DNA of 47,125 nt from an uncultured SAR86 cluster bacterium. Lineage in GTDB: Bacteria > Pseudomonadota > Gammaproteobacteria > Magnimaribacterales > D2472. The DNA is taken from NCBI GenBank assembly GCA_902515775.1, contig CABXVU010000011.1, positions 1 through 47,125 on the forward strand, in the 5' to 3' direction. The notes beneath the pieces are model-generated. The model did no database searches, was not told where the DNA came from, and saw nothing but the letters and a program-made list of their open reading frames with translations. Shown here in pieces: positions 1 to 47,125 of the stretch. The translations under genes and the position numbers were made by a program. Positions within the stretch are counted from its first letter, which is position 1. Each line of letters begins with the position of its first letter.

Positions 1-824
1 TTTTCAATCATATGATGAGAAATTCTATTTTGGGTTTGCTGATTAATATTACCAAGGTAGTCAGCATAAGCCTCATCAATAAAATTTTCAGGAATTATCA
101 CTTGATCTTTATATGCTTCATAAGACAAAACAATATATGAAAAATCTCTCTTTTCCTGAGATAAAAATAGAAATGGATTGTTGTTATAAAATTCTTCAGC
201 CTCCTGTAATGAAACATCTTGAGAATCAACAAAGGCTTTTTTATCAATTTTTAAAAAATTAATATCTCTTGAAGTCTCTAGGATAGCTGCAAGAAACTCA
301 ATATCACTTTGAATAGGAAATGCAATTGAGCTCATAGCGCCTATCATCCTATCAAGCGCAATACTGTCTTGAACTAAAACAAAATATTCATCTGGTGTCC
401 AACCGTTCGCTCGGATCGTTGACTCAAAAATATTTTGGTCAAATCCTGAATCACCTTGGAAGTTTTCTGAATTAATTATTTCTTTTTTTGCTTCCTGCAA
501 AGACGCACTTAGACCAAGATCTTTGGCTTGAGCAATAATGATCTTTTGATTGATGATTTCATTTTTAATTAATTCGATAGAAACTTCCTCATCAAGATCA
601 TCAAGGCTAAATTCTTCTCCATAAATAGATTGTAGTCTCTGAGAAACTTGACTTGTTGCAAGGTTAACATCTGTTTGTGTAACTAGTTCTCCATTAACTG
701 AGCCATAGCTTGTGAATGTTGTTCCAAAGGAAGTCGATCCAAAAAAAATAAATGGGATTGCAAGCAATATGGCTATGAATATAAGTCTTCTTCCAGACAA
801 AAAATTTCTTAATAATTCCATCAT
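1..824 (-). CDS. ppiD: Peptidyl-prolyl cis-trans isomerase PpiD, N-terminal part (3' end off the left edge)
   Basis: The frame is open from a double ATG at 824/821 to the window edge, giving about 274 residues without a stop. The product starts with a short basic segment and one membrane helix (about residues 13-29), followed by a SurA_N-like helical chaperone region. It is cut at RISH, which looks like the first strand of a parvulin (PpiC) domain. PpiD is an inner-membrane-anchored periplasmic chaperone that assists outer-membrane protein folding at the Sec exit. Position downstream of hupB on the same strand matches the E. coli order lon-hupB-ppiD. The PPIase domain itself is not visible, so the call rests on architecture and synteny. 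Confidence 0.85.
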   Translation of the reverse strand, partial: MMELLRNFLSGRRLIFIAILLAIPFIFFGSTSFGTTFTSYGSVNGELVTQTDVNLATSQVSQRLQSIYGEEFSLDDLDEEVSIELIKNEIINQKIIIAQAKDLGLSASLQEAKKEIINSENFQGDSGFDQNIFESTIRANGWTPDEYFVLVQDSIALDRMIGAMSSIAFPIQSDIEFLAAILETSRDINFLKIDKKAFVDSQDVSLQEAEEFYNNNPFLFLSQEKRDFSYIVLSYEAYKDQVIIPENFIDEAYADYLGNINQQTQNRISHHMIE

Positions 825-863
825 TTGTAATTGTCTCTTATTTAAAACGTAACAATCATACAT

Positions 864-892
864 AAAAAAAGGGTGCAAATGCACCCTTTTTT
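864..892 (-). terminator. Rho-independent terminator after hupB (symmetric, could act both ways)
   Basis: GGGTGC (871-876) pairs with GCACCC (881-886) around an AAAT loop. On the minus strand the stem is followed by seven T (870 down to 864), and on the plus strand by six T. It lies 34 bp beyond the hupB stop and before the ppiD start, so ppiD probably has its own promoter or relies on readthrough. Confidence 0.85.
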
Positions 893-919
893 AAAACACT
901 TAAATACTCTACAAACTAA

Positions 920-1198
920 TTATGAGTACTTAACTTTATCTTTTAAACCTTTACCAGCTTTAAAGCCTGGAACTTTTGATGCAGCAATATGCATTGAAGC
1001 ACCGGTTTGTGGATTTCTTCCTTCTCTTGCAGCTCTATGTCTGACAGAAAAAGTTCCAAAACCTACAAGTGAAACTGTGTCTCCCTTCCCTAATGCGTCA
1101 CCGATAGAATCTAACACCGCGTCGACAGCTCTTCCAGCTGAAGCTTTGGTGACGTCTGCTGATGAAGCAACTGCATCTACTAAGTCTGATTTATTCAT
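920..1198 (-). CDS. hupB: DNA-binding protein HU, beta type
   Basis: 92 residues, the normal HU length. It begins [11 protein letters not shown] and has the GFGTF turn, the GRNPQTG beta-arm tip with its intercalating proline, and the basic KVPGFKAGK tail typical of HU rather than IHF. HU is the abundant nucleoid protein that bends DNA without strict sequence preference. A strong Shine-Dalgarno sequence (GAGGAG) sits 6 bp before the ATG. A separate promoter (1235-1263) and the terminator at 864-892 suggest it is made mainly as a single-gene transcript. It follows lon as in E. coli. Confidence 0.97.
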
Positions 1199-1234
1199 TG
1201 ATTTCTCCTCTGGTTAATTGAATACCTAAACCCT

Positions 1235-1263
1235 ATGAAAAGCTATCGGAAAGGAAATGTCAA
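1235..1263 (-). promoter_or_regulatory. Predicted sigma-70 promoter of hupB
   Basis: On the minus strand TTGACA (1263-1258) and TTTCAT (1240-1235) are separated by 17 bp. The -35 box is perfect and the -10 box matches 4 of 6. The expected start site near 1228 leaves a leader of about 30 nt before the hupB ATG. Confidence 0.6.
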
Positions 1264-1278
1264 GCTTTAAAAGCTATG

Positions 1279-3690
1279 TCAGTGGGGTTTTCTACTACTT
1301 GACCTTGGACTAAGTTTTTTTGGTTTGTTTAAACTTTTTTCTGAAACTCTTTTTTTGCTTGGTTTTGGTTCAGAGGTAAGAGCCAATGATATGGCTTCAT
1401 CAACCCATCTCACAGGAAGAACTTCAAGAGCATGGGTAATTTGAGAGGGTATCTCTCGTAGATCAGCAGCATTGTCTTGAGGAATGATCACTCTTTTAAT
1501 ACCAGCACGTTTTGCGGCTAGTAATTTTTCTTTCAATCCTCCAATTTTGGTAACCTGTCCATGTAATGTTATTTCTCCAGTCATTGCAGTATCTGATCTT
1601 ACGGGAATACCAGTAAAGACTGAGATAAGTGCTGTGCACATTCCAACTCCTGCGCTTGGACCATCTTTTGGTGTTGCGCCATCTGGTACATGAATGTGAA
1701 CATCATATTTTTCATAGAAATTACTTGGAATTCCTAAGTTTTTAGATCTTGATCTAACCACAGTCAATGCAGCCTGAATTGATTCTTGCATCACATCTCC
1801 CAAAGATCCTGTTTTGATTACTTGCCCTTTCCCAGGAACATATGAAGATTCAATAGTAAGTAACTCGCCACCTACCTCTGTCCAAGCAAGCCCAGCAACT
1901 TTTCCTACAATATCTTCAACATCTGCTTCGCCATATTTAAATTTTGCAACTCCGCAATACTTCTCAAGATTTTTTGGGGAAATGTTGATAGAAGATTTAG
2001 ATTTTTTAGAGTTAGATAAAACTCGCTCCTTGACAGATTTTCTGAATATCTTTGCAATCTGTCTTTCAAGACCTCTTACTCCTGCTTCTCTTGTGTAATA
2101 GCGAACTATATCTAAGATAGATTTATCGCTTAACTTAACCTCACTATTATCCAAACCATTTCTTTCTAACTGCTTTGGAATAAGATACTGTTTAGCGATG
2201 TTTAATTTCTCATCTTCGATATATCCCGGAAGTCTAATGATTTCCATCCTATCTAAAAGAGGACCAGGAATATTCAAGCTGTTTGCGGTGCAGACAAACA
2301 TAATCTCAGATAAATCAAAGTCAACCTCTAAATAATGATCGGAGAATGTATTGTTTTGCTCTGGATCCAAAACCTCTAAAAGAGCTGATGCAGGATCACC
2401 TCGACTGTCCATTCCCATTTTATCAATTTCATCTAACAAAAATAATGGATTTTTAACCTCTACTTTAGAGAGCTTTTGAATTATCTTGCCCGGCATAGAT
2501 CCGATGTAAGTTCTTCTATGCCCTCTAATTTCAGCCTCATCCCTGACGCCCCCAAGAGACATTCTAGTAAATTTTCTATTAGTAGCCCTTGCTATTGATT
2601 TTCCCAAAGAGGTTTTCCCAACCCCAGGAGGGCCAACTAGACAAAGCACGGGAGCTTTTAATTTTTTAACTCTTTGCTGAACTGCTAAGTACTCAAGAAT
2701 TCTTTCTTTAACCTCGTCTAAACCAAAATGGTCTTCATTTAATATTTCGGTGGCTGATTTTAAATTTGATTTTACTTTACTTTTTTTCTTCCATGGAATT
2801 GTAGTAAGCCAATCCAGATATGAGCGAACAACAGAAGCTTCAGCAGACATTGGTGACATCTGCTTAAATTTAGAAAATTCAGTATTAGCTTTCTTAAGAG
2901 CTTCTTTAGACATACCTGCCTTTGCAATATCTTCCTCTAATTGAGATATTTCGTCTCCTTCTTCACTGATATCTCCCAATTCTTTTTGAGCAGCTTTTAT
3001 TTGCTCATTAAGGTAATATTCTCTCTGAGACTTTTCCATCTGACCTTTAACCCTATTCCGTATTCTCTTATCAACGTCCATTACATCTAACTGTGACTCA
3101 ATAAAAGCAATTAAAATTTCTGCTCTGAGTTGAAAATCTGCTGCCTCTAATATTTCTTGTTTTTGCTTAATTTCAATTGGAAGCTGTCCAGCAATTGAAT
3201 CTATGATTCGCGAAAGATCGTCTAAAGCTTCGATAGATGCTAGGACCTCCGGAGCAATTTTCTTTGTAATTTTTATATAGTCATGAAATTTGGCTTTAAT
3301 AAATATCGCCAAGTTTTTGCCATCCTTTGCATCAATAGTTGATTCTACAACAAGGCTAGCTCTCACTTTAGAATATTTTGTGTCAGATTCAAGTGACTCC
3401 ATTTGGGCTCTATGAGAACCTTCAACTAAAACTTTAACAGTTCCATCTGGCAACTTAATCAATTGAAGAATATTTGCGATAGTTGCTACTTTATATAAAT
3501 CATCGAATAAAGGAGCATCTAAGGAGCCATCCTTTTGAGCGGCTAGAATGATTTTTTTCTCACCTGCCATAGCAGCATTGAGGGCATTAATCGATTTATT
3601 CCTACCAACGAAAAGAGTTGTTACAACACCAGGGAAGACAACAACATCTCTTAAAGGAATCAGAGGTAGATCATATTTAATATTAGCCAT
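1279..3690 (-). CDS. lon: ATP-dependent protease Lon (La)
   Basis: 803 residues, full length for bacterial LonA. The N-terminal substrate domain (from PLIPLRDVVVFPG) is followed by a coiled middle. The AAA+ module has Walker A GPPGVGKT at 353-360 and Walker B LFLLDEID near 416-423. The C-terminal protease domain has the Ser-Lys dyad: Ser679 in PKDGPSAG and Lys722 in GGLKEKLL, the same numbering as E. coli. Lon degrades misfolded and short-lived regulatory proteins in the cytosol. It starts 30 bp after clpX and is probably in the tig-clpP-clpX transcript. No convincing Shine-Dalgarno sequence precedes the ATG. Confidence 0.98.
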   Translation of the reverse strand: MANIKYDLPLIPLRDVVVFPGVVTTLFVGRNKSINALNAAMAGEKKIILAAQKDGSLDAPLFDDLYKVATIANILQLIKLPDGTVKVLVEGSHRAQMESLESDTKYSKVRASLVVESTIDAKDGKNLAIFIKAKFHDYIKITKKIAPEVLASIEALDDLSRIIDSIAGQLPIEIKQKQEILEAADFQLRAEILIAFIESQLDVMDVDKRIRNRVKGQMEKSQREYYLNEQIKAAQKELGDISEEGDEISQLEEDIAKAGMSKEALKKANTEFSKFKQMSPMSAEASVVRSYLDWLTTIPWKKKSKVKSNLKSATEILNEDHFGLDEVKERILEYLAVQQRVKKLKAPVLCLVGPPGVGKTSLGKSIARATNRKFTRMSLGGVRDEAEIRGHRRTYIGSMPGKIIQKLSKVEVKNPLFLLDEIDKMGMDSRGDPASALLEVLDPEQNNTFSDHYLEVDFDLSEIMFVCTANSLNIPGPLLDRMEIIRLPGYIEDEKLNIAKQYLIPKQLERNGLDNSEVKLSDKSILDIVRYYTREAGVRGLERQIAKIFRKSVKERVLSNSKKSKSSINISPKNLEKYCGVAKFKYGEADVEDIVGKVAGLAWTEVGGELLTIESSYVPGKGQVIKTGSLGDVMQESIQAALTVVRSRSKNLGIPSNFYEKYDVHIHVPDGATPKDGPSAGVGMCTALISVFTGIPVRSDTAMTGEITLHGQVTKIGGLKEKLLAAKRAGIKRVIIPQDNAADLREIPSQITHALEVLPVRWVDEAISLALTSEPKPSKKRVSEKSLNKPKKLSPRSSSRKPH

Positions 3691-3720
3691 ATAAATATAA
3701 TGAGGGGGAATTAATTAAAA

Positions 3721-4968
3721 TCAACCAGCAGAGGATGATTTTTTCTTAGAAGATTTATATACCTTAATTGGATCAGTTGAATGTAAAACAGAATTTTCAT
3801 CAACTATTACTTTCTCTAGATCGATATTTGGTAACTCAAACATTGTATCCATTAATAATTCTTCCAATATTGACCTGAGTCCTCTTGCGCCTGTTTTACG
3901 CTGCAATGCCTTTTTTGCAATCTCAACTAATGCTTCAGTCCTAAAATCTAAATCAACATCATCTATGTTGAATAAATATTTGTATTGATTCACTAAGGCA
4001 TTTTTTGGCTCCTGTAGAATTCTCACCAATGCATCTTCATCAAGCTCATGCAGTGTTGAGATTACAGGAAGCCTGCCGACAAATTCTGGAATTAAACCAA
4101 ACTTAACTAAATCCTCAGGCTCTAGTGTATCTACGATCGATGCAAGGGATGATGTAGTATCTTTAACTGTTGCCCCAAAACCTATACCAGACTTGTCAGT
4201 TCGATGTTTTATTACCTCATCAATGCCAGAAAATGCTCCACCGCATATAAAGAGTATGTTTGAAGTATCTATTTGAATAAATTCTTGCTGAGGATGCTTT
4301 CTTCCACCTTGCGGAGGAATTGAAGCAACTGTTCCCTCAATTAGTTTGAGTAACGCTTGCTGGACACCTTCGCCAGATACATCTCTAGTGATTGAAGGAT
4401 TATCAGACTTTCTTGCAATTTTGTCTATTTCATCAATGTAGACAATTCCAAGAGCAGCTTTTTCTGGATCATAATCACATTTTTGAAGTAGCTTTTGAAT
4501 AATATTTTCTACGTCTTCACCAACATATCCAGCTTCAGTTAATGTGGTTGCATCAGCGATGGTAAATGGAACATTTAATACTCTAGCTAATGTTTGAGCT
4601 AAGAGAGTTTTACCACTCCCTGTTGGGCCAAGAAGAAGTACATTACTTTTTTGCAACTCTACTTCGTCTTTTTTTGAATTGGACCTTAAACGCTTGTAAT
4701 GATTGTATACAGCGACTGAAAGGGTTTTTTTTGCTTTTTCTTGACCAATAACATAATCATCTAGCTGTTGAAAAATTTCCAGTGGAGATGGCAATATATC
4801 TAAAACTTGCTCATCTTCAGCTTTAACTTCTTCCTCAATAATATCATTGCAAAGATCCACGCACTCATCACAGATATATACACTTGGTCCTGCGATAAGC
4901 TTACGAACATCCTCTTGACCTTTACCACAGAAGGTGCAGGATAATTTATTTTTATCTTTATTTTCCAT
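3721..4968 (-). CDS. clpX: ATP-dependent Clp protease ATPase subunit ClpX
   Basis: 415 residues. The N-terminal C4 zinc-binding domain uses Cys11, Cys14, Cys33 and Cys36. The AAA+ domain has Walker A GPTGSGKT at 114-121, the pore-loop GYVGED motif and the RKH loop. ClpX unfolds tagged substrates and feeds them to ClpP. The start codon overlaps the end of clpP by 11 bp, implying translational coupling of the two partners. Confidence 0.98.
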
Positions 4969-5572
4969 TTGTATTAGGTCTAGTTTCTAGAATTTCATCA
5001 ATTATGCCGTAGCTCTTAGCTTCCTTAGCATTTAAAAAATTATCTCTGTCAGTATCTTGTTCAACTTTTTTGACAGTTTTGCCTGTATGCTTCGAGAGTA
5101 TTTCATTTACTTTCTTTTTTACTAAAAGCATTTCTTTAGCATGAATTTCAAAGTCGGATGCTTGTCCTTGGTATCCTCCTAATGGCTGGTGAATCATAAT
5201 TCGTGAATTGGTTAGTGCGAATCTTTTACCCTTATGGCCGCCGGCAAGCAATAATGATCCCATACTTGCAGCTTGGCCAATACAAAGGGTTGAAACTTCA
5301 GGAGCTACAAATTGCATGGTGTCGTAAATTGCAAGGCCTGATGAAATAACTCCGCCAGGAGAGTTAATATATATGCTAATGTCTTTTTCGGGATTTTCTG
5401 ACTCTAAAAACAGGAGTTGGGCTACCACAAGATTAGAGATGTAGTCGTCAATGGGGCCTGATAAAAAAATGATTCTTTCTTTTAAAAGACGGGAGTAGAT
5501 ATCAAAAGCTCTCTCACCTCTTGGCGTTTGCTCTACTACCATTGGCACTAGGCCAGAATTTATTTTATCCAT
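4958..5572 (-). CDS. clpP: ATP-dependent Clp protease proteolytic subunit ClpP
   Basis: 204 residues. The serine-protease triad is visible as Ser103 (GQAASMG), His128 (MIHQPLGG) and Asp177 (DRDNFL), with the spacing of E. coli ClpP. The hydrophobic SLLLAGG and INSPGG strands of the crotonase-like fold are intact. A short N-terminal propeptide is expected to be removed automatically. It lies 3 bp after tig and overlaps clpX. Confidence 0.98.
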
Positions 5573-5575
5573 AAT

Positions 5576-6877
5576 TTATTTTTTAGCTAAGTCAGAAAAT
5601 TTTATCACCTTTATCTTGGATTTAAGGGCAGAATCTAATTTTTCAATGAGTAAGTCTTCTAGTATAACCATCTTATATTGATTGATTTGCTCAGGTTGAG
5701 TTTTTATCCATGTTTTAAACTGCTCTGCATCTTTATATTTTTTAGCCTCATCTTCTATAAATTTGTTTAAATCATCTTCCCCAACTTCAAGCTCATATTT
5801 TTGAATTAATGCTGAAAATAGAAGATCTAATCGCACTCTTTTTTCAGCATTTTCTAAGAAATCTTCAACTGGGAAAAAGTCCTCAGCTGCATTTTCGACT
5901 GTTTGTCCCATTCTCATCAAGGAATCCTTTCTCATAAGGTCGGCCTGCTCATTTACAGTTGCGTTTGGCACCTTGAAGTCATTGCTTAACAAAAGTGTCT
6001 CGTACATTGATTCTTTAGTAAGAGACTTTTCTTGTTGAGCTATTTCTCCTTCCATCCGCTTATTGATTTCTGAACGAAAGCTCTCCTCATCTTTCACGTC
6101 CTCCATAGCAAGTTTCTTAAATAGCTCTTTATCAATTTTTGCTTTCGACATTTCCTGCACTTCATGAAGAGTTATAAAAAATTCAGTTTCTTTGCCGGAT
6201 AAATCTTTCTTAAAATAATCATCTGGAAATTTAGTTGTGAACGAAAAGTTATCGCCGGATTTTTTTCCGACCAAATTATCTTCAAATCCTGGAATCATGG
6301 ATTTAGATCCTATGGTAAGTTTAAAATCTTTTGATTCGTTGCCTTCAAAAGCCTCTTCATCAATCTTGCCCTCAAAATCAATAATAACTTGATCGTTTTC
6401 TTTAGCTGGTCTATCAACTTTTTTCCAAGTGCAATATCTTTCCAAAATATCATTAATGGCAAAATCTATGTCAGATTCATCAAGAGTAATTTCAGATTTT
6501 TCAAAACTCTTCCAACGAGAAATTTTTGGCTTTATCTCTGGAAAAACTTCAAATATAGCCGAATAAGAAATCGGTTTTGTTGGTTCCTCACTTTCAATGC
6601 TTATTGATGGGGATGATGCAGGTTTAATATTATTTTCCTGAAGTTCCTTGGGGTAACTTTCTTGGATTAATTCATTAAGCACCTCATAATGAATAGAATC
6701 TCCATAACGCTGCTTTAAGACATCATCAGGAACATTTCCTTTCCTGAAACCGTCAAGTTTTGCAGTAGATTTAATCTTTGAAAGTTTGCCGCCATATTTT
6801 ATTTCATAATCAGCAACTGGCACTGAAACAGTTAGCTTCCGTTCTAAATCTTTAAGTTTTTTTAATTTACTAGTCAT
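5576..6877 (-). CDS. tig: Trigger factor, ribosome-associated chaperone
   Basis: 433 residues, the usual length. The N-terminal ribosome-binding domain contains the signature loop as GFRKGN, where Asn replaces the usual second Lys; the ribosome-contacting FRK itself is intact. An FKBP-type PPIase domain follows at about 155-245 (VIIDFEGKIDEEAFEG, then MIPGFEDNLVG), then the long helical C-terminal cradle. The gene begins 17 nt after the encoded CCA end of tRNA-His. That gap contains no Shine-Dalgarno sequence, so translation probably relies on an AT-rich leader. It heads the tig-clpP-clpX-lon series. Confidence 0.97.
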   Translation of the reverse strand: MTSKLKKLKDLERKLTVSVPVADYEIKYGGKLSKIKSTAKLDGFRKGNVPDDVLKQRYGDSIHYEVLNELIQESYPKELQENNIKPASSPSISIESEEPTKPISYSAIFEVFPEIKPKISRWKSFEKSEITLDESDIDFAINDILERYCTWKKVDRPAKENDQVIIDFEGKIDEEAFEGNESKDFKLTIGSKSMIPGFEDNLVGKKSGDNFSFTTKFPDDYFKKDLSGKETEFFITLHEVQEMSKAKIDKELFKKLAMEDVKDEESFRSEINKRMEGEIAQQEKSLTKESMYETLLLSNDFKVPNATVNEQADLMRKDSLMRMGQTVENAAEDFFPVEDFLENAEKRVRLDLLFSALIQKYELEVGEDDLNKFIEDEAKKYKDAEQFKTWIKTQPEQINQYKMVILEDLLIEKLDSALKSKIKVIKFSDLAKK

Positions 6878-6894
6878 TTTATTTATCTATTTAA

Positions 6895-6972
6895 TGGGGC
6901 GAGCGATGGGGTTCGAACCCACGGCCTCCGGAGCCACAATCCAGCGCTCTAACCAACTGAGCTACGCCCGCC
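6895..6972 (-). tRNA. tRNA-His (anticodon GTG)
   Basis: Cloverleaf read on the minus strand: the seven-pair acceptor stem begins GCGGGCG. It is preceded by the histidine-specific extra G(-1), which opposes discriminator C73. The anticodon loop is TTGTGGC (GTG), the T loop is TTCGAAC, and CCA is encoded. The G(-1):C73 pair is the identity element of His tRNA and confirms the call. Confidence 0.97.
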
Positions 6973-6984
6973 AAGAAACGGAAC

Positions 6985-6990
6985 ATTATA
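6985..6990 (-). promoter_or_regulatory. Predicted -10 box for the tRNA-His (and possibly tig) transcript
   Basis: A perfect TATAAT on the minus strand is followed by a G+C-containing discriminator (GTTCCG), 12 bp before the mature tRNA 5' end. No good -35 hexamer is seen at 16-18 bp spacing. A GC discriminator is typical of growth-regulated stable-RNA promoters. Confidence 0.45.
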
Positions 6991-7031
6991 GATGTAAAAA
7001 GCGTAGATTAATATTTTTGATTAATAGAAAT

Positions 7032-7670
7032 TTATGGAAACAATGATTCATTGGGATTTTGAGGATCCCACAAATCAAAGTTTTTCATTGCATGAATAAA
7101 TAAATCAGAAGCTTCAAAAAAATTTAGCAGAGCAATGACTTTTTTAAAATTCTGTTCAAAAAACCATTCGGGGTTTGCAATTTTGTATTGACGAATAAAT
7201 GGTAGGATTGAGATATCTAACAAACTTACTTTCTCACCAAAAATCCATGGGCTTAGATTAATTTTACCATCTAATTTTTCCAGAATATTTTTACATTCCT
7301 CTTGATGCTCAGAAGAATTAGCCTTATATCTTGATGCATATTTATACCTATCTAGATGATATTTAAACTTTGAATCAAACAATTGAATCAGACTCTCGCT
7401 GATTAACTTCTCCTTAGTGGAGAAAGTATAGACACTTTCAGGATGTGATTGCATGGCCCATGAAATTATATCTAAGCTTTCCTCTAAAACTTTATTTGGA
7501 AGTTCTAATACTGGAACAGTTCCCTTTGCAGAGATCTGTAACATTTCATCCGGCTTATTTTTAAGATTGATCTCTCTTAGTTCACAATCTTTTGAAGCCA
7601 AAATAAGCGCCATACGCGCTCGCATGGCATAGGGACATCTTTTGAAACTATAAAGTATTGGTAAATTCAT
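7032..7670 (-). CDS. Glutathione S-transferase-like protein
   Basis: 212 residues. The N-terminal thioredoxin-fold domain begins LPILYSFKRCPYAMRAR, with Cys12-Pro-Tyr at the position of the omega/glutaredoxin-2-type active site. The cis-proline GTVPVLEL and the ES(L)DI glutathione-contact motif follow. The C-terminal half is all-helical, as in GSTs. It probably uses glutathione for thiol transfer or detoxification; the substrate is unknown. It overlaps trhO by 4 bp, so the two are co-translated. Confidence 0.85.
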   Translation of the reverse strand: MNLPILYSFKRCPYAMRARMALILASKDCELREINLKNKPDEMLQISAKGTVPVLELPNKVLEESLDIISWAMQSHPESVYTFSTKEKLISESLIQLFDSKFKYHLDRYKYASRYKANSSEHQEECKNILEKLDGKINLSPWIFGEKVSLLDISILPFIRQYKIANPEWFFEQNFKKVIALLNFFEASDLFIHAMKNFDLWDPQNPNESLFP

Positions 7671-8608
7671 TTTTTATTTAGTACAAAATTTGTGCCAATG
7701 TGTTTTTCGTTTCTTAGCTTTGCCAAATCAACTTGTTTTTGCCTTTCAGCGTATCGGTTTTTTTGATCAAGGGTTTTCTTATTAAAACAATTTGGACAAC
7801 TAATCCCCCTTTCATAGTGTTCTGAATTTTTATCCGATTCAGTAATTGGCATTCTGCAGCCATGGCACATGTCATAAGAGCCAACTTGCAGTTTGTGATT
7901 AACAGCTACTCTATTATCAAACACAAAACATTCCCCCTTCCAAAGAGAATCCTCTTGGTTTATTTTTTCTAGGTAATTTAAAATCCCGCCTTGCAGATGA
8001 AAGATATTTTCAAAACCTTTAGATCTCATCAAAGAAGATGCCTTTTCGCATCTAATGCCTCCTGTGCAAAACATCGCAACTCTTTTATTCTTGTCTAAGC
8101 CTGATTCTTCAACTCGTTCAAGCCATGCAGGAAATTCTCTAAAATTGGTGGTGTCTGGCTGAATAGCATTTTTAAAAGAACCTATTGAATATTCATAAGT
8201 ATTTCTGGTATCTAAAACCATCACTTCTACATCAGCAATTAATTGATTCCAATCCTCAGGTGGAATGTATTCGCCAACAATTTTTTTTGGATCGACTAAT
8301 TTATTTCCAATGGTAACAATTTCATCTTTTAATTTTATCTTTAGACGAGGAAATGGATCAAATTCACATTTTGATGTTTTAAAGTTTTTAGCTTCATATA
8401 AATTTTTGGATTTAAGAAGATTCTTAAATTTATTAATACTCGATTTTTTTCCCGCTAAAGTTCCATTTATCCCCTCAGATGCTATTAGCACTGTTCCTCT
8501 AATATCTTGGTTTGTTAAAAATTTAGTAAATTCCTTTTTCAATTGCAATAGATCTGATAAACCTATGAAGGAATAAAAAGCTGCTACTCTAAAAAGATCT
8601 TTTTTCAT
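7667..8608 (-). CDS. trhO: tRNA uridine(34) hydroxylase TrhO (rhodanese family)
   Basis: 313 residues. The N-terminal acylphosphatase-like domain includes EGINGT. The rhodanese domain carries catalytic Cys181 in CTGGIRCEK. A C-terminal Cys cluster (CHGCRMP and CPNCF) probably binds a metal. TrhO (formerly YceA) makes 5-hydroxyuridine at the wobble position of several tRNAs, using oxygen. The tRNA genes close by on the same strand are a suggestive setting but not proof of a link. Confidence 0.93.
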   Translation of the reverse strand: MKKDLFRVAAFYSFIGLSDLLQLKKEFTKFLTNQDIRGTVLIASEGINGTLAGKKSSINKFKNLLKSKNLYEAKNFKTSKCEFDPFPRLKIKLKDEIVTIGNKLVDPKKIVGEYIPPEDWNQLIADVEVMVLDTRNTYEYSIGSFKNAIQPDTTNFREFPAWLERVEESGLDKNKRVAMFCTGGIRCEKASSLMRSKGFENIFHLQGGILNYLEKINQEDSLWKGECFVFDNRVAVNHKLQVGSYDMCHGCRMPITESDKNSEHYERGISCPNCFNKKTLDQKNRYAERQKQVDLAKLRNEKHIGTNFVLNKK

Positions 8609-8651
8609 TACTTAGTTGCATATATATTAAATTTTTATAATCTCTTTATTA

Positions 8652-8735
8652 ATGAAAAAGAAAACAAAAACTAGAATTTATACTCTGATTATAACTTTTT
8701 TCATATTTTTCTATATGTTTGGGCAATACTTATAG
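8652..8735 (+). CDS. Possible 27-residue basic/hydrophobic membrane peptide
   Basis: An ATG-initiated frame encodes an N-terminus starting MKKKTKTR, then a hydrophobic stretch of about 18 residues, then TAG. The basic-then-hydrophobic pattern is that of a tiny single-pass peptide. It is divergent from trhO in a 156-bp gap. No Shine-Dalgarno sequence is evident, and AT-rich DNA yields such frames by chance, so this is weak. Confidence 0.22.
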   Translation: MKKKTKTRIYTLIITFFIFFYMFGQYL

Positions 8736-8764
8736 CAAATATCAATTAAGAAAAGTTTGTAAGA

Positions 8765-8841
8765 TGGCGCGCCTGAAGAGATTCGAACTCCTGACCCACG
8801 GTTTAGAAAACCGTTGCTCTATCCAGCTGAGCTACAGGCGC
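8765..8841 (-). tRNA. tRNA-Arg (anticodon TCT)
   Basis: On the minus strand the acceptor GCGCCTG pairs with CAGGCGC, with discriminator G and encoded CCA. The anticodon loop TTTCTAA reads TCT (AGA codons). The T loop is TTCGAAT. It lies 2 bp downstream of tRNA-Pro and must share its transcript. Confidence 0.96.
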
Positions 8842-8843
8842 AC

Positions 8844-8920
8844 TGGTCGGGGTAGTAAGATTCGAACTTACGACCACTCGCTCCCAAAGCGAGTGCGCTA
8901 CCAGACTGCGCCATACCCCG
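8844..8920 (-). tRNA. tRNA-Pro (anticodon TGG)
   Basis: On the minus strand the acceptor stem begins CGGGGTA and is closed by TACCCCG, with encoded CCA. The anticodon stem CTCGC/GCGAG encloses loop TTTGGGA (TGG, reading CCA). Pro, Arg and His genes are also clustered in the E. coli argX-hisR-leuT-proM operon. Here His has been separated by trhO and the GST gene, and no Leu gene is present. Confidence 0.96.
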
Positions 8921-8929
8921 AGACGAATG

Positions 8930-8958
8930 ATCTTAAAGTTTTAAAGTTAAATAATCAA
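8930..8958 (-). promoter_or_regulatory. Predicted promoter of the tRNA-Pro/tRNA-Arg transcript
   Basis: On the minus strand TTGATT (8958-8953) and TAAGAT (8935-8930) are 17 bp apart. Transcription would start a few bases before the tRNA-Pro 5' end. It lies in the 78-bp divergent gap with folD. Confidence 0.5.
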
Positions 8959-8998
8959 TGTCCATTGCATAAAAATTTAATGATGAGAAAATGCATCA

Positions 8999-9838
8999 AT
9001 GTCATCAAAAATCTTAGACGGTAAAGCCCTCGCAAAGTTAGCTGAAGAAGAAATTCAAACTAACGTCTCTAAACTGAAGAAAAAAGGTATCACCCCTACT
9101 TTGGCAACTATTCTTGTTGGTTTAGATCCTGCTTCAGCAACGTATGTGAAAATGAAACAGAATGCCTGCGCTAGACTTGGCATGGAATCAATTGCAGTTG
9201 AACTTAGTAAAGATACAACTACAGAAGAATTGCTAGAGTCTATCAATAATCTCAATAACGATGAAAATGTCCATGGAATCTTGTTGCAGCACCCAGTGCC
9301 TTCACAAATAAATGAGCGAAAATGCTTTGATGCAATAAATGTTCAAAAAGATGTTGATGGTGTAACTTGCATTGGGTTTGGCCAAATGACTATGGGAGAG
9401 GAAGCATTTGGTTCATGTACGCCTGCTGGGATCATGAGAATTCTTGAGCATTATCAAATTGAAATTTCAGGTAAAACTGCTGTCGTTGTTGGCAGAAGTC
9501 CTATCCTTGGAAAGCCAATGGCTATGATGCTTCTTAATAAAAATGCTACTGTAACTATCTGTCATTCGAGAACTAAAAACCTAGAAAATCAAATTAAAAA
9601 TGCAGATATTGTTGTAGGTGCTGTAGGAGTACCTCGTCTTATTAAAAAGGAGTGGATTAAAGAGGGTGCGGTGGTGATTGATGCTGGTTACCATCCGGCA
9701 GAAAAATGTGGAGATATCGATTTACATGGAATTGATAACATTGCTTCTGCGCATACGCCTGTTCCTGGAGGAGTTGGTCCAATGACAATCAATACATTAA
9801 TCTTAAATACTCTCATGGCTGCTCAAAACGAAAACTAA
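8999..9838 (+). CDS. folD: Bifunctional methylenetetrahydrofolate dehydrogenase/methenyl-THF cyclohydrolase FolD
   Basis: 279 residues, normal length. The catalytic Tyr49 and Lys53 lie in [10 protein letters not shown]. The DVDGVT and [10 protein letters not shown] substrate loops and the [15 protein letters not shown]-binding loop are intact. It interconverts 5,10-methylene- and 10-formyl-THF, supplying one-carbon units to the purine pathway (purN is encoded later in the window). Only a weak GAGA precedes the ATG. The next gene begins 1 bp after its stop. Confidence 0.97.
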
Positions 9839-9839
9839 T

Positions 9840-11522
9840 ATGTCTAACCTTCCATTGATAGTTGGGTATGGTGGGATCAATCCAGGCGGAAGATCAATCT
9901 TTGATTTTTCTCATAAGAGAATGGTGTTTGATGAAATAAATACAAAACAACAAAAAGAAGTTCTACTAAGCCTCGGTCACCTCATGGGAACCAATGATAA
10001 AGATACCATTTTAAATAAAAGTCTTTTAAGGACTATAGACAGCGATTTTTTCAATGTGCATAACTTTAGATCTCCAGAATTACCGACATTAGCTGGAGGC
10101 CAGCTACCTTCAGGATTTAATCCTGCATCAACTTATAATTCAAGACAACATCCCAGAGGTTTGGCAATGACAATATTTGGTTTGTCTGATGCTGTGAAAA
10201 GTCTTGGTTTATCATGGGAGGAAATCTTACAGAAAATTCCCAGGCAAAAAATTTCTTGTGTTTCAGGTTGTGCTGTTGCACAAGCTGATAAATTTGGGAT
10301 GGGTGGAATGTTTCAGGCTCCCTTGGCAAAATCAAGAGTTACTAGCAAGCATATGGCGATGTCCCTTGGTGAGGGAAGCGCAGACTTTGGTCATTCATAT
10401 GTCTTGGGGAGTATGGGCTCAACGGGAAACTACACTGGAGCATGTGCAACCTTTCAATATAATTTAAAACTAGGAATTTCAATGATTCAATCTGGCGAAT
10501 CGTTAATAAGTTTTGTTGGGGCTGCAGAATCAGGGATTGTTCCTGAAATTTATGAAGCATTTGCTGCAACACGAGGTCTTGCAGAAGATAAAAATCTTAT
10601 CAAGCTTCAAAAACAATTAGGTGAAGATTATAAAATTCCAAATCATCGAAAGATTTGTAGACCTTTTGGTGAAAATATTGGAATGATATTGGGCGAATCT
10701 GCTCAATTCGTAGTTTTGATGCAAGATGGTCTTGCTCTAGAACTGGGTTTAAATATTCATGGTGCTGCACTATCAAGCCATATTCACTCAGATGGTTATA
10801 AAAAATCCATTTCTGGTCCAGGGGCTGGTAATTATTTGACTGTTGGCAAAACGTTTAATGAAATTAAAAAACATTTTTCATCTGACGGTTTAAATAAAAC
10901 TTTTTTTCATGCTCATGGAACCAGCACGCCTCAAAACAGAGAAAGTGAATCCCACATAATTTCAAGTATCTCAAAAGCCTTTGGAATTGAGGCATTGCCT
11001 GTCACCGCAATCAAGTCTTATTTAGGTCACTCATTGGCAGCAGCAGGAGGTGATCAAATGATAAGTGCTTTAGGAAGCTGGAAAAATAATTTAATTCCTG
11101 GGATTACATCCACTCCGGAACTTGCAGAAAATATTCATAAAGAAAATGTACGATTTCTATTAAAGAATAAAAAAATTGAAAATGATGAGTTTAATTTTGC
11201 TGTTCTTAATGCAAAGGGTTTTGGCGGCAATAATGGAACTTCTCTTGTTGCCTCTCCCTCTCAGACTATGAAAATGCTTGAGTCTAAATACTCAAAAAGT
11301 GATATTAAAAAATATATCATAAAGAAGAGCAAAATTGACGATCAGCTAAACGATAGCAAAAAAGAAATCCTTCAAGGTGATATACAGTCTAGATATATCT
11401 TTGGAGAAAGTGTAATTGATGGTATGAATGATTTTGATATTGAGGCAGATAAAATCACGAATAAATTAAATAAAGAAATATTTGATTTAAACTCAACTTT
11501 GCCTTACAAAGATTACTTATAA
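9840..11522 (+). CDS. fabY: Beta-ketoacyl-ACP synthase, FabY-like
   Basis: 560 residues, well above the roughly 410 of FabB/FabF. The condensing-enzyme triad is complete: Cys202 (GACATF), His359 (HAHGTSTP) and His397 (KSYLGHSLAAAGG). The long N-terminal part and a C-terminal tail of about 90 residues beyond the thiolase-fold GFGGNNG motif resemble FabY. FabY is the Pseudomonas synthase that starts fatty-acid synthesis from acetyl-CoA and malonyl-ACP. FabY identity is inferred from length and the N-terminal style (LPLIVGYGGINPGGRS); membership of the ketoacyl-synthase superfamily is certain. It is tightly coupled to folD. Confidence 0.72.
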   Translation: MSNLPLIVGYGGINPGGRSIFDFSHKRMVFDEINTKQQKEVLLSLGHLMGTNDKDTILNKSLLRTIDSDFFNVHNFRSPELPTLAGGQLPSGFNPASTYNSRQHPRGLAMTIFGLSDAVKSLGLSWEEILQKIPRQKISCVSGCAVAQADKFGMGGMFQAPLAKSRVTSKHMAMSLGEGSADFGHSYVLGSMGSTGNYTGACATFQYNLKLGISMIQSGESLISFVGAAESGIVPEIYEAFAATRGLAEDKNLIKLQKQLGEDYKIPNHRKICRPFGENIGMILGESAQFVVLMQDGLALELGLNIHGAALSSHIHSDGYKKSISGPGAGNYLTVGKTFNEIKKHFSSDGLNKTFFHAHGTSTPQNRESESHIISSISKAFGIEALPVTAIKSYLGHSLAAAGGDQMISALGSWKNNLIPGITSTPELAENIHKENVRFLLKNKKIENDEFNFAVLNAKGFGGNNGTSLVASPSQTMKMLESKYSKSDIKKYIIKKSKIDDQLNDSKKEILQGDIQSRYIFGESVIDGMNDFDIEADKITNKLNKEIFDLNSTLPYKDYL

Positions 11523-11632
11523 GGTTAAAATAGTATTTTAAAAATCAACGGCAAAAATTATAAAGAATAAAAACTAAAATCTAAAATATCTTAATTAATA
11601 ATATTTTCCGCGTAAGGAAGGAGAAAAATTAT

Positions 11633-12304
11633 ATGGCGTTTGACAAAACAAAAACGGATCCTGTTCTAGGGAAAAAAGTTCATGAATACTTAATGTCAGT
11701 TGGAGTCGAGACTCCGGTAATTGATAATGGCCTCTCGCGTAAAGAAAAAATTGACATGATCGAGAAAAATTTTAAAGAGATAGTTACAACATTGGGACTT
11801 GATTTAGAGGATGATAGTCTCACTGATACACCAAAGCGTGTTGCAAAAATGTATGTTAATGAAATTTTTTGGGGGCTTGATTACGCAGCTTTTCCAAAAG
11901 TAACAGTAGTAGACAACAAAATGAAATATAATGAAATGGTTGTAGAAAGAGGTATTTCTGTTCAATCCTATTGTGAGCATCATCTTGTTAATATTGATGG
12001 ACTGGCAACAGTTGGATATATTCCAAACAATAAGGTGCTAGGATTATCAAAGATGAATCGTGTTGTTGAATATTTTTCTAGAAGACCACAAATACAAGAA
12101 CGCCTCACAGAACAAATATATCACGCACTTTCTTTTATTTTAGAAACAGACAATGTTGCATTAACAATTGATGCAAAGCATTTTTGTGTAAAGTCTAGAG
12201 GTGTCGAAGATACTGAATGCTCAACAGTTACAAGTAGGTTAGGTGGAAATTTTAAAGAGCACCCTGAAGTCAGAGCAGAATTTTTAGCTTTACTTAAGAT
12301 GTAG
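11633..12304 (+). CDS. folE: GTP cyclohydrolase I
   Basis: 223 residues. Zinc ligands are Cys114 and His117 (YCEHH) and Cys185 (KHFCVKSRG). His116 is the catalytic histidine, and CSTVTSRLGG ends the active site. It converts GTP to dihydroneopterin triphosphate, the first step to folate. A strong Shine-Dalgarno sequence (AAGGAGA) is present. It follows a 110-bp AT-rich gap after the ketoacyl synthase, so it probably has its own promoter. It overlaps the convergent DUF4389 gene by 11 bp. Confidence 0.97.
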   Translation: MAFDKTKTDPVLGKKVHEYLMSVGVETPVIDNGLSRKEKIDMIEKNFKEIVTTLGLDLEDDSLTDTPKRVAKMYVNEIFWGLDYAAFPKVTVVDNKMKYNEMVVERGISVQSYCEHHLVNIDGLATVGYIPNNKVLGLSKMNRVVEYFSRRPQIQERLTEQIYHALSFILETDNVALTIDAKHFCVKSRGVEDTECSTVTSRLGGNFKEHPEVRAEFLALLKM

Positions 12305-12665
12305 TTTGCTCAGGTTGGTCATCGGCTAAGTCAAGGTCCTCTGATTCTCCATAAACAACTTCTGTATGTTCGCCATCCTCATTTGAATCTGATACTTCAC
12401 GCTTATCACTAAAAGGCCAAGGTTTAGAATCTGTGTTGAAGCTTAAGAAATTTAATGCATCATTAAAAAAGCCTTGAAGCCAGTTATTTGCAGATTGCAA
12501 TTGATTATTTGTTTTAGAAGTAAACAAGTAAAAAATAAACTGAATTGCAACAAGAATAATTAGAACACTGACGACAAAATTTATAGCCGCACCATATATA
12601 ACCATAAAAAAAAGCCTTTGCCATTTTTTTATATCTAATAATTCGTCTTTATTAATTTCATTCAT
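12294..12665 (-). CDS. DUF4389-type membrane protein
   Basis: 123 residues: a short cytosolic N-terminus, one strong membrane segment (about residues 20-50), then SANNWLQ, SFNTDSKPWPFSD and a very acidic tail. The order of helix, NxLQxxxxW-like segment and KPWPFSDKRE fits the proteobacterial DUF4389 family, whose role is not known. The start codon overlaps the gpsA stop by 4 bp. Confidence 0.7.
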   Translation of the reverse strand: MNEINKDELLDIKKWQRLFFMVIYGAAINFVVSVLIILVAIQFIFYLFTSKTNNQLQSANNWLQGFFNDALNFLSFNTDSKPWPFSDKREVSDSNEDGEHTEVVYGESEDLDLADDQPEQTTS

Positions 12666-13696
12666 AATTTATCCTGATATGTAAATTCTACATCAACTTC
12701 ATTAGGGTGTTCGAGTAAATCTTGAATTAATTCATCCGATGAAGCATTTGCATAAAGAATTTTAAATAGAGAATTAACCAATGGCATGCTGACGTTCATT
12801 TTATTTGCTTCATGATAAACTACGTCAAGAGTACGAGCACCTTCTGCAACTTGTCCAACTTTATTTTTTGCATCTGTAAATGAATAATCTCGAGCAAGCA
12901 ATTCACCTAACTGAAAATTTCTTGAAAGCTTAGAGGTGCATGTTGCCATCAAGTCTCCCATCCCTGCTAAACCTAAAAAAGTAATTGGATTAGCACCTTT
13001 TGCAACAGCAAATCTACTCATTTCCGCCATGCTCCTTGTAATAATTAATCCTAGGGCATTTTCACCAACAGATTTTTCATGGGCAATTCCACAGCAAATT
13101 GCATAGATATTTTTAAGGGCTCCTGCTAATTCAACTCCTTGAAGATCTTGGCTTGAAAAAACCTTAAATGTATCAGATGACAACATGGATTTTATTTCTG
13201 AGTTCACTTCGTCAAATTCTGAAGCAATCACAGTGCCAGCAACCTTGTTTTCAGCAATTTCTTTGGCAAGATTTGGACCACTAAGTACACCAAATTTTTT
13301 GCCAATTAAATCACCTAAATGTTGATTGATAATATCTGTCATAGTCCGAAAAGGATCAGATTTAACACCCTTAGTACATGAGATTACTGCAACAGAAGAG
13401 CTAATTAATGGCTCCAAGCGAGAAATTACTTCCTCAAATATGTTGCTGGGCGTTGCAACTAAAATATAGTCAGAATTTTTAACTGCAGAAGTCAAATCCT
13501 CAGATGCAGTTATGTTTTCAGATAACTTTAATTCTGGATGATAAGTTGAATTAGCACCTTCTGAATTGATCCTTAAAGCTTGTTCAGCATCACGCACCCA
13601 TAAACAAACTTCATAACCATTAGAAGCTGCAATATTAGCTAAAACTGTTCCAAAGCTTCCTCCACCGAGAACTGAAACACGTTTATTGGTTGACAT
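12662..13696 (-). CDS. gpsA: NAD(P)-dependent glycerol-3-phosphate dehydrogenase
   Basis: 344 residues. The Rossmann motif is GGGSFGTVLA at 11-20. The catalytic Lys region is ELAGALKNIYA, followed by the GLAGMGDLMATC substrate loop. It reduces dihydroxyacetone phosphate to sn-glycerol-3-phosphate for phospholipid synthesis. The start codon abuts the htpG stop with no intervening base, so it is likely co-transcribed with the chaperone gene. Confidence 0.97.
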   Translation of the reverse strand: MSTNKRVSVLGGGSFGTVLANIAASNGYEVCLWVRDAEQALRINSEGANSTYHPELKLSENITASEDLTSAVKNSDYILVATPSNIFEEVISRLEPLISSSVAVISCTKGVKSDPFRTMTDIINQHLGDLIGKKFGVLSGPNLAKEIAENKVAGTVIASEFDEVNSEIKSMLSSDTFKVFSSQDLQGVELAGALKNIYAICCGIAHEKSVGENALGLIITRSMAEMSRFAVAKGANPITFLGLAGMGDLMATCTSKLSRNFQLGELLARDYSFTDAKNKVGQVAEGARTLDVVYHEANKMNVSMPLVNSLFKILYANASSDELIQDLLEHPNEVDVEFTYQDKL

Positions 13697-15523
13697 TTAT
13701 CCTAAATATTTATCTAACTGTCTGAGATATTTGGAAGGATCTTTGGGAGAACCACCTTCAGCAATTACCGCATAATCAAATAAAAATTCAGCAAAATTAT
13801 TGAACTCTTTGCCTGACATTGCTCCCAATTTTTTAATTAACTTGTGCTTTAAATTAACTTCAAAAACAGGCTTAGAGTCTTCAAATGTCTGTCCTGAAGC
13901 CTCTAATATTCTTTTTAATTGAGCGCCTGGTTCATTCTTGGAAAGCACTAAACATGCCGCAGAGTCAACCAGACGAGAACTGGCTATAACATCAGTAACG
14001 TTATGCTCTAAGGATTTCTTCATTTTATTTATAATTTCTTGCTTTTCTTTAGTAACACGTGGTTTTTTTGCGCCTTCCTCAAGCTCCTCCTTGGCGACAT
14101 TGACTAATTCTTTTCCCTTAAATTGTATTAGTGTAGACATCAGCCATTCATCGATTCTGTCTGTTAGCAATAGAACCTCTGTTCCATTTACTTTTAGATT
14201 CTCAATGTGAGGTGAATTTGCTGCAGCTTCAAATGTATCTGCTATTGAAAAATAAATCTTATCTGAATCATCATTCATTCTTTCAATATATTGATCAAGA
14301 GTAGTATTTGGACTGTTCTCATCTGAAGCTGTGCTTGAAAATAAAAATAGCTCAGCTATTGATTCAGAATTTTCATAATCTTCAGCAGGACCTTCCTTAA
14401 TAACTAAGCCAAATTCTTTCCAGAATTTTTTATATTCTTCAGGCTTATCCTTTTGCATTTTCTTTAAGGTATCAAGAACTCTTTTGCTTAAACCTTTTTT
14501 AATTGAGTCAACAAGTGGATGGTCTTGTAATATCTCACGGGAGACGTTAAGAGGAAGGTCGCTAGAATCAACAACGCCTTTTACAAATCGAAGATACAGT
14601 GGAAGGAAATGAGCAGCGTCATCCATGATGAATACTCTTTGAATAAAAAGCTTTATCCCCCTTGGTGTATCTCTGTTCCAAAGATCAAATGGAGATTTTT
14701 CTGGGATGAACAATAAGCTTGAATACTCCTGCTTGCCTTCAACTTTGTTATGCATCCATGTTAAGGGATCATTTGTATCATATGTAATAAACTTATAAAA
14801 CTCTTTGTATTCATCTGCTTTAACAGATCTCTTAGACTTCAACCAGATAGCTTCGGAATCGTTGATAGTCTCGGATTCACCTTCCTCAGGATTTAATATC
14901 AATGGAAAATTAATATATTGAGAATATTTTTGTAGCAAGAATTTTACTCTCATTAATTCAGAAAATTCTTTGTTATCCTCGTTCAAATAGATTGTAATGG
15001 TTGTTCCTCTATTCTCTTTTGGAATATTCGATAATTGATATGTATCTTCGCCTGTGCTCTCCCACATTACAGCATCCTCAGGTTTTAGATTCGCTGCTCT
15101 AGAGTGAACCGATACTTTCTCAGCAACCATAAAGACAGAATAAAAACCTACACCAAATTGACCTATAAGATTTGAATCCTTTTTATTGTCGCCAGTCATT
15201 TCTGATAAAAATTGGGCTGTACCAGATTTAGCAATTGTTCCTATATTTTCAATAATTTCTTCCTCATCCATGCCAATTCCATTATCAGAAATAGTAACAG
15301 TATTGTTTTTAGCATTTAGACTGATATTGATATTTAACTCTGTATCTCCATCGAGCAACTTTGAGTCCTCTATTGCATTGAATCTTAACTTATCAAGGGC
15401 ATCAGAAGAGTTAGAGACAAGCTCTCTCAAAAAAATTTCCTTGTTTGAATACAAGGAATGGATCATTAATTGTAAGAGTTGTTTAGTCTCAGTTTGAAAA
15501 GATTTGGTTTTAGCTTTAGCCAT
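13697..15523 (-). CDS. htpG: Chaperone HtpG (Hsp90)
   Basis: 608 residues. The GHKL ATPase motifs are in order: ELVSNSSDALDKLR, DNGIGM and GQFGVGFYS. The middle domain contains the conserved ATP-hydrolysis Arg in SREILQ, and the C-terminal dimerisation region is complete. It remodels client proteins with DnaK. A sigma-32-like promoter sits just upstream (15545-15572), and gpsA follows without a gap. Confidence 0.98.
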   Translation of the reverse strand: MAKAKTKSFQTETKQLLQLMIHSLYSNKEIFLRELVSNSSDALDKLRFNAIEDSKLLDGDTELNINISLNAKNNTVTISDNGIGMDEEEIIENIGTIAKSGTAQFLSEMTGDNKKDSNLIGQFGVGFYSVFMVAEKVSVHSRAANLKPEDAVMWESTGEDTYQLSNIPKENRGTTITIYLNEDNKEFSELMRVKFLLQKYSQYINFPLILNPEEGESETINDSEAIWLKSKRSVKADEYKEFYKFITYDTNDPLTWMHNKVEGKQEYSSLLFIPEKSPFDLWNRDTPRGIKLFIQRVFIMDDAAHFLPLYLRFVKGVVDSSDLPLNVSREILQDHPLVDSIKKGLSKRVLDTLKKMQKDKPEEYKKFWKEFGLVIKEGPAEDYENSESIAELFLFSSTASDENSPNTTLDQYIERMNDDSDKIYFSIADTFEAAANSPHIENLKVNGTEVLLLTDRIDEWLMSTLIQFKGKELVNVAKEELEEGAKKPRVTKEKQEIINKMKKSLEHNVTDVIASSRLVDSAACLVLSKNEPGAQLKRILEASGQTFEDSKPVFEVNLKHKLIKKLGAMSGKEFNNFAEFLFDYAVIAEGGSPKDPSKYLRQLDKYLG

Positions 15524-15544
15524 AATTTATCCCCTATGAAATCA

Positions 15545-15572
15545 ATATGGTGTTTAAAGTTTTAACTTCAAG
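15545..15572 (-). promoter_or_regulatory. Predicted sigma-32 heat-shock promoter of htpG
   Basis: On the minus strand CTTGAA (15572-15567), a 14-bp spacer and CACCATAT (15552-15545). The heat-shock consensus is CTTGAA, 13-17 bp, then CCCCATNT; here the -35 is perfect and only one -10 base differs. It lies 22 bp upstream of the htpG start, in the gap after the DUF2256 gene. Confidence 0.65.
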
Positions 15573-15578
15573 CATTGA

Positions 15579-15719
15579 TTAATTTTTTTTTGATTCAGCT
15601 TTACATCTCTTGCTACAAAATTTTACTTCGTCCCAGGAGCGTTCCCATTTTTTTCTCCAACTAAATGATTTTCCACACCATTGGCATGATTTGCTTTGTA
15701 GATTTAATTTTTTATGCAA
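15579..15719 (-). CDS. DUF2256 small zinc-finger-like protein (TTG start)
   Basis: 46 residues, with Cys at 12, 15, 35 and 39 in the pattern CQWCGKSFSWRKKWE and FCSKRCK. This matches the DUF2256 family, a very short basic protein with a CxxC-CxxxC zinc-ribbon-like core and the RKKW...W signature. The only plausible start is TTG at 15719: an in-frame TGA lies five codons upstream and there is no ATG. It starts 8 bp after the stop of the upstream membrane-protein gene, so translation is probably coupled. Function unknown. Confidence 0.75.
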   Translation of the reverse strand: MHKKLNLQSKSCQWCGKSFSWRKKWERSWDEVKFCSKRCKAESKKN

Positions 15720-15727
15720 GGTATTTA

Positions 15728-16126
15728 TTAATCAAGATTTATAAAAAATTGAATAATGCTAAGGACAAAAATCACTATAGTACAGTAAACACTAAAACCA
15801 TGTGAGAAGGAAAATATAGTTTCCCAGCCTCTGTCCTTAGCAGCATTAGTAATTGGAATACCGATAAGACCTAACAAAGCATGAGCAGTAATATTAAAAC
15901 CAATCCACCAACTTAATTGAGAATCCTGAAAATATAGAATTAAAGTTGCTGGCAAGGATAATAAAAAAAGTAGCGCATAATAACGAGGAAATATTGCTCG
16001 CAGAAATCTTGATGCTGAGTCCTCATCAAGAGTTTTAAAAATTATCGGTGTAGTCAAAATAAGATGGCAAAATATGATCCCTGCCATTGCGAGATTAAGT
16101 ATTATAAGTGTGATCTGACTACTCAT
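15728..16126 (-). CDS. Four-helix membrane protein, DUF4149-like
   Basis: 132 residues with four predicted membrane segments (about 5-28, 48-66, 74-92 and 108-129). The conserved-looking FPRYYALLFL and an internal TNAAKDRG resemble the DUF4149/TMEM205-like family. No enzymatic motif is seen. It is followed closely by the DUF2256 gene. Confidence 0.55.
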   Translation of the reverse strand: MSSQITLIILNLAMAGIIFCHLILTTPIIFKTLDEDSASRFLRAIFPRYYALLFLLSLPATLILYFQDSQLSWWIGFNITAHALLGLIGIPITNAAKDRGWETIFSFSHGFSVYCTIVIFVLSIIQFFINLD

Positions 16127-16139
16127 ATTTTAAAAAAAA

Positions 16140-16217
16140 TGGCGATCCGGACGAGACTCGAACTCGCAACCTCCGCCGTGACAGGGCGGCGTTCTAACCA
16201 AATTGAACTACCGGACC
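16140..16217 (-). tRNA. tRNA-Asp (anticodon GTC)
   Basis: On the minus strand the acceptor GGTCCGG pairs with CCGGATC (one G-T pair), with discriminator G and encoded CCA. The stem CCGCC/GGCGG encloses anticodon loop CTGTCAC (GTC). It faces away from the proteorhodopsin gene; tRNA-Val lies on the far side of that gene on the same strand. Confidence 0.96.
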
Positions 16218-16290
16218 ACGAACGCTTTTGAATGATAGCTTTTTTTGATATTTCTGCAACTTTTTTTTCCGCTACCTTTTGCGGATAATT

Positions 16291-16328
16291 TTGTCAAATT
16301 TGATAAAAAAAATATAGGTAATTATTTT
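16291..16328 (+). promoter_or_regulatory. Two overlapping candidate promoters for proteorhodopsin
   Basis: TTGTCA (16291-16296), 17 bp, TATAGG (16314-16319); and TTGATA (16300-16305), 17 bp, TATTTT (16323-16328). Both would leave a leader of about 75-85 nt. The DNA is very AT-rich, so which one is used, if either, is uncertain. Confidence 0.35.
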
Positions 16329-16409
16329 ACCCAAGTCTTTAAATTTTGATATGCTTATAGAACTTTCCATGGGGGAGAGTATTAATATATTAATAACAAG
16401 GAGCGTTAA

Positions 16410-17147
16410 ATGAAATTTTTATTGACTCTCATTGGTTTGATAAGCATGCCTTCATTTGCTGCATCAGCAGGTGATCTTCAAACTAATGATTTGACAGGGA
16501 TTTCCTTTTGGCTTGTAACAGCAGCTATGCTAGCAGCTACTGTTTTCTTTTTCGCTGAAAGAGATCAAGTTAAAGGTAAATGGAAGACATCTTTATCAGT
16601 AGCTGGTTTGGTTACTGGTGTCGCATTCTGGCACTACCTCTACATGAGAGGTGTTTGGATTGAGACTGGTGAATCACCAACAGTATACAGATATATTGAC
16701 TGGTTAATCACTGTGCCTCTTCAAATAATTGAGTTTTACTTAATTCTAAGAGTGTGTACAAATGTTTCGTCTGGTCTTTTCTGGAGACTGTTGGCTGCAT
16801 CACTAGTGATGCTTATTGCAGGATTCATGGGTGAAACTGGATATAATGAAGTAATTTGCTTTGTCATTGGAATGGCTGGATGGTTATACATCATCTATGA
16901 AGTATTTACAGGTGAAGCAGGTAAATTAAATGCCTCAAGTGGTAATGTGGCTGCACAACAAGCATTTAGTACAATCAGACTAATTGTAACTGTTGGTTGG
17001 GCAATTTATCCGATAGGATATTTCCTAACAATGGGAACAGGAGCTGATCTTGCTGGAGCGAACCTTATCTATAACCTTGCTGATTTTATCAATAAAATTG
17101 CATTTGGTTTAGCTATTTGGGCTGCTGCTGTAAGCGACTCAGAATAA
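16410..17147 (+). CDS. Proteorhodopsin, blue-absorbing type light-driven proton pump
   Basis: 245 residues with a cleavable signal peptide (about 1-17) and seven helices. Key residues keep the numbering of green proteorhodopsin through helix C: His75, Asp97 (proton acceptor, RYIDWL), Gln105 and Glu108 (donor, IIEFY). The retinal-binding Lys is at 229 (NLADFINKIAFG). Gln at 105, against Leu, is the known switch to blue absorption. The pump builds a proton-motive force that could power, among others, TonB-dependent uptake. A good Shine-Dalgarno sequence (AAGGAG) precedes the start. No carotenoid-synthesis or dioxygenase gene is nearby, so retinal must come from elsewhere. Confidence 0.97.
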   Translation: MKFLLTLIGLISMPSFAASAGDLQTNDLTGISFWLVTAAMLAATVFFFAERDQVKGKWKTSLSVAGLVTGVAFWHYLYMRGVWIETGESPTVYRYIDWLITVPLQIIEFYLILRVCTNVSSGLFWRLLAASLVMLIAGFMGETGYNEVICFVIGMAGWLYIIYEVFTGEAGKLNASSGNVAAQQAFSTIRLIVTVGWAIYPIGYFLTMGTGADLAGANLIYNLADFINKIAFGLAIWAAAVSDSE

Positions 17148-17170
17148 TTATTATTCTAATCTAAACAAGA

Positions 17171-17198
17171 AAGCCCGGAATATTCCGGGCTTTTTTTT
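17171..17198 (+). terminator. Rho-independent terminator of the proteorhodopsin gene
   Basis: AAGCCCGGA and TCCGGGCTT form a nine-pair stem with a minimal loop, followed by eight T in all. It makes the proteorhodopsin gene a self-contained unit and lies only 4 bp from the 3' end of the convergent tRNA-Val gene. Confidence 0.93.
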
Positions 17199-17201
17199 GT
17201 A

Positions 17202-17277
17202 TGGTGGGTGATGACAGGCTCGAACTGCCGACCCTCTCGGTGTAAACGAGATGCTCTCCCAACTGAGCTAATCACCC
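17202..17277 (-). tRNA. tRNA-Val (anticodon TAC), host of an integrated element
   Basis: On the minus strand the acceptor starts GGGTGAT and is closed by ATCACCC, with discriminator A and encoded CCA. The stem TCTCG/CGAGA encloses loop TTTACAC (TAC). Nucleotides 1-40 (5' end through the anticodon loop) are duplicated exactly 2,982 bp away at 20220-20259. The present gene therefore seems to carry a 5' half supplied by an inserted element. Confidence 0.96.
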
Positions 17278-17279
17278 AA
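17238..17279. repeat. attL-like copy of the 42-bp direct repeat
   Basis: These 42 bp are identical to 20220-20261, in the same orientation. Bases immediately outside differ (17237 T against A; 17280 A against T). The block covers tRNA-Val nucleotides 1-40 and 2 bp beyond the 5' end. This is the signature of site-specific integration by a tyrosine recombinase at a tRNA gene, with the crossover in or near the anticodon loop. Confidence 0.92.
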
Positions 17280-17294
17280 AGTCTTTGTGGGAGC

Positions 17295-17303
17295 ATTCTA
17301 GCA
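17295..17303 (-). promoter_or_regulatory. Candidate extended -10 promoter supplied by the island to tRNA-Val
   Basis: On the minus strand TGC is followed by TAGAAT, an extended -10 box (TGnTATAAT type, one mismatch). It lies 17 bp before the mature tRNA-Val 5' end and inside the inserted segment. No matching -35 box is evident, as is usual for extended -10 promoters. If real, it restores expression of the tRNA cut off from its original upstream sequence. Confidence 0.4.
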
Positions 17304-17332
17304 ACCATAAGCAATATTTGGAATAGCTTACC

Positions 17333-17354
17333 CTGTGGCAATTCTGTGGCAAAT
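17333..17354. repeat. 22-bp tandem motif, left copy
   Basis: Two head-to-tail 11-mers (CTGTGGCAATT, CTGTGGCAAAT), identical to 20060-20081 and in the same orientation. It sits 54 bp inside the left att repeat. Possible arm-type recombinase or accessory-factor sites. Confidence 0.8.
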
Positions 17355-17696
17355 TTTCTTTGATTTTCTGAGGATTTGTTTAGTGGCGCAATGTATCGCT
17401 ATTTGCTGAAGGGCAATTTTTGGGAGGTGAAATATAGGGGGCGGTTATCAGACCTGTCCGCCCAGACTCTCTAAGACCCCTTCGCACGGATAACTTTTTA
17501 TTTTTTAGCAAATGGGATCGGTGTTTGCCACTTCAGCCACCTATGTCAAATTTATAAATATAGTTATTTAAGCAAAAATAATATTTCTCAGAAAAGCAGG
17601 AGGCTTAGAACATAAATATTTATCAATGATTTTACTGATTTGAAAAGTATTTGCATCTATCTTCATGAAGTCTTTTTTTTATATTATTATTGAAAA

Positions 17697-17999
17697 ATGG
17701 TTGGCAAGATTAAATATTCTAATTTTCTATCAATTTGCATATTGTTTTCAGCCTTTATTTTTAGCCAACTGATTGAAGCTTCTCATCTCTTTGAGGAGGA
17801 CTGCCATGAACAAAATTGTTTTATTTGCCCCAATGGTGGAGATGATAAATTTATAGCCTCGTCTCGCCAAAAGGAGGATTTAAATTTTAACCATCTTTTG
17901 AGTAAAAATTTTATTAATCAGATCTCTGGTTACCCAACCAGTACTAATACTCCAATCAGAGCTCCCCCATTTTATTATTTAGGTACTTTAAATGTATAA
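17697..17999 (+). CDS. Small secreted Cys/His protein upstream of the TonB receptor
   Basis: 100 residues. A signal peptide (about 1-28) is followed by a compact cluster of possible metal ligands: His30, Cys36, His37, Cys41 and Cys44 (HLFEEDCHEQNCFIC). A Pro-rich IRAPPF motif lies near the end. The pattern recalls small secreted Cys/His proteins, such as DUF2946 members, found beside TonB-dependent metal receptors; that resemblance is by eye and the family is not certain. Its stop overlaps the receptor start by 8 bp, so the two are translationally coupled and probably act together, perhaps as a periplasmic metal or cofactor binder. Confidence 0.65.
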   Translation: MVGKIKYSNFLSICILFSAFIFSQLIEASHLFEEDCHEQNCFICPNGGDDKFIASSRQKEDLNFNHLLSKNFINQISGYPTSTNTPIRAPPFYYLGTLNV

Positions 18000-19947
18000 C
18001 TTCAAAAAAAATATTTCTCGTTTTTTATTCCTATTAGTCTTAATTCCTGTTCTAAATATAAAACCACTCTATTCTTCGCCTTCGCATAATGCAGAGGAAG
18101 TAATTGTTGTCTCACTCAGAAATCAACGGAGCTTTGAGCAGCAACCTACACGTTTAGAAGTTCTTGGAGGCGAGGAAATCAATGAAAAAGCAAATATGAA
18201 ACCTGGCGATATACGGATGCTGTTAAATGAAATTACTGGTATACATGTCCAACAAACCTCTCCGATTAGTTTTAATTCGAGCATAAGAATTCAAGGTCTT
18301 AATGGAAAATATACTCAAATTTTACGAGATGGCATGCCTTTATATGGTGGCTTTTCTTCGGGATTAGGACTCTTACAAATTGCGCCTTTAGATCTAAAGC
18401 AGGTTGAAGTAATTAAAGGTGCTAACTCAACTTTATATGGTGGCGGAGCAATTGCAGGGTTAGTTAATCTAATTAGTAAAAAACCCAGTGATAAAAATGA
18501 AAATTCATTTCTTATTAATAAAACTTCCTCGAGGGGCATTGATTTAAGTAGTTATTCATCAATAAGAAATAAAAAATTTGACTCAACAATTTTTACGTCA
18601 TTTAACCAAAGTGGCGCATATGATCCAGCTAAAAATGGTTTTAGTGCTATTCCGGAATTTGATCGTTGGACATTTAATCCACGTATTTTTTTTGCGGGAG
18701 ACAAAAGTGAATTAAGTATTGGTTTGAATGCTATCAATGAGGACCGTATCGGCGGATACATGAAATATGTAAATAACAAAGATGATGATCCTGCATATTT
18801 TGAACAGATTAAAACAGACCGCCTATCCTCTCAAATTGAGTATATTCGATATCTTAATTCTGGTAATGAAATAGTAATCAAAAATAGTATCAACCATTAT
18901 CAGCAAGAACTAAAAATTCCAGCATATTTTTTTGCAGGCACACAAACATCAAGTTTTTCTGAGCTTCATCTTCTTGGAGCATCACAGAAATTGGATTGGG
19001 TTATTGGAATTAACTTATGGACTGAAAAATTTGATCAGGAGCAACCCCATTCATTGCAAAACTTAGATTTACAAACTAAAACATGGGGCTTATTTTTACA
19101 AGGCACTTTCTTAGTAGACGATTATTGGTCTATTGAAAGCGGCATACGAATTGATAAAACATCTAACTACGGAAGTTTTGTTCTACCGCGTATTTCTTTT
19201 TTATACACTCCTGATGAGTCCCTTTCTCTCCGTATAGGTGGAGGTTTAGGCTATAAGGAACCTTCATTATTTAATGATGAAGCTGAATCAATCAAGTATC
19301 AAAATTTGTTGCCAATAAACTCTGCTCAACTGGAAGCTGAAGAATCATCAGGAATCAATTTTGACGTTAATAAGAGTTTTGAATTTGATTCTGGCATTAA
19401 TTTAAATTTAAATCTTTTATTGTTTTATACAAAAGTTGAAAGTCCCTTAAGATTACTTAAAGTAAGTGATAATCACTATTCATTTATGCAGCCTGATGAT
19501 TACCTTGATAGTCAGGGCTTTGAACTTAGCGGTGTATTTAAATGGAATGACTGGAAATATTACTTTGGCTATACGCTTGCAGATGTTGAAATCCATCAGC
19601 AAAACAAAATTTCTAAAGCTCCTCTTATGCCAAAAGAAAGAGTGAATAATATTTTTGTATACGAACGGGAGGAAGATTTCAGAATAGGTCTTGAGGCATA
19701 TTACTATGGCGAACAAGTGCTAACAGATGGAAGTAAATCGAGAGATTTTTGGATCTATGGATTAATGATGGAAAAAATGTTTAAGAATAATTTTTCAGTA
19801 TTTCTTAATTTTGAAAACTTTTCTGATACTCGTCAGACTAAATTTGATCCAATTTATAGTGGAACTAAGCTAGACCCGATATTCTCTGATATCTATGCAC
19901 CCCTGGATGGATTTGTTATAAATGGTGGATTCAAAATAAAGCTCTAG
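17992..19947 (+). CDS. TonB-dependent outer-membrane receptor (island cargo)
   Basis: 651 residues. A signal peptide (about 1-28) leads to a TonB-box-like segment EEVIVVSLRNQ. The plug domain has the motifs IRIQGLNGKYTQILRDGMPL and VEVIKGANSTLYGGGAIAGLVN. A beta-barrel of about 480 residues follows, ending in GGFKIKL rather than the more usual terminal Phe. Such receptors import siderophores, haem, metal complexes, vitamins or glycans using TonB energy. The plug segment resembles receptors common in Bacteroidetes, hinting at lateral origin. The neighbouring Cys/His protein favours a metal-related substrate. No TonB, ABC or periplasmic transport gene is in the window. Confidence 0.9.
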   Translation: MYNFKKNISRFLFLLVLIPVLNIKPLYSSPSHNAEEVIVVSLRNQRSFEQQPTRLEVLGGEEINEKANMKPGDIRMLLNEITGIHVQQTSPISFNSSIRIQGLNGKYTQILRDGMPLYGGFSSGLGLLQIAPLDLKQVEVIKGANSTLYGGGAIAGLVNLISKKPSDKNENSFLINKTSSRGIDLSSYSSIRNKKFDSTIFTSFNQSGAYDPAKNGFSAIPEFDRWTFNPRIFFAGDKSELSIGLNAINEDRIGGYMKYVNNKDDDPAYFEQIKTDRLSSQIEYIRYLNSGNEIVIKNSINHYQQELKIPAYFFAGTQTSSFSELHLLGASQKLDWVIGINLWTEKFDQEQPHSLQNLDLQTKTWGLFLQGTFLVDDYWSIESGIRIDKTSNYGSFVLPRISFLYTPDESLSLRIGGGLGYKEPSLFNDEAESIKYQNLLPINSAQLEAEESSGINFDVNKSFEFDSGINLNLNLLLFYTKVESPLRLLKVSDNHYSFMQPDDYLDSQGFELSGVFKWNDWKYYFGYTLADVEIHQQNKISKAPLMPKERVNNIFVYEREEDFRIGLEAYYYGEQVLTDGSKSRDFWIYGLMMEKMFKNNFSVFLNFENFSDTRQTKFDPIYSGTKLDPIFSDIYAPLDGFVINGGFKIKL

Positions 19948-20219
19948 TTAATTAATTTTTAAGCAAAAAATAAGTTTTCTTGACTTCCTAATTGCGAGCA
20001 TTCTCATTGTAGGTCTGGGTCTTTTTCTGAGTTATTTGAAGTTATATGAGAAAGTAATTCTGTGGCAATTCTGTGGCAAATCTAGACCGCATTCCCTCGT
20101 TGAGTGCTGATTAGGATTGCTGGATTTTAAAAATGCTATTTTCCGTAAATCCTTTGTTTAAGAGACATACGGAGCATCTTGGGTCTCTCTTTTGAATTGA
20201 GGAGCAATTCTTCATCAAA
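19948..20219. other. Gene-free right arm of the island
   Basis: About 270 bp without a convincing gene. It holds the right 22-bp motif (20060-20081) and two inverted repeats: AGAGAC/GTCTCT (20161-20188) and GAATTG-AGGAG-CAATTC (20194-20210), the latter 9 bp from the right att repeat. Neither is followed by a clear U-run. The stretch 19954-20100 is open with one hydrophobic run but lacks a start codon, and may be a gene remnant. Confidence 0.5.
20060..20081. repeat. 22-bp tandem motif, right copy
   Basis: Identical to 17333-17354 and in the same orientation, about 140 bp inside the right att repeat. The unequal distances from the two ends resemble the asymmetric arms of attP sites. Confidence 0.8.
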
Positions 20220-20261
20220 CGGTGTAAACGAGATGCTCTCCCAACTGAGCTAATCACCCAA
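20220..20261. repeat. attR-like orphan 5' half of tRNA-Val
   Basis: An exact 42-bp copy of 17238-17279. It contains tRNA-Val nucleotides 1-40 but no 3' half, so it cannot make a tRNA. It begins 3 bp after the stop codon of the SnoaL-like gene. The ancestral order was therefore probably EamA, SnoaL-like, tRNA-Val on the minus strand. Confidence 0.92.
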
Positions 20262-20264
20262 TAT

Positions 20265-20678
20265 TTAGGATATAGCCTTAAGCTGATCTTCCATTTTTTG
20301 ATAATCCCAAAAGGCGCGTAATGATACTATTTTATCATTAGAATTTACACGATAAATAACAATCATTTGTGTTTCAATTTTTACATCACCAACAACATTA
20401 ACGATCTGAGCAAAATTAGCGCACTCATCTGCGCATGGAATAGATTCCAAAATATTGAACTCAATGTCTCCATTTGCAATTACCGTATCATAAAATTTTT
20501 CAATTGCCTCTTTACCTTTATGGCCATCTCCAACCGGATCTAATGGGCTCTTCCCTATTGGGTCCTGAACTATGGCGTCTTCAGCAAACAAATCTAACCA
20601 GTTTTGTTTATCTTTTGCTACTGCATAATCTCTGGAAAGAAATCCTAGTGCTTGAGCTTTAGTCTTAGGTTTCATCAT
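20265..20678 (-). CDS. SnoaL/ketosteroid-isomerase-like protein (NTF2 fold)
   Basis: 137 residues. The N-terminal segment NWLDLFAEDAIVQDPIG matches the NTF2-fold steroid-isomerase/SnoaL pattern, with the Asp of QDP at the place of the catalytic base. HKGKEAIEKFYDTV and a final AFWDYQKM strand complete the cone. The substrate is unknown. A strong Shine-Dalgarno sequence (AAGGAG) precedes a double ATG. It overlaps the EamA transporter gene by 14 bp, so it is probably expressed with it. Confidence 0.8.
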   Translation of the reverse strand: MMKPKTKAQALGFLSRDYAVAKDKQNWLDLFAEDAIVQDPIGKSPLDPVGDGHKGKEAIEKFYDTVIANGDIEFNILESIPCADECANFAQIVNVVGDVKIETQMIVIYRVNSNDKIVSLRAFWDYQKMEDQLKAIS

Positions 20679-21567
20679 AAATCTCCTTGGTTGGGTTTAT
20701 TTCTAATCTAGCAAAATATATACCAATCAATGCAATGATGACAAAACTTAATTGGATAAAGTTTAAATACTCATAAAAAACTAATGCACCAAAAATTGTT
20801 GCAATAATTGGCTGCATTAATAAACCAATGGAGCCAAAAGAAGCTTTTATTTTTGGCAAACTAAATGTTATGAAGAATTGTCCTCCAGCTTGACACAAAA
20901 TTGCCATAGCTAATAAATTATAAAATTGAGCAGATGAACTTGGCAGGAATACTCTTGATTCAAACAAAGCAAAAATTAATCCAAAAAAACATGTAAATAA
21001 GGTCGTATAAAAAATAATATTAATTGAACTTTCTTTGCCTAAACGAGAAATAATTAATAGATAGGTTGCGTACAAAAGTGCTGCAAATAACGCCATTGCA
21101 TCTCCAATTAAAGAGCCCTCAGTTTTTGAATTTGAAAAATAAACAAGTCCAACTACACCAATGTAAGTAAGGATAAAGGATAATATGAAATTTCTGGAAA
21201 TAGTTTCTTTAAAGATTAAAACGCTAAAGAGAACCAAATATATCGAGGCTGTGTTAACAAATATTGTTGCATTAGCTATTGAAGTAAATTCTATACTCCA
21301 ATGCCAGAGACTCATATCAGCAGCGAATGCAAATGATGCAACAAAAACCAGTATTAAATTTCTTTTACTTTTTAATTTAAATGCATCAGCTCGATTAAAG
21401 TAAATATTGATAAGAGCCAAAAAAGGTAAGGCCAGAAACATTCTATAGACGAGGTTCCATGAAGGGGATAATTCACTCCATCTAACAAATAATGGTGCCA
21501 GCCCAATTAATCCAGCTCCAAGACAAAGAATAAAAAAATTCTGTGCTGACTTTAATTGTGATGACAT
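20665..21567 (-). CDS. EamA/DMT-family transporter
   Basis: 300 residues with ten membrane segments in two EamA repeats. Markers include LFVRWSELSPSWNLVYRM early in the first repeat and QPIIATIFGALVFYE in the second, a typical EamA position. These carriers export or import small metabolites by antiport; the substrate is not predictable. It is divergent from xseA with only 17 bp between starts. Confidence 0.9.
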   Translation of the reverse strand: MSSQLKSAQNFFILCLGAGLIGLAPLFVRWSELSPSWNLVYRMFLALPFLALINIYFNRADAFKLKSKRNLILVFVASFAFAADMSLWHWSIEFTSIANATIFVNTASIYLVLFSVLIFKETISRNFILSFILTYIGVVGLVYFSNSKTEGSLIGDAMALFAALLYATYLLIISRLGKESSINIIFYTTLFTCFFGLIFALFESRVFLPSSSAQFYNLLAMAILCQAGGQFFITFSLPKIKASFGSIGLLMQPIIATIFGALVFYEYLNFIQLSFVIIALIGIYFARLEINPTKEIYDET

Positions 21568-21584
21568 AGTTATATACTTCTTTT

Positions 21585-22943
21585 ATGTGTGCTGACATTG
21601 TAGAACATGGAGATGAAATTATCTCTGTTGGACAACTAAACCAACAAGCAAAAAAACTCCTTGAAAATCAATTTAAAGGAGTTTCTGTTTTAGGTGAAAT
21701 ATCTAATATTGCACGCCCCTCCTCTGGGCATATCTACTTCACACTTAAAGATGAAGATGCAGCGATTCGATGTGCCATGTTTAGAAGTCAAAATTTGAGA
21801 TTAAATTTTGAGCCACAAAATGGGGATCAGTGTGTTTTGAAAGGACAAGTAAGTCTATATGCTCCCCGAGGTGACTATCAGTTAATTGTAAGTTCAATGC
21901 AACCAGCTGGTGCTGGCAATTTAATGCACCAATTTGAGGAACTTAAGAAAAAGCTTGATGTGGAAGGATTGTTTGATCAAGCAATCAAAAAAAATCTCCC
22001 AAAACAGCCTAAACATATTGGTATCATTACCTCAGAATCAACTGCAGCATTTCAGGACGTTTTGACCACCATAGAAAGGCGTGCTCCGATCAGTCAAGTC
22101 ACTCTCATTCCAGCTATGGTTCAAGGAGATACTGCGCCAAGGGCTCTTATTGCTGCTTTACGGAGCGTTCTAGAATTTAATGATCTCAACCCCAATCCTT
22201 TTGATGTAATTATTATATGCAGAGGTGGTGGATCTATTGAAGATTTGTGGGCATTTAATAATGAAAGTTTAGCCAGAGAAATATTTGACTTCCCTTTGCC
22301 AATTATCTCAGGTGTAGGTCATGAAATAGACTTTACGATTACAGATTTTGTGTCTGATTTGAGAGCTCCAACTCCTACTGCAGCTGCAGAGTTAGTTACT
22401 GAGAATTATTTTCAACTCACAGATAAACTTAAAGAAGTTAAAACAAATCTTAGTAATCTAATGCAAGGACTTTTAGCTGAAAATAGTCAAAAAATTCTTT
22501 TTTCGGCTCAAAGCCTCAAAAGCCCATTAACTTTACTTAAGGAGCAATCACAATCCCTGGATAATTTTGAACTTCGTCTATCAGGAGCAATTCAAAGCAT
22601 AGCAACAAGTGCTAAACAAAATTTTCAGATATTGACTAGCCAAATGTATCAATCAAGTGCTTTACAAAAGTTTCGTATCTATAAAGACCTATTAAATAAT
22701 AATTTGAAGTCCTTAAAAGTTCAGCAGGCAAATTTGATTGAAAAAAGAAAATTAACACTTCAAAGTATGTCTTCTAATCTTAAAGCAGTAAGCCCTTTGG
22801 CAGTTCTTGATAGAGGTTATGCAATAGTCATGAATAATAAAGGTCAGGTCCTGAAATCTTCAAAAGAAGTAAAAGTTGGAGATATATTAAAATCACGTCT
22901 TGCAAAAGGAGAATTAATTTCAAATGTGTCAAAAAAAAATTAA
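21585..22943 (+). CDS. xseA: Exodeoxyribonuclease VII large subunit
   Basis: 452 residues. The N-terminal OB fold (ISNIARPSSGHIYFTLKD) precedes the catalytic core with GIITSESTAAFQDVL, RGGGSIEDLWAFN and GVGHEIDFTITD. A long coiled-coil and the C-terminal LDRGYAIV segment follow. With XseB (not in this window) it degrades single-stranded DNA and acts in repair. It overlaps the next gene by 20 bp. Confidence 0.96.
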   Translation: MCADIVEHGDEIISVGQLNQQAKKLLENQFKGVSVLGEISNIARPSSGHIYFTLKDEDAAIRCAMFRSQNLRLNFEPQNGDQCVLKGQVSLYAPRGDYQLIVSSMQPAGAGNLMHQFEELKKKLDVEGLFDQAIKKNLPKQPKHIGIITSESTAAFQDVLTTIERRAPISQVTLIPAMVQGDTAPRALIAALRSVLEFNDLNPNPFDVIIICRGGGSIEDLWAFNNESLAREIFDFPLPIISGVGHEIDFTITDFVSDLRAPTPTAAAELVTENYFQLTDKLKEVKTNLSNLMQGLLAENSQKILFSAQSLKSPLTLLKEQSQSLDNFELRLSGAIQSIATSAKQNFQILTSQMYQSSALQKFRIYKDLLNNNLKSLKVQQANLIEKRKLTLQSMSSNLKAVSPLAVLDRGYAIVMNNKGQVLKSSKEVKVGDILKSRLAKGELISNVSKKN

Positions 22944-23718
22944 TTTTTTAAATATTCTGCTTATTGGACTTACAAGTCTTCAAGTCTGCGCATTAGATTT
23001 AATTGAAGGCCAAAGCGGTGAAATTATTGCTATCCCAGCTCCACAAAAATTATCTGCAGATCAGCTTACTTTTAAAACTCCCTCCGGTGTAAAACAGTTA
23101 GTTAGCTTGCCATTTGTTAGGCAAGATTTATTAATGACAAGACATCATATAGATATAAAAGTTAATTGGGTTAACTTCGGTGAATCAAGAATTACAATTA
23201 CAGATACTAGTAAAGTAATCCTTAACGATAGCGATCAAGCAAGGGCGAACAGAGAAGCATTAGAGATTAAAGAAGCCTTAAAATCATCAACAACTGAAAT
23301 TACGCCCTCCTTTAACTTTATACCACCTGTGCCTGGACGAGTAACATCTCCATTTGGTAAACAGAGATTTATAAATGATTTGCCAAGATCAGCCCATTTA
23401 GCATTAGATCTTAGTGGTGCAATTGGAACTCCAATTATCGCTCCATTAAAAGGAAAAGTGGTTCTAGTGGGTGATTACTTTTATACAGGTCTAACTGTAA
23501 TTCTTGATCATGGTTATGGGCTCTTTTCTTCTTATGCACACATGAGTGAAATACAAACTAAATTTGGTGATCTTTTAGAGCAATCTGATCCAATTGGAAA
23601 GGTTGGATCAACAGGAAGAGTTACAGGGCCACACCTTCATTGGACCGTGTACTTTGATGGTAATAAAGTTAATCCTGAATCTTTAATCCAAAAAGATTAT
23701 TTAAACTCCATTCTGTAA
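22924..23718 (+). CDS. Secreted M23-family metallopeptidase (LytM-like)
   Basis: 264 residues: a signal peptide (about 1-23), an N-terminal beta-rich region, then the peptidase domain. Zinc ligands His158 and Asp162 (HLALD) and His239 (HLHW), and catalytic His206 (SYAHMS), are all present. It is therefore likely to be an active cell-wall endopeptidase rather than a degenerate LytM activator. It is coupled to xseA and overlaps the convergent TlpA-like gene by 18 bp. Confidence 0.9.
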   Translation: MCQKKINFLNILLIGLTSLQVCALDLIEGQSGEIIAIPAPQKLSADQLTFKTPSGVKQLVSLPFVRQDLLMTRHHIDIKVNWVNFGESRITITDTSKVILNDSDQARANREALEIKEALKSSTTEITPSFNFIPPVPGRVTSPFGKQRFINDLPRSAHLALDLSGAIGTPIIAPLKGKVVLVGDYFYTGLTVILDHGYGLFSSYAHMSEIQTKFGDLLEQSDPIGKVGSTGRVTGPHLHWTVYFDGNKVNPESLIQKDYLNSIL

Positions 23719-24153
23719 ATCTCTATATATTAATGACAGACTTGCTTCATCTTGAGGTTGTAAACTTGCAAATACAATCTCTCCAGTCGGCGAAATAAAA
23801 TAAGTAGCAGGTAGAGTTTTTGGTGTTTCAATACCCCATAATGTTTTAGGATGAGTGATCATTGAAGGATAGGTAATACCAAACTTTTTAATCTGCGGTC
23901 TTAAGTCCTCTGCATCAAGTCGATCAAAATTAAATGCAAAAACTTTAACTTCTGGATTTTTTTTTGAAAAAGAAACGATTTCAGGTATTTCCTTAATACA
24001 TGGCGGGCACCAATCAGCCCAGTAATTTACTAAAACCCATTTTCCCTTGAGGCTTGAACTAAAAATAGGTTTAGAATCAAAAATCTCAATGTCACCCTTT
24101 TCACATGATATAAGAAAAAGACAAAATAAAGTTAATGGTAATTTAATTTTCAT
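23701..24153 (-). CDS. TlpA-like thioredoxin-fold lipoprotein
   Basis: 150 residues. A lipoprotein signal ends in the lipobox LISC (Cys17). The thioredoxin fold has the active site WCPPC (Cys49, Cys52) and the cis-proline region LPATYFI. It is expected to be membrane-anchored facing the periplasm and to reduce disulfides, for example in cytochrome c maturation. It is divergent from wrbA. Confidence 0.88.
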   Translation of the reverse strand: MKIKLPLTLFCLFLISCEKGDIEIFDSKPIFSSSLKGKWVLVNYWADWCPPCIKEIPEIVSFSKKNPEVKVFAFNFDRLDAEDLRPQIKKFGITYPSMITHPKTLWGIETPKTLPATYFISPTGEIVFASLQPQDEASLSLIYRDLQNGV

Positions 24154-24182
24154 GTTTTATAGTAATGCAAAAGGAAACTATT

Positions 24183-24788
24183 ATGCATCAAAAATATCTT
24201 CTAATCTTATTTTATTCTGCATCCGGGGCTGTAAAGAATCTTGCTCATGCCATTGCCGATGGAGCTGAAAAAAAAGGTCTTGAGGTTAGAATTAGAACTG
24301 TGCCAAAGGTTTCCTCCGTAGCTGAGGCTGTTGAGCCAAACATTCCTGATGAAGGTCCTATATATTGCACTAAGGAAGACTTAATCAATTGTGCTGGGAT
24401 AGCACTTGGATCTCCAACTAGATTTGGATCTATGGCAGCTCCTTTAAAATATTTTTTAGATTCAACTGGAGATATTTGGTCAAATAATGAACTAGAAAAT
24501 AAACTTGGTTGCGTATTTACATCGACTGGATCAATGCACGGTGGACAAGAAATTACTTTATTTAACCTTATGACCTATCTATTGCACCAAGGTGTTATCT
24601 TTGTTGGATCACCATACTCAATTTCTGATCTTTCCAGTACAAAAAGTGGTGGTACCCCTTATGGCCCATCACATGTTGCAAACACTAATCAATCCGGAGG
24701 CATAACTTCTTCCGAAAAAGAAATTGCTGAAGCAACTGGTATGCGAATGGCTGAGCTCATTTTTAAATTTAATAGCGATGAATCTTAG
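24183..24788 (+). CDS. wrbA: NAD(P)H:quinone oxidoreductase WrbA
   Basis: 201 residues from ATG 24183. An earlier in-frame ATG at 24165 would overlap the Shine-Dalgarno sequence AAAGGA and add six residues without homologues, so the later start is preferred. The flavodoxin-like FMN site is LILFYSASGAVKNLA. GSPTRFGSMAAPLKYFLD and the WrbA-specific TGSMHGGQE and GGTPYGPS motifs follow. It reduces quinones by two electrons and limits oxidative damage. It overlaps the DUF2069 gene by 11 bp. Confidence 0.95.
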   Translation: MHQKYLLILFYSASGAVKNLAHAIADGAEKKGLEVRIRTVPKVSSVAEAVEPNIPDEGPIYCTKEDLINCAGIALGSPTRFGSMAAPLKYFLDSTGDIWSNNELENKLGCVFTSTGSMHGGQEITLFNLMTYLLHQGVIFVGSPYSISDLSSTKSGGTPYGPSHVANTNQSGGITSSEKEIAEATGMRMAELIFKFNSDES

Positions 24789-25104
24789 AAAAAGTTTTCT
24801 CATACTTAACGGATTACTTATTTTTAATCACCTAATAAAAGGTGTGCTTATTGGAACTCCTTGGATAGGATTATTGATTTGGTCCCTACCTTTAATCATT
24901 TTTGAATACAAAACATATACAAATTCAACTGCAAAGGTTTATCAAGTCTTTGGTTTCATTATTCTGATCTATTTTATGAGTTCATGTCTCGTTGTTTTTG
25001 GTCTACCCAATCCCGGTCTTTTGAACTGGTTAGAACTATTATTAATAGTTTCTTTATTTTTTGTCGGAGTCTACGCTGCAAGGGAACAACTAAATGTAAA
25101 GTAA
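24778..25104 (+). CDS. DUF2069 membrane protein
   Basis: 108 residues from ATG 24778, which overlaps the wrbA stop. There are four hydrophobic segments, with a GTPWIGLLIWSLPLIIFE loop and the FGLPNPG turn characteristic of DUF2069. The wrbA-DUF2069 pairing is common in gammaproteobacteria. Function unknown. Confidence 0.8.
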   Translation: MNLRKSFLILNGLLIFNHLIKGVLIGTPWIGLLIWSLPLIIFEYKTYTNSTAKVYQVFGFIILIYFMSSCLVVFGLPNPGLLNWLELLLIVSLFFVGVYAAREQLNVK

Positions 25105-25135
25105 ACTTGACAGTCAAGTAAACTTTACATATGAT
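25094..25135 (+). promoter_or_regulatory. Strong promoter embedded in a near-perfect palindrome (operator) upstream of the XRE module
   Basis: TTGACA (25107-25112), exactly 17 bp, TATGAT (25130-25135) form a near-consensus sigma-70 promoter. An inverted repeat of two 18-bp arms around a central A (25094-25130) has 16 of 18 pairs matching and covers the -35 box and the spacer. The word AGTAAACTT occurs twice inside it. A repressor bound here would block RNA polymerase, and the XRE regulator two genes downstream is the obvious candidate. Confidence 0.72.
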
Positions 25136-25163
25136 TTCTTAAAACTAATTTTCAAATATTAAA

Positions 25164-25622
25164 ATGGCAAAAATTACTTATAAGGGTCTCTGGATAGAAG
25201 TTGCTTCTTTGAATCCAAAAGACAAAAAAAATTACATTAGATCGATTATTTTCTTTACACTTGGAGGTTTTTTTCTCGGCATTCACTTAGCATTTACAGG
25301 ATTTGTAGGTGGCGATCCTATAGAGGTTCGTGATTCCGCAAAGCCATTTATATTAATAATTAGATTATTGGTAATAGCTAGTTTTCTTATTGCATCAATC
25401 TATTACAAAATGTTCTATCAAGCACAAGATGATTTTTTTAAAAGCTATCACAACGCAACATTTGCAGGTGGGGCGTATGGTTTTGTGGTTTTTGGCACTT
25501 TGGTCAGCGTATTTTCACCATACTTTAATTTTCAGCCCACTTTTTATGAATTTTTTTTAGCATTTACAGTTGGTGCATGCATTGGTGGGTATTTATTTTA
25601 TAAAAGATATATAGCTGATTAA
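25164..25622 (+). CDS. Four-helix membrane protein of an XRE-regulated module
   Basis: 152 residues with four membrane segments (about 27-48, 62-82, 98-118 and 128-146). There is a basic, soluble N-terminus and a QAQDDFFKSYHNATFAGG linker between helices 2 and 3. No family recognised with certainty. It is the first gene behind the palindromic promoter. Its stop shares a base with the start of the XRE gene (TAATG), so expression is tightly linked. Confidence 0.65.
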   Translation: MAKITYKGLWIEVASLNPKDKKNYIRSIIFFTLGGFFLGIHLAFTGFVGGDPIEVRDSAKPFILIIRLLVIASFLIASIYYKMFYQAQDDFFKSYHNATFAGGAYGFVVFGTLVSVFSPYFNFQPTFYEFFLAFTVGACIGGYLFYKRYIAD

Positions 25623-25822
25623 TGGAAAATCACCTTAAAAGTCTTAGAAATAAGAATAATATTAGCCAAGATGAGCTTGCTTCAATTTTAAAAGTTAGCA
25701 GACAAACAATTAACTCTATTGAGACAGGTAAATTTGATCCATCATTAAAATTGGTTATGAAGATGACGAGATATTTTAAAGTAGATTTAGAAAAAATTTT
25801 TGTTTTTCAGGATGACAATTAA
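25622..25822 (+). CDS. Small XRE-family helix-turn-helix regulator
   Basis: 66 residues, essentially only a Cro/CI-type HTH. The features are SQDELASILKVSRQTINSIE (helices 2-3), GKFDPSLKLVMKMTRYF and a short VDLEKIF end, as in the stand-alone YozG-like regulators that accompany small membrane proteins. It probably represses its own operon through the 25094-25130 palindrome (inference). Confidence 0.88.
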   Translation: MENHLKSLRNKNNISQDELASILKVSRQTINSIETGKFDPSLKLVMKMTRYFKVDLEKIFVFQDDN

Positions 25823-26036
25823 AATGGTAGCACTTACATTATTGATAATCGCAGTTACAGGATTAGCAATATGTATGAGTTTTTTTCTTTCAGAAATAAT
25901 TTCAATTATTCTAGCTTTAATTACTTTTTTATTGTCACTAGTTTTAATTATTATGGCATCTTCAGCTATTTTGATAGTTGTATTGTTGATGTTGCTAAAA
26001 ACCCTCGCCTCAATGTTTCTTTTTTTAATTTTTTAA
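25812..26036 (+). CDS. Small two-helix membrane protein
   Basis: 74 residues from ATG 25812, which overlaps the XRE stop by 11 bp; ATG 25824, 1 bp after that stop, is an alternative. It is almost entirely hydrophobic, with about two long helices and few charges. No family recognised. It is likely the third member of the XRE module, though such sequences are hard to distinguish from chance in AT-rich DNA. Confidence 0.5.
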   Translation: MTIKMVALTLLIIAVTGLAICMSFFLSEIISIILALITFLLSLVLIIMASSAILIVVLLMLLKTLASMFLFLIF

Positions 26037-26053
26037 CTTACAGGAGATAATTT

Positions 26054-27883
26054 ATGAACGCACTTAGATCGATTTTTGCTTGGTTAGGAAGATTTTTAGA
26101 TAAAGCTAGGACGATAATGCTTAATCTTGGAACAGCAATTGTTTTAATATTCTTTACAGTTTTGATTATTGGTGCCCTTACATCAACTGGACCAAAAGCT
26201 TTAGATCCAAGTGGCAGAGTTCTCTTCATTGATCCACAAGGAATTGTGGTTGATCAAGAAGTTTTTGGATCGGATTTTCTTGCTAGCCTTACCGCTGGCC
26301 CATCATCAGATCAAATTCAAGCAAGAGATCTAGTAAAATTAATCAGAGCAGTGGCTGATCATGAATCCATTCCTGCTGTGTTTATTGATTTCTCATCTAC
26401 AGGATTTGCAGGTCCAACAACGGCAATTAACATAGCAAAAGAATTAAAAGCACTTCGAGAATCCGGTAAAAGAGTCATAGCATATAGCGATCTCATGACA
26501 ACAAGTTCATATCTAATGGCATCTCAAGCCTCCGAAGTATGGGTTCATCCAGTAGGCAGCGTAAGCGTTCAAGGTCTCGGTGGTGTGCGTCCGTATCAAA
26601 AAGAGTTATTCGAAAATTTAAAAATTAATTTTCATAATTATTCTCAAGGGGACTTTAAATCTGCAGTAGAGGGAAATACAAGAACTGAAATGTCAGAAAA
26701 TGATAGGTTGCAAAGAGAAGCCCTACTCAACCCAATTTGGGGTGAAATGAAATCTCTCATGGCTGAGGGACGTGGAATTAAATCTAACGATATTCAAGCA
26801 TTTGCTGACAACTATGTAGGTTTTTTTGGTGAAGCGGCAATGGGAAATATCGCCTATGCCGAAGAAAATAATATTATTGATGGCACAAAATCATTTCCTG
26901 AATTTCGCCAATACATGATTGAAGAATTTGGTCTAGATGAGGGAGCTGATACAGAGACTTATAAAACTATATCTTTCAAAGAATATTTTAAGCAACTAGA
27001 TAAGGACATGTCTGATAGCGATAACCAAATTGCTGTAATTACAGCAGAAGGTGCAATCATGCCGGGTGACATAGCTCCAGGTGTTGCTGGTGCAAATGGA
27101 GTTGTAAAACAAATTAGGTCTGCTCACGAAGACGAAAATACAAAAGCTATTGTATTTAGAGTTAATAGCCCAGGTGGCTCTATCATTGCCAGTGAAATGA
27201 TGAGAGATGAGTTATCTGCAGCTAAGAAAAAAGGCATTAATATAGTGGTCTCTATGGGTGATTATGCAGCATCTGGAGGAGTTTATATCTCGACCCCAGC
27301 AGATTATATTTTTGCTGAACCAACAACGATCACTGGATCTATAGGTGTAGCAATTGCAATACCAACATTAGAAGACGCAATGGATTACATTGGAGTTAAT
27401 TATGATGGTGTGGTTACTTCTAAGCATGGCGGTTGGGATCCAACTCAGGCTATTGATGATGAATTGGATAAAATATTTGCTGCATGGGGAGCTGATGCAT
27501 ATGATCGATTTGTTAACTTTGTAGCTGATTCAAGATCTCAATCATACGAAGACATAAATAAAATTGCTGGCGGCAGAGTCTGGATCGCCACAAGCGCAAA
27601 AGAGATAGGTTTGATAGATGAGATTGGAGGCATTGAGAATGCAATTGCTTATGCTGCTAACATGACTGAATTAGATGATTATCAGGTTGAATATTATGGA
27701 CAGAAACTCTCTCCAGAAGAGCTAATTATTAAAGAACTTCTCGAAAATTTTGATATTTCTATCACAGAAACAAAAGTTTTATCTGCCCTTGATGGTATAG
27801 CAAATCTATATGAAACACTCGCAGAAATCCAGCAGCCTAAAGCACTGTTTACTTGTCAAGATTGTATGATTGATCTTGATTAG
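26054..27883 (+). CDS. sppA: Signal peptide peptidase SppA (protease IV, 67-kDa type)
   Basis: 609 residues. An N-terminal membrane anchor (about 24-45) precedes tandem S49 domains. The Ser/Lys dyad is split between the halves as in E. coli: Lys202 (DFKSAVEG) and Ser407 (GDYAASGGVYIS). The C-terminus carries a CQDC pair. It degrades cleaved signal peptides in the membrane. Shine-Dalgarno AGGAGA. It overlaps convergent hda by 4 bp. Confidence 0.95.
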   Translation: MNALRSIFAWLGRFLDKARTIMLNLGTAIVLIFFTVLIIGALTSTGPKALDPSGRVLFIDPQGIVVDQEVFGSDFLASLTAGPSSDQIQARDLVKLIRAVADHESIPAVFIDFSSTGFAGPTTAINIAKELKALRESGKRVIAYSDLMTTSSYLMASQASEVWVHPVGSVSVQGLGGVRPYQKELFENLKINFHNYSQGDFKSAVEGNTRTEMSENDRLQREALLNPIWGEMKSLMAEGRGIKSNDIQAFADNYVGFFGEAAMGNIAYAEENNIIDGTKSFPEFRQYMIEEFGLDEGADTETYKTISFKEYFKQLDKDMSDSDNQIAVITAEGAIMPGDIAPGVAGANGVVKQIRSAHEDENTKAIVFRVNSPGGSIIASEMMRDELSAAKKKGINIVVSMGDYAASGGVYISTPADYIFAEPTTITGSIGVAIAIPTLEDAMDYIGVNYDGVVTSKHGGWDPTQAIDDELDKIFAAWGADAYDRFVNFVADSRSQSYEDINKIAGGRVWIATSAKEIGLIDEIGGIENAIAYAANMTELDDYQVEYYGQKLSPEELIIKELLENFDISITETKVLSALDGIANLYETLAEIQQPKALFTCQDCMIDLD

Positions 27884-28584
27884 AGTTTAAGAGTCTCTTT
27901 AATCAAAGGAATTGTTATCCTTCTTTTTAGAGAGGCTGCTTGCTGATCCAAGGAAAGAAGATTTTCAACTAGGATAGAAAACTTCCTAGTCTGATGCTTT
28001 AACAGAAAATTTAATTCAGCTTTTTCTATTTTAATGTCTAATTTTTTAGACACAAAACCTAATGCTTGCTCTAATTGATCATTTTGCACCTCTCGCAAAA
28101 TCATAAATTCCATTCGCTTAATTCTTGATAGCAAATCAGGCAATTTTGTGACTTCCTCTAACGGTTGAGTATCTCCAATAGATAAAATTAGACTGCAGCA
28201 AGATTGTTGACACTCATTTATTAAATTAAATAGAGCTTTTTCCCAGTCTTCATTTGCCAATATAAGTTGAAGATCATCAATACAGATCACATCCAAAGAT
28301 GCTAAATCTTGAAAAATTCCAATATCCATTTTGATAGCTTTATTCATCGGAATAAAAGCGAATTTTTTATCCCTCAAGCCCAACTCGTTACAAATCGCTT
28401 GTATCAAGAAAGATTTTCCTACGTCCTTCTCTCCACTTATTATTAATTCCTGTGCATCATTACTTGAAACAAAAGCACTAAGTCTGGTTACGAGGAAACG
28501 ATTATCTGACGAGCAGAAAAAATTTTCAAAAGATGCCCTTTGATTAACCTGAAATGGAAAAATGAGTTGTTTGGGATTATTCAC
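27880..28584 (-). CDS. hda: DnaA regulatory inactivator Hda
   Basis: 234 residues. The N-terminal clamp-binding motif is QLIFPF (QLxLPF type). An AAA+ domain like DnaA domain III follows, with a P-loop GEKDVGKS and Walker B VICIDDL, ending TIPLIKETLKL like E. coli Hda. Bound to the DNA-loaded sliding clamp, it triggers hydrolysis of DnaA-ATP and so prevents re-initiation. The start overlaps the CDP-alcohol transferase gene by 8 bp. Confidence 0.93.
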   Translation of the reverse strand: MNNPKQLIFPFQVNQRASFENFFCSSDNRFLVTRLSAFVSSNDAQELIISGEKDVGKSFLIQAICNELGLRDKKFAFIPMNKAIKMDIGIFQDLASLDVICIDDLQLILANEDWEKALFNLINECQQSCCSLILSIGDTQPLEEVTKLPDLLSRIKRMEFMILREVQNDQLEQALGFVSKKLDIKIEKAELNFLLKHQTRKFSILVENLLSLDQQAASLKRRITIPLIKETLKL

Positions 28585-29128
28585 GATTTAACTCAGCAGT
28601 GAGTTTCAACCAGTTGAAACCATATAAAAGTAAGCTAATTATAGTGATCAAAGCTACGAACACATCAATAAAAAAGTTAACAATGTTAAGTGCAAAAATA
28701 ATATCTATAAAAACGCCTGCAAGATAACCGATATGAACAAAGGTAGTAATTTTTCCAAAAATATTAGGATTTGGAGTTGCAGTTTCATAGACGGTCATAT
28801 GAAACGCGGCGCCCATAATGATGATGAAATCTCGAAGTACAAAAACTACAAATACGAAAATTGGAATATAGTCATTAATCCACAAGATTAAAATAGTTCC
28901 AATCAACAAGACTTTGTCAGCAACTGGATCAAGGATCTTGCCAAGGTCTGTTTGCCAACTCATAACTCTTGCCAGATAACCATCAAGACCATCAGTAGCA
29001 GCAGCAATTATGAATACATATAAAGCAAAAATATAATTTTCCTCTGCAATGAAAGTAAGCAATGGATACATCAGATAAATTCTGATTATGGAGAGTAAAT
29101 TGGGGATAAATATAAAATATTTACTCAT
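28577..29128 (-). CDS. CDP-alcohol phosphatidyltransferase family protein
   Basis: 183 residues with several membrane helices. The family motif D-x2-DG-x2-AR-x8-G-x3-D-x3-D is complete in DGLDGYLARV...LGKILDPVADK. It could be PgsA (phosphatidylglycerophosphate synthase) or the closely related paralogue usually found next to hda and the DUF2066 gene. Position favours the paralogue, so no symbol is given. Confidence 0.9.
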   Translation of the reverse strand: MSKYFIFIPNLLSIIRIYLMYPLLTFIAEENYIFALYVFIIAAATDGLDGYLARVMSWQTDLGKILDPVADKVLLIGTILILWINDYIPIFVFVVFVLRDFIIIMGAAFHMTVYETATPNPNIFGKITTFVHIGYLAGVFIDIIFALNIVNFFIDVFVALITIISLLLYGFNWLKLTAELNRE

Positions 29129-29130
29129 TA

Positions 29131-30150
29131 TTAATTTAAAAATTCTAGTTCTAATTGATTATTCTCAATTTTATATTTTTTAATTAAAAAATTAGTGCTA
29201 CCTCGAAGTTCCTTAATTAATGATTCTTTTGTTTGGAATAATTGAGTGCTGTAATCAACCCTCTCAGGCTCAAATGAGCGAAAAGTTCTGAATTGAATAG
29301 CAAAAATTTTATCTAGTTCAGATTCAACTGATTGAAAATCCTTAAAATTATTTAAACCAGAAACAGAAATAATAATCTTGTCTCCAGATTTTCCAGGTTC
29401 TAGCTGTTGAACTTCAAGAAAATTATCTAAAAAGTCTTGCACATCATTGCGGAGATAATCCATTACCTCCTTCTCTTGAATGGTTGAAGGAGTTTTTAAG
29501 TCACCATTAATGGTCCATTGATTAATACCAATCCTTGTCATCTCAATTGATAAAAAAGCATCATTATAAAATTTTTCTTTTATATGAGTTGATGGAGAAA
29601 AAAGTATATTTTTTTGCTTAAGTAAATTACGATCTTCTAAGTCAAATTCAGGTAGCTCGAGATAAACTCCTCTATCTCGGGAAATATCCTCAAACATTTT
29701 TTTTATCTCAGCTGCATATGAATTATCAAATTGGCTGCCATCTAGATAAATTGGCGATGATTCACCAGTATCAAGCTTTATTAAAAAAAGAATAACTGGA
29801 CGGTTAAAACCTATTAGAGGTAAGTCTAATTTACGTAATTGGGGAACAAGCAAATCACTATTAAATAAAACTGATAAATATTCTTTGTCTTCTATCATTT
29901 GAGTAGAATAAGAAGAGACAAAATCAATCTTTTTGAGTTCGGCATCACCAATTCTCCATAAAAATTTTTTACTTCTCGATCCTGACAATTTTTGAATTAA
30001 TCTATTGAAAGCTTTATTCAATCCATCGTTAGTATTGGTATACTGATCAGAGGAAATAGTTATTTCAAACAATGTTGGTAACTCTTTGCTAGAGACTAAA
30101 TTGATTAAAAGGAAGTTCAGAAGAAATAAGATTTTAAATTTTTGGTTCAT
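29131..30150 (-). CDS. DUF2066 periplasmic protein
   Basis: 339 residues with an N-terminal signal peptide. DGLNKAFNRLIQKLSGSRSKKFLW is the typical DUF2066 opening, and PVILFLIKLD continues it. The family has no established role but is conserved beside hda and purM in gammaproteobacteria, as here. It is divergent from purM with 13 bp between starts, so their promoters must overlap each other's genes. Confidence 0.82.
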   Translation of the reverse strand: MNQKFKILFLLNFLLINLVSSKELPTLFEITISSDQYTNTNDGLNKAFNRLIQKLSGSRSKKFLWRIGDAELKKIDFVSSYSTQMIEDKEYLSVLFNSDLLVPQLRKLDLPLIGFNRPVILFLIKLDTGESSPIYLDGSQFDNSYAAEIKKMFEDISRDRGVYLELPEFDLEDRNLLKQKNILFSPSTHIKEKFYNDAFLSIEMTRIGINQWTINGDLKTPSTIQEKEVMDYLRNDVQDFLDNFLEVQQLEPGKSGDKIIISVSGLNNFKDFQSVESELDKIFAIQFRTFRSFEPERVDYSTQLFQTKESLIKELRGSTNFLIKKYKIENNQLELEFLN

Positions 30151-30163
30151 ATTTTTATTGTAA

Positions 30164-31183
30164 ATGACTAGTAAAACAAAACCTACAGATCCTTATGCAA
30201 AGGCTGGCGTAAATATTGAAAAGGGTAATGAACTAGTAAAGTCTATTAAAGCTAGTGTCAATGCAACTCATGATAAAAGAGTCCTCGGAGGAATTGGAGG
30301 TTTTGCGGGTCTTTTTGAACTTGGATCCAAGTATAAAAATCCTGTTTTAGTAGGTTGCACCGATGGCGTTGGAACTAAAGTATCTCTGAGTCAAGCACAC
30401 AATAAAATTCATCTCACTGGTCAAGACTTAGTTGCTATGTGTGTTAATGATATGATCACATGTGGTGCAGAACCCTTATTTTTCTTAGATTACTTTGCTG
30501 CCTCAAAACTCGAACCAAGATCAACTGCAAAAATTGTAAAGGGCATTGCTAAAGCTTGTAAAAAAAGTAATTGTGTCCTTTTGGGAGGAGAAACAGCTGA
30601 AATGCCAGGCCATTATGTAAAGAATAATTTTGATTTAGCTGGCTTTTCTGTTGGCGTTGTTGAGAAGAGCAAAATAATTGATGGAAAAAATATAAAGTCT
30701 GGACATATAATTATTGGAATAGAATCTAGTGGTCCTCATTCAAATGGCTATTCATTAATACGCTCAATTATTAAAAAACATAAAGCTCCTGACTCAATAC
30801 TGCAGGCATTGCTCAAACCGACTCATTTGTTTACTGCGCCTATTTTAGAACTAATTAAAAAAATTAATGTCAAAGGTATGGCACATATTACTGGAGGCGG
30901 TTTAACAGAAAATATTCCTCGTATTCTTAAAAGTGGATTGGTGGCAGATATAAATTTATCATCATGGAAATTTCCTAAGGCTTTCAAGTGGCTTCAAGAA
31001 AAAGGAAGAATTTCTCAAGCAGACATGCTTAGGATATTTAATTGTGGCATTGGGATGGTGTGCATAATAGATCAAGCAGATCTAGTAAAAGCGCAAAATG
31101 TCTTATCGAATCATAACTTACGTTCCTTCGAAATTGGCTCAATTACTAAAAGTAATCTCAAAGAACAAATACGATATTATTAA
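30164..31183 (+). CDS. purM: Phosphoribosylformylglycinamidine cyclo-ligase (AIR synthetase)
   Basis: 339 residues. It begins DPYAKAGVNIEKGN, then GGFAGLFELG, CTDGVGTKV, DLVAMCVNDM, GGETAEMPG and HITGGGLTENIPR, all PurM landmarks. It closes the imidazole ring of purines using ATP. It lies 2 bp before purN. Confidence 0.97.
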   Translation: MTSKTKPTDPYAKAGVNIEKGNELVKSIKASVNATHDKRVLGGIGGFAGLFELGSKYKNPVLVGCTDGVGTKVSLSQAHNKIHLTGQDLVAMCVNDMITCGAEPLFFLDYFAASKLEPRSTAKIVKGIAKACKKSNCVLLGGETAEMPGHYVKNNFDLAGFSVGVVEKSKIIDGKNIKSGHIIIGIESSGPHSNGYSLIRSIIKKHKAPDSILQALLKPTHLFTAPILELIKKINVKGMAHITGGGLTENIPRILKSGLVADINLSSWKFPKAFKWLQEKGRISQADMLRIFNCGIGMVCIIDQADLVKAQNVLSNHNLRSFEIGSITKSNLKEQIRYY

Positions 31184-31185
31184 TA

Positions 31186-31833
31186 ATGAAAAAAATAGTG
31201 GTGCTAATTTCAGGCGGTGGCTCCAATTTAGAAGCCATTGCGAAAGCATGTCAAATAGGCAACATACCAGCTTCCGTTGAACTTGTAATTTCAAATCAAA
31301 CTGATGTCAAAGGTTTGGAACGTGCTAAAAAATTTCATTTGATGAGCAAGGTGATTGAACATCAAAAATATAATTCAAGAGAAGAATTTGATCAGGCTTT
31401 ATTAGAACAGATACTTCCCATAGAACCAGACTTAGTTGTGCTTGCTGGATTTATGCGAATTCTTTCAAAGGATTTTACAGACGCTTTAAGTGGAAAACTA
31501 ATCAATATCCATCCTTCATTATTGCCCAACTATCCTGGATTAAATACGCATAAGCAAGCTATTGAAAATGGAGACTTAATGCATGGTATATCTGTGCATT
31601 ATGTCAATAATGAGCTTGATGGTGGGCCAATAATTACACAGGGCGCTTTAAAAATAGATCCCTCACAATCTGAAAGAAAACTAATTAATCGAATTCATAA
31701 AATTGAGCACATGATTTATCCAAAAGTCATTGCAGATATAGCAAAAGGATATATCTCACTTCAAGGCGATCAAGTTAAATTTGAATCTGAAAGTCATTTT
31801 GGTCCAAATCACATGGAGTTCTTTAATGTATAG
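31186..31833 (+). CDS. purN: Phosphoribosylglycinamide formyltransferase
   Basis: 215 residues. Catalytic Asn107 and His109 (INIHPSLLP) and Asp145 (NELDGGP) match the E. coli enzyme shifted by one. It transfers a formyl group from 10-formyl-THF, the product of the FolD route encoded at 8999. Its stop overlaps the DUF3108 start by 8 bp. Confidence 0.96.
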   Translation: MKKIVVLISGGGSNLEAIAKACQIGNIPASVELVISNQTDVKGLERAKKFHLMSKVIEHQKYNSREEFDQALLEQILPIEPDLVVLAGFMRILSKDFTDALSGKLINIHPSLLPNYPGLNTHKQAIENGDLMHGISVHYVNNELDGGPIITQGALKIDPSQSERKLINRIHKIEHMIYPKVIADIAKGYISLQGDQVKFESESHFGPNHMEFFNV

Positions 31834-32506
31834 ATGTATTGGAATTTTGTTTGTGTTGATTTCTTTTGATCTGTTGGCTCAAGAGATTCCTGACTACAAA
31901 GGTGAATATGTTTTTACAAACTCACGAGTTACCATGAAAGGAATTAGAGAGCTAATTACTCATGAGGAGGCTGGCAAAAGAACAATTCAATTTAATGCAA
32001 AATTTCCACTTGGAAAAATTAAAATAATTTCTGATTTCTCTGAAAAAAATAATCTAATAAGTTCTACTAAATATTTTGTTGATGTTAAGTGGACTTTAAT
32101 TACTGATAAAAGAACTTTAAATTTTGATCAAGTTTCAGGACTTTTAACCTCATCAGGAAAGTTTGAATGGAGCCAAGATTTGCCAGTAAATGAAAATGTA
32201 TTTGATCCTTTGAATGTTCAGATTCAAATTAGAAAAAATATTATTACTGGCATGAAAGAATTTTCATTAATGCTTCCAGATTTAAAAACAGGAGCAATTG
32301 AAGCAAATAATTATAAAGTTGTTGAAAATGGAGAATTTGAAGTAGAAGGCACAAATTTTCCATGCATCATTGTGGAGCGCATCAGACTTCAGGATGATAG
32401 AACTACCCGCTATTTTTTAGCACCTGATCTAGACTATTTAATAATTAAGGTTGAGGATGAGGACCAAGATGGCGACACCTCGCTTGAACTCAAGAAATTG
32501 TATTAG
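31826..32506 (+). CDS. DUF3108 exported protein
   Basis: 226 residues from ATG 31826, which is preferred because it gives a clean signal peptide (about 1-19, ending LLAQ) and the 8-bp ATGTATAG overlap with purN. It is beta-rich, with [19 protein letters not shown] near the start and a C-terminal [12 protein letters not shown] strand, as in DUF3108. The purMN-DUF3108 arrangement is common in gammaproteobacteria. It overlaps convergent dcd by 4 bp. Confidence 0.78.
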
Positions 32507-33072
32507 GTTTTTGGGAGAGTGACACCTGTTTGTCCCTGATACTTTCCTCCCCTGTCCTTATAACTAACTTCGCATTCTTCATCGGATTCAAAGAAAATCA
32601 TTTGTGCAACGCCCTCTCCGGCATATATTTTTGCAGGAAGATTAGTGGTATTTGAAAACTCAAGGGTTACATGCCCCTCCCATTCAGGCTCTAGTGGTGT
32701 AACGTTGACGATAATCCCGCATCTTGCATATGTTGACTTCCCTAAACATATTGTTAGAACGTTTCTCGGAATCCGAAAGTATTCAACTGTTCTAGCTAGA
32801 GCAAAAGAATTTGGAGGAATAATACATACATCCGAGGTTATATCTACGAAACTATCATCATCAAAAACTTTAGGATCAACGGTTGCTGAGTGGATGTTTG
32901 TAAAAACTTTAAACTCATTGGCGCAACGAACATCATAACCAAAGCTTGAGACACCATATGAAATGAGTTTTTCACCTTTTTCATCTACTCGCACCTGATT
33001 TTCAGAGAAAGGCTCAATCATCCCTTCTGATTCAGCCATTTTTTTAATCCATACATCCGGTTTAATAGACAT
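32503..33072 (-). CDS. dcd: dCTP deaminase
   Basis: 189 residues. Catalytic Glu138 lies in HVTLEFSN, with PLEPEWEG and GKSTYARCG before it and GVAQMIFF after. It makes dUTP from dCTP for thymidylate synthesis. It shares one base with the recR stop and so belongs to the recX-dnaX-recR-dcd series. Confidence 0.96.
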
Positions 33073-33659
33073 TAAATTTCGATCCTCCCTTGGATAGCTC
33101 GCGCAATAGTGTTGCCGTCGACATACTCTAACTCTCCACCAATAGGAATACCATAGGAAATTCTTGAAACTTTAACACTCTCAAGATGATCATTGATAAA
33201 AGATGCTGTTGCATCGCCCTCAACGGTTGAGCTAGTTGCAAGAATCACTTCTTCAATTTTTGCGCCTTTAATATGACGTAATAAATCTGGAATGCCGAGA
33301 TCATCAGGCGATACTCCATCAATTGGTGAAAGGCGACCCATCAGAACAAAATATTTACCCTTAAAACCTCCAGTAGATTCTATGGCTAAAACATCTGAGG
33401 GACTTTCAACTACACACAAACTGTATGCATCCCGCGATTGATCACTACAAATTCTACAAATGGGTTCTGACGTTAATTGTCGACATACCTCACATCGTTG
33501 AATGGATTCAAGACACTCTTGCAACGTTTGTGCTAAATGTAAAGCACCATCTTTATTTTTATCTAGCAAAAATAAAGCCATGCGTTGAGCAGATTTCTTA
33601 CCAACTCCAGGCAAAATAGTAAGAGCTTCTATAAGCTCATATAATAAATCTTTGCTCAT
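33072..33659 (-). CDS. recR: Recombination mediator RecR
   Basis: 195 residues: an N-terminal HhH segment ([13 protein letters not shown]), the C4 zinc finger (Cys56, Cys59, Cys68, Cys71) and a Toprim domain ([14 protein letters not shown]). It loads RecA on gapped DNA with RecF/RecO. It overlaps dnaX by 4 bp with no ybaB between, unlike most gammaproteobacteria. Confidence 0.97.
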
Positions 33660-35293
33660 GAGCTAGCCTTTTTAATAGATTCATCAATAATTTTTCCACC
33701 AAAGCTATCAAGAATGTCTTTGACAGCTGCATTCTTTAAAAGAGCATCTTTATCTTCATCAAGCTGATTTTGAGCCATTTTTTTCTCAAAAGCTGCAGGT
33801 GATTCTCTCACCTCTCCACTTTCTATGACTAATGAGATCCTTTGGCCCAGCTGAACAGCAATAGCCTCTAAAAATTCGGTTTTTAGTCCCTCAGTTGGAT
33901 TGATAAGTTCATCAGATTTTTTTAGCGTCAATACATTATCAGCAAAGCTTACAAACTCAAACTCTGAGAACACTTGGCTGACAAACATAGATAAATTAAG
34001 TGAATTAAATATCGAATTCCAACTTTGCATATCAAGATCTTTAAGCATGGCTGTATTTTCGGCACTTAATTCCTCTGAGCCAGCTGAAATAGTTATTGTG
34101 TCTCTTGACTTCTGCCCATCTTGTGGGGGCACATCAGACTTATCAATATTCTTTTTTAATAATTTGGACTCAGATGCTAGTTTAAGATTTTTTTTTTCTA
34201 TTTTTGGAGCTGAACTCTCTGAAAGAGGTTGAAAAGCAAGCATACGTAAAATGCATAATTCAAGAGCTTGCTTAGGGTGAGGATGAACATGGAATTTACT
34301 TAAAGCATTGAGAGAGATCTCATAGTGCAATTGAATGATCTGAGGATCAATATTTTCCGCTAATTGTTTTATACCTTCATCTTCACTATCCTGAAGGTGT
34401 TGATGCAATGAAATTTTATGAAAAACAGAAATAATAATTTTTAGTACTTGTTCATACTCAACGTTTAATTCAGTAATTTTATTTAATGCTAAATAAGCTC
34501 CATCTCCATCAGAGCTAGCCACATAATTTATGAGCTCAATGATATAAGATTGATCAATAGTTCCCAACAATGCTTTTACCTGATTTGACTCCAGCATTCC
34601 ATTGCCATGAGCAATAGCTTGATCTAATAGTGTTAATCCATCGCGAATGGATCCCTGAGCTGAGCTTGCAATGAGAAATAATGATTCCTCATCATATTTT
34701 ATACCCTCAAGATCAAGCAAAGACTTTATGTGATCTCTTATTTGATACTCTGGAATAATCTTAAGATTCAGTTGTAGACAACGTGATAAAACGGTCTTAG
34801 GAACTTTTTCTATCTCAGTAGTTGCCATTAAAAACATTACATGAGCCGGTGGTTCTTCTAGAGTTTTTAATAAAGCATTAAAACTACTTTTTGAAAGCAT
34901 GTGCACTTCATCAATGAGATAAATTTTATACCTTGCATTTGCAGGCTTATATTGAACAGATTCAAGTAACTCTCTCATATCATCAACACCAGTCCTTGAT
35001 GCTGCATCAACTTCTAAAAATTCAATGTGGCGCCCTGCTTTAATTTCTAAGCAGGCGCTGCATTCGTTGCATGGTTCTAGTTGCGGTGCATCTCCCTTTT
35101 GGCAGTTAAGGCATTTAGCAAAAACCCTTGCAATGGTTGTTTTTCCAACTCCCCTTGTGCCACTAAAAATATATGCTTGATGCAGCTTATTGTGATGAAT
35201 ACTATTTTCTAGGGCTTTTAAGATATGTTCTTGTCCAACCACTTCAGAGAAGGTGGCGGGCCGATATTTTCTAGCAAGAACCTGAAAGGACAT
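33656..35293 (-). CDS. dnaX: DNA polymerase III tau/gamma subunit
   Basis: 545 residues, about 100 shorter than E. coli tau. Walker A GTRGVGKT is at 45-52. The zinc module uses Cys64, Cys75, Cys78 and Cys81. DEVHMLSKSSFNALLKTLEEPP and the sensor region follow; domain III ends near LAFQP (355). It is the ATPase of the clamp loader, and its tail couples polymerase and helicase. A ten-A run directly after domain III (34188-34197) could produce a short gamma form. It is downstream of recX. Confidence 0.97.
   Translation of the reverse strand: MSFQVLARKYRPATFSEVVGQEHILKALENSIHHNKLHQAYIFSGTRGVGKTTIARVFAKCLNCQKGDAPQLEPCNECSACLEIKAGRHIEFLEVDAASRTGVDDMRELLESVQYKPANARYKIYLIDEVHMLSKSSFNALLKTLEEPPAHVMFLMATTEIEKVPKTVLSRCLQLNLKIIPEYQIRDHIKSLLDLEGIKYDEESLFLIASSAQGSIRDGLTLLDQAIAHGNGMLESNQVKALLGTIDQSYIIELINYVASSDGDGAYLALNKITELNVEYEQVLKIIISVFHKISLHQHLQDSEDEGIKQLAENIDPQIIQLHYEISLNALSKFHVHPHPKQALELCILRMLAFQPLSESSAPKIEKKNLKLASESKLLKKNIDKSDVPPQDGQKSRDTITISAGSEELSAENTAMLKDLDMQSWNSIFNSLNLSMFVSQVFSEFEFVSFADNVLTLKKSDELINPTEGLKTEFLEAIAVQLGQRISLVIESGEVRESPAAFEKKMAQNQLDEDKDALLKNAAVKDILDSFGGKIIDESIKKASS
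34182..34198 (-). other. Candidate slippery site in dnaX (ten A, immediate -1 stop)
   Basis: On the minus strand codons 366-369 read GAA AAA AAA AAT, with ten A in a row. Slippage to the -1 frame (or insertion of one A in the transcript) reads AAA TCT TAA and stops at 34182-34184. That would give a product of about 370 residues containing clamp-loader domains I-III only. dnaX is a classic site of programmed ribosomal (E. coli) or transcriptional (Thermus) slippage on A-runs. Confidence 0.5.
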
Positions 35294-35317
35294 AATAGTA
35301 AATCATACCATGTCAAT

Positions 35318-35758
35318 TTATAAAATCCGTTCAATAATTTGCGAGCTAAACCCCCTATTAAACAGAAATTGTTTCTGCTTCATCTTTGAATTGTAATCAG
35401 TTGGTTTGACCCCTTTAAATTTCTTCAATAATTCATTTTGCGCATTCTCAGTCCAGCTTTCATACTCTGCTATGGCAATGGCAATGAATGAAGAATCTAC
35501 TTTTTTAAAATTTAATTCCATCTCAATTTTTTTGGGTCCAAATCCCTTTCTAGCTCTTGAATTAAGATACATCTCTGCGAAACGCTCATCATTTAAAATA
35601 TTATTTACAGCTAGTTTTTTAACTACCTCTTCAATAATAGGCATTGTTTCAGGAAAACGTTTGTTTAGTTTTTGAATAAGCTCGTATTGAGAGTGCTCTC
35701 GCCTCGAAACCAAATCAAGTGCTTTGTTGTATATTACAGTGAATGCTTCTGAGGTCAT
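35318..35758 (-). CDS. recX: Regulatory protein RecX
   Basis: 146 residues with three RecX three-helix repeats: LVSRREHSQYELIQKL, ILNDERFAEMYLNSRARKGFGPKKIEMEL and KQKQFLFNRGFSSQIIERIL. It limits RecA filament growth. It is unusual in not being next to recA; instead it lies 24 bp before dnaX and overlaps the preceding lipoprotein gene by 4 bp. Confidence 0.93.
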   Translation of the reverse strand: MTSEAFTVIYNKALDLVSRREHSQYELIQKLNKRFPETMPIIEEVVKKLAVNNILNDERFAEMYLNSRARKGFGPKKIEMELNFKKVDSSFIAIAIAEYESWTENAQNELLKKFKGVKPTDYNSKMKQKQFLFNRGFSSQIIERIL

Positions 35759-36213
35759 TGCAAAGGCAGCACCCTTGACTTGCCTCTATTTTTTATAATT
35801 TTAACTCTTTGTCCAACAGCAAAACTATAATCTCCTTCCTCTTGAATAATAGAAATTGTTTTTCCAGAATCTAAATCTAATAAAAGCTCAATTGCAGGTT
35901 TCCTGGTAGCAGCATCGCCAACTTTTGAGCCAACAGCTGAGCCCACTAGAGCTCCCAAAACGCCTGCGATATCAGACTCTTTTTCAGAATCAGTCACAGA
36001 AGATCCTGCAACACCACCAATGATTGCACCCGCAACTGCTCCAGTATCTCCATCACCAGATAAGATAACTCTATCAATAGAAACAACAGTTGCAAAAATA
36101 ACAGTTTGCATTCTTTGTGCATCTGCTCGATCGACCACTTCAGGTCTCAATGAACTATAGGAGCAACTTACCATTAATAATGCAAAAGTAATTGCTATGA
36201 TATTTTTAGACAT
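35755..36213 (-). CDS. Glycine-zipper outer-membrane lipoprotein (SlyB/Pcp-like)
   Basis: 152 residues from ATG 36213. That start is preferred over 36240 because it has an AGGA Shine-Dalgarno at good spacing, gives a proper lipoprotein signal (lipobox MVSC) and overlaps the previous stop by 8 bp. A glycine-zipper hairpin follows (TGAVAGAIIGGVAGS, then GVLGALVGSAVGSKVGD), then a beta domain ending VGQRVKIIKNRGKSRVLP as in SlyB. Probably an envelope-stabilising lipoprotein. Confidence 0.82.
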   Translation of the reverse strand: MSKNIIAITFALLMVSCSYSSLRPEVVDRADAQRMQTVIFATVVSIDRVILSGDGDTGAVAGAIIGGVAGSSVTDSEKESDIAGVLGALVGSAVGSKVGDAATRKPAIELLLDLDSGKTISIIQEEGDYSFAVGQRVKIIKNRGKSRVLPLQ

Positions 36214-36619
36214 TCTCATCCTGATTATTCTCCTGTTCAAAGTTCTTTTTTAATTCTTCACCAATAAGATAATATTTTTTGCCTTTATGGAAGCCATCTA
36301 ACAACTCTACTTTATATATTGCGCCTTCAAATTTAATATCAAGTATTTTTAGAGCATCATTCTTCTGCAGCCTAACTAAATTTCTAGTATCCACTGTTGA
36401 GAAACTATCCCACATTTGAAACTCTCTACTCATATAAGTGTGATATGCGTCGCTAGATAGAAAATATACTACTTGTCCAGGCCCTGAGGATAAATTGTGA
36501 GATCCATTTTTTACCAATTGCCAAATGCTTCCAATTTGAGGATATTCTGATTCATCCTTCTCTAATCCCTGAGCAAAAGGAATTACTAATAATCCTAATA
36601 AAAATATTCTTTTAAACAT
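36206..36619 (-). CDS. Exported protein of unknown function
   Basis: 137 residues if started at ATG 36619, where a signal peptide begins (MFKRIFLLGLLVIPFAQG). Longer in-frame starts exist (36700 and 36679) but would bury the signal. The mature part is a small beta-rich domain with LVRLQKNDALKILDIK and a KGKKYYLIGEELKKNF end, reminiscent of short SH3-like folds. No family recognised. No Shine-Dalgarno sequence is seen before the chosen start. Confidence 0.6.
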   Translation of the reverse strand: MFKRIFLLGLLVIPFAQGLEKDESEYPQIGSIWQLVKNGSHNLSSGPGQVVYFLSSDAYHTYMSREFQMWDSFSTVDTRNLVRLQKNDALKILDIKFEGAIYKVELLDGFHKGKKYYLIGEELKKNFEQENNQDENV

Positions 36620-36668
36620 ATGAGCTTTGACATTTTTTAAGGTAAAAAGTTCATGGATGCTTTTGATT

Positions 36669-37052
36669 TTATGAAACATAGATATATATTCCCAGCACAC
36701 TCATTACCAACATAATCAGCCAAGTTCCCAATGCCCCGATGAGGCGATAAGGTGTACTTTCACGAGAAATGGAAACTCCATATGCATGTAAGATTCTTGC
36801 AAGAAAAAATAATGACCCACAAAGATGCAGTATCCAATCAGACGTATTTTGCATTTCAAGTAATGCTAATAAAATCAGAGCAAAAGGAGCATATTCAATA
36901 AGATTGCCATGAGCGCGAATTGACTGAAGAAGCAATGAAGACTCTCCCTCACCTAGCATCGTTTTTGTTTCAGTTCTGTGCATTCCTACTTTTATTGCTA
37001 AAAAAATAGCAAGAATTGTCAGCAAAGATGTGTATAAAAGTGTAATTTCCAT
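36669..37052 (-). CDS. MAPEG-family membrane protein
   Basis: 127 residues from ATG 37052. Four membrane helices, with the MAPEG signature RAHGNLIEYAPFALILLALLE in helix 2 and a LFFLARILHAYG segment in helix 3. Bacterial MAPEG proteins are related to glutathione-dependent membrane enzymes, but the substrate is unknown. It is divergent from the nitroreductase gene. Confidence 0.88.
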   Translation of the reverse strand: MEITLLYTSLLTILAIFLAIKVGMHRTETKTMLGEGESSLLLQSIRAHGNLIEYAPFALILLALLEMQNTSDWILHLCGSLFFLARILHAYGVSISRESTPYRLIGALGTWLIMLVMSVLGIYIYVS

Positions 37053-37146
37053 AATCAATAAATTTTAAGAAAGTAAAATTAATCTTATCATGCAAAATAT
37101 TTAATTTTTTCTCAAATAAAGGCTTTTTCAACTAAGATATGCATGT

Positions 37147-37707
37147 ATGGAAGCAATGCAAAATATTTTAACTAGAAATTCTCCAAGAGAATTAACTAAC
37201 CCAATACCTTCGAGTGCAGAAATGCAGGAAATCTATCAAGCTGCCCTGAGAGCTCCTGATCACGCGTGGCTCAGACCCTCACGCTTTATAGAGGTTACTG
37301 GTAAAGGTTTGGAAAAACTATCAAGGATATTTGTTGAGTTTGCTAAAAATGAATTTAAAGACCTAACATCAGAGCAACTGGAAAAATATCGAGCTGCTCC
37401 ATTTAGGGCACCCATGGTTATTATCTTAACTACCAAAGTAACAGAACATCCAAAGGTGCCAAAAGTGGAGCAGATGCTCTCAACAGCTACTGCAGCTGAA
37501 AATATCCTGCTTGCGTTGCATGCGAAGAACTTTGCAGGAATGTGGAGAACTGGAAAATTTGCGTTTAATGAAAAATTAGCGCAATACTTGAATTTAAGTT
37601 CTGACCATGAAGTGATTGGCTATTTATATGTAGGAACTCCATCAGGAACTACAAAGAAGATACCCGAGCTTAATCTAGATAAATTTGTGACTCATTGGAA
37701 CGAATAA
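37147..37707 (+). CDS. Nitroreductase-family flavoprotein (YdjA-like)
   Basis: 186 residues, the short YdjA size. The FMN-binding N-terminal RNSPREL and ALRAPDHAWLRPSRF, the central ATAAENILLALHAKNFAGMWRTG and the YLYVGTP strand fit the minimal nitroreductase YdjA group. It probably uses NAD(P)H and FMN; the physiological acceptor is unknown. Confidence 0.88.
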   Translation: MEAMQNILTRNSPRELTNPIPSSAEMQEIYQAALRAPDHAWLRPSRFIEVTGKGLEKLSRIFVEFAKNEFKDLTSEQLEKYRAAPFRAPMVIILTTKVTEHPKVPKVEQMLSTATAAENILLALHAKNFAGMWRTGKFAFNEKLAQYLNLSSDHEVIGYLYVGTPSGTTKKIPELNLDKFVTHWNE

Positions 37708-37722
37708 TTCTTTTATTCCTTA

Positions 37723-37751
37723 CTTGAAATCCTTTTAAAGATACATATATA
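37723..37751 (+). promoter_or_regulatory. Possible heat-shock promoter of hsp20
   Basis: CTTGAAA (37723-37729) is a full sigma-32 -35 box. About 15 bp on is CATATATA, which matches the sigma-32 -10 box (CCCCATNT) only in part. The leader would be about 80 nt. Confidence 0.3.
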
Positions 37752-37789
37752 AGAATTGTAGATGCCATTAGGGTCTACATATATTAACC

Positions 37790-37810
37790 GCATACGCCAT
37801 TTGGGTATGC
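37790..37810 (+). promoter_or_regulatory. Hairpin in the hsp20 leader
   Basis: GCATAC (37790-37795) pairs with GTATGC (37805-37810) around a 9-nt loop. A second short pairing, TAGTC with GACTA, brackets the AAGGAGG Shine-Dalgarno just before the ATG. hsp20 leaders are often RNA thermometers; this one is only suggestive. Confidence 0.35.
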
Positions 37811-37841
37811 ACAATTAGTCGCTACTAAGGAGGACTATATT

Positions 37842-38294
37842 ATGGTACTTAATTTTACCGATCCGTTCCTAACAACTCGTGTGTTAGGGTTTGAAAGCCT
37901 GTTTGATAGATTGCAAAGATTTTCTGAATCAACAGAAAGATCCTCAAGCTATCCACCATATAACATTAGAAGAGATCAAAATAAGATCTTCATCGATGTT
38001 GCAGTTGCTGGTCTTGCAAAAGAAGATCTCAACATAGAATTGGCTGAAGGCGTATTAACCATTGAGCACAAAGGCCCAAAAGCTGAGTTGTTAAATGGTG
38101 AGAATGAAGTTGTCTATCAAGGCATAGCTCAACGAGCATTCAAGCAACAATTTACTTTAGCTGAAAATGTTGAAGTTCATGGTGCTGATTTAACCAATGG
38201 AATGTTAACTTTAGAGTTAGAAAAAATCATTCCTGATGCTCAAAAGCCACGCATGATTGATATTAAGACACCTAAGGTTTTAGGTAGCAAATAA
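37842..38294 (+). CDS. Small heat-shock protein Hsp20 (IbpA-like)
   Basis: 150 residues. The N-terminal FDRLQRFSES precedes an alpha-crystallin domain (about 37-130) with IFIDVAVAGLAKEDLNIELAE, the GIAQRAFKQQFTL strand and the ADLTNGMLTLEL hairpin. It holds unfolding proteins for DnaK/ClpB. Very strong Shine-Dalgarno AAGGAGG. Ends at a clear terminator. Confidence 0.95.
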   Translation: MVLNFTDPFLTTRVLGFESLFDRLQRFSESTERSSSYPPYNIRRDQNKIFIDVAVAGLAKEDLNIELAEGVLTIEHKGPKAELLNGENEVVYQGIAQRAFKQQFTLAENVEVHGADLTNGMLTLELEKIIPDAQKPRMIDIKTPKVLGSK

Positions 38295-38312
38295 CTCATT
38301 CATAATGTGATC

Positions 38313-38337
38313 GGGGAGCTTTGGCTCCCCTTTTTTT
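38313..38337 (+). terminator. Rho-independent terminator after hsp20
   Basis: GGGGAGC (38313-38319) and GCTCCCC (38324-38330) with a 4-nt loop, followed by seven T. It lies 16 bp upstream of the start chosen for the DsbD-like gene, which argues against any earlier start for that gene. Confidence 0.93.
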
Positions 38338-38353
38338 ATTACAATGGTTTAAC

Positions 38354-40303
38354 ATGAGCTTCATGAAAAATATCTTATTGAGCTGCGCTATATTTTTAAG
38401 CTCATTGCTTTTAGCAAACCCTGTAGAAACAGGGCATGCAAAAGCAAGCCTGATAACAAATCTTCAAGACCCAAATCAAGAATCATTTTATGTTGGCATC
38501 CGACTTCAAATGCAAGAAGGTTGGCATACCTACTGGGAGAATCCTGGAGATTCTGGCAGTCCCTTTGATGCTGAGTGGGCAACTGATGAGGGCGTTATAG
38601 TTGAAAATGTTCAATGGCCAACACCAATAACCATTCCCTATCCTCCGTTGATGACTTACGGTTATGAGGGAGATATTGTATTTCCTTTTCAAGTTTTTAG
38701 ATCCCAAGTAACAAACCTCAAAGAAATAAAGGTAGATTTTAATTTTTTAATTTGTGCTGATATTTGTATTCCTGAATCAGCATCTCTATCTTTAGACTTG
38801 TCAGACATTGCTCCTAATGAAGTTTTAGACAAGCAGATAAGGTCTCTGCCAACAAAACTTATTTCTACAGAAAGTTCAATTAAAGGCGACAACCTAGTGG
38901 TTCGTTTTCAAAGCGATACTCGCTTTTTAAATGCATACTTGTTCCCTCGAGAGGATAACTATTTTTCATATCCCGAAATTCAACAGCTAGTAAATGTAAC
39001 TGATAATACCTATGAAATTTCAATTCCTTTAGTGAATGCAAATGTAGAATCCTTCTCAGGAATTCTCAGTTTAGATGGCGAGGGCTTTTTAGTTAAAGAA
39101 GAACTTCAATCCGCAACAGGTGGCATGTCATTATGGCAGGCCATATTGTTTGCTTTGCTGGGAGGTCTGATTCTAAATCTCATGCCCTGCGTTTTTCCAG
39201 TCATATCATTAAAAGTCTTAAGCTTTGTTTCGATGGGTGGTGATGATCATATAAAAATTCGCAATCATGCATTGGCCTTTGTCGGAGGAGTAATGTCTAC
39301 TTTTCTTTCAATTGCAACGGCCCTGATGATTATTAGATCAACTGGCTCCATGATTGGTTGGGGTTATCAACTTCAATCCCCTGTGGTGGTGGGTATTTTA
39401 ACTTTAATTATGTTAGGCATTGGTTTAATCCTGCTTACAAATATCAATATTGCCTCAGGTTTAACGAGCATGGGCACTAACATTCAATCAAGAAATGATT
39501 ACTCAGGTTCTTTTTTTACTGGGGTATTAGCTGTTGTTGTTGCTTCACCATGCACAGCTCCATTTATGGGTGCAGCCGTTGGCTATGCACTTCTCCAGCC
39601 CTCGTTTGCAACTTTGCCAATATTTTTATCTTTAGGACTTGGATTTGCAGGACCATACTTAATTCTTGCAATCAAGCCTGAATGGATAGGCGCGCTTCCT
39701 AAACCAGGAGCATGGATGGAAACATTGAAGCAGTTCTTTGCATTCCCAATGATTGCAACCGCTTTATGGTTAATGTGGGTATTCATGGTGCAAACTTCAG
39801 GAGATGCATTAATCCAACTTTTAATTTTAGGTCTTTGCTTGGGTGCAGCTATATGGCTGATAGCTACCTTTGAGAAAAAATGGAAGTGGCTGGGTTTGCT
39901 TGCAACAATCATGCTTTCAATTCAAATCTTTAATAACCTGCCCACCCCCTCAGTCATGCAAGCAGACGCTAATTCAATCAGCTGGACTCCTACAATTGAA
40001 TCAGAACTGCAATCTAACAATCAGGCATATCTAATCAATTTTACTGCCGCCTGGTGCATTACATGTCAAACCAATGAAAAAGCTGCCTTGGGAAGAGATG
40101 AGGTGCAAGCATATCTCATGAAAGAAGACATTCAATACATTAAAGCTGATTGGACCAATAGAAATGAAGACATCGCAGTAGGCTTGGCTCAGTACAATCG
40201 AACCGGCATCCCTCTTTATATTTTCTGGAAACCTGGCATGAGTCAGTCTAAAATTTTACCTGCTGTGTTAACCGAGGATCTTTTGATAAGGTATCTAAAA
40301 TGA
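38354..40303 (+). CDS. DsbD/ScsB-like protein-disulfide reductase
   Basis: 649 residues from ATG 38354 (38363 also possible); an earlier TTG lies inside the hsp20 terminator. Domains: signal peptide; a periplasmic DsbC/DsbD N-like beta domain (GWHTYWENPGDSG, CADICIPES); a membrane domain of about eight helices carrying the reactive cysteines in NLMPCVFPVISLK and ASPCTAPFMG; and a C-terminal thioredoxin domain with CITC in FTAAWCITCQTNEK. It passes electrons from the cytosol to periplasmic thiol proteins. It overlaps the next redoxin gene by 4 bp, suggesting a partner. Confidence 0.9.
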   Translation: MSFMKNILLSCAIFLSSLLLANPVETGHAKASLITNLQDPNQESFYVGIRLQMQEGWHTYWENPGDSGSPFDAEWATDEGVIVENVQWPTPITIPYPPLMTYGYEGDIVFPFQVFRSQVTNLKEIKVDFNFLICADICIPESASLSLDLSDIAPNEVLDKQIRSLPTKLISTESSIKGDNLVVRFQSDTRFLNAYLFPREDNYFSYPEIQQLVNVTDNTYEISIPLVNANVESFSGILSLDGEGFLVKEELQSATGGMSLWQAILFALLGGLILNLMPCVFPVISLKVLSFVSMGGDDHIKIRNHALAFVGGVMSTFLSIATALMIIRSTGSMIGWGYQLQSPVVVGILTLIMLGIGLILLTNINIASGLTSMGTNIQSRNDYSGSFFTGVLAVVVASPCTAPFMGAAVGYALLQPSFATLPIFLSLGLGFAGPYLILAIKPEWIGALPKPGAWMETLKQFFAFPMIATALWLMWVFMVQTSGDALIQLLILGLCLGAAIWLIATFEKKWKWLGLLATIMLSIQIFNNLPTPSVMQADANSISWTPTIESELQSNNQAYLINFTAAWCITCQTNEKAALGRDEVQAYLMKEDIQYIKADWTNRNEDIAVGLAQYNRTGIPLYIFWKPGMSQSKILPAVLTEDLLIRYLK

Positions 40304-40932
40304 AATTAATGCTCAATTTTTTAACTTTTTTAATCCTCAGTTCTAATGTAATGGCTGCCGAAATCGTTTTACAAAATCCCAAAGTCAATGAACAAGCTCC
40401 TGCTTTTTCGGGAATTGATTCATATGGCAATACAATCAATTTATCGGATTTTATAGGGCAACCGGTGATTCTTGAGTGGACCAATCATGAATGTCCATAT
40501 GTTGCTAAACATTATGACGAAAATAACATGCAAGCAGTCCAAGAACAGGCTAAAAAAGAAGGTTTTATTTGGCTAAGTATTATTTCCTCCACTCCAGGAG
40601 ATCAAGGCCATGTAAAGCCAAACAAAGCTAATGAATTGACTGAATTAAGAAGCGCTTATCCGTCTCATGTTTTACTTGATGAATCAGGAGAAATCGGGAT
40701 GAAATATGGAGCCAAAACTACGCCTCATATGTACATGATTGATAGCGAGGGAATCCTCAGATACAAGGGTGCAATTGATGATGTTGGCAAGGGCATGCAG
40801 TTTTTTTCAGCCTCATTAAAAGATGCTATCAATTACGTTGCAATTCATTTGAGCGATGTTAACGCTAACCGTCAATTGGAAATTAGCTCAACAGTCGCCT
40901 ATGGCTGCAGCGTTAAATATAACTACGACTGA
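40300..40932 (+). CDS. Periplasmic redoxin of the AhpC/TSA-like family
   Basis: 210 residues with a signal peptide (about 1-20). The thioredoxin-fold redoxin domain has NEQAPAFSGIDSYGNTINL, one reactive Cys in NHECPYVAKHY instead of CxxC, and TTPHMYMIDSEGILRYKG. This fits the PRX-like1 group. Co-translated with the DsbD-like reductase, which may reduce it. Confidence 0.85.
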   Translation: MKLMLNFLTFLILSSNVMAAEIVLQNPKVNEQAPAFSGIDSYGNTINLSDFIGQPVILEWTNHECPYVAKHYDENNMQAVQEQAKKEGFIWLSIISSTPGDQGHVKPNKANELTELRSAYPSHVLLDESGEIGMKYGAKTTPHMYMIDSEGILRYKGAIDDVGKGMQFFSASLKDAINYVAIHLSDVNANRQLEISSTVAYGCSVKYNYD

Positions 40933-41441
40933 AAGATATATTTATTCCATTCCCTGTCTGGAAAATTACTTTTATCAATTTGATGGCCGCGAATTAAATG
41001 ACTTAATGTAGGCTTAACGGGCTCAACTTTGGGTCGAATGTCTTTGTCACTTTTTTGCAAATTACATCGTTTACATGCTGTGACAACATTCTCCCAGTTA
41101 GACCCCCCATTTCTGCATTTGGGCACAACATGGTCCATAGTTAAATCTTTCTTTTCAAAGATATCAAAGCAATACTGACAAGTATAAAGATCTCTTAAAA
41201 ATACATTGGTTCGAGAAAATTTAACGTAACTATGAAAGGGATGGTAGCTTTGCAGCATCAAAATACTTGGGACCTTCATCTCCACTGAAGGCGATCTTAC
41301 CACCCAATCAGCATGCTCTTTAATAACTATTACATCTCTTGTAATACTAAGTTTGATAGCTGTTTTCCAGTTCAACACAGATAAAGGAAGGTAACTGACC
41401 GGACGGCCATTTCCATTTAAAAGTAAACAATCTTGAGACAT
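40923..41441 (-). CDS. HNH endonuclease-family protein
   Basis: 172 residues. The C-terminal half is an HNH_5-type zinc module: CQYC, then LTMDHVVPKCRNGGSNWENVV, then CKRCNLQK. The N-terminal NGNGRPVSYLPLSVLNWKTAI is the standard opening of a chromosomal HNH family widespread in proteobacteria. The role is unknown, probably nucleic-acid processing rather than mobility. It overlaps the redoxin gene end by 10 bp, convergently. Confidence 0.88.
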   Translation of the reverse strand: MSQDCLLLNGNGRPVSYLPLSVLNWKTAIKLSITRDVIVIKEHADWVVRSPSVEMKVPSILMLQSYHPFHSYVKFSRTNVFLRDLYTCQYCFDIFEKKDLTMDHVVPKCRNGGSNWENVVTACKRCNLQKSDKDIRPKVEPVKPTLSHLIRGHQIDKSNFPDREWNKYIFQS

Positions 41442-41587
41442 AAATTTTTGCTAATTATTTTATAAAATATTACATTAATTTGTATAAATAAAAACCCTAT
41501 AAAGATGACAAATTTGTAACATTAATTACTAACCATGTATTTTTTTGGGACTGTGTTATAACATAGTTGAAAAATTTATTTAATAAA

Positions 41588-42295
41588 ATGAATTATCCAG
41601 CATTTGAAGTATTTGGGACTCAGCATCTTATTACTCTTTCGATATGCGCTGGTCTAATCTATAGCTATATCAAATACTTCCAAATTCAAACTGTATCTAA
41701 ACAAATCTTGGGTGGTAAAGTTGTTGCCATCATTATCATCATCCACATGCTAACCCAGCCGATTTATGACGTTATGTTGTTTGATTTGCCATGGCAGGGT
41801 GAGTTTCCACTGCATATGTGTGATTTTTCAATGATTGCCATGATTATTTATTTACTTAAAGATAACGCTCCAAAAATTCTTTTTAACTGTGCTTATTTTT
41901 GGGGAATTTGTGGTGCATCCATGGCTTTAGCTACCCCAGATCTTGAATACGGATTCCCTCATGGCGAATACTCCCCTTTTTTTTGGGGTCACAGCTTTAT
42001 TCTTTTAGCTGTTTTGTATGTTGTGATGGTATTTAAAGAAAGACCCTACCTAATAGATATTCTAAAAGTAATCGGGGTAACCTTAGGCTTATTAATTTTG
42101 GTTTACATTGCCAACCTTTTAATAGGCTCTCCTGCTAATTATTGGTACCTTGTTGACAGACCAGTTGATGGCACTTTAATGGATTACTTCCCAGATCCTC
42201 CTCTGCATTTAATTGCAGTGATTCCATTGGCTGTCATTCTGTTTTATATTGCCTATTTACCATTTCAAATTAAAGATAAATTAAATAATAAATAA
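41588..42295 (+). CDS. TIGR02206-like integral membrane protein (YwaF type)
   Basis: 235 residues from ATG 41588 (a TTG at 41567 would add seven residues). Six or seven membrane segments, with FGTQHLITLSI near the start and FPLHMCDFSMIAM and FPHGEYSPFFWGHSF loops typical of this family. Function unknown. No Shine-Dalgarno sequence is evident, and the 146-bp AT-rich gap upstream shows no clear promoter. It lies 2 bp before the PLP-enzyme gene. Confidence 0.72.
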   Translation: MNYPAFEVFGTQHLITLSICAGLIYSYIKYFQIQTVSKQILGGKVVAIIIIIHMLTQPIYDVMLFDLPWQGEFPLHMCDFSMIAMIIYLLKDNAPKILFNCAYFWGICGASMALATPDLEYGFPHGEYSPFFWGHSFILLAVLYVVMVFKERPYLIDILKVIGVTLGLLILVYIANLLIGSPANYWYLVDRPVDGTLMDYFPDPPLHLIAVIPLAVILFYIAYLPFQIKDKLNNK

Positions 42296-42297
42296 GC

Positions 42298-43287
42298 ATG
42301 ATGAAACTCGAGCCAAATGTTTGGTTTGATGAGGTCGTAAAAACTTATCACCTCATTTCGCCACATATCCACCACACTCAACTGGTCACTTGTCCTGATT
42401 TGAATGAGGAGTTAGATGGCATGTATCTTTTCAAACCTGAATCTTTACAAATCACAGGTTCTTTTAAAGTCAGAGGCGCCCTTTCAGCTATATCAAGGCT
42501 CTCTAAAAAAGAACTCAAACGCGGAGTGATAGCTTATTCATCTGGCAATCACGCTCAAGGCGTCGCTCATGCAGCCAAGGTTTTTAATACCCCTGCAACT
42601 GTGGTCATGCCCAAAGATGCTCCAGCAAGAAAGATTGCTAACGCTCAAGCACTAGGTGCAGAAGTAATATTTTATGATCGACGCACCGAAAGCAGAGAGA
42701 AAATGAGTGTTGAAATTGCCAAAGAAAGAGATTTGGTCATCATTAATCCCTACGATGCCCTTGCAACCATTTATGGTCAGGGCACTGCGGCCTATGAAGT
42801 TATCAATGATGCCAATAATCCTAAGCTTGATAACGCAATCATTTGCGCTGGCGGTGGCGGTCTTACAGCAGGCTCATGTATTTCAATTAAACATATTAAT
42901 CCTGAATGCAGTGTCTTTACTGCAGAGCCAGAGGAATGGAATGATCATCAATTGTCTTTTGAAAAAAATGAGAGGGTTGCCATGGATACTAATCGTGGTG
43001 GACTTTGTGATGGTTTGCTAACTCCAATGCCAGGTGAAATTCCTTTCGCTATTAATACACATTTTGGAGTTAAGGGCTTGGCTGCATCGGATCAGGCAGT
43101 ATGTGAAGCAATGCGCTTTGCCTTTAATCGACTCAACTTAAAGCTTGAGCCCAGCGGCGCTGTGGCTTTGGCTTGTTTGTTACGAAACAAAGAAAAGTTC
43201 AAAGGTACAAGAACTTTGGTCATGCTCTCTGGTGGCAACGTTGATCAAAAAACTTTTTCTGAGTGCTTGGCTAAAGCTAATCCGTAG
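42298..43287 (+). CDS. Threonine/serine dehydratase or serine racemase (PLP, fold II)
   Basis: 329 residues. The PLP Lys57 lies in TGSFKVRGA. SSGNHAQG binds the substrate carboxylate, the phosphate loop is CAGGGGLTAG, and EPSGAVALA closes the site. There is no C-terminal ACT/regulatory domain, so it is catabolic-type threonine dehydratase or serine racemase rather than long biosynthetic IlvA. The motifs do not separate the two. It overlaps the convergent channel gene by 11 bp. Confidence 0.88.
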   Translation: MMKLEPNVWFDEVVKTYHLISPHIHHTQLVTCPDLNEELDGMYLFKPESLQITGSFKVRGALSAISRLSKKELKRGVIAYSSGNHAQGVAHAAKVFNTPATVVMPKDAPARKIANAQALGAEVIFYDRRTESREKMSVEIAKERDLVIINPYDALATIYGQGTAAYEVINDANNPKLDNAIICAGGGGLTAGSCISIKHINPECSVFTAEPEEWNDHQLSFEKNERVAMDTNRGGLCDGLLTPMPGEIPFAINTHFGVKGLAASDQAVCEAMRFAFNRLNLKLEPSGAVALACLLRNKEKFKGTRTLVMLSGGNVDQKTFSECLAKANP

Positions 43288-44011
43288 AATTTTCTTCTGC
43301 TTTAATTAAATCATCGATTCCACTGCCACCTGTCATAACATCAACGATTACGCCTATGACCATATTTAAAAGTATGACAGCATTAATGATGATAAAAGAC
43401 ACAAAGAAAATCCACGCAAATGGATAAACTTCTGTGACTTGCCCCATGATTGCAGCCCAATCATCATAAGTTGCAACTTGAACAAGGGTAATCAAGGCCA
43501 GGCCTATGTTGCCCCAGTTTTCTGGATCGACTCTCCCAAAAAACATGGTGCCAATAGCGCCCCAAACATACATAAAGATAAACATGAGCAGCGCAATAAA
43601 GCCGACCCTTGGAATGGTTTTAATTAAAGAATCAATGATATGACGGAAAGCTGGTACCACTGTTATGATTCGTAGGACTCGAATAATTCTAAGGAGCCTT
43701 GCCACAAAGACACTTTCAACATTGTTAATTGGTACCAGGGATATGGTCACAATTAAAAAATCAAACACATTCCACCCATCGCTAAAGAATTTCTTTAATG
43801 AGCGCTCTGAAATTATCCGAATGATAATCTCTATGAGAAAAAATAAGGTGATCGCATAGTCAAAAAGATCTAGATAAATGGTGTATTCAGGAGCTATGTT
43901 ATAAGAGCTGACACCCGCATACACGGCAGAGGCAACAATAACAGCAATGACGATGGTACTGAAGACTTTGCTGTTTCTTATAGTAAGAAAGAACTCTACA
44001 AAACTATTCAT
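43277..44011 (-). CDS. Voltage-gated cation channel, NaChBac/NavAb-type, Asp-Asp filter
   Basis: 244 residues with six membrane segments in one domain; four copies would assemble. S4 carries arginines every third residue: Arg105, Arg108, Arg111 and Arg114 (ARLLRIIRVLRI). The pore filter is TYDDW (181-185), where bacterial sodium channels have TLESW. In engineered NavAb, TLDDW makes a calcium-selective pore, so this protein may be Ca2+-permeable (inference). A short acidic C-terminal tail follows S6 (VILLNMVIGVIVDVM). Confidence 0.9.
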   Translation of the reverse strand: MNSFVEFFLTIRNSKVFSTIVIAVIVASAVYAGVSSYNIAPEYTIYLDLFDYAITLFFLIEIIIRIISERSLKKFFSDGWNVFDFLIVTISLVPINNVESVFVARLLRIIRVLRIITVVPAFRHIIDSLIKTIPRVGFIALLMFIFMYVWGAIGTMFFGRVDPENWGNIGLALITLVQVATYDDWAAIMGQVTEVYPFAWIFFVSFIIINAVILLNMVIGVIVDVMTGGSGIDDLIKAEENSTD

Positions 44012-44058
44012 ATAAGCACCTCATCATAAAGATATGTTTCTTTTTTACAACTTTTAAA

Positions 44059-47000
44059 CTAGTCAACAAGATAAATTCCCTCAGCCATGTAAAAATCATT
44101 AGCTCCTGCTGTGCCTGTATCCCCTGATTTATATAAATTGACATTCACTCTACCACCACTCTCATCCGGTGATGAGCCACCATACAAAGCACCGGCAACC
44201 GATGCCCCACCCAGCCAAGAATTACTAAGACTGTCAGTTGAACTGCCTGTGTAAGTGTTCGTTGTGCCAGTGATGGCAACATTAAAGGATGTAAAGCCAG
44301 CGTTTGAGACAATCGGATTTTTGTCATCAAAATTAGTAAAGGCCAAGGTGCCAGAATAACCGCTGGATCCCCAATTGAAGGTTGCCGCCACATTGGCGCT
44401 AGTGGTGTATTTATGCACATCATAATTGGTGCCAGTTTGATTATAACGATAAGCCACTTTCATCACCGCTGCCCCACTCATGGAGGCTGAGCCTGAAGTT
44501 GGAATTTCATTTTGGGCAACCACTTCACCGCCGACCCAGGTCCCCAAATGCACCGAAGCATTTTGCGTCCCAGAATTTGGTGAGACATCAGCCGCGCTCA
44601 TGGCCCAAAAGCCCCAAGTCGAATAAGCCGTATCTGGCATGGAATCATTGCCACTATTGCTAAATAAACTAGTATCCTCTCTATCTAGTGTATTGTATGA
44701 AACCATCACTCCAGCTAAGTTATTGGAGCCGCCTGAAGTGCCATCAATTTGTGCGCCATCGTCTTGAATCTCAGCACCAAAGACCTCACTTGAAATGTAA
44801 GCTGATTTTGCTGCATCGTTGGTGGCATCACCAAACTTTAGAGTCATAGAGCCAGTATCCACGGTCGTCCAATTTAAGGTGTAATTATTCGAAGGTGCTG
44901 CGCTAATGGTCATCGGAACCACCACTTGCACATCATCGTTGGTGGTATCAAACGTAAAGGTTGCAAGCGTGCTGCTTGAGCGCATGGAAGCCAGTTGAGA
45001 GTTGCCCGTTCCGCTAACATCAAATTCTAAAATGCCACTGAAAAATCCGCTGTAGCCCGTGGCACTCGAGGAGTAAAAATCTGAGGATCTAAAACTACCT
45101 ATGCTTGCACTTTGTGAGTAACCAGCGTTTGAGGCTCTAACTTCTTGCGTCACAGCAGAAATATTAAATGTTCCTGTGCTGAAGGAATCGTTGTTGGAGT
45201 TGTAATTTACTCCTAAGGTCATATTGCCCGATTTATATGGATCAGAGGATGTGATCATGGCACCGCCAGGCTGATTAGTATTGGTACCCCAAAAACAACC
45301 ACTTTCATTGGAAGTTGCACATTCAACTGGAGAAGTCCCGTAATTGATGCCTAAGCCATCATTATCGGCATTGGTCGCACCTTGATAGGACCAATAATGA
45401 TAACCATTCATGCCCAGGCCGGTATCTCCTGCTGAGTATCGAGTCGTATCATTTTTACGGTAATCCACGTTAGAAATCACCACGTTCAGCAAACTATCTT
45501 GATCATCACGGAAGTAGTTACCTCCGACACCCGTATAAAAATCATTAAAATTAATTTGTGCCCAAAGCCCAACCCCGACGCCACTTGGATTGAGAACTTG
45601 CCACCACATGGATTGACCTTGAGGTAAATCATTATCACTGCCATAAAATCTGGATGTATCAAGCCTCGTAGAGCTATCAAGGGCGAAGCTTGAAAAATCA
45701 TATATCTCATCAGCAACGTCTCTACAATTAACGGCGCTGTTACCCACGGCTGAGCAATAATCGACACCAACATCGCCATAAGACCAAAACGTAGTTGGAA
45801 TGAAGTTAGGGTAAAAATAATCGTTGCTGCTTCCACTGGCAGCAAAGTTTTCAATCGGGATGAGTACCATGGCAATAACCCTTTTATAACCATTGGTAAA
45901 GGATGTAAAGTCAGCATCCTTATAAATTTCTCCGGCCAGAGTTACTTGATCTTCATAGAGGTTATAGGTGGATGATGTTGAAGATACTGATAATGATTGG
46001 GCGTACTGCAAAATGGTAGTATCAACCGTGGTACTATTGGGTTGATTAATGTCAAGCCAAACAAAGACATCTGATACATACTCGGAATCAGTCATTGAGG
46101 CCGGGAAAAAAGCCCAACTTCCATAACAGTAAGTATTAAAATTTGTATCGCAAATCAAAGTCGATGGACTGAGTTCCAATGTATTGGTGTTAACAAATTG
46201 AGTGCCACCATACGTAAAATTAAATGGACTCATTGAACCACCATTTTGGACGCTGAAATCACTTCCACTCATGATTGACTCTAAAAAGTTAACATATTCA
46301 TCATTCAGACCTCCCCAACCACCATAGTTACTATTTTCACCAACTAAAACAAGAACTCTATTTGGCTGTTGAATAAATTGACGAGCTACCTCTTGCTCGG
46401 AAGAATCAAAAGCGAAAGCAGAGTGATTATTTATACTCGGACTGCCAATTCCATGAACTAACACCTGATAATCTTTTACATCTGAAAACGTGTAATCCAA
46501 AGCAGAATTACCGGTAACATAATCAATTGTAAATGGATTCGAAAGAGAAGCGTTAGCATCTCGCCAAGAGGTGTAATAAGTACTATAGTTCCATCGGACG
46601 TTCATTCCTGCCGCTTCTGATGCTGAAGTGTAATCAATGTTGGCTGCAGACTTATCGGTGGTCATGAACCAATATTCAGCGCTTTCAAGTCGTCCTGCAG
46701 TCAGGAAATCAGCATTGGCTATGGTGGTGGTAACTGCCGTGCCTAGAGGACTATAATACTTGCCATCGAGTGCAGAAGAATTTGGTGCAAAAGCAAATTC
46801 GCCCCTACCACTAGTATCAATAGGAAAATAATAACGCCAATTTAATACGGTTCCAGAGTTTATTTCGACCGGAACATAGTTGTTAGACGTATCGTCCACA
46901 CTGGTAATGTCAGTTGAATTGGTGGTGCCGACTTGCTCTAAAGTGTATGCAGCCAAGCTGGAACCTGAAGGTCCGCGTGTGGCCGTGGCACTAAAACCGC

Positions 47001-47125
47001 TTCTAGAAACTGAATTATAAGCTGCGGAATAGCGCAACACTGCTGATTCAAGCTCTTCTACATTGCCCACATTGACGGTAAAGGTATCGGTGACGGTTGA
47101 ATCTCCATTGGTAGCGGAAAGGGTC
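44059..47125 (-). CDS. C-terminal part of a giant secreted surface protein (5' end off the right edge)
   Basis: At least 1,021 residues, open to the window edge. The last visible N-terminal stretch, TDTFTVNVGNV, looks like the end of a cadherin/VCBS-type repeat. The product is very rich in Ser, Thr, Asn, Gly and aromatic residues and has no Lys-rich or membrane segments. Six cysteines form three closely spaced pairs (ICDTNFNTYC, CSAVGNSAVNC, CATSNESGC), likely small disulfide loops. The end contains GALYGGSSPDESGG, like the YGP-x-AxExGG signature of TbpB-like lipocalin barrels. Probably an adhesin or surface binding protein; this is inference. Confidence 0.6.
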   Translation of the reverse strand, partial: TLSATNGDSTVTDTFTVNVGNVEELESAVLRYSAAYNSVSRSGFSATATRGPSGSSLAAYTLEQVGTTNSTDITSVDDTSNNYVPVEINSGTVLNWRYYFPIDTSGRGEFAFAPNSSALDGKYYSPLGTAVTTTIANADFLTAGRLESAEYWFMTTDKSAANIDYTSASEAAGMNVRWNYSTYYTSWRDANASLSNPFTIDYVTGNSALDYTFSDVKDYQVLVHGIGSPSINNHSAFAFDSSEQEVARQFIQQPNRVLVLVGENSNYGGWGGLNDEYVNFLESIMSGSDFSVQNGGSMSPFNFTYGGTQFVNTNTLELSPSTLICDTNFNTYCYGSWAFFPASMTDSEYVSDVFVWLDINQPNSTTVDTTILQYAQSLSVSSTSSTYNLYEDQVTLAGEIYKDADFTSFTNGYKRVIAMVLIPIENFAASGSSNDYFYPNFIPTTFWSYGDVGVDYCSAVGNSAVNCRDVADEIYDFSSFALDSSTRLDTSRFYGSDNDLPQGQSMWWQVLNPSGVGVGLWAQINFNDFYTGVGGNYFRDDQDSLLNVVISNVDYRKNDTTRYSAGDTGLGMNGYHYWSYQGATNADNDGLGINYGTSPVECATSNESGCFWGTNTNQPGGAMITSSDPYKSGNMTLGVNYNSNNDSFSTGTFNISAVTQEVRASNAGYSQSASIGSFRSSDFYSSSATGYSGFFSGILEFDVSGTGNSQLASMRSSSTLATFTFDTTNDDVQVVVPMTISAAPSNNYTLNWTTVDTGSMTLKFGDATNDAAKSAYISSEVFGAEIQDDGAQIDGTSGGSNNLAGVMVSYNTLDREDTSLFSNSGNDSMPDTAYSTWGFWAMSAADVSPNSGTQNASVHLGTWVGGEVVAQNEIPTSGSASMSGAAVMKVAYRYNQTGTNYDVHKYTTSANVAATFNWGSSGYSGTLAFTNFDDKNPIVSNAGFTSFNVAITGTTNTYTGSSTDSLSNSWLGGASVAGALYGGSSPDESGGRVNVNLYKSGDTGTAGANDFYMAEGIYLVD

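Follow-up and report, generated by a model that had tools for sequence, protein, structure and literature searches.

How does a stretch of DNA with no recognizable integrase gene come to be inserted in a tRNA gene? The question is raised by a 47,125-nucleotide contig (hereafter the window) of an uncultured SAR86 cluster bacterium, a member of an abundant, streamlined and hard-to-culture group. An intact tRNA-Val gene (anticodon TAC; 17202-17277, minus strand) was identified there by ARAGORN and Rfam, between a rhodopsin gene (16410-17147, plus strand, PF01036) and a SnoaL-like gene (20265-20678, minus strand). A repeat search of the window gave a perfect 42-bp direct repeat on the minus strand, at 17238-17279 (attL) and 20220-20261 (attR), and two matches, with 3 mismatches allowed, were obtained in none of 100 shuffles. 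The repeat contains tRNA-Val positions 1-40 plus 2 nt upstream, so that an earlier, sequence-only reading of this DNA was right to describe it as the 5' half of tRNA-Val, and mapping of tRNA positions identifies the second copy as a displaced 5' tRNA fragment. The copies are separated by 2,940 bp containing two intact genes, which gives an island of about 3 kb. A second perfect repeat pair, of 22 nt (17333-17354 and 20060-20081), lies just inside both island ends; it was absent from the sequence-only reading.

The first island gene (17697-17999, plus strand) was defined from the ORF list and homologue alignment and encodes a 100-aa Cys/His-containing protein. Searches of Pfam, PHROGs, NCBIfam and PADLOC assigned it to no family; the segment SHLFEEDCHEQNCFICPNGGDDKFIASS is unchanged across three homologues, and we read the protein as probably secreted. 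The second (17992-19947, plus strand) encodes a 651-aa TonB-dependent receptor with plug (PF07715) and barrel (PF00593) domains, whose closest solved chains by sequence are the colicin I receptor and BtuB, both matches being partial and weak. These are the only two ORFs of at least 70 aa on the coding strand, and the opposite strand holds only ORFs of 74-78 aa, all within the receptor gene. Since one of the two is the receptor and the other a 100-aa protein without known family, a relaxase in the island is unlikely. Between the receptor and its homologue in genome G005, dS is 0.47, while it is at least 1.5 for five flanking genes (saturated for EamA); comparison of these sequences thus indicates that the cargo was gained horizontally, and it is under purifying selection (receptor dN/dS 0.12). 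Of the 26 genus genomes, 23 lack a close receptor homologue (their best matches have E values of 1e-13 or weaker), and the viral contigs gave no match to the receptor.

The same site was then read in relatives. Twelve of the 19 same-genus loci are empty, with the SnoaL-like gene directly upstream of tRNA-Val. The genomes concerned include G015, G016 and G020, whose local genes are 91-97% identical to those of the window. A different island occupies the same tRNA-Val in G004, where it is spanned, and in G009, where only two contig ends are seen. Both the empty site and the alternative cargo that the sequence-only reading had asked for were therefore found. The G004 island carries a PvuRts1I-like/SRA, methyl-directed restriction enzyme, which besides the receptor is the only cargo protein that belongs to a known family. 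Together, the displaced fragment in direct orientation, the intact tRNA and the empty site in relatives are what defines a tRNA-targeted island. In four other genomes (G010, G025, G001 and G002), genes lie between tRNA-Val and the SnoaL-like gene: a short-chain dehydrogenase and, in G025 and G002, HlyIII. No second tRNA copy was seen there, and we rejected them as islands and read them as ordinary neighbours. Over 34 bp, the right end also matches a gene of G009, G020 and G011 that we take to be that of ribosomal protein L5, probably by chance.

The tRNA fragments of the two islands also point to where recombination would have taken place. They cover tRNA positions 1-40 in the window island and 31-76 in the G004 island and overlap only at 31-40, so the crossover is placed at the anticodon loop TTTACAC (tRNA 32-38; 17240-17246, minus strand), the anticodon arm being the island core. 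In the rebuilt tRNA-Val, we infer that the 3' part is that of the host and that the 5' part, up to the anticodon loop, was supplied by the island. The left end of the island (17278-17332, minus strand) contains a putative extended -10, TGCTAGAAT, whose final six bases are at 17295-17300, and the first 31 bp outside the tRNA are 100% identical in G008. This element would likely drive tRNA-Val. A promoter consensus scan showed no excess, with 13 sites where the mean was 14.2, and the putative tRNA promoter was missing from its list.

The 22-nt repeats turned out to be tandem 11-bp motifs: on the plus strand, GTGGCAA occurs twice at each end of the window island, as detected by both repeat and motif scans, and GTGCCAA twice at each end of the G004 island. 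The GTGG variant is thus present in all four window-island copies and GTGC in all four G004 copies. Such co-variation between both ends is expected for the arm sites of a tyrosine integrase, and we read the sites as arm-like. The pattern GTGSCAANNNNGTGSCAA was found five times in the 26 genus genomes, every time at an island end, and the right site belongs to a 96-bp module (20018-20113, plus strand) common to G004 (85.4%) and G009 (86.5%). G008 has a related left end without the right tRNA fragment, and the first of its two motif copies reads ATGGCAA, so that the pattern fails. These data bear on whether the locus could be an assembly or binning chimera, a concern since the window genome is represented by a single assembly. 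Matching arm motifs at both ends would not be expected from a random join, the architecture is the same in G004 and the G009 and G008 ends are homologous, which makes a chimera extremely improbable.

Among viral contigs bearing the GTGGCAA tandem, 10 of 11 have an integrase-like ORF at most 210 bp away (about 4 of 5 once near-identical contigs are removed by eye); for the reversed pattern, the figure is 1 of 21. The integrase profile used was home-made, and none of the contigs is known to infect SAR86. Three of the four viral integrases adjoining the motif that were scanned have an arm-binding domain. Among 107 family genomes, two more motif matches were obtained, with mixed variants and without an integrase in the surrounding 3 kb read; in a scan of 369 genomes across the class, the sole match outside the window's genome sits within an ORF, and no integrase was found in the 3 kb read around it. 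From the sequence features of the site, it is near certain that a tyrosine integrase integrated the island.

Which integrase could this be? Searched with the home-made profile, ORFs of at least 40 aa from the window island, the whole window and the G004 island gave no integrase. This agrees with the earlier claim that only a Cys/His protein and a TonB receptor, and no recombinase, lie between the repeat copies, and the island thus lacks the internal integrase gene that characterizes a tyrosine-integrase tRNA island. The sequence-only reading had suggested searching the host genome for a tyrosine recombinase linked to the 42-bp site. The assembly encodes only two PF00589 proteins, of 303 and 306 aa, both Xer-sized; as it is 78% complete, the rest of the genome could still hold an integrase. 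That these two Xer recombinases, the only candidates of their family in the genome, integrated the element in an IMEX-like manner is nevertheless highly improbable, as the element sits at the anticodon loop of a tRNA rather than at dif, and both the arm-like sites at the two ends and the domains of the motif-adjoining viral integrases point to an enzyme with an arm-binding domain.

A potential helper was also searched for elsewhere. The 26 genus genomes contain no parent element with the arm motif and no extra integrase adjoining it. Integrases with the arm domain PF13356 gave matches in 3 of the 107 family genomes, two of them over the cut-off, and by this test were rejected as helpers, the stretches read around them (L103, L142 and L144) being without the paired motif. 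In the viral contigs, core-plus-arm, right-end-module and GTGC-variant patterns all gave zero matches. None had the receptor or an exact copy of the right-end pattern, which argues, weakly, against packaging by a helper phage. Four viral contigs with a 35-bp tRNA-Val piece were discarded as att sites because the piece belongs to a tRNA-Val gene among 3-5 tRNA genes. We also rejected an internal segment (17431-17500), which matches L040 (6707-6640, 72%), as evidence for a packaging or replication signal: outside the window genome, the 107 genomes gave a single match, borderline and of 30 bp, in G012, with G004's own copy also below threshold, an exact 19-bp pattern derived from it is absent from the viral contigs, and its fold is not unusual.

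Another explanation could be that the element inserted with its own integrase and later lost the gene, leaving an immobile, CIME-like island with its ends. CIMEs are common where they have been searched for, according to passages of PMC7563491, the G008 insert resembles such a relic, and the genus has two PF00589 genes besides the Xer-sized ones, one of them a 106-aa fragment. However, ORFs of at least 40 aa from either island gave no integrase match, both ends and both genes of the window island are intact, two islands with different loads both lack the gene, and G015, at a dS of only 0.13-0.19 from the window genome, has no insertion, which limits the time available for a loss. We consider such a loss rather unlikely, and the best reading is that the integrase came from elsewhere, which is plausible.

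Elements of this kind, CIMEs and tRNA cassettes, are already known. By the definition in PMC7563491, CIMEs derive from ICEs or IMEs by decay and move through accretion with such an element; like them, the island is att-flanked, holds cargo only, lacks recombination, mobilization and transfer genes, and fits the 1.2-13 kb of classical CIMEs, but no ICE/IME parent is seen. The tRNA-targeted cassettes of additive flexible genomic islands also occur in streamlined aquatic hosts, whereas the passages on them (PMC7771536, PMC10872708) mention neither arm sites nor a crossover point nor matched variants. The proposed analogy with tycheposons holds only in spirit, through the tRNA boundary, the nutrient-type cargo and the streamlined marine host; in passages of PMC10872708, tycheposons measure 4-200 kb and carry a tyrosine recombinase, while here 3 kb without one was found. 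PICMI and other phage satellites are likewise small islands of marine bacteria that occupy fixed positions in the chromosome, but PICMI carry int, alpA and a primase, families matched by neither island ORF, and excision of known satellites requires satellite-encoded integrases (PMC10803314). Finally, Islander tDNA islands share the anticodon-centred crossover and restored tRNA. On the basis of PMC4383910, we assign the window island to the rarer 5'-fragment type (159 islands, against 3,760 of the other, presumably 3', class); Islander requires an integrase gene and would miss it. Among the papers listed on SAR86 islands or integrases and on the motif with an integrase, no title or opening of an abstract describes the element, and a search on integrase-free islands gave no paper.

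Taken together, the empty sites, the G004 island, the arm-like sites, the crossover and the horizontal cargo give good support to the idea of a site-specific, cargo-only element, and the borrowed integrase proposed with it is plausible. We thus favour, with moderate confidence, a small cargo-only integrative element whose integrase would be supplied in trans. Very probably, a circular form with the anticodon loop and 5' half of the tRNA, the promoter and two arm sites recombined at that loop with tRNA-Val of the host, by the action of a tyrosine integrase binding the arm motif. The host tRNA would have been cut there and restored with the 5' half and promoter that the element brought, while the original 5' half was displaced and now marks the far end. 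A phage or other element of the same arm and core specificity might, less certainly, provide the integrase. Any DNA bearing both ends could then bring varied genes to the site, which would act as a swap port. Of the nutrient-receptor swapping suggested earlier, one receptor case is seen. More tentatively, both islands may represent a SAR86 family of integrase-free islands consisting of two ends and swappable cargo, with one tRNA-Val anticodon-loop target and orientation, and arm sites co-varying with the integrase that one particular helper encodes. It would exist in two forms, rebuilding either the tRNA 5' half with its promoter or the 3' half, and its members would be true parasites, relying on a foreign integrase and carrying receptors and genes for phage defence from one species to another.

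The entry port, the crossover point and the likely arm sites can thus be read from the sequence, and so can a lineage that is related to the cargo donor. The tandem 11-bp motif with the tRNA core provides a search signature for islands missed by finders that require an integrase, such as Islander. Finally, as one port holds a receptor in the window genome and a restriction enzyme in G004, functions in nutrient uptake and in phage defence may be exchanged through it.

The exact 42-bp direct repeat that the sequence-only reading had reported from the 5' half of tRNA-Val is perfect and beyond chance. Its two copies (17238-17279 and 20220-20261), separated by 2,940 bp, correspond to positions 1-40 of tRNA-Val(TAC) (17202-17277, reverse strand) plus two bases upstream. 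The two-gene cargo described between them is present, namely a 100-aa Cys/His-containing protein, predicted to be secreted, and a 651-aa TonB-dependent receptor, and the proposed absence of a recombinase held as well, a home-made integrase profile giving zero matches in the whole window. The window makes up one of the 36 contigs of its genome, which totals 1.26 Mb and is 78% complete. The island also contains a second perfect repeat pair, 22 nt long and in the same direction, each copy made of two tandem 11-bp units (CTGTGGCAATT CTGTGGCAAAT), the left one located 55 bp from the tRNA and the right one 138 bp from the tRNA fragment.

For the survey of the site in relatives, the SnoaL protein (20265-20678, reverse strand, in the window) was searched in all 26 genomes of the genus. 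A true orthologue was found in 19 besides the window's own and these 19 loci were read, the remaining six genomes giving distant, uninformative matches only. The empty site expected from the earlier reading, a single intact tRNA-Val abutting the SnoaL gene, was observed at 12 loci (genomes G005, G007, G013-G021 and G023). The closest relatives of the window's genome (G015, G016 and G020; 91-97% DNA identity over compared genes) are all empty, which makes a gain the parsimonious explanation of the window island. Two loci (G004 and G009) carry an island on the opposite side of the tRNA, and one (G008) carries a 1.2-kb insert whose left end is 88.7% identical over 97 bp to that of the window island, with no tRNA fragment at its right. 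Near the SnoaL gene of G008 lies a degenerate second copy of the left-end segment (stretch L048, 9381-9420; 82.5% over 40 bp), which may be left over from an island that previously occupied this tRNA. At the last four loci (G010, G025, G001 and G002), genes for a dehydrogenase or HlyIII are found, without a second copy of the tRNA. On the other side of the site, the window's rhodopsin (16410-17147, forward strand) has counterparts of 59-62% identity in G001, G002, G005, G007, G008 and G025, of 63% in a G010 piece, and of 85-99% in the remaining genomes that have the gene. Against G005 its dN is 0.30, double the 0.14 of xseA, which suggests allele replacement of the rhodopsin gene.

The alternative cargo that had also been anticipated was found in G004, which holds a differently loaded island of about 4.5 kb in the same tRNA-Val (stretch L040, about 4,920-9,380), with an intact tRNA-Val at one end and at the other a chimeric copy that is perfect over positions 31-76. 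Among its genes is one for a PvuRts1I-like/SRA protein, which in PADLOC best matches a type II methyl-directed restriction enzyme; of four other ORFs tested, none belongs to a Pfam or PADLOC family, and three also lack one in PHROGs. The G009 island is known from its two ends, on two contigs. Despite being non-coding, a 96-bp module at the right end shows 85-86% identity when the window island is compared with those of G004 and G009, whereas neighbouring genes reach only 72-82%. The window and G004 islands also have in common a non-coding segment of roughly 70 bp (17431-17500 and L040 6640-6707; 72% identity), with which a wider search was too insensitive to recover even G004's copy.

The tRNA fragments of these two islands (positions 1-40 and 31-76) overlap at 31-40, which includes the 7-nt anticodon loop (32-38). 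The Islander authors name this loop among three positions at which crossover takes place in tRNA genes (PMC4383910). Since the overlap contains this loop, both islands appear to use it, apparently with the same orientation of ends, the window island seeming to rebuild the 5' half of the tRNA and the G004 island its 3' half. We are nearly certain that a tyrosine integrase inserted the element at the anticodon loop. At empty sites, tRNA-Val starts a few bases after the SnoaL gene and is probably co-transcribed with it; the inserted island separates the two in the window, so the tRNA would need a promoter. The first 31 bp of the island are identical in G008 and include TGCTAGAAT, a putative promoter for tRNA-Val. 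One of the five tRNA genes in a viral contig is a tRNA-Val (L119, 3224-3299) with a sequence that reads the same as that of the window gene.

The tandem motif of the 22-nt repeats, a putative arm site of the integrase written as GTGSCAANNNNGTGSCAA, occurs five times in the 26 genus genomes, always at island ends, and the reversed control pattern gave zero matches there and in 107 family genomes. The latter hold two more matches, both mixed-variant, and the 3 kb read around each of them lacks an integrase. The variant is constant inside an island and differs from island to island: all four copies in the window island read GTGG, and all four in the G004 island, like both seen in G009, read GTGC. 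The single left pair of G008 reads ATGGCAA, GTGGCAA and was thus missed by the pattern. It speaks against the arm-site reading that, in a class-wide scan of 369 genomes, the only match outside the window's genome lies inside an ORF and the 3 kb read there contains no integrase. Viral contigs yielded 11 with the GTGGCAA tandem, 10 of them having an integrase-like ORF at most 210 bp away, and 21 with the reversed pattern, of which one has such an ORF within 210 bp. As the 11 include near-copies, they represent about five families by eye, four with integrase (Fisher p about 0.002 for 4/5 vs 1/21; 2e-6 using all contigs). Pfam detected catalytic and arm-binding domains in three of four representative viral integrases and a SAM-like integrase domain only in the fourth.

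Regarding the host tyrosine recombinase that the earlier reading proposed to search for, a search with PF00589 recovers two proteins, of 303 and 306 aa, from the window's genome, and all 26 genomes of the genus contain one or two of about 300-320 aa, taken as XerC and XerD because of their size and ubiquity. The only extras are in G018 and G013. The G018 protein is a 529-aa integrase with an arm-binding domain (L103, 4903-6492), on an 8-kb contig that starts with what reads as a DNA-polymerase-like fragment and is possibly a SAR86 prophage piece. That of G013 is a 106-aa integrase fragment (L104, 6988-7443) adjoining tRNA-Ser(TGA); a 10-bp direct repeat, spaced at 12 bp, lies between the two, and the whole may be what remains of a further tRNA island that had arm sites of its own. 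The home-made profile gave zero matches in the G004 island, the G008 island and the G009 ends, and a search of viral contigs with core+arm, right-end module and GTGC-variant patterns found no helper. We consider it likely that the integrase was supplied in trans; its loss after insertion is a less likely but serious alternative. Islands of this kind are already known, as CIMEs and as tRNA-repeat cassettes in the flexible islands of marine genomes. The apparent novelty lies in two integrase-free islands that carry matched arm variants, and in a single site hosting two forms of tRNA rebuilding; we found no description of this in the open-licence literature.

Finally, homologues of the receptor occur in G005 and G024 (89% and 86% protein identity), near a dehydrogenase and a gene that matches ceramidase weakly, below the Pfam cut-off, the G024 neighbours being assigned by similarity to G005's; this looks like an ordinary chromosomal setting. 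The ceramidase-like gene is present in 10 of the 26 genus genomes and absent from the window's genome as assembled. The other 23 genomes contain distant receptors only (best E 1e-13 or weaker); with 55-92% completeness, not every one of them need truly lack a close homologue. Against G005, the receptor has a dS of 0.47 and the small protein one of 0.70, compared with 1.51, 1.60, 1.64 and 1.69 for four of five flanking genes, the fifth being saturated; against G024, the receptor gives 0.86, a value without flanking genes for comparison. With a receptor dN/dS of 0.12 against G005, these sequence comparisons show that the island cargo has moved horizontally and is kept by selection.
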